Shown here: piece by piece, positions 1 to 46,028 of the stretch
Layout: each line of letters starts with the position of its first letter
Numbering within the stretch: position 1 is the first letter of the stretch
DNA from: an uncultured Erysipelotrichaceae bacterium
GTDB taxonomy: Bacteria; Bacillota_I; Bacilli_A; RF39; UBA660
Assembly: GCA_902791625.1 (NCBI GenBank)
Contig: CADAWN010000006.1
Location: 10,669-56,696 of the forward strand
Direction of reading: 5' to 3'
Length of the DNA: 46,028 nt
The notes under the pieces: model-generated
Told to the model about the DNA's origin: nothing
Database searches by the model: none
Seen by the model: the letters and a program-made list of their open reading frames with translations, nothing else
Program-made: the position numbers and the translations under genes

Positions 1-35
1 ATCAACCAATTTATATTAGTTTTATTTTCATTCAT
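1..35 (-). CDS. repeat-encoded small ORF, copy E (cut by window edge)
   Basis: The first eleven codons read MNENKTNINWL, matching the other small frames of this region. The reading frame runs off the left edge, so its length is unknown. It is preceded by the same ribosome binding site (AAAGGAGTTGATCC) as copies at 1102, 2086, 2897 and 3674. A terminator hairpin (75-105) and a TATAAT box (66-71) lie just upstream, so this copy appears to open a new transcription unit, as copy D does at 3674. Whether the peptide is made or works as a leader is not known. Confidence 0.45.
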   Translation of the reverse strand, partial: MNENKTNINWL

Positions 36-51
36 TTGGATCAACTCCTTT
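1..51 (-). repeat. intergenic repeat unit, copy E (partial)
   Basis: This is the ribosome-binding-site plus small-ORF part of the array repeat, almost identical to copies at 2046-2102, 2858-2913 and 3641-3690. Its far end is outside the window. It implies that the gene array continues to the left. Confidence 0.8.
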
Positions 52-74
52 TTAAAATCATTAAAATTATAGCA

Positions 75-105
75 TAAAAAAGGCAGATTTTGTACTAATC
101 TGTCT
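75..105 (-). terminator. rho-independent terminator before repeat copy E
   Basis: A stem of nine pairs with one G-U (81-89 with 97-105) and a seven-base loop is followed on the minus strand by a T run. It lies between the gene at 233-865 and the TATAAT box that precedes copy E. Confidence 0.65.
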
Positions 106-123
106 AAATTTGTTTATTTATAT

Positions 124-146
124 GTTCTTAAATATTACGTAATCAA
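124..146 (-). repeat. direct-repeat core, single copy upstream of copy E
   Basis: On the minus strand this reads TTGATTAC, seven other bases, then TTAAGAAC. It is the same core as the repeats bounding unit C (914-938 and 1038-1063). Here it stands alone, between the terminators at 200-227 and 75-105. Confidence 0.6.
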
Positions 147-199
147 TTTTTTCAAAATAATTACATGGTCATATGGCAATTACTATCATTCAATATAAA

Positions 200-227
200 G
201 AAAAAAGTATACAATAATGTATACTTA
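200..227 (-). terminator. terminator of the 233-865 gene
   Basis: A perfect eight-pair stem (AAGTATAC with GTATACTT, 205-212 and 219-226) with a six-base loop is followed on the minus strand by a T run. It lies just after the stop at 233 and closes the transcription unit that starts near 3700. Confidence 0.8.
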
Positions 228-232
228 TAGTT

Positions 233-865
233 CTATAAATGTATTTGATTAGGATTAGAATAAAAATTCTTCAAAACTTTTGAAGTAGTCTCAAAAAATT
301 TCTTTTCATCATTATCAAATAAATGTTTTTCTTCAGCTTTGTCAATCATACCTTCAAATTCACTGTTAAAAATTTTATATAATTCACTTAAATCAATGAT
401 TTTTCTTTTATTAGATACAAAATCATTCATTACTGATTTTTTCCATTCATAACACATATTATTATACGTTTCACCAAAAGGAAAAATACGTGGTTCATAT
501 TCTAAACCATATACTATAACACTATTTAAAACTGAATTTATATATTTTTTTCTCAAATCATTATATTCTTCACTATCAATAAGGGAATTATAGCAAAAAG
601 CCACATTTTCCCTTGAATCAGGATCTTCAAGAACACTATATTCAATATTAGCATAGCAATTTAAAATTGCAGCCTCAATAAAAGTTGCAACATCTTGAGG
701 AAAATTTGGTAATTTGCAAAGTTTTACAAGTTCATCAGATGAAGCAAACCAATTATAATCACTCTTGCAATCTTTTTCTACAAGTTTTAATATTTCTAGA
801 GCAGTCTTTCTTTTTTTCTTTCCATTTCTAAAATTAACTACATATCTATTACTAAACAAATCCAC
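233..865 (-). CDS. hypothetical protein, last gene of the repeat-separated array
   Basis: The 210-residue product has no domain that I recognise. It is mixed helical, with no signal peptide or membrane segment, so it is probably cytoplasmic. The start is GTG, placed eight bases after a perfect AGGAGG. A TATAAT box at about 890 could give the gene its own promoter within the upstream repeat unit. It follows repeat unit C and is closed by the hairpin at 200-227. Its array neighbours (DUF1835-like, GNAT, JAMM-like) are unrelated to it, so context gives no clear role. Confidence 0.75.
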   Translation of the reverse strand: MDLFSNRYVVNFRNGKKKRKTALEILKLVEKDCKSDYNWFASSDELVKLCKLPNFPQDVATFIEAAILNCYANIEYSVLEDPDSRENVAFCYNSLIDSEEYNDLRKKYINSVLNSVIVYGLEYEPRIFPFGETYNNMCYEWKKSVMNDFVSNKRKIIDLSELYKIFNSEFEGMIDKAEEKHLFDNDEKKFFETTSKVLKNFYSNPNQIHL

Positions 866-913
866 TAAACAAACCTCCTGTTCAGTTTATTATAACACAT
901 ATATTACATATAT

Positions 914-1118
914 GTTCTTAACTTCTGTAATCACCTTACAATTTCTCCTTAAATAAATGGATATTTTTAGTTATTTTTATTAAGAATATGCAAGATGTAT
1001 TTTCACGTTTTTTCTTATTTTATAATACTTTAGTAGTGTTCTTAACTAAATTGAAATCAACCAATTGATTACGGTTTTATTAAACCCTTTTTCTTCATTC
1101 ATTTGGATCAACTCCTTT
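914..1118 (-). repeat. intergenic repeat unit, copy C
   Basis: This unit joins the DUF1835-like gene to the gene at 233-865. In transcription order it holds the shared ribosome binding site, a small ORF, a direct repeat (1038-1063), a spacer of about 100 bases with a TTGCAT box (988-993), and a second direct repeat (914-938). Both direct repeats carry TTAAGAAC, unlike the TTAACCCC or TTAAACCCC type in copies A and B. This is the most diverged of the three long units. Confidence 0.75.
1046..1102 (-). CDS. repeat-encoded small ORF, copy C (18 residues)
   Basis: The frame reads MNEEKGFNKTVINWLISI. It shares the MNE start and the INWLI core with copies A, B, D and E but has a small insertion. 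Its ATG overlaps the TGA of the DUF1835-like gene (ATGAATGA), so translation could be coupled. AAAGGAGTTGATCC lies directly upstream. The peptide may be a leader or simply part of the repeat. Confidence 0.45.
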   Translation of the reverse strand: MNEEKGFNKTVINWLISI

Positions 1119-1856
1119 TACAACACTTTTAATAAATACTTCATTACTCTCTACTACTTCTATTCTTCCTAAATCAATTAATCTTGAAATTAAAAACACA
1201 AATATACTATCACTTATATAATATTTTTTGCTTAATTCATAAGTTAAATCAATAATCCTTATAGATTTTAATTTAACTATCAAATCAATAATTTCATTAT
1301 CAAAATAATCATAATTTACTGATTTTACAATTCCATTTTGTACTATTCTTAAATTAGAATTTTCTTTCTTAACCATATTCCATATATCAGATAATTCACA
1401 AATTTCTTTTTTAGATAATATATGTTCAATAGTAGAAAGTTTTTCGAACTCGCCACTTGTCATAGTTCCAGGTGAATAACACTCTTTTTTGTATTCATCT
1501 GAATACAATACAGTAATATTATCAATTTTATTTTTTAAACAACTGCAAACAAATAATAAAAGCAAATAACTATCAGGTGCAATATGACTAGACCATATTC
1601 TGATTTTATAATTATTGTCTGCAAAAGTAATTAATTTTGAAATTTCGTTATTTAAATTGCAAATTATTTTTTCATGGTAAATATTTTTAGGAAGTTCAAC
1701 AATATAATTATCAATATTTGTTAAATCACCAACTGATAATGAAACTCTAAAATCAATTATCTCATTTTCTTTAAAAGTACTATTTTTTAAGGAAAGTGAT
1801 GGTGCTCCAGATAAAATCACCTCAACAACATTATCATTTCCTTTTGTTCCAGACAT
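1095..1856 (-). CDS. DUF1835/DUF3658-like protein
   Basis: The 253-residue protein has the layout of DUF1835 followed by DUF3658. Residues 10-120 contain the LSVGD element (40-44) and a short segment (IRIW, then a leucine-rich helix) typical of DUF1835. Residues 150-200 (ELSDIWNMVKKENSNLR, then IVKSV and YFDNEIIDLI) match the DUF3658 pattern. The family's biochemical role is unknown. The start is ATG with GAGGTGA seven bases upstream. The last codons (KGVDPNE) lie inside the shared repeat, so the C-terminal tail is repeat-encoded. The family assignment is from pattern memory and is moderately secure. Confidence 0.65.
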   Translation of the reverse strand: MSGTKGNDNVVEVILSGAPSLSLKNSTFKENEIIDFRVSLSVGDLTNIDNYIVELPKNIYHEKIICNLNNEISKLITFADNNYKIRIWSSHIAPDSYLLLLFVCSCLKNKIDNITVLYSDEYKKECYSPGTMTSGEFEKLSTIEHILSKKEICELSDIWNMVKKENSNLRIVQNGIVKSVNYDYFDNEIIDLIVKLKSIRIIDLTYELSKKYYISDSIFVFLISRLIDLGRIEVVESNEVFIKSVVKGVDPNE

Positions 1857-1876
1857 AATATCACCTCATTTTTTCT

Positions 1877-2102
1877 AAGGGGTTAAAAGGTGTAATCACC
1901 TTATTAATTCCTATCACTTTTTGTATTAAAAATAATCATTTTTTACTAATTTTTACCTATTTTAACATATTTTCATATGAAACATGCAAGATCTTGATTC
2001 TCGCAAAGCCTTGTAAATAAAGGATTTCTTAAAGGGGTTAAATAAATCGTAATCAACCAGTTTATATTAGTTTTATTTTCATTCATCCCACTCAACTCCT
2101 TT
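1877..2102 (-). repeat. intergenic repeat unit, copy A
   Basis: This unit joins the GNAT gene to the DUF1835-like gene. The TAA of the GNAT gene lies inside the repeat's own AAAGGAG. A 37-codon small frame follows, then a direct repeat (2031-2060), a spacer with TTGCAT at 1984-1989 and TAAAAT at 1959-1964 (19 apart), and a second direct repeat (1877-1903). Both repeats carry TTAACCCCTT next to TGATTAC. It aligns with copy B over its whole length. Confidence 0.85.
1973..2086 (-). CDS. repeat-encoded small ORF, copy A (37 residues)
   Basis: It begins MNENKTNINWLITIYL and is the longest complete copy. The first 13 residues are the same as in copy D; the tail past residue 16 is read from the spacer and differs from copy B. 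The shared AAAGGAGTTGA site lies 6-7 bases upstream. Conservation is highest at the N terminus and the binding site, as expected for a leader peptide or for a repeat constrained at the DNA level; these cannot be told apart here. Confidence 0.45.
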   Translation of the reverse strand: MNENKTNINWLITIYLTPLRNPLFTRLCENQDLACFI

Positions 2103-2667
2103 ATTTTAAGTGTTTATTCTTATCTTTTAAATTAACAAAATCTGCATTAAATGTATTTGCTATTACATTAGATAATTCAGAATTATTTGTCATATTAGTA
2201 TATCTCATTTTCATATTATCATTTGTTATTTCATATTCAGAATTTGTGCATAATACTTCATAATTAACACCAGTATCTTCATAATACTTATTTGTATCAT
2301 AAAATCCATTCCTTAAATAAAAGTTTTTTCGTCTAATACTTATATCATCAATTGGTTCATCAACTGATAAAAATAATGCTTTATATTTTTCTTTTAAATC
2401 AGTAAGTATTTTAGAACCATAATTTTGATTTCTAAGTTCTGGTACAACTGCTAAATACATAAGATAATATGCATTATTACAATTAACAAGATAACACATT
2501 CCAATAAATTTATCATTATCTAATATTGCTAACAAATCAGAATTATCTTCTTTAGAACATTCTTCTAATATCCAAAAAGGAAATCTTTCTTCTTCTGGAA
2601 AAGATTCTAAATACAACTTTTCTATTTTATTCTTATATTCTTCATTTTTGATATACTTTAATGTCAT
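2101..2667 (-). CDS. GNAT-family N-acetyltransferase
   Basis: The 188-residue protein has the GNAT fold pattern. The acetyl-CoA-binding motif A is YLAVVPELRNQNYGSKIL at residues 71-88, and a later motif (YLRNGF, about 117-122) fits the C-terminal half. The N-terminal SFPEEERFPF is common in a Bacillota GNAT subfamily. It should transfer an acetyl group from acetyl-CoA to an amine; the substrate cannot be read. The start is ATG after GAGGTGA. The stop codon overlaps the repeat's ribosome binding site. It is the second gene of the array. Confidence 0.85.
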   Translation of the reverse strand: MTLKYIKNEEYKNKIEKLYLESFPEEERFPFWILEECSKEDNSDLLAILDNDKFIGMCYLVNCNNAYYLMYLAVVPELRNQNYGSKILTDLKEKYKALFLSVDEPIDDISIRRKNFYLRNGFYDTNKYYEDTGVNYEVLCTNSEYEITNDNMKMRYTNMTNNSELSNVIANTFNADFVNLKDKNKHLK

Positions 2668-2686
2668 GAATTCACCTCAAATTTCT

Positions 2687-2913
2687 AGGGGGTTTAACTT
2701 CTGTAATCACCTTATTGATTCCTATACTATTTTCGCTTAAAAATAGTGATTTTTTACTAATTTTTACCAATTTTAACATATTTTTATATAAAACATGTAA
2801 GATGCTATTTTGAGTTTTGCCTTATTTTACAATACTTTTCAAAGGGGTTTAAATTAATTGTAATCAACCAGTTTATATTTGTTTTATTTTCAATCATTTG
2901 AGTCAACTCCTTT
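2687..2913 (-). repeat. intergenic repeat unit, copy B
   Basis: This unit joins the JAMM-like gene to the GNAT gene. It has the shared binding site, a 30-codon small frame, a direct repeat (2841-2871), a spacer with TTACAT and TAAAAT boxes, and a second direct repeat (2687-2714). Both repeats carry TTAAACCCC next to TGATTAC. Large blocks of the spacer match copy A almost base for base. Confidence 0.85.
2805..2897 (-). CDS. repeat-encoded small ORF, copy B (30 residues)
   Basis: It begins MIENKTNINWLITINL; only the second residue differs from the consensus start. The tail (from residue 17) is spacer-encoded and ends at TAG 2805-2807. The same AAAGGAGTTGA site lies upstream, just after the stop of the JAMM-like gene. 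Confidence 0.45.
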   Translation of the reverse strand: MIENKTNINWLITINLNPFEKYCKIRQNSK

Positions 2914-2918
2914 AAACT

Positions 2919-3602
2919 TTAAATTTTTCTAATTTCAGATGTATGAATAAATTTTTCTTCTTTTATTCTATTATATATACTATAAAATTCTTCAAAAGTT
3001 AATTGTCGTCTTTTTAAACCGATATAATCACAATACAAATTTTCTTGATCATATATATTCATTTTTTTGTATTCAGGATTGCTACAAATATATTTCCAAA
3101 ATGATATATCTATAATTTCTTTATCAATATGATTAATTGAAGAAATATCATATTCCAAAACACCTTTATCATGAATAATATAAACCAGTTTATTGAATGA
3201 ATTTCCATTTTTTAAATCATTCATTGATGGAACACCTACGTTAATTTTTACATCTTCGATAGGGTGAGAATGTACATTTAATAAAATACTATCACCCTTT
3301 TTTAAAATTGGTATCAATTCACCAGCATAGTAGCTATATTCATTTTTGGAAATGTTCATAACCAATTTATCGTTTATCATTAAAATCATTATTTCACCGC
3401 AATTATTCATAAATTTTGGAAATTGCTTTAATAAATTAATAGATGGAAATCTGTTTATAATATAATTACCTTCATTTAGATTTTCAATATCAGATAATGT
3501 AGTATCATCTTTTATATAAAAAGTAGGATAATTATTTACAATATTAAATAATTCATCTTCAGACATACATTCCCAAAACTCTAAACCTGTTTTTTCACGC
3601 AT
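2919..3602 (-). CDS. JAMM/MPN-like putative metalloprotease-fold protein
   Basis: The 227-residue protein carries HSHP at residues 111-114, followed by S126 and D129, and has E70 in a preceding hydrophobic strand. This is the order of the JAMM zinc motif (Glu, His-x-His, Ser, Asp). The gap between the second His and the Ser is 12 residues, longer than the usual 7, so activity is uncertain. Such proteins cleave isopeptide or peptide bonds, or act in nucleotide-signal and phage contexts. No partner is visible. ATG follows GAGGTGA. It is the first gene of the array, after the spacer-less repeat copy D. Confidence 0.6.
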   Translation of the reverse strand: MREKTGLEFWECMSEDELFNIVNNYPTFYIKDDTTLSDIENLNEGNYIINRFPSINLLKQFPKFMNNCGEIMILMINDKLVMNISKNEYSYYAGELIPILKKGDSILLNVHSHPIEDVKINVGVPSMNDLKNGNSFNKLVYIIHDKGVLEYDISSINHIDKEIIDISFWKYICSNPEYKKMNIYDQENLYCDYIGLKRRQLTFEEFYSIYNRIKEEKFIHTSEIRKI

Positions 3603-3620
3603 TTGATCACCTCATTATAA

Positions 3621-3690
3621 TACTGGTTACTATTCTGTAATCAACCAGTTAATATTAGTTTTATTTTCATTCATTTGGATCAACTCCTTT
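3621..3690 (-). repeat. intergenic repeat unit, copy D (spacer-less)
   Basis: This copy has the shared binding site and the small ORF start, then TTGATTACAGAA and only about 30 bases before the JAMM-like gene. It lacks the long spacer and the second direct repeat. It lies right after the lipoprotein gene's terminator, with a TATAAT box at 3695-3700. It may be the leader end of the array. Confidence 0.8.
3630..3674 (-). CDS. repeat-encoded small ORF, copy D (14 residues)
   Basis: The complete frame is MNENKTNINWLITE, ending at TAG. It is the minimal form of the small frame. AAAGGAGTTGATCC lies upstream, and the JAMM-like gene starts 28 bases after its stop with its own GAGGTGA site. Confidence 0.45.
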   Translation of the reverse strand: MNENKTNINWLITE

Positions 3691-3694
3691 AGTT

Positions 3695-3700
3695 ATTATA
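3695..3700 (-). promoter_or_regulatory. TATAAT -10 box opening the gene array
   Basis: A perfect TATAAT sits between the upstream terminator and the ribosome binding site of copy D. No good -35 box stands 17 bases upstream, because that stretch is the terminator stem. An equivalent TATAAT precedes copy E (66-71). Confidence 0.45.
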
Positions 3701-3702
3701 TC

Positions 3703-3725
3703 AAAAAAGCAGGATTTCTCCTACT
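3703..3725 (-). terminator. terminator of the 3759-4295 lipoprotein gene
   Basis: A seven-base stem (AGTAGGA with TCCTGCT, one G-U type mismatch) and a short loop are followed by six Ts on the minus strand. Nearly the same hairpin recurs at 7617-7642. Confidence 0.75.
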
Positions 3726-3758
3726 CGTCAGTTCACAATAACAAAAACATTCTGAACA

Positions 3759-4295
3759 CTATTTTTCCATTATTAAACATTTTCCATTTCTATTTTTGTG
3801 AAACGACTGAAAATATGATTTATATTCATCAACAGAAAATTTATTGTTATCATCAATATATTTAGATGAATTAGCAAATACAGAATTCTTGTCAACTGTT
3901 TTGATATCATATTCGTGATTAACAACAAATTTTGTATCTGATATCTTATTTATTTCTACTTTAACACCTGAATATGTATTTTGTCTTTCTGCACTTTTTT
4001 CTTCTGAACTTCTATATTTATCGGCAAGTTCTTTTGTTGAATACTCATACTCATTTTTTATAGTTATTGTTTTTAGAACATCGTTATCATCATAAGTATA
4101 TTCTTCAACATCGTAGGTATTAGGTTCATATTCATTATCAGCCTCTTGTTTATTTGAACATGTCATAACATATACTTTTGATGATTTAGTTTTATTTTTT
4201 TGATTAGAATTATTATTTGTAGTTTTACTACCACATCCTGTCACTACTATGATTAAAATTCCTATTAATAAAAAATTTAATACTCTCTTTTTCAT
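3759..4295 (-). CDS. lipoprotein of unknown function
   Basis: The 178-residue precursor has a basic N terminus (MKKR), a hydrophobic stretch and a lipobox VTGC with the lipidated cysteine at residue 21. An Asn/Lys/Ser-rich linker follows, then a domain of about 135 residues with many Asp, Glu and Tyr. It should be anchored on the outer face of the membrane by Lgt (28869-29663) and a signal peptidase II that is not in the window. I do not recognise the mature domain. ATG follows GAGAGGAG. The gene appears to be a unit of its own. Confidence 0.8.
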   Translation of the reverse strand: MKKRVLNFLLIGILIIVVTGCGSKTTNNNSNQKNKTKSSKVYVMTCSNKQEADNEYEPNTYDVEEYTYDDNDVLKTITIKNEYEYSTKELADKYRSSEEKSAERQNTYSGVKVEINKISDTKFVVNHEYDIKTVDKNSVFANSSKYIDDNNKFSVDEYKSYFQSFHKNRNGKCLIMEK

Positions 4296-4427
4296 GTCTA
4301 AACTCCTCTCTCACTTTATAAATTATTATAACATAATTTTTTGATATTTTTTTATAAACTCTTCATATATTTTTTTATATTTAATATCTATAATAATATT
4401 GCCTACTTTCACATAAATTATTTTACT

Positions 4428-5435
4428 TTACTTTTTATATTTATCAATTTTATACTCTTCATTATCTGGAAATAATAATACATCATCTGGTATAAATATT
4501 AATGTTGCTGGAGTATTATGTATATCTTTTTCTTTTATTCCTACACATGTACAATAATTATATCTAAAATATTTATTTTTATGATATATAGATATTTTAC
4601 CACTAGTAACTGATGATATAATTACATGATATGCGATATATTCATGCTTACGAACTACTCTTATCTTTTTTAAAGCATTAGAAATATAGAATGCAACTAT
4701 AGGTATAGCAAATGCTAAAAAGAAAATTGAAAGAAATAAAATAAAACCAAATGATCTATTAGCACGTGTTCTTATAAGATTAGCTGCTACATTATTTGTA
4801 TAACTATGATCTGTAGTCATATAGTGATAACATGCAAAAACTACAATAGACATAATAGCTATTACTACTAATATATTTAATATTTGATGTTTATATACTG
4901 ATGATAATATCTTTTTTTCAAATGCTACTGGTGTTTCCACTCTATAATAATTTTTTGAATCTTTAATGTTTTCTAGATTACCGTTTTTATAAAAAATATT
5001 TTTCCATCTTTGTGTATCATTTTTAACATATTTTACTATATTAGGTGTAGTTATAATTCCTATTGTAGGAAACATACAGAAACCAACAATATAATTAATA
5101 ATACCATCACTAGGTTGCAATGTAATAACAGTTATTGCAGTAACAATAAAAGTAACTAATGTTGAAAGTAATATTTTATCAATATACCATTTTACTGGTT
5201 TAACATTTTCTATATCTTTATCACGTAATAATACAATAAATACTAAAATATATATAATATAAGCTATTAAAGTAAATAAAAAACTAATTATTACAGTCTT
5301 AATAGATTCATTAATCATTGCATTTATTAAAAAACCATTACATATACCAAAACATATAAATAGAACTGAGAATAATAATATTATTAATAATAGAATTCCC
5401 ATTGATAATTTTTTTCTAGTTTTTCTTTTTTTCAA
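4428..5435 (-). CDS. multispanning membrane protein of unknown function
   Basis: The protein has about 335 residues with some six hydrophobic segments: a cluster of four in the first 135 residues, and two more around residues 185-210 and 230-255. The last 80 residues are soluble (NKYFRYNYC, IPDDVLLFP). The start is taken as TTG at 5435, six bases after AGAGGTG; an in-frame GTG at 5444 overlaps that site. It is the last gene of a tightly packed operon that begins at 7573. No family is recognised. Confidence 0.65.
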   Translation of the reverse strand: MKKRKTRKKLSMGILLLIILLFSVLFICFGICNGFLINAMINESIKTVIISFLFTLIAYIIYILVFIVLLRDKDIENVKPVKWYIDKILLSTLVTFIVTAITVITLQPSDGIINYIVGFCMFPTIGIITTPNIVKYVKNDTQRWKNIFYKNGNLENIKDSKNYYRVETPVAFEKKILSSVYKHQILNILVVIAIMSIVVFACYHYMTTDHSYTNNVAANLIRTRANRSFGFILFLSIFFLAFAIPIVAFYISNALKKIRVVRKHEYIAYHVIISSVTSGKISIYHKNKYFRYNYCTCVGIKEKDIHNTPATLIFIPDDVLLFPDNEEYKIDKYKK

Positions 5436-5449
5436 TATATTCACCTCTT

Positions 5450-5845
5450 TTAGATCTTTTTTATTAGTTTTAATTGTTTATTATTTTTCTTTAAATAATT
5501 ATTCAATTGTTCTTTTAATTCATCTCGATCAAATGAATAATAAAACTTTTCATTTCCACCATCAGACATAGCAACTTCATAATTTTTCATTTCTTCAATT
5601 GGTTTTACTATAACTGGTATTTCTTCTTCTATTATGTTTTCTCTTTTTCTAATTAAATCTTTATTATACCAATCATATACACTAATTGCATAGGCTTTTC
5701 CATCTTCACCTACTATAGCACAATAAAATCTTGGATCTGCACCATTTAGTTCTTCAATAGGTATATCATTTGACCAAACAGCACGTAGAATTCTATATTC
5801 ATAGATTTCATTACCATCGCAATCATATCCTAAACAATCATTCAT
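5450..5845 (-). CDS. small hypothetical protein
   Basis: The 131-residue soluble protein starts MNDCLGYDCDGNEIYEYRIL. The start chosen is the ATG with GAGGTGAT just upstream; a longer frame to 5899 would overlap the preceding gene. Residues 45-60 (FYCAIVGEDGKAYAISVYDW) look like a beta-hairpin. No family is recognised. It lies between the HTH-repeat protein and the membrane protein, with very short gaps, so the three are probably co-transcribed. Confidence 0.65.
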   Translation of the reverse strand: MNDCLGYDCDGNEIYEYRILRAVWSNDIPIEELNGADPRFYCAIVGEDGKAYAISVYDWYNKDLIRKRENIIEEEIPVIVKPIEEMKNYEVAMSDGGNEKFYYSFDRDELKEQLNNYLKKNNKQLKLIKKI

Positions 5846-5856
5846 AAATATCACCT

Positions 5857-6618
5857 CTATCTTAAAAAACCACAAATAAAGTCTAATACAAATCTCCAAG
5901 TATTTGGATAATTATCTAAAATTACATTTCTTAATTCACTTGATGTTGGCTTTACTAAAATAATTGTACCATTAACATGTTTTCCTACTGCAATATGTCC
6001 ATTTGCATAACCTCCAATAGATATATATTTACCTATTGAATATCCTCCTACTGAATAATAACCGATTGATACACCACCAAGAGTTAGTATTCCAATAGCT
6101 ATTCCTCCTATTGCAAATGGTGCAATTGATATACCTCCAATACTCATAAGTAAAGCTAAACTAATACCTGCGATAGAAAATAAACCCAAACTAATTCCAC
6201 CAATAGAAATAAGACCTAAACTTAGTCCTCCTAAAGAAAATATTCCTTTCGCCTTACCACCTATAGCAACAACACCTTTAGCATCATTACCAATTGCAAT
6301 AAAACCTCTTGCTTTTTTACCTCTACCTATATTTATATGAATAAATGGTTTCCCTTTAATAGTTTTCTTACTTTTGTATTCGTAACCAACATGAAATACT
6401 TTTCTATCTTCACTTACGTACTCATTATTATCTACTAATTCATCTATACTGATATTAAATTCTTTAGATAATAATTTTAACTCTTTAATAGATGGTTCAC
6501 TCTTATCATTTTCCCAATTAATTATATCTTTCTTATTTACTGATAATTTTTTAGCAAGATCTTCTTCACTTAAATTATAACTTTTTCTTAAATTAATAAT
6601 ATTAGTACTTAATTTCAT
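5857..6618 (-). CDS. XRE-type HTH protein with glycine-rich repeat domain
   Basis: About 253 residues. The first 60 form an XRE/Cro helix-turn-helix (SEEDLAKKLSVNKKDIINWENDKSEPS). From about residue 90 to 225 there are tandem units of 6-10 residues with the pattern (I/V)GG(I/V)(S/A)(I/L)G, such as IGGISLGLFSIAGISLALL. Such repeats are compatible either with a beta-helix or with a membrane-embedded glycine-zipper region. HTH proteins with similar tails occur in Bacillota, but their role is unknown. ATG at 6618 is preferred; an in-frame GTG lies at 6627. The stop of the preceding gene (6620-6622) nearly overlaps this start. Confidence 0.75.
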   Translation of the reverse strand: MKLSTNIINLRKSYNLSEEDLAKKLSVNKKDIINWENDKSEPSIKELKLLSKEFNISIDELVDNNEYVSEDRKVFHVGYEYKSKKTIKGKPFIHINIGRGKKARGFIAIGNDAKGVVAIGGKAKGIFSLGGLSLGLISIGGISLGLFSIAGISLALLMSIGGISIAPFAIGGIAIGILTLGGVSIGYYSVGGYSIGKYISIGGYANGHIAVGKHVNGTIILVKPTSSELRNVILDNYPNTWRFVLDFICGFLR

Positions 6619-6619
6619 A

Positions 6620-7573
6620 TTATTCACCCATCATTTTACTTTTTGAAGATTCAGATTTAGAAATAATAGTATTATATACATTTCTAAGATCACTATTAAC
6701 ATTTCCTACTTCATTGTATAATTGTAGAAAATCTTGTTTTAAAGTATCTCTTTTTAACATATCATTACTTACTACTTGAGCAATTACATATCTTTGAGAC
6801 TTTCTAAGACTTAAATCATCATTATTTAATATTTTATTAATTCTTCTTAAGTCATTTGCTTCATCTTTTAAAACTGAATATTCATCAAAACATTCATTAT
6901 ATTTATTAAATAGATCTGATAAGTTATTATATGATATATCTTTTCCTTGTAGTTTTAAATTTATTAATTCATTTTCAATTATTACATCTCTTGCATCTTC
7001 TTTAGCTTCATTTATACGAAAATTTTTTCTCATGTTAAAATCATTTTCTGTTATTATTCTATTTTCAACCATATATTTACCAAGCATCATTTCACCTAAT
7101 ATAGAAACAGTCTCACCCATATAATCTCTTGTAGATGTTTCATCAGGAAAGTTAAATTGATTAGTAAAATATGCTTCATTCATCTTATGTAACATTTCAT
7201 GTAATATAACAAAAGCATCATTTGGACTGTTATCATAATATATAAAAACTTTACCTTCACTTACTTCATCTTTACCATCAGGATATTCACTTCTAGGCAA
7301 TATATTAACATATGGATTATTATTAGTATCTTTAGAATTCATTATGTTCATAAATTGATTAGCCATACTAGTATCAATCGATTGTAAAAATCTATAAACA
7401 ATATCAATTGATTCATTAATATCCATTTTTCTAGACCATTCGTTATTAACATCAAAAAACTCCTCAGATAAAACTTTCTTGCTATAATCAGTAACCATTG
7501 GTAGTGTATCAATATAAAACTTATTTTTTCTTATATAATCTGAAATAATTGAATCTAATTTTTGAAAGTCCAC
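6620..7573 (-). CDS. HExxH zinc-metalloprotease-like protein (gluzincin type)
   Basis: The 317-residue protein carries HEMLH at residues 125-129, preceded by a hydrophobic strand, and a downstream E154 in a helix (RDYMGETVSILGEMM). This is the gluzincin arrangement (HExxH plus a later Glu). There is no signal peptide, so it is probably cytoplasmic. The protein at 30175-31119 has the same plan and seems to be a distant paralogue. The start is GTG, after AGGTGATAGA. It leads an operon with the HTH-repeat protein. The substrate is unknown. Confidence 0.65.
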   Translation of the reverse strand: MDFQKLDSIISDYIRKNKFYIDTLPMVTDYSKKVLSEEFFDVNNEWSRKMDINESIDIVYRFLQSIDTSMANQFMNIMNSKDTNNNPYVNILPRSEYPDGKDEVSEGKVFIYYDNSPNDAFVILHEMLHKMNEAYFTNQFNFPDETSTRDYMGETVSILGEMMLGKYMVENRIITENDFNMRKNFRINEAKEDARDVIIENELINLKLQGKDISYNNLSDLFNKYNECFDEYSVLKDEANDLRRINKILNNDDLSLRKSQRYVIAQVVSNDMLKRDTLKQDFLQLYNEVGNVNSDLRNVYNTIISKSESSKSKMMGE

Positions 7574-7616
7574 TCTATCACCTAACTTCTAATACTTTTA
7601 TATAAATAATTATAAC

Positions 7617-7642
7617 ATAAAAAGCAGGAGTTCTCCTACTTT
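7617..7642 (-). terminator. terminator of the 7641-7856 gene
   Basis: The stem AGTAGGA with TCCTGCT (7623-7629 and 7634-7640) is followed on the minus strand by a T run. Its sequence is close to the terminator at 3703-3725. Confidence 0.75.
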
Positions 7643-7856
7643 AATTATTTCTATTTTTTATTAATTTTTTACATTTTATTTTATCACCTGGTAAAGGCCT
7701 CTCTAAACTTTCTTCAATATATTTTTCTTTTTCTTCATCTGTATAAAATAAACCCATTCTAACTCTTGGTGAACAATCTGAATACTTTTCTGGATTATCT
7801 AGAATCTCTTTTCTTAATTTTCCTGTTACTTTAAATAGTTTAAAGTCTTTACTCAT
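7641..7856 (-). CDS. small hypothetical protein
   Basis: The 71-residue, highly charged protein has a segment (SPRVRMGLFYTDEEKEKYIEESLERPLPGDKI) that looks like a compact helical region. There is no signal or membrane segment. ATG follows GAGGTGATG, and a strong terminator follows directly, so it is a real monocistronic unit or the end of the unit from 8369. No family is recognised. Confidence 0.65.
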   Translation of the reverse strand: MSKDFKLFKVTGKLRKEILDNPEKYSDCSPRVRMGLFYTDEEKEKYIEESLERPLPGDKIKCKKLIKNRNN

Positions 7857-7891
7857 GTCATCACCTCAATATCATCTTAATTATAACACAA

Positions 7892-8369
7892 TTATTTTAA
7901 AATGTTTTTAATATCTTTATTTTTCACAAACACTAACTTATCTTTATATTCTTCTAAACTTTTTAATCTAGATTTTTCTTTTTTATAATATGAATTAACT
8001 GTAGAAATATAATATAACCATTGCTTAAAATTAGGTTTAGCATTATATCTTTCTACACCTTTTTTTTGTCTAATCCATCTTTTTGTTACTCTATAATAAG
8101 ATTTTATTCGTGAAAACTTTATATAATAAATTATATCAGCTTCACTTCTACCCTCTTTAAATTTATCTCTTCCCACATCTTCTATTATCCATTCTTTATT
8201 TAAATATTCTTTGTACTTCTTTATCTGATCGTTTTACATTTCCATTATCATCATCCCATGACACTTTATCAAGTTCATAATATTTAATACCATACTTTTT
8301 TGATAATTTAGTTGCAAAAGTAGTTTTACCACTTCCTACAGGTCCAATAATATATATTTTATCATACAT
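7892..8369 (-). pseudogene. frameshifted FlaR-like P-loop kinase (DNA topology modulation family)
   Basis: Two frames together make one protein of the FlaR/adenylate-kinase-like family. The 5' part (start ATG at 8369 after AGAGGTG) has the P-loop GPVGSGKT and the YELDKVSW element, and stops at TAA after RIFK. The continuation, one base shifted, reads NKEWIIEDVGRDKF at the junction (about 8195-8205) and goes on with the family's R-rich C-terminal half (RWIRQKKGVERYNAKP). Total length is about 158 residues, near the usual 165-175. The shift lies in an A-rich run (TTTAAATAAAG). It may be a true mutation, an assembly error or, less likely, programmed. Function in the family is a nucleotide kinase-like activity that is poorly defined. 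Confidence 0.75.
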
Positions 8370-8420
8370 ATCTTTCACCTCTAATAGTTATATGTTTCTT
8401 TATTACCATATTAAACTCAT

Positions 8421-9350
8421 TTAATTAATTTTTTTATTTTTTACTTTTGGAGTAATACTATATTCTCTATAGCTATCTTGATTCATAACCCAATACATTC
8501 CTTTATCTATTATGTAGGCGTAGTTTTGTGCAGTAATACTTTCGCCAGATAGAATGTTTTTATAAGCATCATCTATACTTATATCTAAATAATGTATAAA
8601 TGGCGCATACCCAATTACTTTATGTTTAGAATTTATTACAAATACACTTGATGAAAAATCTAAAATTATTGATTTCAGCTCTTCATCTTCTTCATACTGA
8701 ACCATATTATAGGCATGTCCTTCAACATCATCTAAATCCATTTTATGTGCACCAATTATTAGTTTTGAATATATTCCTAAAAAAGATAGTATATTCTGTG
8801 CCATTATTCCTATTTCACTACATTGAGCATTACCTTTTTCTTTAAACATACTATATTTATGTTCTTCAACTGGCTTATAAAAAGCTGTCTCATTTTTAAA
8901 TATTAACTTCATCATATCTTCTCTACTTATTGTTTCTATATATCCAAAATAATCATATATAAATTCAAATATTAAATCAAATAACTCATATATATTATTT
9001 ATATCTTTATCTTTAATACTTTTAATAAACTCTAAAATATAAGAATTATCATCTATATAATAGTAATGTCCATAATTACTTGTTACTTTAGCATCCGCAT
9101 TATATACCATTCCATATATAATTTTTGTTCCTAAAGGGATATACCCATTAAATCCTGATATTAATTCTACTTTTGGTATATTTTCTTCAAAGTTAAGTAA
9201 ATTAAATGCTGAAGGATTATAATCAAGATTGTATCCAATAGTATATTTTTCTTGGTTATCATTTTTTTCTTCTATAAATTCTATTCTTTCCTTAAAGAAT
9301 TCTTCTATTTCTTTTTCACTTAAATCTTTAATATATTCAACCATATCCAT
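8421..9350 (-). CDS. transglutaminase-like cysteine-protease-fold protein
   Basis: About 309 residues. The C-terminal half has the transglutaminase-like triad order: Cys in NAQCSEIGIMAQNILSFLGI (about residue 177), His in GHAYNMV (about 212) and Asp in ILDFSS (about 231). The N-terminal half is not recognised. No signal peptide is seen. The ATG at 9350, after GTGGGGAT, is preferred to the GTG at 9362. A TATAAT box lies near 9375. Family members are proteases or amide-forming enzymes; the substrate is not evident. The triad is seen, the activity is inferred. Confidence 0.65.
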   Translation of the reverse strand: MDMVEYIKDLSEKEIEEFFKERIEFIEEKNDNQEKYTIGYNLDYNPSAFNLLNFEENIPKVELISGFNGYIPLGTKIIYGMVYNADAKVTSNYGHYYYIDDNSYILEFIKSIKDKDINNIYELFDLIFEFIYDYFGYIETISREDMMKLIFKNETAFYKPVEEHKYSMFKEKGNAQCSEIGIMAQNILSFLGIYSKLIIGAHKMDLDDVEGHAYNMVQYEEDEELKSIILDFSSSVFVINSKHKVIGYAPFIHYLDISIDDAYKNILSGESITAQNYAYIIDKGMYWVMNQDSYREYSITPKVKNKKIN

Positions 9351-9395
9351 AAATATCCCCACTATCTAGATAATTATTATAACTTATATATATTT

Positions 9396-9425
9396 ATAAA
9401 GAAAGAATATTTTTGCATTCTTTCA
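9396..9425 (-). terminator. terminator of the acyltransferase gene
   Basis: An eight-pair stem (GAAAGAAT with ATTCTTTC, 9401-9408 and 9417-9424) is followed on the minus strand by TTTATAAAT. It separates the acyltransferase unit from the transglutaminase-like gene. The T run is short. Confidence 0.6.
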
Positions 9426-9487
9426 TTTGAAAAAAATCTTTATTTAAAATTCATCTTCTTGTAAACTACTTTCATAATGTAGCACTT

Positions 9488-11677
9488 TTATTTTAAATGT
9501 ATATCTATCGTTTCTTTTAATTTTTTATTTCCTTGATCAGTTAAATGTATACCATCACTAGTTATATATTTTTTATTATTCTTTAATTGATTAAAAAAGT
9601 TAATCTCTTTAATATCTTTATTATCAATATTTAATGTGTTACTAGTTATTACTATATATATTTCATTATCTTTATATAATTTTGATAATTCATTATAATC
9701 ATCTTTAGTAATATGAGTTTTACTATCAAATACAAAAACTAGTTTATGATTTAGTTTATTCTCTTTTAACTTTTTCTTTAATGATTTATAATCTAAGTTC
9801 TTATCTATTATAAAAGATGCATCTTTGTAATCATTTTCTAAGTTCTTATACATTCCTAGTAATAGATCATTACCGATAAATGTAATTTTTTCTTTTTCTT
9901 TATTTTCATGTTCTTTTATTTTTTCTTCTTTCTTTTTCTTAAATTCATTTAAATAGTTTTCATATATGGATTCAAAAATGACTTCTGCATATACTTTACA
10001 ACCTTTAATAGTTGGATGAACACGATCAGATATTACATATTCAGGATGTTTTTTAACTACACTTACCCAATCAATTATATAAACATTTTCATATTTACTT
10101 GCAAAGTTATTTAGTTTATCATTAAAGTCATCATAATCAGCATTAGTCGCATTAAGCCAAAATACTTTTCTATCTCCTAATGTCTTCATAATTTCATCTG
10201 TATATTTCTGATAAAACTCACCATTAGTACCAATATTAAGTACCACTACATCTCCTAAAATCTTTCTATTAATTAAATCTTTTAAAACATCATTAGTTTG
10301 ATAAGTTGTACGATTTACTTTGGCATCAAAATAACCTTTAGGAAACTCATTATATAAATCTTTTATAGCAAGTTCCATAACTGAATCTCCTACACCTACA
10401 ATATGTAAATTCCTAACTTTTTCTTTTAACTCTTCTTCACTACTATTTAAATCATTAAGAATATTATTCCATTCATCTTCTTCTTTTTTTAGATTATTTA
10501 GATAATCTTTTTGTCTTTTCTTAATAAGTTCACTATTCTTATTTAAATCAATTTCTAGTTTTTTCATCTCTTTAGTATAGTCTTTCATAGTTATATATTT
10601 ATAGAAACCAAATGATGTTCCAATAAGAATAAGTATTAATAAAAATAATCTAATAGTTTTAATTTTATTTTTTACTTTTATATTAAGAGCTAATTTAAGT
10701 ATTATAGAAATTAAAATAGTTATAACTATAATTAGTGGTATTTTGATATAATTAGTAAGTTTTATATTTTGAAAAATAAATATTACTGGATATTGTACTA
10801 AATATATTTCATAACTTATTTTAGAAAATAATGAAATAATTATATTAAGAGTACTATTAGTATTATTAATACTCTTACCATAATCTATTAGTCTTACAGT
10901 TATAAGAGTTACAAGTAGCATACTTATACTAAAGAAATTTGATTTAAAATCTATAGTAATAAATAATATAATCATAGTTAATAAATATATCATAAATAAG
11001 ACATTCTTAAATAAATAATTCTTAATAATTAGTGGTTTATAATGCACATGAATAAATCCTACTAATAAACCAAGGGTAATAGAAAATAATCTTGTAATAG
11101 TACCATAATAAGCATTCATTAAATTACCTTTACTTACCATTACACAGAATAATATATAACTAATTAGAGAGAATAAAAGTAATAAGAAACATGGTAAAAA
11201 CTTACTTATCTTTTTACTTATTTTATCTAGTCCCTTAAGTATAAAAGGAATAACTAATTCAAACTGTAAAATAATTGCGATAAACCATAAATGCATAAAT
11301 GGTGATGAAATATGTCTTACAAAGTAATCTAAATTAGCATTTAATTGCCAATAATTATTATATCCAAAAAGGATTGATGTTACTTCTGGTTTATAGTTAG
11401 TAAAATTAATACTTTTTATTAATGAAGTAACTGTTATAGTTAAAAACACTACTATAAGAAGTGGAAAGTATATTTTTTTAAATTTATTTATGTAATATTC
11501 TTTAAAAGAAAATTCTTTCTTTTTATAAAAAGATACAACAGAAAAGTAACCAGTTAATACAAAAAAAGTACAAACAGCAAGATAACCACCTTTAAGTATA
11601 CCTATATGATAAAAAAGGATTGAAATACAAGCTATCACGCGTATTAAATCTAATTTTTTATAGTACTTATCTTTCAT
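9488..11677 (-). CDS. OafA/YrhL-type membrane O-acyltransferase with two SGNH modules
   Basis: The 729-residue protein starts with an acyltransferase-3 domain of about ten membrane segments (1-365). It has the usual LDLIRVIACISILFYH near the N terminus, with catalytic H24. A coiled linker follows. A first SGNH-hydrolase domain (about 420-565) has GDSV, then NIGTNG and SDRVHPT, so Ser, Gly, Asn, Asp and His are all present. A charged linker leads to a second, degenerate module (about 595-729): FIGNDLLLG in place of the GDS motif, yet SDGIHLT intact. Such proteins O-acetylate cell-wall polymers or peptidoglycan. ATG follows AGGGTGA. Confidence 0.9.
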   Translation of the reverse strand: MKDKYYKKLDLIRVIACISILFYHIGILKGGYLAVCTFFVLTGYFSVVSFYKKKEFSFKEYYINKFKKIYFPLLIVVFLTITVTSLIKSINFTNYKPEVTSILFGYNNYWQLNANLDYFVRHISSPFMHLWFIAIILQFELVIPFILKGLDKISKKISKFLPCFLLLLFSLISYILFCVMVSKGNLMNAYYGTITRLFSITLGLLVGFIHVHYKPLIIKNYLFKNVLFMIYLLTMIILFITIDFKSNFFSISMLLVTLITVRLIDYGKSINNTNSTLNIIISLFSKISYEIYLVQYPVIFIFQNIKLTNYIKIPLIIVITILISIILKLALNIKVKNKIKTIRLFLLILILIGTSFGFYKYITMKDYTKEMKKLEIDLNKNSELIKKRQKDYLNNLKKEEDEWNNILNDLNSSEEELKEKVRNLHIVGVGDSVMELAIKDLYNEFPKGYFDAKVNRTTYQTNDVLKDLINRKILGDVVVLNIGTNGEFYQKYTDEIMKTLGDRKVFWLNATNADYDDFNDKLNNFASKYENVYIIDWVSVVKKHPEYVISDRVHPTIKGCKVYAEVIFESIYENYLNEFKKKKEEKIKEHENKEKEKITFIGNDLLLGMYKNLENDYKDASFIIDKNLDYKSLKKKLKENKLNHKLVFVFDSKTHITKDDYNELSKLYKDNEIYIVITSNTLNIDNKDIKEINFFNQLKNNKKYITSDGIHLTDQGNKKLKETIDIHLK

Positions 11678-11686
11678 ATTTTCACC

Positions 11687-12298
11687 CTATAATAATTCTT
11701 TAATCTTTAAAGTTCCATTTCTAATAATATTTATTTTATTATTTTCAACTCTAATTATTGTAGATGGAATGTCTTTTGATTTTCCACCATCAATTATAAT
11801 ATATACCTTATTTTTAAATTCATTAATAAAATCTTCTACTTTTGTTCCTTCTTTACAACCTGATAAATTAACACTAGTAGTAGCTAAGGGATAAGGATAA
11901 GCTTTTAATATTTTAAGAGCTGTCTCATTATTTGGAATTCTAACACCAATTGTTTTCTTATTAGAGGTAAGAATATCAGAAACAATATCTTTTTTATTAA
12001 AAACAATGGTTAACTCTCCAGGAAAGTATTTATCTATTAGTTTCTTCTCATAACTATTTATTTCATCAACTACTAACTTAATCTTAGATATTGAATCAGT
12101 TAATACACCAATAGGTTTATCAAAGCTTCTATTTTTAGCTTCATATAATTTTTTTATAGCTTTATCACTAAATGAGTTACAAGCAATTCCATATACAGTA
12201 TCTGTAGGAAAAATAATTAAACCATCATTATTTAATACATCAATTATCTCATCTAATACTTGTTCATCTATATAATTGTATACTCTTGCACTACTCAT
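11687..12298 (-). CDS. tsaC: L-threonylcarbamoyladenylate synthase (TsaC/YwlC family)
   Basis: The 203-residue protein has the YrdC-domain signature: FPTDTVYGIACN near residue 31, KNRSFDKPIGVL and TTSVNLSG. It makes threonylcarbamoyl-AMP from threonine, bicarbonate and ATP, the first step of the t6A37 modification of ANN-decoding tRNAs. It lacks the C-terminal Sua5 extension, so it is the short TsaC form. ATG follows AAGGAG. It lies 9 bases upstream of the acyltransferase and 20 after the unknown gene at 12319-12942, so the three may share a transcript. Confidence 0.93.
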   Translation of the reverse strand: MSSARVYNYIDEQVLDEIIDVLNNDGLIIFPTDTVYGIACNSFSDKAIKKLYEAKNRSFDKPIGVLTDSISKIKLVVDEINSYEKKLIDKYFPGELTIVFNKKDIVSDILTSNKKTIGVRIPNNETALKILKAYPYPLATTSVNLSGCKEGTKVEDFINEFKNKVYIIIDGGKSKDIPSTIIRVENNKINIIRNGTLKIKELL

Positions 12299-12318
12299 AT
12301 CATTTACTCCTTAAAATA

Positions 12319-12942
12319 TTAGATTGTTTTGTGACTTAATTCTAATTCTTGTCCACCTATAATATTTATATCTTCATATAATAATCTACTATCATTAACA
12401 ACATATTTTTCTAAATGCGGAACTAAAATATTCTCTACTGAATTAATCTCTTCTAAAACATTATCTCCATCTACAAGTCCAACAGCTATATTAATTCCTA
12501 AATTACTTGCTGCTTCACTTATTTTCTTACCAATATATTTTATAGCATTAAGTTCATCACTAGTTATACCCCTATTATTTTCTGGTAAATATATAGCTGC
12601 ATTCATACTACCAGGACAATTTGTATAATTAATTGTAACTACTTCTTTTAGTAGTTTTTTATAATCATCTGTAAGTTCAACAAAATCAGGATCATAATAT
12701 CCTATTCCATTATCAAGTACATCTGGTAAATTAAATATATCTCTAATAATAGCAATTTTACTTTCTTCATGACTTCCTAAACCTTGTACATTATAATTAC
12801 TATAACAATCAAATCCTTCACTATTTAATCTTGTAACTAATTGATTAGGTGTAATAATACTCACTGCTCCTATTCCTTGATTATTCGCATAGGAATGCTT
12901 TTTATCATAAAAATCATTTAAATCAATCATTTGAATTTTCAT
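12319..12942 (-). CDS. hypothetical protein next to tsaC
   Basis: The 207-residue soluble protein has alternating strands and helices (TINYTNCPGSMNAAIYLP; LGINIAVGLVDGDN). There is no signal peptide. I do not recognise the family. ATG is preceded by AGGTGATAA. It leads the tsaC unit and is divergent from the plus-strand gene at 12999; a TATAAT box on each strand lies in the 56-base gap. Confidence 0.65.
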   Translation of the reverse strand: MKIQMIDLNDFYDKKHSYANNQGIGAVSIITPNQLVTRLNSEGFDCYSNYNVQGLGSHEESKIAIIRDIFNLPDVLDNGIGYYDPDFVELTDDYKKLLKEVVTINYTNCPGSMNAAIYLPENNRGITSDELNAIKYIGKKISEAASNLGINIAVGLVDGDNVLEEINSVENILVPHLEKYVVNDSRLLYEDINIIGGQELELSHKTI

Positions 12943-12960
12943 AAGTTATCACCTACCAAA

Positions 12961-12980
12961 ATTATAGCATATGTTATAAT
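12961..12980. promoter_or_regulatory. divergent -10 boxes between 12942 and 12999
   Basis: TATAAT occurs on the plus strand at 12975-12980 and on the minus strand at 12961-12966. They would serve the plus-strand gene and the tsaC unit. The -35 boxes are not clear; they would lie within or across the opposite promoter. Confidence 0.5.
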
Positions 12981-12998
12981 ATATGTAGAGGTGATTTT

Positions 12999-13427
12999 GT
13001 GAAAAAAGCTATATTTTTTATCTCATTATCAATTTTATTAATAATAATAGATATATTTTTAATATTTGGTAATAAAGATTCAAAAAAACAAAAAAAAGAA
13101 AAAACAAATAGTAACTATATTACTATTATTCAATACGAAGCAGGAAAAAATAAAATAGTAAAAGAATTAAAAATAGAAAATGAAACAGAAATTAAAAAAT
13201 TAAATAAATTAAAAGAACAAATAAGAGTATTAACAGAAGAAGAAAAAATAGCAATTTTAATAATAAATGAAATCGAAATCATATATGATGAAGATACGCA
13301 AGTAAATATAAGTAGTTCTGAAAAGGGTTTTTGTAATTACATAAATAAAAAAGAAAATATTAGTGGCCTTTCTCATATGCCAAAAGAATTATATGAATAT
13401 GTTATAGAAAAATTAAATATAAAATAA
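12999..13427 (+). CDS. small membrane-anchored protein of unknown function
   Basis: One of two plus-strand genes. The 142-residue product has an N-terminal hydrophobic anchor (residues 5-24), a lysine-rich stretch (30-38) and an outside domain of about 100 residues. There is no lipobox cysteine, so it is probably a type II or signal-anchor protein. The start is GTG, following GAGGTGATTT. It ends at a shared bidirectional hairpin. No family is recognised. Confidence 0.7.
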   Translation: MKKAIFFISLSILLIIIDIFLIFGNKDSKKQKKEKTNSNYITIIQYEAGKNKIVKELKIENETEIKKLNKLKEQIRVLTEEEKIAILIINEIEIIYDEDTQVNISSSEKGFCNYINKKENISGLSHMPKELYEYVIEKLNIK

Positions 13428-13428
13428 A

Positions 13429-13458
13429 AGAGCAACTACTATAGTCGCTCTTTTTTTA
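13429..13458. terminator. bidirectional terminator between convergent genes
   Basis: The stem AGAGC-ACTA with TAGT-GCTCT has a small central mismatch and a three-base loop. It carries T-rich tails on both strands (a seven-T run on the plus strand). It serves the plus-strand gene at 12999 and overlaps the stop of the minus-strand phosphoesterase. Confidence 0.8.
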
Positions 13459-14335
13459 TAATTCTTTTAGATAGTTCAAAACTATGTTTTTTGTATGGAT
13501 TTAAATGAATTAACTCTATCTCACTTGCAAACATATTGTCAAAAAATTGAGTTACCTTTTTACCTAAACTTAAATGACTAATCTTAGTAACACCACCTGA
13601 TATTAATAGAGATGCAGTATTATTATTATAAAAACCATAAGCAGTTTTAGGAAAAATAGCAAGACAAGGGCCTATAAAGCCTCTATGTGTATTATTTCTA
13701 AAACAAATTGGTTTTAATCCTGCATGCATATGACCACATAGTATTAAGTTCATATCTCTTAATAAATCTAAATCCTGTCTTATCATATTATTTTTAATAA
13801 GTGGTACTGGTGTATGTGTAAGTAATATATTAAACTTATTTTTATCTGTTTTTAAATTATTATTATAATACTTTTCAAAGTTACTAATTTTTTCTTTATA
13901 TAAATACCACTCAAAAGGTAAAGTAAATGAATTAATACTAATATTGTCTGTAAGTGATACTGAATCTACTTCATGATTAAATACTTTAACATTTTTTAAT
14001 GAGGATAATTTCTTATAAAATTTATTTTCTAGAGTAATATTACCATCTTTTTGTTTTCTATTCTTTATCATATCATGATTACCTTTTGAAATATAAATAG
14101 TTGTATTTTTAGAAATATCTTCCATTACTTTTAATATTTCATCATTTCTTTTATCATATACTGTATCAACTAAATCTCCAGGTATTAAAAGTATTTTTAT
14201 TTTATTTATATTTATAAAGTTTTTTATCATCTTTAATTTTTTGACATTACTATGTATATCTGATATACATATAATATCAATTTTATGTTTAATTTTTGGA
14301 TTTGATAAATTATATTCATTTATAACAAATTTCAT
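13439..14335 (-). CDS. metallophosphoesterase
   Basis: The 298-residue protein has the calcineurin-like motifs in order: SDIH (25-28), GDLVD (53-57), GNHD (about 91-94), THTP and GHMHAG. These residues hold a two-metal centre that cleaves phosphoester bonds. There is no clear N-terminal membrane anchor. The ATG at 14335 is preceded by a perfect AGGAGGTG, so the longer frame to 14359 is not used. The substrate is not known; YkuE-like membrane phosphatases are relatives in layout. Confidence 0.88.
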   Translation of the reverse strand: MKFVINEYNLSNPKIKHKIDIICISDIHSNVKKLKMIKNFININKIKILLIPGDLVDTVYDKRNDEILKVMEDISKNTTIYISKGNHDMIKNRKQKDGNITLENKFYKKLSSLKNVKVFNHEVDSVSLTDNISINSFTLPFEWYLYKEKISNFEKYYNNNLKTDKNKFNILLTHTPVPLIKNNMIRQDLDLLRDMNLILCGHMHAGLKPICFRNNTHRGFIGPCLAIFPKTAYGFYNNNTASLLISGGVTKISHLSLGKKVTQFFDNMFASEIELIHLNPYKKHSFELSKRIIKKERL

Positions 14336-14369
14336 GAAACACCTCCTAACTAAATACATAATATATTGT

Positions 14370-14651
14370 ATGAATACTATTATTTTTGATTCTGAATTAA
14401 AATTTAGAAAATACTTAATAAAAAATTCATCTAATATAATATATGTAATATTACTTGAAGATAAATTAGATAATACTATATTTTTCTATAGTCTTACTAA
14501 AGATAATTATATCATCGCATCTAAAGAATTATTATCAGATAATTATGATTATTATAGTAAAATATATATAAAACTAGTAAATAAACTAAATTTAGATATT
14601 GAATATACAACTAAAAATCCTAAAAGTTTGAAATTAACAAGAAATAAATAA
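14370..14651 (+). CDS. small hypothetical protein
   Basis: The 93-residue frame (MNTIIFDSELKFRKYL at the start) is divergent from the phosphoesterase and is followed by a clean bidirectional terminator. That supports it as a real gene. The start is uncertain: no Shine-Dalgarno site is visible before this ATG, and the frame stays open upstream over the phosphoesterase gene. The product is soluble and Lys/Tyr/Leu-rich, with no known motif. Confidence 0.5.
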   Translation: MNTIIFDSELKFRKYLIKNSSNIIYVILLEDKLDNTIFFYSLTKDNYIIASKELLSDNYDYYSKIYIKLVNKLNLDIEYTTKNPKSLKLTRNK

Positions 14652-14661
14652 CTTAGACATA

Positions 14662-14690
14662 ATAAAGCAGGAAAAAACCTGCTTTATATT
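14662..14690. terminator. bidirectional terminator between convergent genes
   Basis: A perfect eight-pair stem (AAAGCAGG with CCTGCTTT) with a six-base loop lies between the plus-strand gene ending at 14651 and the minus-strand gene ending at 14689. Confidence 0.8.
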
Positions 14691-16323
14691 ATTTACTATT
14701 CTTATAATTAATGTAGTGATAATACATTTCTTTATCTGCTTGATCACCAAATGAGAATTTAATATTATAGTCTTTTAAGTTATAATATATACCATTATAT
14801 TTTTTATCAATTATAATTATTTTTTTGTTTTCTAATTTCTTAAAATCTTTTCTTATTTTTATACTATTAGTAAATGTATAATATGTATTACCTAAAAGTG
14901 GTATTAAAGAGTTAATAGCTATTAATAATCCAAATAATGCATTAATTATTCTATTTTTATTATACTTAAGCATAATATACATACCAAAAATAACAAATAA
15001 ATAGAAATAAGGATTATATCTAGCCCACCATGATTCACTCATAACTACTACCAATAAACATGTAATACCTAATGAATAAAGTATATATGTTTCTTTTTTA
15101 TAATTCTTATATTTGGTTATTAAAACAATGATACTTAAAATAAATAATCCACTAAAAAGTATTCCCCATCCACTAATTCTCAAATCATTACTCATTGCTG
15201 GTTTTAATTCACTCTTATAAACAGTAAATGGTATTTTTAATGTAGTATTATCATTTTCCCTTAAGTTATTTGCTTTTGAAAAAGTACCATAAAACCACTT
15301 AGAAACATTATTCATTTTTAGGAATGATTTAGGCTCTTGTTCTGTAATTATATCTTCTCCATTTTTATCATATAATGGAAAGAAAGGATTCTTATGATCT
15401 ATAGTATTTTTTAAATAAGTATGGCTACCTACTACACCAAAACTGAATATAAATAAAGGAATAAAGATTATACATAGTTTTTTAAATAAAGAAAGAAACT
15501 CTTTCTTTTTATAAGCACTATATAAATACTTACATACAAAGAAGAAACTAAATACTAATAAATATCCCATACCGTTAAACTTAGTATTAGCAAGTAATAT
15601 AAATGTTAATATATATATAAACCAATTTTCTTTATTTTTAAAATCAAAATCAATCTTAATGAGCATTAAAATACTTAAGAATAAATATAAGCATACTAAT
15701 TGATCATTATAATATGTAAATATTTGTGATGAAACTATAGGATTAAATACAATTAATAAGCTTAGAATTAAACTCTTTTTCTTACTTAATACTTTAGTTA
15801 AATTAACAAGTAATAAAACAAACACTATATATAAGCTTATTAAATTCATAGCTTTACCTGATTCTATATTACCAGTTAAACTATAGAAATTAGCAGCCAT
15901 TATCCAATTAGCTTTTGCATAGTGATCAGTCCATACTGCATAATTAGTTAATTGTTTACTATTATCTCTTTTAAGAATAAATTTGTCACTTTCTTCATAT
16001 ACAGGATTAAAACCTTCTTTTAAAACTCCTATTGCATCTTTGTGATAAGTATTACCATCGCTACTTCTATCAAACATAAAAGTAGAAATAACTGTACTTA
16101 ATACTATTACAATTAAAGAAAGAGATAACATTTTAAAGAAAGATTTCTTCTCAAGTTCTTTTTTACTAATAAAATAATAGATTACTCCGCTTAGTATTAA
16201 AAATATAAGTAAATGAAATCTAGTAATACTTATTTTTGCAATAAATAATAATGTTGTTCCCGTGACCATTAAACACAAAAATAATAACAAGAATATAGCA
16301 CTATGCTTTAATATTTTTTTCAT
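14689..16323 (-). CDS. multispanning GT-C-like membrane protein, probable glycosyltransferase
   Basis: The 544-residue protein has about twelve hydrophobic segments and a short extracytoplasmic loop after the first ones (residues 85-140), with a final soluble tail of about 60 residues. This topology is that of GT-C glycosyltransferases, which use polyprenyl-phosphate sugars. The DxD-like acidic site expected in the first loop is not clear to me. The GtrB-like gene upstream, 49 bases away, would supply a polyprenyl-phosphate sugar, which supports the guess. The exact family is not recognised. Confidence 0.65.
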   Translation of the reverse strand: MKKILKHSAIFLLLFLCLMVTGTTLLFIAKISITRFHLLIFLILSGVIYYFISKKELEKKSFFKMLSLSLIVIVLSTVISTFMFDRSSDGNTYHKDAIGVLKEGFNPVYEESDKFILKRDNSKQLTNYAVWTDHYAKANWIMAANFYSLTGNIESGKAMNLISLYIVFVLLLVNLTKVLSKKKSLILSLLIVFNPIVSSQIFTYYNDQLVCLYLFLSILMLIKIDFDFKNKENWFIYILTFILLANTKFNGMGYLLVFSFFFVCKYLYSAYKKKEFLSLFKKLCIIFIPLFIFSFGVVGSHTYLKNTIDHKNPFFPLYDKNGEDIITEQEPKSFLKMNNVSKWFYGTFSKANNLRENDNTTLKIPFTVYKSELKPAMSNDLRISGWGILFSGLFILSIIVLITKYKNYKKETYILYSLGITCLLVVVMSESWWARYNPYFYLFVIFGMYIMLKYNKNRIINALFGLLIAINSLIPLLGNTYYTFTNSIKIRKDFKKLENKKIIIIDKKYNGIYYNLKDYNIKFSFGDQADKEMYYHYINYKNSK

Positions 16324-16361
16324 TCTATCACCTTCTATAATTATAACATATTAATTAAAAA

Positions 16362-16388
16362 TAAAAAAAGATTTATTTCTTTAAATCT
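16362..16388 (-). terminator. terminator of the GtrB-like gene
   Basis: The stem GATTTA with TAAATC (16370-16375 and 16382-16387) with a six-base loop is followed by a seven-T run on the minus strand. It overlaps the last codons of the gene. Confidence 0.65.
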
Positions 16389-17317
16389 TCTTCTGTTTCT
16401 TTAACTATATATATAGGTCTATTCTTAGTTTCGGAATAAGTCTTAGCTAAATATTGTCCCATTATACCTATACAGAATAATTGTATTCCTCCAATAAAGA
16501 ATATTATACAAGCAAGACTTGGCCAACCACCAACAGGATCACCCCAAATTAGAGTTTTAACAATAACTACTATAATCATTATAAAAGCTATTAAACAAAA
16601 TAATAAACCAAAGAAAGCACTAATTATTAAAGGTTTAGTAGAAAAATCAATAATTCCTTCTATAGCATAAGCAAATAGTTTTCTCATACTATATTTTGAT
16701 TCACCTTTTTGTCTTTCAACTATATTATATTCTATCCATTTAGTATCAAAACCAACAAAACCAAATAACCCTTTAGAATAACGATTATATTCTTTCATAG
16801 AAATGATAGCATTTAACATTTTTCTATTCATAAGTCTATAATCTCTTGCTCCTGGCACCATTTCTGTCTTTGATAATTTTCCAATAAGTGCATAAAACCA
16901 TTTAGTAAATGTTTTTCTAAAAAATGAATATCCTTTTCTATTTGTACTTTTTGCCGCACAGCAATCATATTCTCCACTATCTACTGTATCAAACATTTCA
17001 GGAAGTAACTCAGGTGGATCTTGTAAATCAACATCCATTGTTGTTACATAATCACCACTAGCTGCTTCAAATCCTGCATACATTGCAGCTTCTTTACCAA
17101 AATTTCTAGAAAACGATATATATCTTACACTATTATCTTTCTTAGCTAATTCTCTAATTACTTTAATAGTTTTATCCTTAGATCCATCATTTACAAATAT
17201 AAATTCAAAAGAACACTTCTTTTTCATTTTAATTACTGTTTTTTTAATAGTTTTATAAAACAACATTATTGATTCTTCCTCATTATAACAAGGAACTACA
17301 ATTGATACTTTTTTCAT
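16373..17317 (-). CDS. GtrB/dolichyl-phosphate-type family 2 glycosyltransferase
   Basis: The 314-residue protein begins with a GT-A domain: VSIVVPCYNEEESI near the N terminus, the FVNDGSKDKT element and DVDLQDPPELLPEM with the metal-binding DxD. Two membrane segments follow near residues 225-290. This is the layout of GtrB and YkcC-type enzymes, which load a sugar onto undecaprenyl phosphate. The product would feed the membrane GT-C-like protein encoded downstream. The ATG at 17317 has AGAGGAG seven bases before it; the frame to 17338 is longer but lacks a site. Confidence 0.9.
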   Translation of the reverse strand: MKKVSIVVPCYNEEESIMLFYKTIKKTVIKMKKKCSFEFIFVNDGSKDKTIKVIRELAKKDNSVRYISFSRNFGKEAAMYAGFEAASGDYVTTMDVDLQDPPELLPEMFDTVDSGEYDCCAAKSTNRKGYSFFRKTFTKWFYALIGKLSKTEMVPGARDYRLMNRKMLNAIISMKEYNRYSKGLFGFVGFDTKWIEYNIVERQKGESKYSMRKLFAYAIEGIIDFSTKPLIISAFFGLLFCLIAFIMIIVVIVKTLIWGDPVGGWPSLACIIFFIGGIQLFCIGIMGQYLAKTYSETKNRPIYIVKETEEDLKK

Positions 17318-17370
17318 ATACGTCTCCTCTAAAATCATTATAACACAACAATATATAATATTTAAAAAAA

Positions 17371-17877
17371 TTATTCCTTGTACTTTATATATTTAGTAAA
17401 TGGTGTAACCTTTAATGATTTTTCAGTTTTACTACCTTTTTTAACTATTATTTTTTTCAATTTAGGACATACTCTAAAAGCATAACCACCTATATCAGAT
17501 AAATTATCTGGTAAAATAACTTCTTCTAGATTATCGCAACCTATAAATGACTGATGACCTATTCTAATTACATACTTAGAAACAATTACTTTTTTAAGTT
17601 TTTGTTTACCATAAAAAGCAGAATCATCTATAGCTAAAACTTTTTTACCATTTATTTTTTCTGGTATTTCTACTACTTCTTGATCACTATCATATGTTAA
17701 AATTGTGACATGTTCACTATACTCATCATAAGTATAGTTATTATATATCTGATTAACTTTTATAGGGTTATCATATAAACTATCTAGTTTATTATTTTCG
17801 CTATAAAGAAAATATAATCTGAGTGTAATAATAAAAAGTACTATTAAAACTATAATTACTGTTTTCCTTTTATTCAT
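17371..17877 (-). CDS. membrane-anchored BspA-type leucine-rich repeat protein
   Basis: The 168-residue protein has an N-terminal membrane anchor (residues 7-24) followed by a linker. About four LRR_5 repeats follow (IDDSAFYGKQKLKKVIV, IGHQSFIGCDNLEEVILP, IGGYAFRVCPKLKKIIV). Such repeats form a curved sheet used for binding. It should face outward. It starts 17 bases after sufD with a GAGGGTG site, so it may be read through from the suf operon, though it has no evident link to iron-sulfur assembly. Confidence 0.8.
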   Translation of the reverse strand: MNKRKTVIIVLIVLFIITLRLYFLYSENNKLDSLYDNPIKVNQIYNNYTYDEYSEHVTILTYDSDQEVVEIPEKINGKKVLAIDDSAFYGKQKLKKVIVSKYVIRIGHQSFIGCDNLEEVILPDNLSDIGGYAFRVCPKLKKIIVKKGSKTEKSLKVTPFTKYIKYKE

Positions 17878-17894
17878 TTAATACACCCTCTTTT

Positions 17895-18914
17895 TTATAT
17901 TATTTTATCTATTAATTTAGTTACTTCTTCCTTAGTATCATCATCGTCTATTTCATTAATAATATTTGTAAAATTAGATTTTATAATTAGTTTTCTAGCT
18001 TCTTCTTCACTTATTCCTCTACTCATTAAATAAAATAGTTTATCTTCATTAATTTTACCAGTAGATTCTGCATGATTTCCAGTAACTTCTTCTTCATGAC
18101 ATAACATCATAGGTAAAGAACGACTTACTGCTTCATCTGAAAGAAGTAAAGTATTCTCATATTCTAAACCAATAGAATTTTTGGAGTCTTCTATAAAATC
18201 AAGTGTTCCTCTAAAGTTCTTTTTAGAGTTATCATCTAACATTCCTTCTACTTTAAGATTATTATACGAATTTTTACCAGCAATCTTGAAATAATAATTC
18301 ATATCTATAATACTATCTTTTTTACCAATATAAATATTATTAAATAAATTTTTAGATTGATATCCAATACTTTCAAGATAAGAATTATATATTCTAATCT
18401 TTCCATTTAAATCTATTAAATTATGTTTTAAATTACTATTCTCTAGTACCTTTCCTTCAAAAGACATAATGTTCGTACTATTAGTATTTAAATTATTTAT
18501 ATATGTAATTGATCCAGATGAGTTTTCTTTCATATTAACTACTTCAACTAAATAGTTAAAGTGATCTTTATTATCTATTGAATCATAATTTACTATAAAA
18601 TCACAACTAGTATTTTTGTCATAATTAATAGTAATCTTACTAATTAGTGTTTCATTATTACAAAAACTATAATTAATTCTTACTGGTTCTTTAATTACTT
18701 TTTCCACATTAATTATTACTTCTAAATACTTTTTAAATGTAAGACCAATTCTTGATGTAATATTTTCTTCTTTTATTTCTTGTTTTACTTTAATACCATC
18801 AACACTATATAATTTATCAGTATTTAATTCTTCTAAATTAAGTTCTATTTCTAAATCATTTATCTTAAAATTATTAGTTGTCTTAATAGGTAATTCATTT
18901 AATTTATATTTCAT
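17895..18914 (-). CDS. sufD: SufD-like subunit of the SUF Fe-S scaffold
   Basis: The 339-residue protein is diverged, but its C-terminal part has the SufBD core: SRSLPMMLCHEEEVTGNHAE, GKINEDKLFYLMSRG and SEEEARKLII. SufD pairs with SufB and two SufC subunits to form the scaffold on which iron-sulfur clusters are built. The His in GNHAES matches the SufD His used for cluster handling. It follows sufB by 8 bases, and the start (ATG) has AGGGTGATA. The N-terminal half is shorter and poorly conserved compared with the usual 420-440 residues. Confidence 0.88.
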   Translation of the reverse strand: MKYKLNELPIKTTNNFKINDLEIELNLEELNTDKLYSVDGIKVKQEIKEENITSRIGLTFKKYLEVIINVEKVIKEPVRINYSFCNNETLISKITINYDKNTSCDFIVNYDSIDNKDHFNYLVEVVNMKENSSGSITYINNLNTNSTNIMSFEGKVLENSNLKHNLIDLNGKIRIYNSYLESIGYQSKNLFNNIYIGKKDSIIDMNYYFKIAGKNSYNNLKVEGMLDDNSKKNFRGTLDFIEDSKNSIGLEYENTLLLSDEAVSRSLPMMLCHEEEVTGNHAESTGKINEDKLFYLMSRGISEEEARKLIIKSNFTNIINEIDDDDTKEEVTKLIDKII

Positions 18915-18922
18915 ATTATCAC

Positions 18923-20332
18923 CTACCCTATACTTCCTTCTAATTCTAGTTCAATTAATCTATTCATTTCAACTGCATATTCTACAGGGAAACTCTTAGC
19001 AATTGGTTCAGCAAATCCTTGTACAATTAGTTTCTTAGCATCTTCTTCACTCATACCTCTAGTTTGTAAATAATATATTGCTTCATCACTTATTTTACCA
19101 ACTGTTGCCTCATGAACAAATTCTACATCACTACATTCTATTGTATCAACTGGAATAGTATCACTTCTTGAAATACTATCAAGCATTAGTGATTCACACG
19201 AAAGAGATATTTTACTCTTTTTAGCATTTTTCTTAACTAATGCATTACTTCTAAAAGTACATATTCCTCCATCTTTAGAAATAGATTTAGAATTAACTAT
19301 TGATGTAGTATTTGGTGCATTATGTATTATCTTTAAACCAGTATCTAAGTTTTGACCAGATCCTGCGAAAGATATATTAGTAAACTCACATTTAGCTCCA
19401 TATCCATTTAAAACACTTAATGGATATAACATAGATACTTTTGAGCCGAATGAACCCATAATCCATTCTATCTTACCATTTTCTTCTACATAACACTTCT
19501 TTGTATTTAAATTAAGCATATTTTTAGACCAGTTTTCAATAGTAGAAAATCTTAAAAAACCATTTTTCTTAACAAATAATTCAACACATCCTGCATGTAG
19601 ATTCAACTCATTATATCCGGGTGCAGAACATCCTTCAATAAACTGTAGAGATGCTCCTTCTTCTACTATTATTAAAGTATGTTCAAATTGTCCAGCACCA
19701 GGTGCATTTAGTCTAAAATAGCTTTGAAGAGGTCTATCAAGTTCTGTATTTTTAGGAATATATACAAAAGATCCACCTGAAAAAAGTGCATAATGAAGAG
19801 CAATGTATTTGTGATCAAATACAGGTACAGCTTTTGTAAAATACTCTTTTACAAGTTCAGGATAATTCTTAATTGCTTCATCAAAACTAGTATATATTAC
19901 TCCTTTTTCTTTTAATGTATCAGTAAGATTGTGATATACAGTTTCTGAATCAAACTGAGCACCACTTCCTGCAAGTGCTTTCTTTTCAGACTCTGGTATT
20001 CCAAGTTTATCAAATACACTTTTTATATCATCTGGAACATCTTCCCAAGTTCTAGCTTCTTTTTCTACTGGTTTTACATAAGTAGCTATATCATTTATAT
20101 CTAAATAACTAATATCTGGTCCCCAATTAGGATTATCTAATTTATAAAACCACTCAAGACCTTTAAGTCTAATATTTAAAACCCATTCTGGTTCATTCTT
20201 TTCTTTAGAAATTTGTCTTATTATTTCTTCTGTTAAACCATATTTTTTATCAAGTGAGGTATTATCTATTTTACTATCATAAATATTTCTAGTTTCATTA
20301 TCAATATATAGATCAATATTCGTTTTAGCCAT
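18923..20332 (-). CDS. sufB: SufB, Fe-S cluster assembly scaffold subunit
   Basis: The 469-residue protein has the full SufB length and features: GLEWFYKLDNPNWGPD near the N terminus, a GSFVYIPKN stretch, and a C-terminal core with SRSDTIP, EATVGKISDEAIYYLQ and RGMSEEDAKK. It forms the SufBC2D complex, which receives sulfur and assembles the cluster. ATG follows AGGTGAGGAT. It lies between sufC and sufD with gaps of 8 bases. Confidence 0.96.
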   Translation of the reverse strand: MAKTNIDLYIDNETRNIYDSKIDNTSLDKKYGLTEEIIRQISKEKNEPEWVLNIRLKGLEWFYKLDNPNWGPDISYLDINDIATYVKPVEKEARTWEDVPDDIKSVFDKLGIPESEKKALAGSGAQFDSETVYHNLTDTLKEKGVIYTSFDEAIKNYPELVKEYFTKAVPVFDHKYIALHYALFSGGSFVYIPKNTELDRPLQSYFRLNAPGAGQFEHTLIIVEEGASLQFIEGCSAPGYNELNLHAGCVELFVKKNGFLRFSTIENWSKNMLNLNTKKCYVEENGKIEWIMGSFGSKVSMLYPLSVLNGYGAKCEFTNISFAGSGQNLDTGLKIIHNAPNTTSIVNSKSISKDGGICTFRSNALVKKNAKKSKISLSCESLMLDSISRSDTIPVDTIECSDVEFVHEATVGKISDEAIYYLQTRGMSEEDAKKLIVQGFAEPIAKSFPVEYAVEMNRLIELELEGSIG

Positions 20333-20340
20333 ATCCTCAC

Positions 20341-21084
20341 CTACTTAATATAGTTTTTATAACCATTTTTATCTATTTCTAAAGCTAAATTATAGTCACC
20401 TGACTTAACTATTTTACCATCTACTAAAACATGTACTTTATCTATTTTTAATCCTTCTAATATCTTAGTTGAATGAGTTATTATTAAAATACTATTCTTA
20501 TCATTTTTATATAAGTTAATTCCCTTAACTACTGTCTTAATTGCATCTACATCAAGTCCTGAATCAGTTTCATCAAGTATTGCAAGGCGTGGTTTTAACA
20601 TTAACATTTGAAGTATTTCATTCTTTTTCTTTTCTCCACCTGAAAAGCCTACATTAAACTCTCTTGATGTATATTCACTTTTCATATTTAATTCATTCAT
20701 ATTCTTTTCTGTTTCTTTAATAAATTCATATATACTTGTTTTTTCACCTGTAATACTTTGTTTAGTAGATTTTAAAAATTGAGCTAGAGTTACACCTTTT
20801 ATTTCTTCAGGTGATTGAAATGACATAAATATACCTTTTTTAGCTATTTTATCAGTTTCTAAATTTGTTATATCTTCTCCATCAAAAGTAATAGTGCCAC
20901 TAGTTTTAATATATCTAGGAGATGAAAATATTGTATTAGCAAGAGTTGATTTACCAGATCCATTAGGACCCATTATTACATGTATTTCTCCTTCATTAAT
21001 TTCAAGATTTAATCCTTTAAGAATCTCTTTATTATTATCATCAGCAGCAATTGTATGAATATCATCTATTTTTAATAAATTCAT
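20341..21084 (-). CDS. sufC: SufC, ATPase of the SUF complex
   Basis: About 247 residues. It has Walker A (GPNGSGKST), the Q-loop (SFQSPEEI), the signature FSGGEKKKNEI and Walker B (LAILDETDSGLD), the typical SufC form of the ABC ATPase. ATP turnover by SufC drives shape changes in SufBD. The ATG at 21084 lies nine bases after AAAGGA and one base after the regulator's stop; the upstream ATG at 21093 is poorly spaced and is less likely. Confidence 0.95.
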   Translation of the reverse strand: MNLLKIDDIHTIAADDNNKEILKGLNLEINEGEIHVIMGPNGSGKSTLANTIFSSPRYIKTSGTITFDGEDITNLETDKIAKKGIFMSFQSPEEIKGVTLAQFLKSTKQSITGEKTSIYEFIKETEKNMNELNMKSEYTSREFNVGFSGGEKKKNEILQMLMLKPRLAILDETDSGLDVDAIKTVVKGINLYKNDKNSILIITHSTKILEGLKIDKVHVLVDGKIVKSGDYNLALEIDKNGYKNYIK

Positions 21085-21085
21085 A

Positions 21086-21496
21086 TTAATCATTCCTTTC
21101 TATATAATCATCAAGTGTTTTACTATTTAAGTAATTAGTAATTTCATCATTTAAATCTTTCCAAATGGGATAAGTTTTACATATTCCTTGTTTTGGGCAA
21201 GAATTTTCTTCTTTAACACAAGATGATGGTGCGATTTCTTTTTCTACTGCATTTAATATATCTCCAAGTTTATAATACTTTGGTTCATGAGCTAGTTTAT
21301 ATCCTCCATCTTGACCACGTGAAGTTATAAAGAATACTTCTTTTTTTAAATCAATCATAATCTTTTCTAAGTACTTTAACGATATTCCTTCTTTTTCTGA
21401 AATATCTTTAAGTGAAAGAAATGTATCATTATTATAATTATTTGCAAGTTCTAACATAATCGCAATTGCATATCTTCCTTTTGTAGTTATTTTCAT
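21086..21496 (-). CDS. Rrf2-family Fe-S-sensing regulator (IscR/SufR-like)
   Basis: The 136-residue protein starts MKITTKGRYAIAIMLELA, the classic Rrf2 winged-helix opening. Three cysteines at 93, 100 and 106 (C-x6-C-x5-C) match the cluster-binding region of IscR-like members, with spacing of 6 instead of 5 in the first gap. It would sense cluster demand and control its own operon. The gene is first in rrf2-sufC-sufB-sufD, and a dyad in its promoter (21522-21536) is a candidate operator. Confidence 0.9.
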   Translation of the reverse strand: MKITTKGRYAIAIMLELANNYNNDTFLSLKDISEKEGISLKYLEKIMIDLKKEVFFITSRGQDGGYKLAHEPKYYKLGDILNAVEKEIAPSSCVKEENSCPKQGICKTYPIWKDLNDEITNYLNSKTLDDYIERND

Positions 21497-21515
21497 ATTA
21501 TCTCACCACATAGTT

Positions 21516-21544
21516 ATTTTACTACTAATTTGGTAGGAATACAA
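21516..21544 (-). promoter_or_regulatory. suf operon promoter with dyad operator in the spacer
   Basis: Minus strand: TTGTAT (21539-21544), exactly 17 bases, then TAAAAT (21516-21521). The spacer holds CTACCAAATTAGTAG (21522-21536), a dyad with CTAC and GTAG arms. Its position between the boxes means a bound regulator would block polymerase. The binding protein is inferred to be the Rrf2 regulator encoded next to it. Confidence 0.6.
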
Positions 21545-21546
21545 GC

Positions 21547-21580
21547 AAAAAAAATATATAATAGAAACTATTATATATTT
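21547..21580 (-). terminator. terminator of the LTA-synthase-like gene
   Basis: A perfect thirteen-pair AT stem (21552-21564 with 21568-21580) is followed by a T run on the minus strand, just upstream of the suf promoter. Confidence 0.8.
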
Positions 21581-23387
21581 ATCTTATAAAATATTTATAT
21601 TGTAGCATTTGTCTAGTATCTGAAACTTGTCTCATCTTACCTTTTAAATTATTTGTATAATAAATTTTACCTTTTTGATCTACTGTAACATATTTATTAG
21701 ATGCTCCTATAGTATTTTTAGTATTATCAAGCCATACATAATAATCAGATAATTTAATATCCATTCTATTTAATACATAAGTGCTCAACATATCAGGGCT
21801 TAAATACTTAATAGTTTCATTTTCTTTCTTTAGACTACTAATATCATAATTAGCTAATACCAAACTTTGCGTATTATATTTTCTAAAGGTATCTTTCTTT
21901 TTATCTTTAGTGTTAAAATATTTAGTATTTTCTAATCCCTCAATATATGGTAAATGATCACCATAGAAAATGATTATAGTTGGTTCATCATAATTTTTAA
22001 TATATTCATATAATCTGCCTAATTGCTTATCAGCATCATAAATACCTTGTGCATAAGATTTTAGACTATCAGTTAATTCTTTAGAATATTTACTTTCAAC
22101 TACATCTATATCATAACTATTATATTTATCAATAGTATATGGCATATGAGCTTGCATAGTTAGAATCATATAGAATTCTTTTTTATTTTTCTTTTTTATT
22201 TTAAATTCATTAATTATCTTATCAGTTACATATTCATCAGATACATAATTTCCTTTAATATATTTTTGATCAACATTTTCAATAAATTTAACATCATCTA
22301 TTTTAGTGTATTTATAAAAGTTTTTACAATTAAATAAATTAGGAGAAGCAAAAGAAACTAGTTTTGTATTATATTTATTATTTTTTAGTTCTTTTATAAT
22401 ACTTGATGTATCATAATAATTTGAATTATTATATAGTGACATATATGGGATAAGTGAATTACCATAATTACTTAAGGAACTACCAGTTAAAAACTCATAT
22501 TCTACATTAGCAGAAATACCACCATAAGAAGGACTAATCATATTAAAAAATAAGCCTTTTTCTTTTAATTCATTAAAATTTTTTGTAATAGGTTTATCAA
22601 ATTTTATATCATCTAACTGATCTACATCCCAAAATGATTCAGAAAAAACAACTATTATGTTTGGTTTACCAAGATCTTTATTATCTTCTCTTTCTACTTT
22701 TTTTAATTCTTTGCTAATTTTTTCATCACTGTAATTATCTGGTTTAAAAACTCTACTTTCCAATAAAACATGATGCATACCAGCAAGATTACCATATCGT
22801 TTATAATAATAAATAGTATCTGCTGAAATAGAATAATCTTTTCTTTTGTCAGCTTCATAAAAAACATTTAACATAAATTTATTTGTATATTTATTTGGTA
22901 CAAATAGGAATAATAATATTAAAAGACTAGAAAAAAAAGTTACTATTCTTTGTTTTTTATTATTAATTTCAGTATCAAGTTTATGACTTATAATTATTAC
23001 TGTTATTATTACCGCAAGATGTATCAATAAAAAAGGAAGTACTTTCAATAATTTAATAAAAAATGTATCTTTTACAATACTAAGTATTTCACCAATATCA
23101 TTATAATAGAACAAATCTGAAAAATAGAATGGTTCACCAGTAAAAGCCACTTTAAGATAAGTAGCAACTATAATAATATAGCATATAATTGAAAGAACAA
23201 TAATTGCTCGTTTATACTTTTTTAGAATAGAAAGCAAAACACCAAAAAATGCATAGAACATTATTAATGATAACAAAAATGCAGGTATGTATCTATGCAA
23301 ACTAGCAAAACGCATTTCGAAATTTATAAATAATATAAAAGGCAATAATATATAATATATTTTCTTACTCAACAATAGTTTTTTCAT
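21579..23387 (-). CDS. LTA-synthase-family sulfatase-fold enzyme
   Basis: The 602-residue protein has about five membrane segments in its first 170 residues. An outside alkaline-phosphatase-fold domain follows: NIIVVFSESFWD (metal Glu about residue 248), GGISANVEYEFLTG (nucleophile region, about 290) and FYGDHLP (about 474). This is the layout of LtaS and related enzymes, which polymerise or transfer glycerol-phosphate from phosphatidylglycerol. The nucleophile position, usually Thr in GGGTANTEFE, is Ser here. ATG follows GAGGAGTTAAT. It may be a primase, a synthase or a related phosphoglycerol transferase. Confidence 0.88.
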   Translation of the reverse strand: MKKLLLSKKIYYILLPFILFINFEMRFASLHRYIPAFLLSLIMFYAFFGVLLSILKKYKRAIIVLSIICYIIIVATYLKVAFTGEPFYFSDLFYYNDIGEILSIVKDTFFIKLLKVLPFLLIHLAVIITVIIISHKLDTEINNKKQRIVTFFSSLLILLFLFVPNKYTNKFMLNVFYEADKRKDYSISADTIYYYKRYGNLAGMHHVLLESRVFKPDNYSDEKISKELKKVEREDNKDLGKPNIIVVFSESFWDVDQLDDIKFDKPITKNFNELKEKGLFFNMISPSYGGISANVEYEFLTGSSLSNYGNSLIPYMSLYNNSNYYDTSSIIKELKNNKYNTKLVSFASPNLFNCKNFYKYTKIDDVKFIENVDQKYIKGNYVSDEYVTDKIINEFKIKKKNKKEFYMILTMQAHMPYTIDKYNSYDIDVVESKYSKELTDSLKSYAQGIYDADKQLGRLYEYIKNYDEPTIIIFYGDHLPYIEGLENTKYFNTKDKKKDTFRKYNTQSLVLANYDISSLKKENETIKYLSPDMLSTYVLNRMDIKLSDYYVWLDNTKNTIGASNKYVTVDQKGKIYYTNNLKGKMRQVSDTRQMLQYKYFIR

Positions 23388-23419
23388 ATTAACTCCTCTT
23401 CTTTATCATAATCATCTAT

Positions 23420-23448
23420 AAAAAAAAGAACTATGCTAGTTCTTTTTT
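23420..23448 (-). terminator. terminator of the DUF4176 gene
   Basis: The stem AAGAACTA with TAGTTCTT is followed by a T run on the minus strand, directly after the stop at 23450. Confidence 0.75.
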
Positions 23449-23449
23449 A

Positions 23450-23833
23450 TTAATTATAAAACGGAAAAGCTTGATTACTGCTTTCTTCAGAACTATTAAC
23501 TACTTCTTGATTTTCAACTTGTTCACTAGTTTTTTCTTGTTCTAAAGCCCCTTCATTAATTAATTTAATTAAATTATTATTGAATTCTTTTTGTTCATCA
23601 TCTACTAATCCTAAATGAAATACTTTATCTATTTGATCATGATTAAATAATATATTTTCATCACTTGATAAAGATCCTTCAGGGAAAATAACACCTACAT
23701 AATCATAAGTTTGATTATCTTCTGCATCAGAAGCATCTATAGCACAAAAGCCTGTGATTGCTAATCTTTTTTCTGCTCCTTTTAATAATACAACTGTTCC
23801 TACAGGTAAAAATTTTTCTCCTACACCATTCAT
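23450..23833 (-). CDS. DUF4176 domain protein
   Basis: The 127-residue protein fits DUF4176: LPVGTVVLLKGAEKRLAITG at about 9-28, then YDYVGVIFPEG and LFNHDQIDKVFHLGLVDDEE-like sequence. The tail (105-127) is Glu/Ser-rich. In Bacillota this family is often near type VII secretion genes, but none of the ESX core genes is here. ATG follows AAGGAGGAC. It stands alone with its own terminator. Confidence 0.8.
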   Translation of the reverse strand: MNGVGEKFLPVGTVVLLKGAEKRLAITGFCAIDASDAEDNQTYDYVGVIFPEGSLSSDENILFNHDQIDKVFHLGLVDDEQKEFNNNLIKLINEGALEQEKTSEQVENQEVVNSSEESSNQAFPFYN

Positions 23834-23907
23834 AAATTGTCCTCCTTTTTAATCTACTTATTATATATACATATAGTATCCTACAAATGTTTTACTTTGT
23901 CAATATA

Positions 23908-24585
23908 TTATTTAAAAACAACATCAACAATATCAGCTTTAGCTGCAATCAAACCCATTTTAGCGATAGTAATAATTTCAATTGAATTTCTATCTTTAGT
24001 AACTTCAATTGGTTGATCTGTATCTTTATCAACTGTAGAAATTGTAACTTTATGAATTCCCTCTTCTACTTCACAAGATATACTTGTACCATTCTTTAAA
24101 TCTCCAACTTTTACTCCATCTACTAAAACATGAAAAGTAATAGCACATCCTTTGATAGTTTTTTTTCTTGTTACTGTTAGAGTTGCAGTATGATTATTAT
24201 CTGTTTTCTTTGTCTTTTTACTATCTACTTTTTCTGTCTTTTCAGTTGTTTCTTCTTTTTCTACTACCTCTTCTTTTTTCTTAGTAGTTTTTTTAGAGCC
24301 CTTTTCTATTTTTGTACCACACTCAGGGCAAAACATGCTATCATCTTCTAATTCAACATCACAATTTGGACATTTAGGAACATTTTTCTTTATTTCTTTT
24401 TTTACTTCTACAGTAGCACTTCCAACTTTAGTTCCACATTCTGAACAAAAAAGACTATCTTTATTCATTTTACTACCACAATTTTCACAAAAAATAGAAT
24501 CTTTTTTATCTTCAACTTTAGTACCACATTCTGTACAAAATTTTGCATCTTCACTTAATTCAAAACCACATTTTGAACATTTCAT
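23908..24585 (-). CDS. multi-zinc-ribbon protein
   Basis: The 225-residue protein has three CxxC...CxxC zinc ribbons in the first 95 residues (CSKCGFELSEDAKFCTECG, CENCGSKMNKDSLFCSECG, CPNCDVELEDDSMFCPECG). A Lys/Glu/Thr-rich linker of about 40 residues follows, then a beta-rich C-terminal domain of about 90 residues (VLVDGVKVGDLKNGTSISCEV). No signal peptide is seen. Such proteins bind zinc and probably partner proteins; no definite role can be read. ATG follows AAGGAGTGA. Confidence 0.8.
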   Translation of the reverse strand: MKCSKCGFELSEDAKFCTECGTKVEDKKDSIFCENCGSKMNKDSLFCSECGTKVGSATVEVKKEIKKNVPKCPNCDVELEDDSMFCPECGTKIEKGSKKTTKKKEEVVEKEETTEKTEKVDSKKTKKTDNNHTATLTVTRKKTIKGCAITFHVLVDGVKVGDLKNGTSISCEVEEGIHKVTISTVDKDTDQPIEVTKDRNSIEIITIAKMGLIAAKADIVDVVFK

Positions 24586-24626
24586 AATATCACTCCTTAT
24601 CTTACCAAGTAATAATATAGCATATT

Positions 24627-25139
24627 TTATATTTTTTTACTACTTATATTATTATATTTTTTACTTTTTTTATCCTTATACAAGTAGAAAAGAGCTAAAT
24701 CTTCAGTATTTAAAGTAAAAGCATTTTTACTCTCATCCATAGAAATAACTACATCTTGTTCATAATCAGATAAACTTAAAAAATTATTATACTTTTCTAA
24801 AAAATAAGGACTTCTAAATTTATAAGATATAAGTTTTTTTATATCAATCTTAGTAGCATAATCATATAAATCTTCATCATATTCTTTACCACTTAATCTA
24901 CGTTTTATTGCATCTGCTACCAAAACATCCCTTTTAGCTGCAATTAAGTCTTCTTTACTATCGTTTTGACTAATATCATCTAAATCAATTGGTATATATT
25001 CTAAAAGTTTAATTAATGCTAAGGAAGTACTTAAGTCAAGTTTAAAAGCTCCTTTAAGTCCTTCATATATTTTACTATTATTGATATATTCATCATATAT
25101 ATAATTACAATCAATATCTCTACTTTCTAATAAATCCAT
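24627..25139 (-). CDS. hypothetical protein
   Basis: The 170-residue protein is mostly helical and acidic. It begins MDLLESRDIDCNYIYDEYIN and has no signal peptide, membrane segment or motif that I recognise. AGGAGG lies upstream. It precedes the zinc-ribbon gene by 41 bases and may share its transcript. Confidence 0.65.
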   Translation of the reverse strand: MDLLESRDIDCNYIYDEYINNSKIYEGLKGAFKLDLSTSLALIKLLEYIPIDLDDISQNDSKEDLIAAKRDVLVADAIKRRLSGKEYDEDLYDYATKIDIKKLISYKFRSPYFLEKYNNFLSLSDYEQDVVISMDESKNAFTLNTEDLALFYLYKDKKSKKYNNISSKKI

Positions 25140-25218
25140 TCATTATTCCTCCTAAATAAATTGATTTTATTTTATCATTATAATTTTTCTAAAGCAATAA
25201 AAAAAGAACAATTTTTTA

Positions 25219-26010
25219 TTAAATTAATTCTTTTTTTTCATAACGAATAAATGAGCATCCAATAAATACTATTGTAATAGTTATACTAATTATTATCATT
25301 ACTGGATTCATAGAACTTTTAGAAACTATATTTCTAGTATCTGCTAAAGTATAAACTGTAAAATATCTTAAAAATTTAGTTTTCTCACCTAAATCAGATA
25401 TAATTTGTAAGAAATAAAATAGAAATACCATACCTAAACTTATACCAATTACTTTTTTAGTTTTATGTCTAAATGTTGATATAAATAAATTAATTGCAAA
25501 TAGTGGTAAACCAATAAGTAAAGGTGTAATACTAAGTAATAAGTATTGTCCTCTATTAAAATCTCCGCTTATAGTAAGACCAATATAATTAAATATACCT
25601 ATAACTACTACCATTAATGTAATATAGAATATTGAAACCAATACTTTTTTTGTCATAATATTTCTTCTTTTTACAGGTAAACTACTTAAATACTCTATTG
25701 TTTTATCACTTTCTTCTTTTAAAACAATAGATGATCCTAACATAGATGAATATATTCCAACTATAATAAGTACAAACATAAATCCTTCTGATTTTAACCA
25801 ACCATAAACTGTATTTATTGAAGTTATATCCATATTAAATGCTTTTAGTAATTCTTTTGGAAATACTTTCATCATACTATCTAAACTATTCAAACTATCT
25901 TCTGTAACAATATATGGATAAACCAAGAAAACAACCAAAAACATACCAACTAATATACTAGTCCAAATTATAAAACTTTTTAAATTAACTTTTAATTCTC
26001 TCTTTATCAT
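25219..26010 (-). CDS. ABC-2-type transporter permease
   Basis: The 263-residue protein has six hydrophobic segments and a segment typical of ABC-2 permeases after the second one (KEESDKTIEYLSSLPVKRRNI). It lies 8 bases after the ATPase gene and would form the membrane channel with it. The substrate may be a drug, an antibiotic peptide or a lipid. ATG follows ATAGGAGTAA. Confidence 0.88.
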   Translation of the reverse strand: MIKRELKVNLKSFIIWTSILVGMFLVVFLVYPYIVTEDSLNSLDSMMKVFPKELLKAFNMDITSINTVYGWLKSEGFMFVLIIVGIYSSMLGSSIVLKEESDKTIEYLSSLPVKRRNIMTKKVLVSIFYITLMVVVIGIFNYIGLTISGDFNRGQYLLLSITPLLIGLPLFAINLFISTFRHKTKKVIGISLGMVFLFYFLQIISDLGEKTKFLRYFTVYTLADTRNIVSKSSMNPVMIIISITITIVFIGCSFIRYEKKELI

Positions 26011-26018
26011 AATTACTC

Positions 26019-26894
26019 CTATTTATAATAATTAATGAATAAGTCTTCTAAAGTAACTTCTTCTATTAATAATCTATCTATTTTATATTTAGATAATTTT
26101 TTAAGTAATTGATCAGGACTAATATCATTAATAAATTTAACTTCGTTTTTATGTTCATATATAGTTTTTAATTCTAGTTCATTTTTTATTTTTTCTATAT
26201 CATTTGATTCAATAGTTAAATATGTAAAACTATCTTTTTTTATATTTTCTACAGTATCTTCTTTAATTATTTTACCTTCTTTAATAAAGCCTATACTATC
26301 ACATATTTTAGATACTTCGCTTAAAATATGGGAAGAATATAGAATAGTTGTTCCTTTTTTCTTTTCTTCTAAAATAAGCCCATAAAATATATTTTGCATT
26401 ATTGGATCAAGTCCACTTGTTGCTTCATCTAAAATAAGAATTTCAGGCTCATGCATAAGAGCAAGTACAATACCTACTTTTTTCTGATTACCAAGTGATA
26501 AATCTTCTATTTTCTTTTTCTCATCAAGCTTTAAAAGTTTAACTAGTTCTTTCCTTCTTTTATTAATATTTTTATTATAAAAACTCTCATGATAATCAAG
26601 TATATCTTTAACTGTCATATCATCGTATAAATTGATTTCACTAGGTAAATAACCTATTATTTTTTTAGCTTCTATATCATTATTATCTAATTCTTTTCCA
26701 TTAACATAAATAGTACCACTTGTTTTATTAATTAGTCCCATTATAGTTCTAATAGTTGTTGATTTACCTGCTCCATTTGGTCCAATAAAACCATATATTT
26801 CACCTTTTTTAATATTAAGTGAAACATCTTCTACTCCTCTTGCTTTTCCGTAATACTTCTTTAATTTTTTTATTTCTAACACATAATCACTCAT
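26019..26894 (-). CDS. ABC transporter ATP-binding protein
   Basis: The 291-residue protein has Walker A (GPNGAGKST, about residue 39), a Q-loop, the signature LSLGNQKKVG (about 138), Walker B (ILILDEATSGLDP, about 158) and the switch His (SSHILSE). The C-terminal 80 residues form an added domain typical of BcrA/CcmA-type exporters. It lies between the HTH gene and the permease gene, with gaps under 10 bases. ATG follows ATAGGAG. Confidence 0.94.
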   Translation of the reverse strand: MSDYVLEIKKLKKYYGKARGVEDVSLNIKKGEIYGFIGPNGAGKSTTIRTIMGLINKTSGTIYVNGKELDNNDIEAKKIIGYLPSEINLYDDMTVKDILDYHESFYNKNINKRRKELVKLLKLDEKKKIEDLSLGNQKKVGIVLALMHEPEILILDEATSGLDPIMQNIFYGLILEEKKKGTTILYSSHILSEVSKICDSIGFIKEGKIIKEDTVENIKKDSFTYLTIESNDIEKIKNELELKTIYEHKNEVKFINDISPDQLLKKLSKYKIDRLLIEEVTLEDLFINYYK

Positions 26895-26903
26895 TATTTA
26901 CTC

Positions 26904-27509
26904 CTATCTTAGAACTTTCTTTTGCCATGATTTTTTACCACATTTTGGACATTTCATTTTTCTTGTTCTTCCCATATGTTGAGCACATAAAACACTTTTA
27001 TAAGTTGGTACATATTTATGATGACATTCCCCACATTCATAGTAACCTGCTTTTTGTTCTATACTACTTAAAAAGAAACATGAAATTAAAAATATGATTA
27101 TATCAGGTATAATTATAGTTAATCTTAACCATTCCGGCATATTAATAGATAAAGCAATAGTAATAACGCCTAAGAAAAAAATTATCAATATTATACCTAT
27201 AATAATTTCTAAATTAAGTAGCTGTTTATCTTTTTCTTCTTTCATTTTAGTAATTTCAAGTAAGTTTTCTTCTAATTTCTTTTCATTTTCTTTCATATCC
27301 ACTTTTTCACCACTAAATAAATCATTAATAGTAATATCTAGGATTTCACAAAGTTCAGGCATAGTACCAGCATCAGGTAAACATATCCCGTTCTCCCATT
27401 TTGATATAGCTCTATCTGTTATACCTAACTTTTCTGCAAGTTCACTTTGTGTAAGTTTTTTTTCTTTTCTTTTTTCACTAATAAATTTTCCTATCTTTTC
27501 TTGATTCAT
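26904..27509 (-). CDS. XRE-family regulator with membrane segments and zinc ribbon
   Basis: The 201-residue protein has an HTH (residues 1-60: TQSELAEKLGITDRAISKWE). A charged helix and two membrane segments (about 97-155) follow. The C terminus (160-201) has two CxxC pairs (CGEC and CPKC) plus a Cys in between. It probably regulates the ABC transporter encoded next. It may sense a membrane signal or metal. ATG follows AAAGGAG. It is the promoter-proximal gene of the trio. Confidence 0.88.
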   Translation of the reverse strand: MNQEKIGKFISEKRKEKKLTQSELAEKLGITDRAISKWENGICLPDAGTMPELCEILDITINDLFSGEKVDMKENEKKLEENLLEITKMKEEKDKQLLNLEIIIGIILIIFFLGVITIALSINMPEWLRLTIIIPDIIIFLISCFFLSSIEQKAGYYECGECHHKYVPTYKSVLCAQHMGRTRKMKCPKCGKKSWQKKVLR

Positions 27510-27582
27510 TTAATTTTTCTCCTTTCATGAATAAAGTGTATATTATTTAACTATTTTTTTACACGAACTAGAAGTTGAGTTA

Positions 27583-28071
27583 TTAATTTTCTTTATTTTC
27601 TTCTAAAATATTTTTAAATAATTTATCAAGTTCTTCTTTTACTTTATGATAATTATCAGGCCACATCATATAACCATGAGCAGAAGTATTAGTATCATCT
27701 TTCTCCGTAATACTCATACTAAAAGAATTACCATCTAAAACATCCATATCACTTTTATTAAAACCATTCCAACCTTTTACGTTATACTTATTTAAAATAT
27801 TAAGAACATTTTCAATTGTAACATCATCTATATCTATTTTAGTTGCTTTTTCTTCTTCAACACCATCAGGTTTTATAGCTAATATATATTTTTCATCTTC
27901 TATTTTAATCTCATAACTCACAGATCCATATATATAATTTCCTGTACTGTAAGAAAAATGAAATTTTTTAATATCTTTGATTATTTTTTTAGGTTTATAT
28001 TTTACAGTCCAAAAGCAACCAGTTGTAGATAATAAAATAACTACACCTAATAATAAATACTTATATTTCAT
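27583..28071 (-). CDS. lipoprotein of unknown function
   Basis: The 162-residue precursor has a short basic start, a hydrophobic core and a lipobox STTGC with the lipidated Cys at residue 19. The mature domain has alternating strands (FHFSYSTGNYIYGSVSYEIKI), a VENVLNILNKYNV-like helix and a WPDNYHKVKEEL end. The family is not recognised. It is adjacent to another lipoprotein gene but separated by a terminator. ATG follows AAAGGTAA. Confidence 0.75.
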   Translation of the reverse strand: MKYKYLLLGVVILLSTTGCFWTVKYKPKKIIKDIKKFHFSYSTGNYIYGSVSYEIKIEDEKYILAIKPDGVEEEKATKIDIDDVTIENVLNILNKYNVKGWNGFNKSDMDVLDGNSFSMSITEKDDTNTSAHGYMMWPDNYHKVKEELDKLFKNILEENKEN

Positions 28072-28086
28072 AAATTACCTTTCTAC

Positions 28087-28114
28087 AAAAAAAGCCAGTA
28101 TAAACTCTGGCTTT
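28087..28114 (-). terminator. terminator of the 28118-28435 lipoprotein gene
   Basis: A perfect eight-pair stem (AAAGCCAG with CTGGCTTT) and an eight-base loop are followed by a T run on the minus strand. Confidence 0.8.
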
Positions 28115-28117
28115 ACA

Positions 28118-28435
28118 TTATTTTTTAGTATATTCTACGTCTTTTCCAAAACTATCTTTAATAATTAGTTTTTTACCATCAATTTTATATTCATAAGTAC
28201 TTCCAGTAGTATTTCCATCATAAGTGATTTTTACTTTTTTACCATCATCTTCATATTTGAATTTCATTTTAGCACTACCGAAACTATAATCTCCTGTTTT
28301 ATCTTCATTGAAAGTATATACGAAACTTCCATGTTTCCAACTTCCTACTAATCCTTTATCTCCACATCCTGTAACTCCTACTAGAACAAATGCGAAAACA
28401 AATACTAATAATAAACTTTTAAATATTTTTTTCAT
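28118..28435 (-). CDS. small lipoprotein, lipocalin-like (DUF5640-like)
   Basis: The 105-residue precursor has a lipobox VTGC (Cys at residue 24). The mature part of about 80 residues has the up-and-down beta pattern LVGSWKHGSFVYTFNEDKTG, VKITYDGNT and IDGKKLIIKDSFGKD. This matches the small DUF5640-type lipocalin-like domain. It is probably a membrane-anchored binding protein. ATG follows AAAGGAG. It is its own unit with a strong terminator. Confidence 0.75.
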   Translation of the reverse strand: MKKIFKSLLLVFVFAFVLVGVTGCGDKGLVGSWKHGSFVYTFNEDKTGDYSFGSAKMKFKYEDDGKKVKITYDGNTTGSTYEYKIDGKKLIIKDSFGKDVEYTKK

Positions 28436-28453
28436 TTTATTCTCCTTTTAATT

Positions 28454-28477
28454 TAAAAAAACCTAAAAACTAGGTTC
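28454..28477 (-). terminator. terminator of the 28484-28759 gene
   Basis: The stem AACCTA with TAGGTT (28460-28465 and 28471-28476) is followed by a seven-T run on the minus strand. Confidence 0.7.
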
Positions 28478-28483
28478 TTTTTC

Positions 28484-28759
28484 TTACCAATATCTAAGCC
28501 AAGAATTTGTTGTAGTAGCTGCAACACAAACACACATGATTGCAAGAACATATAGTGCAAGTGCAACGATTGAACAAACTAATCCACCAATAGCCATTCC
28601 TCTTTTAGTACTAGATTTTAAACCCTTAACAGAAAGAACGATACCAACAATTGCAGCAGGTACAGTAAGTAAGCTAAGATAAGGGATCCACTCAATAACT
28701 AATGAAGAAATACCTAAAATAAGACCAGCAAGTGCAAAATTATCTGTATTTTTATCCAT
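28484..28759 (-). CDS. DUF4190-type small membrane protein
   Basis: The 91-residue protein has two or three hydrophobic segments and the usual DUF4190 pattern: AGLILGISSL near the start, VGIVLSVKGL and KRGMAIGGLVCSIVALAL. Function is not known. ATG follows GAGGAGAG. It stands alone with its own terminator. Confidence 0.8.
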   Translation of the reverse strand: MDKNTDNFALAGLILGISSLVIEWIPYLSLLTVPAAIVGIVLSVKGLKSSTKRGMAIGGLVCSIVALALYVLAIMCVCVAATTTNSWLRYW

Positions 28760-28868
28760 TATAATCTCTCCTCTCTTGAACGCTAGAAAACTAACTACTC
28801 ATATTTACAATTTTATTTTATATTAATAATATAAATTAGTCAATATTTTCTTTTTCTTCAATTCAATT

Positions 28869-29663
28869 TTATGATCTTTTTTTCTTCTTTATTCTTTTAA
28901 ATATATGAATAATAACAACTGTTACAAATATTAAAATACTTATAATTTGTGATGTAGAAAGTCCAAATAAGAATCCTCTATAATCATCACCTCTAAAGAA
29001 TTCAAATATAAATCTTGCAACTGCATATGACATCAAATAAATATATATTAATTTACCTTTATATTTTTCTTTCTTATAAAATTTATATAATACAAAGAAT
29101 AATATTAAATTAAAGCCAGCCTCAACTAATTGTATAGGAAACCTATGAACATGATTAGCAGATTCTACTAAAGAACGATGATATGTAAAACCAATCTTAC
29201 TCTCTATTCCGTAACAACATCCAACTAAAAAGCAACCTATTCTACCAAAAAAATGAAATAATGGAATAATAACAGCAAATATATCAAAATATTTCTTCTT
29301 ATTTAATTTCTTCTTTTTAACACAAATATATGCGGTTAATAAAAAGCCTATAAGTCCACCATAAAATACTGAACCTCCAAAAATATAAGAAAATATACTT
29401 ACAAAATCACTAAATCCTTTTACTTTATCAAAATGTCTAACTACACGAACTAAAATATCTATATTTGTTAATCCATATAAAAGATGACTAAATAGTAATA
29501 GACCTACTGATGAAATTAATAAAACTACTATCATATTATAATAGTCTTTTTCTTCTTTCTTTATGAGATAACATGCAAGTACAGCTGCTGCAAAAATTCC
29601 TATTGTGCTCATTATTCCATAACAACTTATTTTTTTATCAAATATTTCAATATATGGATACAT
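28869..29663 (-). CDS. lgt: prolipoprotein diacylglyceryl transferase
   Basis: The 264-residue membrane enzyme moves diacylglycerol from phosphatidylglycerol to the lipobox Cys of prelipoproteins. It has seven hydrophobic segments, the Lgt signature GRIGCFLVGCCYG with the invariant Arg, and the FPIQLVEA and RFIFEFFRGDDYRG elements. It would act on the three lipoproteins encoded in this window. It starts 2 bases after the stop of the gene at 29666, with only a weak GATGAG site, so coupling is likely. Confidence 0.94.
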   Translation of the reverse strand: MYPYIEIFDKKISCYGIMSTIGIFAAAVLACYLIKKEEKDYYNMIVVLLISSVGLLLFSHLLYGLTNIDILVRVVRHFDKVKGFSDFVSIFSYIFGGSVFYGGLIGFLLTAYICVKKKKLNKKKYFDIFAVIIPLFHFFGRIGCFLVGCCYGIESKIGFTYHRSLVESANHVHRFPIQLVEAGFNLILFFVLYKFYKKEKYKGKLIYIYLMSYAVARFIFEFFRGDDYRGFLFGLSTSQIISILIFVTVVIIHIFKRIKKKKRS

Positions 29664-29665
29664 AA

Positions 29666-30130
29666 CTACTCATCATCCTTCTTTCTTTTAAATCTTCCAA
29701 AGAAATCCATATGTTGTTTTATCTCAAGCGCATCTCCTATTACAGGAGCACTTCTCATTTCACTTTCAACTTTCTCTCGTGCCTTTCTTCTAGCAGGCAT
29801 TGTAGCTTCATTCATATAATATCTTGCATCACTACTTATTTCATCTGCAATTTGTTCACTAGTTGACTTAACATTATTATGCTCACTTTCTATAGTTTTA
29901 GGTTTACACTTAGTAGCCACTTCTGTAAACATATTTATATATTCAGTATTTAATTCACTGCTTTGAAACTTGTTTTCAAAATCCATCGCATCACTACATA
30001 ATTCACCAAATTCATATATTTTTTTAAATAAATTCTCTATTTTACTTTCAATATCTTTATCAGTTATATCATACGCAGTATAAAAAGACTGTTTTCTAGC
30101 ATCTATACTATTCTTAACATATTCATTCAT
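29666..30130 (-). CDS. hypothetical protein upstream of lgt
   Basis: The 154-residue soluble, helical protein begins MNEYVKNSIDARKQSFYTAY and ends with a basic-acidic tail (KRKKDDE). There is no signal or known motif. Its stop is 2 bases before lgt, so the pair is an operon. AGAGGTGATA precedes the ATG. Function is not recognised. Confidence 0.7.
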   Translation of the reverse strand: MNEYVKNSIDARKQSFYTAYDITDKDIESKIENLFKKIYEFGELCSDAMDFENKFQSSELNTEYINMFTEVATKCKPKTIESEHNNVKSTSEQIADEISSDARYYMNEATMPARRKAREKVESEMRSAPVIGDALEIKQHMDFFGRFKRKKDDE

Positions 30131-30174
30131 ATTATCACCTCTATTATGAGTATATCATACTTGCAAAAATAAAT

Positions 30175-31119
30175 TTATCTAAAAGTTTTAGAAGGTGTAA
30201 AGCTATCATCTTTCTGCATATTCTTAACTAAATCTATAAAATTAGATGTTAATGCTTTTAAATAAGGGCTTCTCTCTTTTCTATTTTCTTGTCCTAATTT
30301 AAAATCTATACATTTTAAAGCTATATCAATTCTATCAATATTTAAATAATAAATAAAAAGTTTTAATTGTTGTTTCTTTTTAGAATTAGATAATTGATCA
30401 AACTTAGATGCAAGTAATAATCCTAAGAAGTATTCTGTATTATATGTTCCTTTTTCTCTATCAAAGTAATCAAAGTATCGTGCTAATTTCCATGAGCTAA
30501 CATCATGTACAATATTTTCTTTATCTAAATTATATTTTTTATAATTTTTTAATAAATAATCACTAAGTAATGATTCAACAAAGTAAGTTGGCACTTCTCT
30601 TACTGCAAAAGTAGACTCAGTATATTTATTATCAACGGTTGTCATCGCATGCATACTTTCATGAACTAATCCATATAAAGTTTCTATTGTGTTATAATTT
30701 TTTACTTCTATCAGTCCATACAAATGACTATCTACTAAGTCATCTGAAACAGAAGAAAAACTAGTACTTTTAATTGTTTCTCCTAAAACATTTTTATCTA
30801 TATTAATAATTTTATTTTCTTTATTATTTATAATTGAATCAAAATTTTCGCCCATCTTTTCACCTAAATCATGGTAAAAATCGTGAGCAATCTCTTTACA
30901 CATTTCTACAGACATAGGTGTTCTATACATCTCATCAGGATTATTCATAAAATTATAAGCAAGATCAATCTTATATCTATCATCGTTAATATAGAAATCT
31001 AACCACAATGAAAAAATTTCATAATATGAATGTAAATCTATTTTTTCTAAAAACAGTTTTCTTTTTTCATTAAATTTTCTATATTCATTTAATAAATCTT
31101 CATTTGATAAATTTTTCAT
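30175..31119 (-). CDS. HExxH zinc-metalloprotease-like protein (gluzincin type), second copy
   Basis: The 314-residue protein has HESMH at 153-157, preceded by ETLYGLV, and a later Glu (E175 or E182) in FAVREVPTYFVESLLSDYLL. The C-terminal third is helical, resembling M3-like folds. It has no signal peptide. The protein at 6620-7573 has the same plan but little sequence identity. ATG lies just after AAAGGATAATAA. It is 20 bases from the DUF6273-like gene and may be co-transcribed with it. The substrate is unknown. Confidence 0.65.
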   Translation of the reverse strand: MKNLSNEDLLNEYRKFNEKRKLFLEKIDLHSYYEIFSLWLDFYINDDRYKIDLAYNFMNNPDEMYRTPMSVEMCKEIAHDFYHDLGEKMGENFDSIINNKENKIINIDKNVLGETIKSTSFSSVSDDLVDSHLYGLIEVKNYNTIETLYGLVHESMHAMTTVDNKYTESTFAVREVPTYFVESLLSDYLLKNYKKYNLDKENIVHDVSSWKLARYFDYFDREKGTYNTEYFLGLLLASKFDQLSNSKKKQQLKLFIYYLNIDRIDIALKCIDFKLGQENRKERSPYLKALTSNFIDLVKNMQKDDSFTPSKTFR

Positions 31120-31139
31120 ATTTATTATCCTTTGATACT

Positions 31140-32174
31140 CTAATTATTTTTCTTATAAATCTTCAATTTATTTTGTTCAAGAACAAAATTAGTAGTTTCA
31201 TTTTGTTTAAGTGCATCAAGAATTTTTAAATACTCATCACCCATTTGTTTAGCAAAACTACGTGCACTTTCTAAATTTAAGTCATCTGAATTAATTAATT
31301 CCAACAAAATATCTTGTTTTTCCTTTTTAGATAAATTTTTAGCATTTTTATAATTATAATTAAATATATCACTCATAGTCATATTTTTAGCTACTTTTTC
31401 TTCTTCAAGTTTAACAGGTATTATTTCATTTATAAATTCTTCATTTAAAAATTTCCTTATATTAGTATCTTCAAACTTACCATAATAATGAGGATTATTA
31501 TCAAATTTTATATCACCGACTAATCCCTTTAAAGGAATTACTATATCTTTTTCTCTATCAATTATCCATTCTATAGGTTCTACATTAATCCAATAAATAT
31601 TTCCTTTTTTTATTTCTGTTCCATCATTTAATTTTTTTACATATAAATCTTTTTCTAATTCTATGCGGATAAATCTATTACCATGATGTTTATATTCATC
31701 AAAGCTTTTTGTATCTGTTTTATAAATTTTACCTGTCTTATTTAGTCCACCATTTTGATATAGTTTTTCTAGTTTATAAGAGTACTTTGCATCAATATTT
31801 GAATTAGGAAACATTCCGTATTCTCCTACTTCTACACCAAATTGATTAACTTTTATATTTTTCATTTCCTTTTCTATACTTGAAAAATTAGTAACTGGTC
31901 TTACACAATAATGATTAACATAAACATCTTGAACTACTCTATAACCATTACCATCAACGCAAAACACATCACCTAAATAAAATGATTTTAACCACCAACA
32001 ACAAGTTCTATCTTTTAGCTCTGTTCCTTCTTTTGTATGATTAAATTGAAAAACATAGGCGCCTGTTAAGATTGCAAAATCAGTTAATGCACATCTCGTA
32101 CCATATCTATTAAAAATCTTAAGTTTATCATCGCCAAAAACATCTTTAGCTTCTAAAATATCAAATTTTATCAT
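31140..32174 (-). CDS. DUF6273-like protein with the two halves in swapped order
   Basis: About 344 residues. Residues near 35-100 (TCCWWLKSFYLGDVFCVDGNG, then VNHYCVRPVTNFS) match the usual C-terminal end of DUF6273 domains (WWLRSPG...GVRP). Residues near 205-265 (YWINVEPIEWIID, IVIPLKGL, TNIRKFLNEEFI) match the usual N-terminal half. The order is thus reversed. A helical tail of about 75 residues follows. The role of the fold (SUMF-like) is unknown. The ATG at 32174, after GGGTGA, is preferred to GTG at 32183. TATAAT lies at 32191-32196. Confidence 0.65.
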   Translation of the reverse strand: MIKFDILEAKDVFGDDKLKIFNRYGTRCALTDFAILTGAYVFQFNHTKEGTELKDRTCCWWLKSFYLGDVFCVDGNGYRVVQDVYVNHYCVRPVTNFSSIEKEMKNIKVNQFGVEVGEYGMFPNSNIDAKYSYKLEKLYQNGGLNKTGKIYKTDTKSFDEYKHHGNRFIRIELEKDLYVKKLNDGTEIKKGNIYWINVEPIEWIIDREKDIVIPLKGLVGDIKFDNNPHYYGKFEDTNIRKFLNEEFINEIIPVKLEEEKVAKNMTMSDIFNYNYKNAKNLSKKEKQDILLELINSDDLNLESARSFAKQMGDEYLKILDALKQNETTNFVLEQNKLKIYKKNN

Positions 32175-32198
32175 ATTCTTCACCCAACTTTATTATAA

Positions 32199-32225
32199 CA
32201 AAAAAAAGATTGAATAATCAATCTT
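32199..32225 (-). terminator. terminator of lepB
   Basis: A perfect eight-pair stem (AAGATTGA with TCAATCTT) is followed by an eight-T run on the minus strand, next to the promoter of the DUF6273-like gene. Confidence 0.8.
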
Positions 32226-32733
32226 ATTTCTTACTTCCAAATCTACTAAATGGAAAAATTACAAAACTCGCTTTTCCTCTAATATCATCCTTATGAATAA
32301 ATCCTATCATTCTACTATCTTGTGAGACAGGTCTATTATCGCCTACAACAAAGTAATAATTCTTTGGTACAGTTGAATGTTCTAGAGCCTCAATGCTATA
32401 ACTATTTAATTTTTCATCTTTTACTTTAGTAAACTTTTCATCTACTTTTTTTCCATTTACATATAATTTATTGTTCTTATACTCTATTTTATCCCCAGGT
32501 AATCCTATTACTCTTTTAATTATATCTTCATCATTATAATCAATTACTATAATATCAAATCTCTTAATACTATTTTTACCTAACTTATTAAGTAACATGA
32601 TATCTCCTTCTTCTAAGGTAGGATTCATACTAGTACCATTAACTCTAACTGGAGTTACAATAAATATTTTTACTAATATTACTAAAATAATAATTATAAT
32701 ATAAATATAGTTTTCCTTAAGTATTCTTTTCAT
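32224..32733 (-). CDS. lepB: signal peptidase I
   Basis: The 169-residue protein has one N-terminal membrane segment (9-28) and then the catalytic Ser in NGTSMNPTL (S35) and the catalytic Lys in IIKRVIGLPGD (K73). The conserved GDNRPVSQDSRMIGFI follows. It cleaves signal peptides on the outer face of the membrane. It is of the short Gram-positive type. Unusually, no Shine-Dalgarno site is visible before the ATG, and the gene begins right after the rplS hairpin. The start could still be correct, because the membrane anchor begins there. Confidence 0.95.
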   Translation of the reverse strand: MKRILKENYIYIIIIILVILVKIFIVTPVRVNGTSMNPTLEEGDIMLLNKLGKNSIKRFDIIVIDYNDEDIIKRVIGLPGDKIEYKNNKLYVNGKKVDEKFTKVKDEKLNSYSIEALEHSTVPKNYYFVVGDNRPVSQDSRMIGFIHKDDIRGKASFVIFPFSRFGSKK

Positions 32734-32740
32734 AATTTTA

Positions 32741-32767
32741 AATAAAAAATAAGGTTTCCCTTATTTT
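32741..32767 (-). terminator. terminator or attenuator between rplS and lepB
   Basis: A perfect eight-pair stem (AAATAAGG with CCTTATTT, loop of four) is followed by a T-rich tail on the minus strand. It separates rplS from lepB by only a few bases, so lepB needs read-through or its own promoter. Confidence 0.7.
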
Positions 32768-33105
32768 TGTCCTCTTTCTTTGATGCGGTATTGACCAACC
32801 ATTCCTTTTAAGAATGTAAGTTTAGCACGTCTTACTTTACCTTTTCTAGTTACTTCAACATAAGCAACTTTTGGTGAATTGATTGGGAAAGTTCTTTCAA
32901 CTCCAATACCTGATGACATTTTACGTACTGTAAATGTTTCAGAAACACTTCCTCCACGGCGAGCTACTACTACACCTTCATAATCCTGAATACGTTCTCT
33001 TTTACCTTCAATAATTCTAACACCAACTTTAACAGTGTCTCCAACACGGAATTCAGGAATATCTTTTCTTAATTGTTTTTCGTTAATTTTGTCAATTACG
33101 TTCAT
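32761..33105 (-). CDS. rplS: 50S ribosomal protein L19
   Basis: The 114-residue protein has the full L19 pattern: [24 protein letters not shown]-type start, [17 protein letters not shown] and [13 protein letters not shown]. It lies at the interface of the two subunits. ATG follows AGAGGAGG. It has its own promoter (33184-33212) and a leader of about 70 bases. The order trmD, a small unknown gene, then rplS is a variant of the usual rimM-trmD-rplS cluster. Confidence 0.97.
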
Positions 33106-33176
33106 TCTAATTCCTCCTCTAAAATATATAACCAGAGATCATAAACAAAATCATTCAGCGGATCACTTTTTTTGAC
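33106..33176 (-). promoter_or_regulatory. rplS mRNA leader, candidate autoregulatory region
   Basis: This leader of about 70 bases lies between the promoter and the rplS binding site. It includes a GTGATCCGCTGAATG stretch and a second GATC 20 bases later. L19 leaders are known in Firmicutes, but I cannot confirm a match by eye. A covariance-model search with the Rfam L19_leader model would decide. Confidence 0.35.
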
Positions 33177-33183
33177 GTTTATA

Positions 33184-33212
33184 ATTATAACACAATTTAT
33201 TTATATTTGCAA
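33184..33212 (-). promoter_or_regulatory. rplS promoter
   Basis: TTGCAA (33207-33212), 17 bases, then a perfect TATAAT (33184-33189) on the minus strand. It starts a leader of about 70 bases before rplS and follows the terminator of the upstream unit. Confidence 0.8.
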
Positions 33213-33216
33213 TACA

Positions 33217-33243
33217 TAATAAAAAGTTCTTTACAAGAACTTT
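33217..33243 (-). terminator. terminator of the rimM-trmD unit
   Basis: The nine-pair stem AAAGTTCTT with AAGAACTTT and a three-base loop is followed by a T-rich tail on the minus strand. It lies after the small basic ORF and before the rplS promoter. Confidence 0.8.
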
Positions 33244-33256
33244 AAATACCAATAAA

Positions 33257-33370
33257 TCATTTTAGTTTTAAAACAAATGGTTTCTTCTTTTTACGTTTAA
33301 TTTTGTAATAATTACCATTACTCATTATCTTATAAAATATGTAACCAATACAAATATTCTTTATTCTCAT
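33257..33370 (-). CDS. 37-residue basic small protein
   Basis: The frame MRIKNICIGYIFYKIM... has a TTAGGAG site spaced 6 bases from its ATG and ends at TGA. The peptide has a hydrophobic first half and a very basic second half (KIKRKKKKPF). It sits between the gene at 33425 and a terminator, so it is the last gene of the rimM-trmD unit. It may bind RNA or a membrane; the role is unknown. It is too short for standard gene calls. Confidence 0.6.
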   Translation of the reverse strand: MRIKNICIGYIFYKIMSNGNYYKIKRKKKKPFVLKLK

Positions 33371-33424
33371 TTTATCTCCTAACATTATATTTAATAATAT
33401 GTTAGAAAATATAATATATTCTAA

Positions 33425-33868
33425 TTATCTACTTCTACCTAAAGTATTTTCAAGTTGATAATTAATTAATTCTTCTTGTCTTCTTTTAGCTTCCATTTGA
33501 AGTTTTTTTAATTTGTTACCCATTAATTTTAATTCTTCTTCTTTAAGATAAGCTCTATATTTATTTTTTATTTCTTGTCTAAACTTTTCTATTCTATTTA
33601 AAACTTCATTCATAGAACCTTCGGAATCATCATCACTTATAAATAATTCTGTTAATTCTTTAATAAGTTTTTTAAATTTCTTTTCTACTATTTCTGTAAC
33701 CACACTATTAATTAGAGTTTTATTTATTACTTTAATATCAGTTACTTTTTCACCTTCAATAATAAAATACTTATTCTTTGTATGCATAACATAACCATCT
33801 AAATTAATTATATTAATTTGAGTAATCATCTTACCTTTATTATTTTTTTTATTATTAATCTTATACAT
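33425..33868 (-). CDS. hypothetical protein downstream of trmD
   Basis: The 147-residue protein has a beta-rich first half (MITQINIINLDGYVMHTKNKYFII is cut into several strands) and a long charged helix at the end (RRQEELINYQLE). It is basic and probably cytoplasmic. The ATG at 33868 has AGGTGA upstream; a GTG at 33877 abuts the trmD stop. The position inside the rimM-trmD-rplS region suggests a ribosome-linked job, but this is inferred from position only. Confidence 0.65.
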   Translation of the reverse strand: MYKINNKKNNKGKMITQINIINLDGYVMHTKNKYFIIEGEKVTDIKVINKTLINSVVTEIVEKKFKKLIKELTELFISDDDSEGSMNEVLNRIEKFRQEIKNKYRAYLKEEELKLMGNKLKKLQMEAKRRQEELINYQLENTLGRSR

Positions 33869-33877
33869 ACTCTTCAC

Positions 33878-34543
33878 CTACTTTTCTATTAAATCTGGTC
33901 TCTTTTCAATAGTCTTTTTTTCTGCTTCTATTTTTCTATACTCATCTATTTTTTTATGATCACCTGAAATAAGTACTTCAGGAACTTCCATACCTCTAAA
34001 TACTCTTGGTTTAGTATAAGTTGGATAATCTAATCTATTGTTATTGAATGAATCATTAAGATGTGATTCTTCTTCAATAACACCTGGTATTAGTCTTGTA
34101 ATAGAATCAACTATTGCCATAGCAGCTATTTCTCCACCTGTTAAGACATAGTCCCCAATACTTATTTCTAAATCACATATACTTCTTATTCTCTCATCAA
34201 AACCTTCATAATGCCCACATATAAGAATAATATGTTTTTCTTTTGATAAATCATAAGCAACACTTTGATTATAAGTTTTTCCATCTGGTGTTAGTAAAAT
34301 AACTTTTGCATCATCAGTTTTAATATCATCAATACAATCAAATATTGGTTGACAAGTTAAAACCATACCACATCCTCCACCATATGGAGTATCATCAACT
34401 TTATTATGTTTATCGTTTGAATAATCTCTAAAATTATGAATTTTAATATCTACTAATTTCTCTTCTTTAGCACGTTTAATTATAGATTCATTAAATACAT
34501 CATTAAACATATCAGGAAATAGTGATAAAATATCTATTTTCAT
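33878..34543 (-). CDS. trmD: tRNA (guanine-N1)-methyltransferase TrmD
   Basis: The 221-residue protein has all TrmD landmarks: MKIDILSLFPDMF at the start, VDDTPYGGGCGMVL, CGHYEGFDERI and IGDYVLTGGEIAAM, which form the trefoil-knot SAM site. It makes m1G37 in tRNAs that read CNN and GGG codons, which prevents +1 frameshifting. It overlaps rimM by 4 bases, so translation is coupled. The length is a little shorter than usual (about 240). Confidence 0.97.
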   Translation of the reverse strand: MKIDILSLFPDMFNDVFNESIIKRAKEEKLVDIKIHNFRDYSNDKHNKVDDTPYGGGCGMVLTCQPIFDCIDDIKTDDAKVILLTPDGKTYNQSVAYDLSKEKHIILICGHYEGFDERIRSICDLEISIGDYVLTGGEIAAMAIVDSITRLIPGVIEEESHLNDSFNNNRLDYPTYTKPRVFRGMEVPEVLISGDHKKIDEYRKIEAEKKTIEKRPDLIEK

Positions 34544-35025
34544 AACATCATCCCATCTATTAATTCTATATTAACCTCTTTTTTATCTTTATCTATATTT
34601 TTAATAAACTCTTTATTAAAAGGTACAAGTATTTCTTTACCACTTATTAATACTCTAATAATTTTATTATTTGATCCTGCAAAGAATATTTCTTTTATAA
34701 CACCTTTTTCTCCATTAATAATTACATTAAATTTAAGTAAATCTTCATCAAGAATAACATCACTAATAGAGTCACTTTCTCTTTCAATATACACTTTTTT
34801 ATTAATTAAAAATAATACTTCATTTATATCTTTATAATCATTTAAAGTAACCATATCAAAACCTTTATGGCTTCTATAAGATTTAATAATATAGTCTTTA
34901 TTATCAATAACTAATTTATTACCAACTACAAACACTTTATCTTTATATTCAAAATTAGACTTAATTTTTAGTTCACCCTTAATACCATGAGTTGAAGTAA
35001 TTTTACCAATATATATTAACTGCAT
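34540..35025 (-). CDS. rimM: ribosome maturation factor RimM
   Basis: The 161-residue protein has the N-terminal barrel (IGKITSTHGIKGELKI) and the C-terminal PRC-barrel (LIDGMML end; EILVPFNKEFI). RimM assists assembly of the 30S head and binds ribosomal protein S19. ATG follows AGGTAG. It is 1 base after the SpoU-type gene and overlaps trmD. The usual rpsP partner is not in this cluster. Confidence 0.94.
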   Translation of the reverse strand: MQLIYIGKITSTHGIKGELKIKSNFEYKDKVFVVGNKLVIDNKDYIIKSYRSHKGFDMVTLNDYKDINEVLFLINKKVYIERESDSISDVILDEDLLKFNVIINGEKGVIKEIFFAGSNNKIIRVLISGKEILVPFNKEFIKNIDKDKKEVNIELIDGMML

Positions 35026-35026
35026 A

Positions 35027-35764
35027 TTATCTACCTAACTCATATAGAAGTATACTAGTAGCAACTCCTACATTTAAACTTTCTACATCACTATTCATTT
35101 TAATATATAAGTTTTTATCACACATATCAGTAATTTCTTTTCTTACTCCATTACCTTCATTTCCAACTACAAGAGCAAATCTTTCTTTATCTGAATTATT
35201 TAATTCTCTTACATCACTACCATGTTCAACAAGTGTTCCATATACTGGAATAGATTCTTCTTTAATTCTTTCAATTACATCTTTTATATCTCTTCTTATT
35301 ACATTTATATGAAAAAACATTCCTTGAGTAGATCTTATAGTTTTAGGATTATATAAATCAACTGTATTATTACTTAAAACAATAGTATCTATATTAAAAG
35401 CAACTGCACTTCTAATTATTGTTCCTAAATTACCTGGATCTTGTACATCATCAACCAGTAATATATGATTACCTAACTCTTCACTTTCTTCTTTTTTCTT
35501 ACATAAAGCCATTACAGTCTGTGGTGTTTCTACACTACTAATTTTATTTATTAAATCCATTGGCATGTAAACTATATTATCAATAGAAATAGGAAAAACT
35601 TCTTCTTTTTCTAAAATTAATTCTTCTACTAGACCTTGTTTATAAGCTTCTAGTACTAAGTGTGATCCTTCAACAATAAATTCACCTGTTTTATCTCTAT
35701 ATTTTTTTTCCTTTAATTTAATATATTTTTTTACTTTATCATTATCTAAACTAGTTATTAACAT
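35027..35764 (-). CDS. SpoU-type (TrmH/RlmB-like) RNA 2'-O-methyltransferase
   Basis: The 245-residue protein has an N-terminal substrate-binding domain (GEFIVEGSHLVLEAY) and the SPOUT knot: QDPGNLGTIIRSA, VVGNEGNGV and SLNVGVATSILLYE. It methylates a ribose in rRNA or tRNA; the exact target cannot be read. ATG follows AGAGGTGG. It leads the rimM-trmD unit. Its motif order is that of YsgA-like members. Confidence 0.92.
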   Translation of the reverse strand: MLITSLDNDKVKKYIKLKEKKYRDKTGEFIVEGSHLVLEAYKQGLVEELILEKEEVFPISIDNIVYMPMDLINKISSVETPQTVMALCKKKEESEELGNHILLVDDVQDPGNLGTIIRSAVAFNIDTIVLSNNTVDLYNPKTIRSTQGMFFHINVIRRDIKDVIERIKEESIPVYGTLVEHGSDVRELNNSDKERFALVVGNEGNGVRKEITDMCDKNLYIKMNSDVESLNVGVATSILLYELGR

Positions 35765-35800
35765 AAGCCACCTCTATGAGTAATTATAACATTTTTTAAT

Positions 35801-35830
35801 AAAAATAAAAAGTAAGAATTTCTTACCTTT
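35801..35830 (-). terminator. terminator of the 35830-37329 gene
   Basis: The stem GGTAAGA with TCTTACT (35812-35817 and 35821-35826 core) is followed by a T-rich tail on the minus strand, just before the TATAAT of the SpoU unit. Confidence 0.65.
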
Positions 35831-37329
35831 TATCTTTTTAATACTAATGTTTTACCATCGCTATTAATATCATTTGTAATTATTAAATCAGCATATGGAT
35901 TTTTTACAGTTGTACTTGTTTTTTTAGTTGTAGTTGTTCCATCTTTAGTAAATACTTGTTCTCCTGCTTTACTTGGAGCAGTAATCATATCTCTTGGATT
36001 AACTGTACCAGATGGAACTGTACTCTTAGTTGTTGATTTTGTTGTAGCACGATTAGTTCCAGTTTGTGATGGAATCATATCTCTACTATTTATTGTTCTA
36101 TAAGTACCTGTATATTTTGTTTCCGGTTTAACTGTTACAGTATAACCATTATTATTAGTAGTAGTATTTTCTTTAGTAGTTGCTATACTTTCACTTAATG
36201 TTACACTACTTTCTTTTGTTGTAGTTACATCTGATTTTACTGTACTTTGTGAATTATTAGATGAACTAGTAGTATATACCATTGATTCTGTATTAGGACC
36301 AACAATTACATCAGATGATGTAGTTACACTTTTATCATTTTCAGATGTAGTTTTTGTTTTAACAGGTGTTTTCTCACTTGTCTTATCTGAGTTAGGCCAC
36401 AAGATAAATGCACCCATTCCTACTAAAGCCAAAACTCCAGCAAAAATTTTTACTCTGTCTTTCTTTTTCTTTTCTTTGTCCCAAAAATATAAATGAGGAT
36501 CATCTTCAAATTGATTTTCTGTTGCTTCTTCAATAATTAATTTACTTTCACAATCATTCTTAATGTTTATTTTATCAACAATATCTTTAAATTCTTCTTC
36601 TGAAATAATAACACGTTTACCATCAACTATTTTCACATATTTAGCATCAATATTTTTATTATTTTTAATTATAGCTAAACCTTTTTCTAAAGGTAATCTA
36701 GTATAAAATGAATCACTATAAACTTCTGCTTGTTTAGCTGCTATTACTTCAACTTCATTTTCTCTGGCAATAAAAGTAATATTAGTAATATTCTCTTTTA
36801 CTTCAGTTTCATTATGTAAATTGTAAACATTTATTTTACCTTTATCAACTAGTTTGTCATAATTAACTACTAATTTATTAAGAATAATATCTATATTATC
36901 CGAATTACAAGTAATACAATATGGATCAGAAACACTATCATGTAATACTACAAAAGATAAATTATCACTTTCTTCACCAACGCTAAAAATTTCAATTTCA
37001 TCTATAGTATCAAGTATTCCCTCTGAAATAATACTTTCAGGCTCATAAAACTTAACTTTATCAATATCCTCTTTATATATACCTAAATTTTTCCATTCAT
37101 TATTATTGTTTATAAAATCATCATAATTAGAAATTCTTTTAGATAAATTTTCTAACCAAACATCATCACATTTATCATTTTCTATTTTATTTAAAGTTAC
37201 TAATTCTTCTCTAGATTTATCATCATATCTAACTGTTGTAAAAGCTATAACAGCATCTTTATATTTATCCTCACTAGTTTTATAAATTGTTTTATAAAAC
37301 ATATTTTTTATATATTTAGCTTCTTTCAT
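35830..37329 (-). CDS. single-pass membrane protein with Thr/Ser-rich outer region
   Basis: About 499 residues. The first 285 are an acidic cytoplasmic domain (SIISEGILDTIDEIEIFSVGEES) with no signal peptide. One membrane segment follows near residue 297-315 (KIFAGVLALVGMGAFILWP). The last 180 residues are rich in Thr and Ser, with a repeated (N)(S/P)RDMI(P/T) element. The layout recalls anti-sigma or cell-surface scaffold proteins, but no family is recognised. It follows the gene at 37341 by 12 bases. ATG lies at 37329, after GAGGTGA. Confidence 0.7.
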   Translation of the reverse strand: MKEAKYIKNMFYKTIYKTSEDKYKDAVIAFTTVRYDDKSREELVTLNKIENDKCDDVWLENLSKRISNYDDFINNNNEWKNLGIYKEDIDKVKFYEPESIISEGILDTIDEIEIFSVGEESDNLSFVVLHDSVSDPYCITCNSDNIDIILNKLVVNYDKLVDKGKINVYNLHNETEVKENITNITFIARENEVEVIAAKQAEVYSDSFYTRLPLEKGLAIIKNNKNIDAKYVKIVDGKRVIISEEEFKDIVDKINIKNDCESKLIIEEATENQFEDDPHLYFWDKEKKKKDRVKIFAGVLALVGMGAFILWPNSDKTSEKTPVKTKTTSENDKSVTTSSDVIVGPNTESMVYTTSSSNNSQSTVKSDVTTTKESSVTLSESIATTKENTTTNNNGYTVTVKPETKYTGTYRTINSRDMIPSQTGTNRATTKSTTKSTVPSGTVNPRDMITAPSKAGEQVFTKDGTTTTKKTSTTVKNPYADLIITNDINSDGKTLVLKR

Positions 37330-37340
37330 TATCTTCACCT

Positions 37341-38498
37341 CTATTTATATTCTCTTGTACGTTCACTTGAGTAACATACATTTTCATAAATTTTTTCATT
37401 TTTATTTATAACTTCTTGTTGTTTATATATTTCATAATAATTAACATTCTTATAAGATTTGTTTGAACAGCTCTCATTTAATGATTTAATTAAATATGTA
37501 GGATAATTAAATTTATATGAATCATATTTATAATTTGAATTATCATCAATACCAACAAATTTATAATATTCATAATCACCAAAGTATGGTGAATTATTAG
37601 TAGAAATTTCTCCTCTGTATGTCCAACTATCAGTAGAAATTTTTGATATTGAGAAAATTTCCTCATAATTACCTTCAGTTCTATAAATATTATTGTTAAT
37701 TACTAAATAATTATAATCTGAACATACTAATTGTGTTTTCGTAGATATTTTTCTTAGTGCTGTATGACTAGTATAATATGTACTAGGTTTTTCTCCTACA
37801 ACTTCTTTTTTCACTTCTACTTTTACTTCTCTTAAACAATTAGTATTATTAACATCACATTTAATTTCTTTTTTATCGCAAGAAGTTTTTTTATAATTTT
37901 TCCATGGACCAAAAGCAGTTAATTCTTTTGTTTCTCCATCATTAACGCCTGTATCTGGTACAGGAAGATTTTTTTGTTGTTCTTCTTTTTCCTTTATTTC
38001 TTTTTCTTTTTGTTCATTAAATTCGCATAAATAACTGCCATCGCAATAACTATAATTATTTAAGTATAGAATTCTTTGTTTTGTTTCACTAGAACATTTA
38101 ACAAAAGTTTTTAAAGCATAATCATTGGCATTTTTAGTAATCTCAACATAAGTATTTTTTACATTGCAAATAACATTTCCATTTTTTACAGTTCCAACAA
38201 TTTTTTCATTTTGTAATTCTTTTAATGTAACTTTTTTCTTTTCATTCTCTTTTGTTGGAATATTAGTTTCATTAAAATGTTTTATTCCTGCTTCTTCAAC
38301 TTTATTCATTGTACTACTGTCAATAAAAACTATTTCACTTTTTTCTTTTATTTCTTCATGTTGTTTTGACTTCTTATATAAGAAAAACTTAGGTATTAAC
38401 CATATTAAAACTATAATAATTGTTAGAATTAAAAACAATTTAATTATAAAGTTTTTCCAAGTATATTCAGATTCTTCAAACTCGTTTCTTTTTCTCAT
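37341..38498 (-). CDS. signal-anchored extracytoplasmic protein of unknown function
   Basis: The 385-residue protein has a charged N terminus, one membrane segment (about 18-38) and a long outside domain. It has six or more cysteines (CDKKEIKCDVNNTNC and others), so disulfides are possible. It is followed by the single-pass protein in a two-gene operon. The ATG at 38498 has AGGGGGAATTTTA upstream; the longer frame to 38564 is not used, because a clear promoter (38526-38554) lies in it. No family is recognised. Confidence 0.72.
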   Translation of the reverse strand: MRKRNEFEESEYTWKNFIIKLFLILTIIIVLIWLIPKFFLYKKSKQHEEIKEKSEIVFIDSSTMNKVEEAGIKHFNETNIPTKENEKKKVTLKELQNEKIVGTVKNGNVICNVKNTYVEITKNANDYALKTFVKCSSETKQRILYLNNYSYCDGSYLCEFNEQKEKEIKEKEEQQKNLPVPDTGVNDGETKELTAFGPWKNYKKTSCDKKEIKCDVNNTNCLREVKVEVKKEVVGEKPSTYYTSHTALRKISTKTQLVCSDYNYLVINNNIYRTEGNYEEIFSISKISTDSWTYRGEISTNNSPYFGDYEYYKFVGIDDNSNYKYDSYKFNYPTYLIKSLNESCSNKSYKNVNYYEIYKQQEVINKNEKIYENVCYSSERTREYK

Positions 38499-38525
38499 TA
38501 AAATTCCCCCTAATGAATGCACACT

Positions 38526-38554
38526 ATAATACCATAAAACACTTAAAAAGTCAA
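38526..38554 (-). promoter_or_regulatory. promoter of the 38498-35830 two-gene operon
   Basis: TTGACT (38549-38554), 17 bases, then TATTAT (38526-38531) on the minus strand. The start site would be near 38520, giving a short leader before AGGGGG. Confidence 0.75.
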
Positions 38555-38569
38555 TATATACCAATGAAA

Positions 38570-38593
38570 AACTAAGATAATTAATCTTAGTTC
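38570..38593 (-). terminator. terminator of the pheST operon
   Basis: A nine-pair stem (AACTAAGAT with ATCTTAGTT) is followed by a T run on the minus strand, after the stop of the Smr gene. Confidence 0.75.
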
Positions 38594-38844
38594 TACTTTT
38601 TTATTAATCTAATAATTGTTGAGCCAGTATTTACAGGATCTGTGTGATAATCTAATACTTTTTTACTCTTCTTTAAATAATTATAAAGACTATTTCTAAG
38701 TATACCTTCTCCCATACCATGTATAACAACTATTGTATACTTTTTTTGTTTTAGACTATCATTAATAAATTCATCTACTCTATACATCGCATATTCACGA
38801 TCAAATCCATGTAAATCTAGTGTAGGATAACTCGATAAAATCAT
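38593..38844 (-). CDS. stand-alone Smr-domain protein
   Basis: The 83-residue protein is only an Smr domain: LDLHG (9-13), VVIHGMGEGILR (39-50) and GSTIIRLIKK at the end. In MutS2 and other proteins this domain is a nuclease or RNA-binding module. It lacks the MutS2 ATPase part, so it is not a truncated MutS2 from this locus. Its first codon touches the pheT stop, so it is translationally coupled to the pheST operon. The usual nicking residues (DLHG and HGxG) are present. Confidence 0.88.
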   Translation of the reverse strand: MILSSYPTLDLHGFDREYAMYRVDEFINDSLKQKKYTIVVIHGMGEGILRNSLYNYLKKSKKVLDYHTDPVNTGSTIIRLIKK

Positions 38845-41213
38845 TATTTATCCCTTATCTCACAATTTAATTTAGTTGTAACACTATTTATAATATTGTT
38901 AAATACTTCCATTACTTCTTCATCTGTAAGTGTTCTTGATAAATCTAAGAATTTTAGTGAGAAAGCAATAGATTTCTTATTCTCATCAATATTTTCACCT
39001 GTATATACATCAAATACACTTATTTCATTAAGAAGTCTTCCTCCAGCTCTTCTTATTTCATTAGTTAGAATGTCTACTGTAACATCTTTATCTACAATGA
39101 AAGCAACATCTTTTTCTATAGCTGGATATTTAGGTGGTTCTTTATATTTAACTGGTTTAATATTTGTCATAAGTGCTTGAAGTGATAATTCAAATACATA
39201 TACTTCATCTTTTAACACTTTAGGATGAACTCTACCTATAACACCAATCTTCTTTCTATCTAACATGATATCAGCAGAAATACCAGGATGTAGATCACTA
39301 CATGTACTTACTTCAAAACTATATCTATTTTTAAATCCCATATAATCAAGTAAATTTTCAACTATTCCTTTAGTAATATAGAAATCTACTTTAGTATTTA
39401 AACTCCATCCATTAGATAAATATGTACCAGAAAGAAGTCCACATATTTTACTTTCTTCAGTATAGTTTTTATCATAAGTTTTAGCTATTTCATAAAGAAG
39501 TATATCTTTTACTTTACGTTTTTTATTATAGTCATAAACATTTAAAAGTGATGGAATAAGTGATGTTCTTACTACACTCTTATCAATACTCATTGGATTA
39601 GGTAGTACTACTTGTTCTTTTCCTTCATAATTAAATAATTTAGCCATATCAGGAGAAGTTAAAGTATAAGTTTTAGCTTCATTTAAACCTAAACTACGAA
39701 GTCTTTTAGAAACTACTTTTCTATATTTAACATCACCTTTATATTCTCCTCTTTTAGTAGGTAATTCTGGTAAAGTTGATACTAAATTTTGATATCCATA
39801 AAGTCTCCCTATTTCTTCAGCAATATCATTTACATTAGGATCAATATCAAGTCTTCTTTTTGGAATAGTAACAGTGAACATACCATCTTTTAATTCATAT
39901 TTAAAGTCAAGTCTTCCAAGTTCAACTTTCATATCATCTTCACTAATAGTTATACCAAGCATCTTATTTACATCTTCAGGATAAAATTTAACTATTTGAT
40001 CAGTCTTATCTACTTTATCATAAATAACTTTATCAGATAAAATAGTAGCTCCTGCATATTTTTCTAATAAGAAACATGCTCTATCAAGTGCTAAATCAGT
40101 ATATTCGTAAGATAGTCCTTTACCAAATCTAATTGATGCTTCACTTCTTAAATTATGATTTCTTGCAGTATATCTTATACTTACTGGATCAAATATTGCA
40201 GCTTCAATTACTATATCAGTAGTATTTTCATCTACTTCAGTATTTTTACCACCCATAACACCTGCTATAGCAACTGGTTTTTCTCCATCAGTAATAACTA
40301 TATCACTACTAGATAATGTTCTTACCTCATCATCTAAAGTAGTAATTTCTTCACCAGCTTTAGCATCTCTAACTAAGATATTATTGCCAAGTTTATTTTT
40401 ATCAAAGAAATGAAGTGGTTGACCATATTCAAGCATTACATAGTTAGAAATATCAACTACATTATTAATTGAACGCATACCTAAAGAATTAAGACGTTTT
40501 TTAATAAATGAAGGAGTTTCTCCTACTTTAACATTTGTAACTAACTTAGCTGTATAATATGGACATTTTTCAGTTTCTACACTTACTTTAACTTTATCTA
40601 TTACTGAATCACTTGATTCATTATATTTATTTTCAGGAAGAGTAACTTTTCTATTTAGAATAGCTCCTATTTCATAAGCAAAACCTATATGATAGTAACA
40701 ATCATTATTTCTATGTTTATGAATATCTAGTTCATATAAAGTTTCTCCAAGACCTAAATATACAAGTGGATCACTTCCAACTTTAGCGTCACTTTCCAAT
40801 TCTTCAATACCACGAGCATAAGCTTCATCAGTTTTTTCTTCTAAGCCTAATTCATATAAAGCACAAATCATACCATTAGATTCTACTCCACGTATTTTAC
40901 TAACTTTTATTTCAAAGTCACCAGGAAGTACAGCACCAGGAAGCGCTACTATTACTTTTAAACCTTTTCTTACATTTGGAGCTCCACATACTATTTGTGT
41001 AGTTTTAGAACCAATATCTACTAAACATACATGTAAATGATCACTATCTGGATGATCTTCACATTCAACTACTTCACCAATAACTAAGTTATCAATATGA
41101 TTACTAATTACTTTTTCAATATTAATACCTGATTCAGTAATTTTACGAGCAAGTTCAACTAAATCTTGATCAGATATATCAATATAATCTTTTACCCATT
41201 CTAAATTCATCAT
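38844..41213 (-). CDS. pheT: phenylalanyl-tRNA synthetase beta subunit
   Basis: About 789 residues. In order: N-terminal region, a tRNA-binding OB domain (about 39-150: VGEVVECEDHPDSDHLHVC), B3/B4 editing domain (about 200-380), B5 (about 400-470), a catalytic-like core, and an anticodon-binding FDX-ACB domain at the C terminus (KYPAIEKDVAFIVDKDVT). With PheS it forms the alpha2-beta2 enzyme that attaches phenylalanine to tRNA-Phe. ATG at 41213 is chosen because AAAGGAG lies 10 bases before it; the longer frame (41237) begins inside pheS. Confidence 0.97.
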   Translation of the reverse strand: MMNLEWVKDYIDISDQDLVELARKITESGINIEKVISNHIDNLVIGEVVECEDHPDSDHLHVCLVDIGSKTTQIVCGAPNVRKGLKVIVALPGAVLPGDFEIKVSKIRGVESNGMICALYELGLEEKTDEAYARGIEELESDAKVGSDPLVYLGLGETLYELDIHKHRNNDCYYHIGFAYEIGAILNRKVTLPENKYNESSDSVIDKVKVSVETEKCPYYTAKLVTNVKVGETPSFIKKRLNSLGMRSINNVVDISNYVMLEYGQPLHFFDKNKLGNNILVRDAKAGEEITTLDDEVRTLSSSDIVITDGEKPVAIAGVMGGKNTEVDENTTDIVIEAAIFDPVSIRYTARNHNLRSEASIRFGKGLSYEYTDLALDRACFLLEKYAGATILSDKVIYDKVDKTDQIVKFYPEDVNKMLGITISEDDMKVELGRLDFKYELKDGMFTVTIPKRRLDIDPNVNDIAEEIGRLYGYQNLVSTLPELPTKRGEYKGDVKYRKVVSKRLRSLGLNEAKTYTLTSPDMAKLFNYEGKEQVVLPNPMSIDKSVVRTSLIPSLLNVYDYNKKRKVKDILLYEIAKTYDKNYTEESKICGLLSGTYLSNGWSLNTKVDFYITKGIVENLLDYMGFKNRYSFEVSTCSDLHPGISADIMLDRKKIGVIGRVHPKVLKDEVYVFELSLQALMTNIKPVKYKEPPKYPAIEKDVAFIVDKDVTVDILTNEIRRAGGRLLNEISVFDVYTGENIDENKKSIAFSLKFLDLSRTLTDEEVMEVFNNIINSVTTKLNCEIRDK

Positions 41214-41214
41214 A

Positions 41215-42264
41215 TTACTCTTTCTCCTTTCTATCAAATACTTTGCTTTCTCTTAAATCTGTATTATATAAAACACGACAACTATCAATATCATATTTTA
41301 ACATTGCAAGACGATCTGCTCCAAAGCCAAATGCAAATCCTGTCCAAACATCTGGATCATAACCACTCATTCTTAAAACATTTGGATGAACAATTCCAGC
41401 ACCTACTACTGTAATCCATCCACTATTCTTACACATAGGGCATCCCTTACCATGACATTTATGGCATGAGATATCAACTTCAACACTAGGTTCAGTAAAT
41501 TGATAATAACTTGGATGAAAACGTGTTTCAGTGTCTTCTCCAAATAACTTTTTAAATAATACATCAAGAGTTCCTTTTAAATCACTCATAGAAATATTTT
41601 TATCTACTACAAGTCCTTCTATCTGCATAAATTGATGAGAGTGTGTTGCATCATCATCATCTCTACGATAAGTTTTACCAGGGCAAATAATTCTAACTGG
41701 AGCTTCACCCTTACCTTCTAACATAGTTCTTACTTGAACTGGGGATGTTTGACTACGAAGTAAGATTTCTTCTCCTTCAATATAGAATGTATCTTGTGCA
41801 TCTCTTGCAGGATGACCTTTAGGAATATTTAACATTTCAAAGTTATACTTATCCTCTTCAATTTCAGGTCCATCTACAACATCATATCCCATTGACATAA
41901 ATACTTCTTCAACTTCTTCAATCAACTTTTCAAGTATTGATGGAGCTCCACTTGGTATTTTAGTAGCTGGTAAACTTATATCTATTTTTTCTTTACTAAG
42001 TTTTTCATTTAAAATACTATCTTCTATTTTATTTTTAGTTTCTTCATAGTAATCATTAAAAATAGTTCTAAGTTCATTAACTTTCATACCAAATTCTTTT
42101 TTATCTTCGTTAGCTACATTTTTAATCTCACTATTTAACTCAGTTATAATACCTGTTTTACCTAAGTATTTAACTCTTAAATCATTAAGCACTTTAAGAT
42201 CATTTATTTCTTTTAGATCTTCTTTTAATAATTCTTTTACTTCTTCTATTTTCTTATTCTCCAT
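41215..42264 (-). CDS. pheS: phenylalanyl-tRNA synthetase alpha subunit
   Basis: The 349-residue protein has an N-terminal coiled-coil and a class II catalytic core: motif 2 region with FHPSYYQFTEPSVEVDIS, GAGIVHPNVL and motif 3 GFAFGFGADRLAMLKYDI. A CHKCHGKGCPMC insert may bind zinc. It is the catalytic partner of PheT. It follows the HAD gene by 9 bases and precedes pheT. ATG follows AGGAGG. Confidence 0.97.
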   Translation of the reverse strand: MENKKIEEVKELLKEDLKEINDLKVLNDLRVKYLGKTGIITELNSEIKNVANEDKKEFGMKVNELRTIFNDYYEETKNKIEDSILNEKLSKEKIDISLPATKIPSGAPSILEKLIEEVEEVFMSMGYDVVDGPEIEEDKYNFEMLNIPKGHPARDAQDTFYIEGEEILLRSQTSPVQVRTMLEGKGEAPVRIICPGKTYRRDDDDATHSHQFMQIEGLVVDKNISMSDLKGTLDVLFKKLFGEDTETRFHPSYYQFTEPSVEVDISCHKCHGKGCPMCKNSGWITVVGAGIVHPNVLRMSGYDPDVWTGFAFGFGADRLAMLKYDIDSCRVLYNTDLRESKVFDRKEKE

Positions 42265-42273
42265 ATTATCCTC

Positions 42274-42897
42274 CTAAAACATTTTCTTTATTTCATCTAT
42301 TCTTTTTATCTTTTTAAGACTCTTATCATGTTTATCATCTTTATCATATAAAAGTGCATTTAAACCATATTTTTGAGGTTCAAGATAATCTTTTTCTACA
42401 TTATCTCCTATAATAATACATTCTGATGGACTATGTTCACCACAAGCGGTTAAGTATGTAGATCTATGTGGTTTTAAATTAGTATCACCACAATGAACTT
42501 CATCAATAAAATCTATTAAATTACTTTTCTTTAGTCTTGATACTTGTGTTTTTGTAAACCAATTAGTAAGAACAATAACATCTTTATTCTTTAAATATAA
42601 GTATTCAAGAGTATCCATTACTCCTTCTTCCATATTATCAATTTCAGTAATACCTATATCTATCCAGCCAGTAATTAATGATTCCTTAATTTCAAAACCA
42701 CTCTTCATGCTTAGATATTTACTTAGATCACTTACATCATAAGAGTAATGTTCATGTTCATAATCATCTAAATATCTAAATGTATTACTTATAAATACTT
42801 CTGCATTTTCTCCTAATTGTTCTCTAAAAAACTCATGTTCTTTTTTAAAACCATTAGTAAGAAGCGTACCATCTAAATCAAATATAAATCTTTTCAT
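42274..42897 (-). CDS. HAD-superfamily hydrolase
   Basis: The 207-residue protein has HAD motif I FDLDGT (residues 6-11; nucleophile D7), motif II VLTNW and motif IV IIGDNVEKDY. A four-helix cap lies between. It would remove phosphate from a small metabolite or a nucleotide. It is the first gene after the T-box and is therefore under tRNA-Phe control, an unusual place for such an enzyme. The substrate is unknown. ATG follows GGGGTGA. Confidence 0.88.
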   Translation of the reverse strand: MKRFIFDLDGTLLTNGFKKEHEFFREQLGENAEVFISNTFRYLDDYEHEHYSYDVSDLSKYLSMKSGFEIKESLITGWIDIGITEIDNMEEGVMDTLEYLYLKNKDVIVLTNWFTKTQVSRLKKSNLIDFIDEVHCGDTNLKPHRSTYLTACGEHSPSECIIIGDNVEKDYLEPQKYGLNALLYDKDDKHDKSLKKIKRIDEIKKMF

Positions 42898-42904
42898 ATT
42901 TTCA

Positions 42905-43128
42905 CCCCAAAAACAAAAATAACTATAAATTTAAGGACGAAGACTCCGTGGTACCACCTTAATTTATAGTTATTTACTATACACTCTAAATCTTAACGCG
43001 ATTAACGCTTATAGTTTTCTCTATAAGACTCAAAAGACGAATTCATAAGCTATTATTGATTATTTACACCACCATAATCTCTCTTTAAATAAATCACTTA
43101 TTACTACTTCTTTCTCATTGCTTTATAC
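42905..43128 (-). promoter_or_regulatory. T-box riboswitch, probable tRNA-Phe type
   Basis: The minus strand has the T-box core AAGGTGGTACCACGG near 42946-42960, which pairs with the tRNA acceptor end (UGGU fits a discriminator A). The stem (42920-42973 region, AACTATAAATT and its complement) is followed by a TTTTTGTTTTT tail as the terminator. Upstream, AGAGAG and GGTG of stem I are visible. GAATTC at 43039-43044 provides UUC as the likely specifier codon (Phe). It would let transcription pass to the HAD-pheS-pheT-smr operon when tRNA-Phe is uncharged. Confidence 0.9.
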
Positions 43129-43133
43129 ACCAC

Positions 43134-43162
43134 ATTATAATATATTTTTCTAAAAAATACAA
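43134..43162 (-). promoter_or_regulatory. promoter of the T-box-controlled operon
   Basis: TTGTAT (43157-43162), 17 bases, then a perfect TATAAT (43134-43139) on the minus strand. The start site would be near 43127, at the 5' end of the T-box. Confidence 0.75.
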
Positions 43163-43166
43163 TAGT

Positions 43167-44498
43167 TTAAGATGTTTTTACATATTGTTTACTATCAGTT
43201 GTTTTAAGTAATTCTTGAACATAGACATTTCTTTTCATAAAACGTTCACCAAAACTAATATTAAGATCTACATCAAATCTACTTAACTTTTCATTAGCAC
43301 CCATAAAATAGTCACCTATTCTTTTAATACTAGGTAAACTTAGTTTTTCTAGTTCTCTATTTTCTTTGAAACAGAAATTTCCTATATACTCAACATTAGG
43401 TAATACTAATTCTTTTAAATCTCTATTCATAAGTAAGAAATAATCATCTATTCTTTTTAAGTTATCATTCATATACTTAGTAATTTTACCAAACTTATCA
43501 ATAGTAATAATTATATTACTCTTATCTGTTTTCATAGTTATCTTTTTTTCTTTTGTTTTTCTAGAAACAGAAATATCTATATCTTTTATTTTTCCAATTG
43601 TTTTAATAAATGAATCAGGAAGTTCTTCATCATACTTAATCATTTTCTTATTTTTTAAATCTAGTAAAAAACAATCAAGTAAGATAAACTGTTCATTTTT
43701 ATAATCTTCTATTACTTTATTATTATCAATAATTATATTATTTGGACAATAATAAATATGATTTCTTTCATAATTATATTTATATAGTTTTCCATCATTT
43801 GCTTTTACATATCCAGGCATTTCAAAATTAGGTGTCTTATTATTAACTATATTAAGTTTGTAATATTTTTCAAAACTATATGTTAATCCAGGAATAATAT
43901 TATCTAAATTATTACCTAAAGTAGCATCAGAATTAACTACTGTATGATTATATCTATTTTTAATAGATAAAGTATTGCTTTTAGTAGTTTTATCAAACTG
44001 AATACTAATTACTGATGTACCATATAAATCATCTCTAAAATTAATTTTAAAGTCTTCTCTTTTAATCTCATCTACATTATCTTTAACTGCAAAAAAGATG
44101 TGGCACATTTCTAATCTTCTATCTACATACTTAAATGTACATAATAATTCATCATCTTTATAATATTTTTTAAAACGATTAACATCTTCTTTTGTTTTAC
44201 ATTCATATAATGTATAGCCTGCTTCTTTCATTAATTCTTTAGGTGTTTTATCAGTAGGAATTTGATCAGTTTTTATTCCTACATATGTAAAAATATAATT
44301 TTGAAAATCAGCTATTTTATTATTCGATAAAATGTCATCATATAAAAATTTAGAACGCGCAAAAGATGAATCAATTACTTTAAATAAAACCCCTTCGCTT
44401 TCTAATATAGTTGGAAAAAGAGCTCTACAAAGCCTCATCATATCTTCTCCATAATGTCTTTTTATTCTTCCTAAATCTGTCGGTTTATTTTGGTCCAT
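43167..44498 (-). CDS. large protein with C-terminal leucine-rich repeats
   Basis: About 443 residues with no signal peptide. The N-terminal 340 residues are mixed, with many Lys, Asn and Tyr. The C-terminal 90 residues carry LRR_5-type repeats (LKELVLPNVEYIGNFCF, LEKLSLPSIKRIGDYFM). The N-terminal region looks like those of other LRR proteins of gut Bacillota, but I cannot assign a role. ATG at 44498 is preferred, after AGGAAATTG; a TTG at 44504 also lies in frame. It follows the gene at 44514 by 15 bases, so the pair is probably an operon. Confidence 0.7.
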   Translation of the reverse strand: MDQNKPTDLGRIKRHYGEDMMRLCRALFPTILESEGVLFKVIDSSFARSKFLYDDILSNNKIADFQNYIFTYVGIKTDQIPTDKTPKELMKEAGYTLYECKTKEDVNRFKKYYKDDELLCTFKYVDRRLEMCHIFFAVKDNVDEIKREDFKINFRDDLYGTSVISIQFDKTTKSNTLSIKNRYNHTVVNSDATLGNNLDNIIPGLTYSFEKYYKLNIVNNKTPNFEMPGYVKANDGKLYKYNYERNHIYYCPNNIIIDNNKVIEDYKNEQFILLDCFLLDLKNKKMIKYDEELPDSFIKTIGKIKDIDISVSRKTKEKKITMKTDKSNIIITIDKFGKITKYMNDNLKRIDDYFLLMNRDLKELVLPNVEYIGNFCFKENRELEKLSLPSIKRIGDYFMGANEKLSRFDVDLNISFGERFMKRNVYVQELLKTTDSKQYVKTS

Positions 44499-44513
44499 AT
44501 TCAATTTCCTATT

Positions 44514-44960
44514 TTAATTACTATATTTTTCTAAAAACTTACTAAATCCAGAATTATGATATAGATAGTCAGGTTCATCTAATTTAACATCTATAATATG
44601 TTCTTTACCATTGTTAAGTTTAATATATACAGTTTTAATCTTGTTATTTAAAAGAGCAAACTTCTTAACCACAATACTTTCTATATCTTCATTTTTAATA
44701 AAGAAATATGAATCTTCCTTAACATTCATTTTACTTAATTTAAATGATAAAGCAATACCAGGTTGATCTAAGTAAAATACTCCTAAACCTTTTTCAGTAA
44801 AGTTAATAAGTAATCCATTATATGGATATTCCATACCTTTAGCTACACCAGCATTTTTTCTAGCATCTTTTATTCCAACAAAAAAATTATTTTCACTTTC
44901 TAAACCATTAACACTTTCATATAATTTTTTTACTTCTTCTAAATTATTAAAACTTGCCAT
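44514..44960 (-). CDS. hypothetical protein, PH-like or YxxB-like layout
   Basis: The 148-residue soluble protein begins MASFNNLEEVKKLYESVNG. It has alternating strands (YPYNGLLINFTEKGLGVFYL, DIESIVVKKFALLNNKIKTVYIKL), suggesting a beta-barrel like a PH-type fold, but this is only a guess. ATG at 44960 has GGAAGTGAT upstream. It lies next to the LRR gene and may be co-transcribed with it. Confidence 0.6.
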   Translation of the reverse strand: MASFNNLEEVKKLYESVNGLESENNFFVGIKDARKNAGVAKGMEYPYNGLLINFTEKGLGVFYLDQPGIALSFKLSKMNVKEDSYFFIKNEDIESIVVKKFALLNNKIKTVYIKLNNGKEHIIDVKLDEPDYLYHNSGFSKFLEKYSN

Positions 44961-45017
44961 TATAATCACTTCCATATTAATTATATGATAATATAAATTT
45001 TTTTTAAAGACTTATTA

Positions 45018-45043
45018 CAAAAAAAGTAGCAGTCATACTACTT
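45018..45043 (-). terminator. terminator downstream of the tRNA genes
   Basis: The stem AAGTAG with CTACTT (45024-45029 and 45038-45043) is followed by a seven-T run on the minus strand. It comes about 80 bases after the first tRNA terminator, so the stretch between could be a small RNA or a backup stop. Confidence 0.65.
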
Positions 45044-45123
45044 AATCCATATATACAATCTATAAATTTCTGAAAAAAATATAGTTCGATAATATACTGG
45101 GCGGTTATAGGGGCAGGTTCAAC

Positions 45124-45151
45124 AAAAAAAATAGACTTTAAAAGTCTATTT
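45124..45151 (-). terminator. tRNA operon terminator
   Basis: A nine-pair stem (AATAGACTT with AAGTCTATT) is followed by an eight-T run on the minus strand, just after tRNA-Leu. Confidence 0.8.
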
Positions 45152-45161
45152 TATGTCATTA

Positions 45162-45246
45162 TGGTGCGGGTAACAGGAGTTGAACCTGCAAGCCTTACGG
45201 CACTAGATCCTAAGTCTAGCGCGTCTGCCAATTCCGCCATACCCGC
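45162..45246 (-). tRNA. tRNA-Leu (UAG)
   Basis: The 85-base tRNA has a seven-pair acceptor stem (GCGGGTA with TACCCGC), a long variable arm as in tRNA-Leu, the T-loop sequence GGTTCAACTCC and an encoded CCA. The anticodon loop is CTTAGGA, so the anticodon is UAG, reading CUN leucine codons. It lies 5 bases after the CAU tRNA. Confidence 0.95.
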
Positions 45247-45251
45247 ACATC

Positions 45252-45328
45252 TGGTGGACCCTATAGGACTTGAACCTATGACCGCCCGGTTATGAGCCGG
45301 ATGCTCTAACCAACTGAGCTAAGGGTCC
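45252..45328 (-). tRNA. tRNA with anticodon CAU, probably tRNA-Ile2
   Basis: The 77-base tRNA has acceptor stem GGACCCT with AGGGTCC, D-loop GCTCAGTTGGTTAGAGC, anticodon loop CTCATAA, T-loop GGTTCAAGTCC and an encoded CCA. The CAU anticodon could be Met or Ile2 (lysidine). Its acceptor stem and arms recall the Ile2 tRNAs of Bacillota and mycoplasmas rather than elongator Met, so Ile2 (reading AUA after TilS action) is preferred. Confidence 0.85.
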
Positions 45329-45413
45329 ATGACTATTTAATATTATCACAATAATTTATATCTTTCAAGACAAATTTTATATTTTTTATTATTTTAGCTC
45401 AAAAAAAATTAGT

Positions 45414-46028
45414 TTATTTAACTAATTTTTTGTGTTGAGTTATAGCATCAGGCTCTTCCCTTGACATTATTTCTACCATATTTCTTGCAATATAAATATT
45501 TTTTTGTATATCAAGAAATTTTTTATTATTAGATGGAAGTTTATATGTATATACTGTAAACATTTCAGTTCCATAATTATCTTTTGGTAAAACTTTAAAA
45601 TCAGCACCATCAAAACAGCTCATCATTCTTGGAAGTTTAGCAGTTAAATCGCAATCATAAACTCCTAGTATTGCAACTTTTTCATTATTAACTGTACCTA
45701 ATATGTATTGATTCTCAAATACACTAGATAAAGCTTCAACTTCGTTTGAAGTATACTTATCTTTTAATTTATCTACTGATTTTACAATATATCTTTCTTT
45801 AGGTTGTTCAGCTTTTATATTAGAAATTTTATATGAATCGTAATTTAATACATATACCATTTTTTCATCAGAATCTTTAATATGACTATATTCATTATTT
45901 TCACTTTCACTCATTTTAGCTATTAAACCATCTTCAATTAATCTATTTATTTGTTTATTTGTATTATTATCTCTTATTTTTTTGGAATAAAAAAGGTTAT
46001 AAATTGGTATATATAACTTTATTTTACT
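45414..46028 (-). CDS. hypothetical protein, 5' end outside the window
   Basis: The frame is open from the stop at 45414 to the window edge (204 codons). The Met at 45914 is internal: upstream codons read on as KQINRLIEDGLIAKMSE and, near the edge, KLYIPIYNLFYSKKI. No Shine-Dalgarno site precedes 45914. So the gene starts beyond 46028. The visible part is mixed alpha/beta and soluble, with no motif that I recognise. Its stop lies 86 bases upstream of the tRNA pair. Confidence 0.7.
   Translation of the reverse strand, partial: SKIKLYIPIYNLFYSKKIRDNNTNKQINRLIEDGLIAKMSESENNEYSHIKDSDEKMVYVLNYDSYKISNIKAEQPKERYIVKSVDKLKDKYTSNEVEALSSVFENQYILGTVNNEKVAILGVYDCDLTAKLPRMMSCFDGADFKVLPKDNYGTEMFTVYTYKLPSNNKKFLDIQKNIYIARNMVEIMSREEPDAITQHKKLVK

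What the first reader, a model, noticed from the sequence alone, without database searches (positions are those of the whole stretch)
1..3725. A cassette-like array of unrelated genes joined by one repeated intergenic unit
Four unrelated genes (JAMM-like, GNAT, DUF1835/DUF3658-like, unknown) lie in one orientation, and each junction is a copy of the same unit. Copies A (1877-2102) and B (2687-2913) align along their length. Copy C (914-1118) is diverged. Copy D (3621-3690) has no spacer and sits at the entry, right after a neighbour's terminator with a TATAAT box. Copy E (1-51) runs off the edge. Genes of differing kind with common joints are what gene capture or cassette exchange produces. 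No recombinase is in the window.
Basis: partly seen in the sequence, partly recalled or inferred. Interest (0 to 1): 0.85.

Follow-up and report, generated by a model that had tools for sequence, protein, structure and literature searches.

The report
Serine-recombinase gene-cassette array at rbgA
The window holds part of an integron-like array of mobile one-gene cassettes that have inserted one after another into the start of an essential ribosome-assembly gene (rbgA), each carrying a spare copy of that gene's first codons; the likely mover is a serine recombinase found beside rbgA in relatives, which would make this a gene-capture system not built on the integron integrase.

Summary
The repeats are real, and the cassette reading is largely right. 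Read on the minus strand, every joint is [RBS-ATG-MNENKTNINW]|TTGATTAC..., and MNENKTNINW is the start of rbgA, whose body lies outside the window at the far end of the array. Each cassette therefore sits between codon ~10 and codon 11 of rbgA and carries a replacement rbgA 5' end. The joint is a ~185-bp unit: a crossover core (AAC-TG-G) and a matching second core 156-157 or 146-147 bp away, one DNA turn apart. It has no conserved RNA fold.

Same-genus genomes carry 11 and 26+ units with other cassette contents; at least 109 further loci, nearly all uncultured Bacilli/Tenericutes gut genomes, carry it too. Cassettes up to 97% identical occur in different genera in different neighbourhoods, cut exactly at the core. 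RbgA's first residues change as if shuffled on the RbgA tree.

Large serine recombinases (406-413 aa, or tandem pairs) recur as cassettes ending ~100 bp before the rbgA junction; no integron integrase was found. Best reading: staphylococcal-cassette-like serine-recombinase integration pushed to an integron-like array. Recombinase activity is inferred, not tested. I found no published description in the open-access papers searched.

The parts
3639..3690 (-). Copy D: RBS + rbgA codons 1-10 (MNENKTNINW) + core; TG of the core at 3646-3647; upstream end of the array, spacer missing (core1 joined to the flank typical of core2)
3695..3700 (-). TATAAT box, putative displaced rbgA promoter, just after a hairpin + T-run terminator
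   Evidence: sequence; function inferred
2919..3602 (-). Cassette 1 gene, 227 aa, no Pfam family
2687..2913 (-). Unit B: rbgA 5' end + core1 (TG at 2869-2870) + 157 bp + core2 (2703-2712)
2101..2667 (-). Cassette 2 gene, GNAT acetyltransferase, 188 aa
   Evidence: PF00583 2.1e-9
1877..2102 (-). Unit A: core1 (TG at 2058-2059) + 157 bp + core2 (1892-1901)
1095..1856 (-). Cassette 3 gene, DUF1835/DUF3658, 253 aa; its end overlaps the RBS of unit C
914..1118 (-). Unit C: peptide MNEEKGFNKTVINW (the rbgA start type of other species) + core1 (TG at 1062-1063), shortened spacer, core2 (927-936)
233..865 (-). Cassette 4 gene, 210 aa, no Pfam family
122..178 (-). Second kind of joint: GCCATATGACC (reverse complement of rbgA codons just after the Trp) 31 bp before TTGATTACG..TTAAGAACA; followed by terminator, TATAAT (66-71), RBS and rbgA 5' end
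1..51 (-). Copy E: rbgA 5' end + core1 (TG at 7-8); continues outside the window (L011, N gap at 10638-10668)

Best explanation
The region is part of a tandem array of site-specific mobile gene cassettes integrated into the 5' end of rbgA (ylqF). A cassette is [crossover core with right arm TTGATTAC..., 157-bp (or 146-bp) spacer, second core] - gene(s) - [RBS + ATG...AAYTGG]. Inferred reaction: a resolvase-type large serine recombinase cuts at the TG of AAY-TG-G, joining a circular cassette to rbgA between codons ~10 and 11. The cassette's right end supplies a new start to rbgA, so the essential gene survives and a usable target is rebuilt beside it; repeating this grows the array at the rbgA side and pushes older cassettes away. 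The second core is a non-crossover binding site held on the same DNA face. Recombinases are supplied by some cassettes (406-413-aa enzyme) or by a conjugative element (tandem pair), and act in trans on the rest. Shown from sequence: the anatomy, the exact mobility boundaries, cassette exchange between genera, rbgA start replacement, and recombinase association. Inferred: the catalyst, the crossover dinucleotide, the role of core2, the polarity of growth and reversibility.
For: Joints equal the rbgA 5' end followed by a constant core. Array found in G001 (11 units) and G002 (26+) with different cassettes. Precise boundaries: 2594 bp at 97% between G063 and G083 and 2061 bp at 97% between G002 and G085, each from core1 to TGG, next to rbgA in one genome and mid-array in the other; the window genome's DUF488 cassette is 92% identical to one in G002 up to TGG. 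RbgA residues before the Trp show 24 changes on the RbgA tree against 21.8 +/- 1.6 for shuffled labels; some pairs 94-95% identical after the Trp have unrelated starts. Core1 and core2 match within a unit better than between units (6/6 in 0.49 vs 0.22 shuffled), with spacing peaks at 156-157 and 146-147 bp. Recombinases end 91-116 bp before the junction in several genomes; eight of the ten closest relatives of the 412-aa enzyme found in 24 genomes lie at rbgA; resolvase, recombinase and zinc-ribbon domains and the Y.R.S and VKD[LM]SR motifs are present. The conjugative element in G001/G002 carries a unit at its left end and the tandem recombinase pair at rbgA.
Against: No recombinase of this clade was found in the window's own genome (only a distant partial one at a contig end), so which enzyme moved these cassettes is unknown. 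Recombinase genes could be passengers. Serine integrases do not normally need a second site 150 bp away. All genomes are fragmented draft assemblies (metagenome bins), with an N gap inside joint E. No circular cassette or excised site was observed.
Confidence: 0.8

Rival explanations
1. A tyrosine integrase of the Tn5253 type moves the cassettes: Tn5253 inserts into the 5' end of rbgA in streptococci and its duplicated end restores the rbgA reading frame, and the second core would be an arm-type site.
For: Same target gene end in the literature (PMC8571831, PMC4701971). The conjugative element beside the G002 array encodes a 321-aa tyrosine recombinase. A second repeat ~150 bp from the core would suit arm sites.
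Against: Apart from the XerC/CodV-type gene downstream of rbgA, no tyrosine recombinase was found inside the rbgA-upstream arrays scanned, whereas serine recombinases recur there next to the junction. The G002 tyrosine gene lies inside the element, not at its rbgA end.
Confidence: 0.12
2. A true integron: IntI-like integrase acting on folded single-stranded attC sites.
For: Array logic and cargo are integron-like (hydrolases, GNATs, phosphotransferase, queuosine salvage).
Against: No IntI over the TIGR02249 cut-off in 17 genomes; no conserved fold of the unit; the repeats inside the unit are direct, not inverted.
Confidence: 0.02
3. The unit is a guide or bridge RNA, or a regulatory leader, and the repeats spread by gene conversion rather than by cassette movement.
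For: Core2 copies core1 within each unit; a short peptide is encoded after each RBS.
Against: No Rfam match in the window's array region, zero conserved pairs, spacing shifts by one DNA turn, and whole cassettes with exact ends move between genera.
Confidence: 0.03
4. Ordinary passive accretion: decayed integrative elements at a common site, each now down to one gene, with no ongoing cassette mobility.
For: Cis-mobilizable remnants and tandem accretion are known at other genes (PMC5704250). Some window joints are truncated (C, D).
Against: 97% identical cassettes in different genera and contexts, and different contents in same-genus genomes, point to recent movement of intact small units.
Confidence: 0.15

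Closest known systems
Staphylococcal cassette chromosome (SCC) and Enterococcus cassette chromosome, CcrA/CcrB at rlmH
   Same: Serine recombinases, sometimes a tandem pair, at the end of an element; a housekeeping gene end as target; tandem composite elements; gene restored after insertion
   Different: Target is the 5' end of rbgA, not the 3' end of rlmH; cassettes are often single genes in arrays of tens; unit has two cores at helical spacing; enzymes score 86-100 bits against CcrB cut-off 900
Integrons (IntI, attI, attC)
   Same: Arrays of unrelated, mostly single-gene cassettes in one orientation, each with a recombination unit, content shuffled between genomes
   Different: No IntI, no folded attC, target inside an essential gene, cassette carries a replacement gene start
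Tn5253-like ICEs in rbgA of streptococci
   Same: Integration in the 5' end of rbgA with restoration of the coding sequence
   Different: Tyrosine integrase, large conjugative elements, no cassette arrays
Cis-mobilizable elements / tandem accretion (for example ICESt1-related elements)
   Same: Elements without their own integrase keep their ends and pile up at one site
   Different: Here reduced to ~0.8-kb gene units in long arrays

Membership tests
Integron | IntI-type tyrosine integrase | tested here: not met
   TIGR02249: no match over cut-off in 17 genomes
Integron | attC sites that fold as single strands | tested here: not met
   Alignment folds give about 0 kcal/mol and no covarying pairs
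Integron | Tandem gene cassettes with common recombination units, variable content | tested here: met
SCC / CcrAB elements | CcrA/CcrB/CcrC recombinases | tested here: not met
   Related serine recombinases but far below NCBIfam Ccr cut-offs
SCC / CcrAB elements | Insertion in rlmH 3' end | tested here: not met
   Insertion is at codons ~10/11 of rbgA
Large serine recombinase integrative elements | Resolvase + recombinase + zinc-ribbon protein near the element end | tested here: met
   (in relatives, not in the window's genome)
Large serine recombinase integrative elements | 2-bp core shared by both partner sites; recombination shown | tested here: inconclusive
   All units and rbgA share AAYTG; TG inferred as core; no activity data
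Tn5253 family | Tyrosine integrase at the element end in rbgA | tested here: not met
   No tyrosine recombinase next to the junctions in the loci scanned
Group II intron / bridge-RNA elements | Conserved structured RNA in the unit | tested here: not met

The most novel reading that the evidence does not exclude
A second, independently evolved integron-like system: a dedicated clade of serine recombinases captures, shuffles and expresses single-gene cassettes at one essential gene, reversibly and without a directionality factor, because each cassette's right end imitates the target and so rebuilds it; conjugative elements of the same site spread whole arrays.
Probability: 0.5. Interest if true: 0.95.

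Novelty: new variant of a known kind. Interest (0 to 1): 0.86.

Why it matters
Cassette arrays of this size are known from integrons. An unrelated enzyme family producing the same architecture in common, uncultured gut Bacilli would show that gene-cassette capture has evolved more than once. It would explain much of these small genomes' accessory gene flow and assembly breaks at rbgA, and would offer compact serine recombinases with natural multi-insertion sites. It also shows an essential protein whose first residues are constantly exchanged by mobile DNA.

Tried and rejected
RNA/attC/bridge-RNA reading of the unit: rejected. Idea that the first recombinase of the tandem pair is a fusion with the rbgA start (its N-terminus reads ..NW|LVGIYTRR): dropped, because G180's homologue differs there. 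Synonymous-site comparison before and after the Trp: too weak to decide (0.29 vs 0.37); replaced by the tree test. Promoter enrichment in cassette right ends: weak (0.29 vs 0.19). Site-specific origin of the spacerless copies (D, and the first copy of G001): left open, since core2 lacks the TG. First blast of arrays with permissive scoring was uninformative. Family-wide unit search with the model failed once; a class-wide search was run instead.

Full report
What is there. The repeats are real. The window is bases 10669-56696 of a 56.7-kb contig, and the array continues to the left of the window. On the minus strand each block reads AAAGGAGTTGATCCAA-ATG AAT GAA AAT AAA ACT AAT ATA AAC TGG, then TTGATTAC... 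The peptide MNENKTNINW is the start of rbgA/ylqF, whose intact copy (MNENKTNINWYPGHMAKTKRQ...) lies at L011:5148-6014, 4.6 kb beyond the left window edge, at the end of the array. So rbgA's promoter-side end (copy D) and body are about 8.3 kb apart, and everything between them sits after codon 10.

Array content. In the window: a 227-aa protein of no known family (not supported as JAMM), a GNAT, a DUF1835/DUF3658 protein and an unknown 210-aa protein. Beyond the edge: a SWIM protein, an HTH protein, RhuM and KilA-N proteins, and a DUF488-like protein next to rbgA.

Relatives. Two of three same-genus genomes searched have 11 and 26 matches, with cassettes for queuosine salvage, histidine phosphatase, uracil-DNA-glycosylase-like, BRO, S51 peptidase, APH-like kinase, HAD, methyltransferase, NMN transporter and others. 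Only two hits came from viral contigs, one with a unit. Outside the window's family the unit occurs at rbgA in one genome of another family (G247) and at a contig end in a second. Many rbgA contigs in the family end within about 250 bp upstream of the gene, as repeats there would cause.

Proof of movement. A 2594-bp cassette (recombinase + KilA-N) is 97% identical between two genera, running from the core to TGG; it abuts rbgA in G083 but is followed by another cassette in G063. A 2061-bp cassette shared by G002 and G085 behaves the same way. The DUF488 cassette of the window's genome is 92% identical to one in G002, again ending at TGG. On a tree of RbgA without its start, the types of pre-Trp residues change as often as shuffled labels (24 against 21.8 +/- 1.6): RbgA's first residues belong to the last cassette inserted.

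Unit architecture. Core1 is AAY-TG-G + TTGATTACGATTTA..., followed by a class-specific stretch (TTAACCCC, TTAAGAACA, AGTAAC, TCTAGCCAT...). Core2 repeats both parts of the same unit's core1. Own cores match at 6/6 in 49% of 212 units against 22% for shuffled cores, and in non-ATTAC classes 21% against 6.5%. Spacing peaks at 156-157 and 146-147 bp, one helical turn apart. No conserved RNA structure exists, and Rfam finds nothing in window 1-6000. In KTVINW-type sites the core is palindromic (GTAATCAA-CTGG-TTGATTAC), as expected for a recombinase dimer site. Core2 lacks the TG at the matching position, so it is probably a binding site only (inference).

Recombinase. Serine recombinases with resolvase, recombinase and zinc-ribbon domains recur in the rbgA-side cassettes of G094, G082, G083, G063, G051 (406-413 aa) and as tandem pairs of 522-576 aa in G001, G002 and G180, often ending 91-116 bp before the junction. 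In 24 genomes the closest relatives of the 412-aa enzyme are mostly those at rbgA (8 of the top 10; the other two stand beside genes that are cassettes elsewhere). In G002 the array is followed by a conjugative element that carries its own unit at the left end (AAC-TG-TTCG...) and, across an invertible hsdS region, the recombinase pair at rbgA; so elements from 0.8 kb to tens of kb use one site. The short enzymes end soon after the zinc ribbon and seem to lack the coiled-coil insertion that controls direction in phage integrases (domain roles from PMC3783163); with an attB-like right end on each cassette this predicts reversible, integron-like behaviour. This is inference.

Comparison. It works like an integron but is not one: no integron integrase over the cut-off and no attC fold. 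It works like SCC/ECC (PMC6222049), but the recombinases are far below the Ccr cut-offs and the target gene differs. Tn5253 uses the same gene end with a tyrosine integrase (PMC8571831 and PMC4701971), and tandem accretion of integrase-less elements is known (PMC5704250). Eight searches of an open-access library gave no description of serine-recombinase cassette arrays at rbgA; subscription papers and preprints were not searched.

Limits. Draft genomes; activity untested; no enzyme of this clade found in the window's own genome; counts of carriers are lower bounds.

Noticed in passing
window 122-178 (-); also L042, L043, L149, L155, L162, L212, L222: A recurring second joint: GCCATATGNCC (reverse complement of rbgA codons after the Trp) a near-constant 31 bp before TTGATTACG, usually followed by terminator, promoter and the rbgA 5' end. 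Its role is unexplained.
   Followed up: partly
window 5450-5899 and 7892-8378 (-): Genes outside the array that are 64-80% identical to cassette genes of G001/G002; the second appears broken into two ORFs. No units remain there, so they may be relics of an older array stretch.
   Followed up: partly
L011:8255-9753: Degenerate internal duplications of RhuM-like and neighbouring genes inside one long cassette region.
   Followed up: no
L011:2581-5142: Two tandem paralogues (430 and 415 aa, HELLH-like motif) lie between rbgA and rnhB.
   Followed up: no
G002 C16 end / C42 end (L095, L097): Type I restriction specificity genes with a 60-bp shared inverted end: a probable invertible hsdS in the conjugative element.
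   Followed up: partly
G002 contigs C41, C27, C36, C17, C16 (ends): Array contigs share identical >=141-bp ends pairwise, as at branch points of an assembly graph: repeated cassettes or mixed strains.
   Followed up: no
L260:4538-7743 and L259 (G085): Two more 406-415-aa recombinases, beside UDG-like and deoxyribosyltransferase-like genes that are cassettes elsewhere, without a recognisable unit: possible second target sites.
   Followed up: partly
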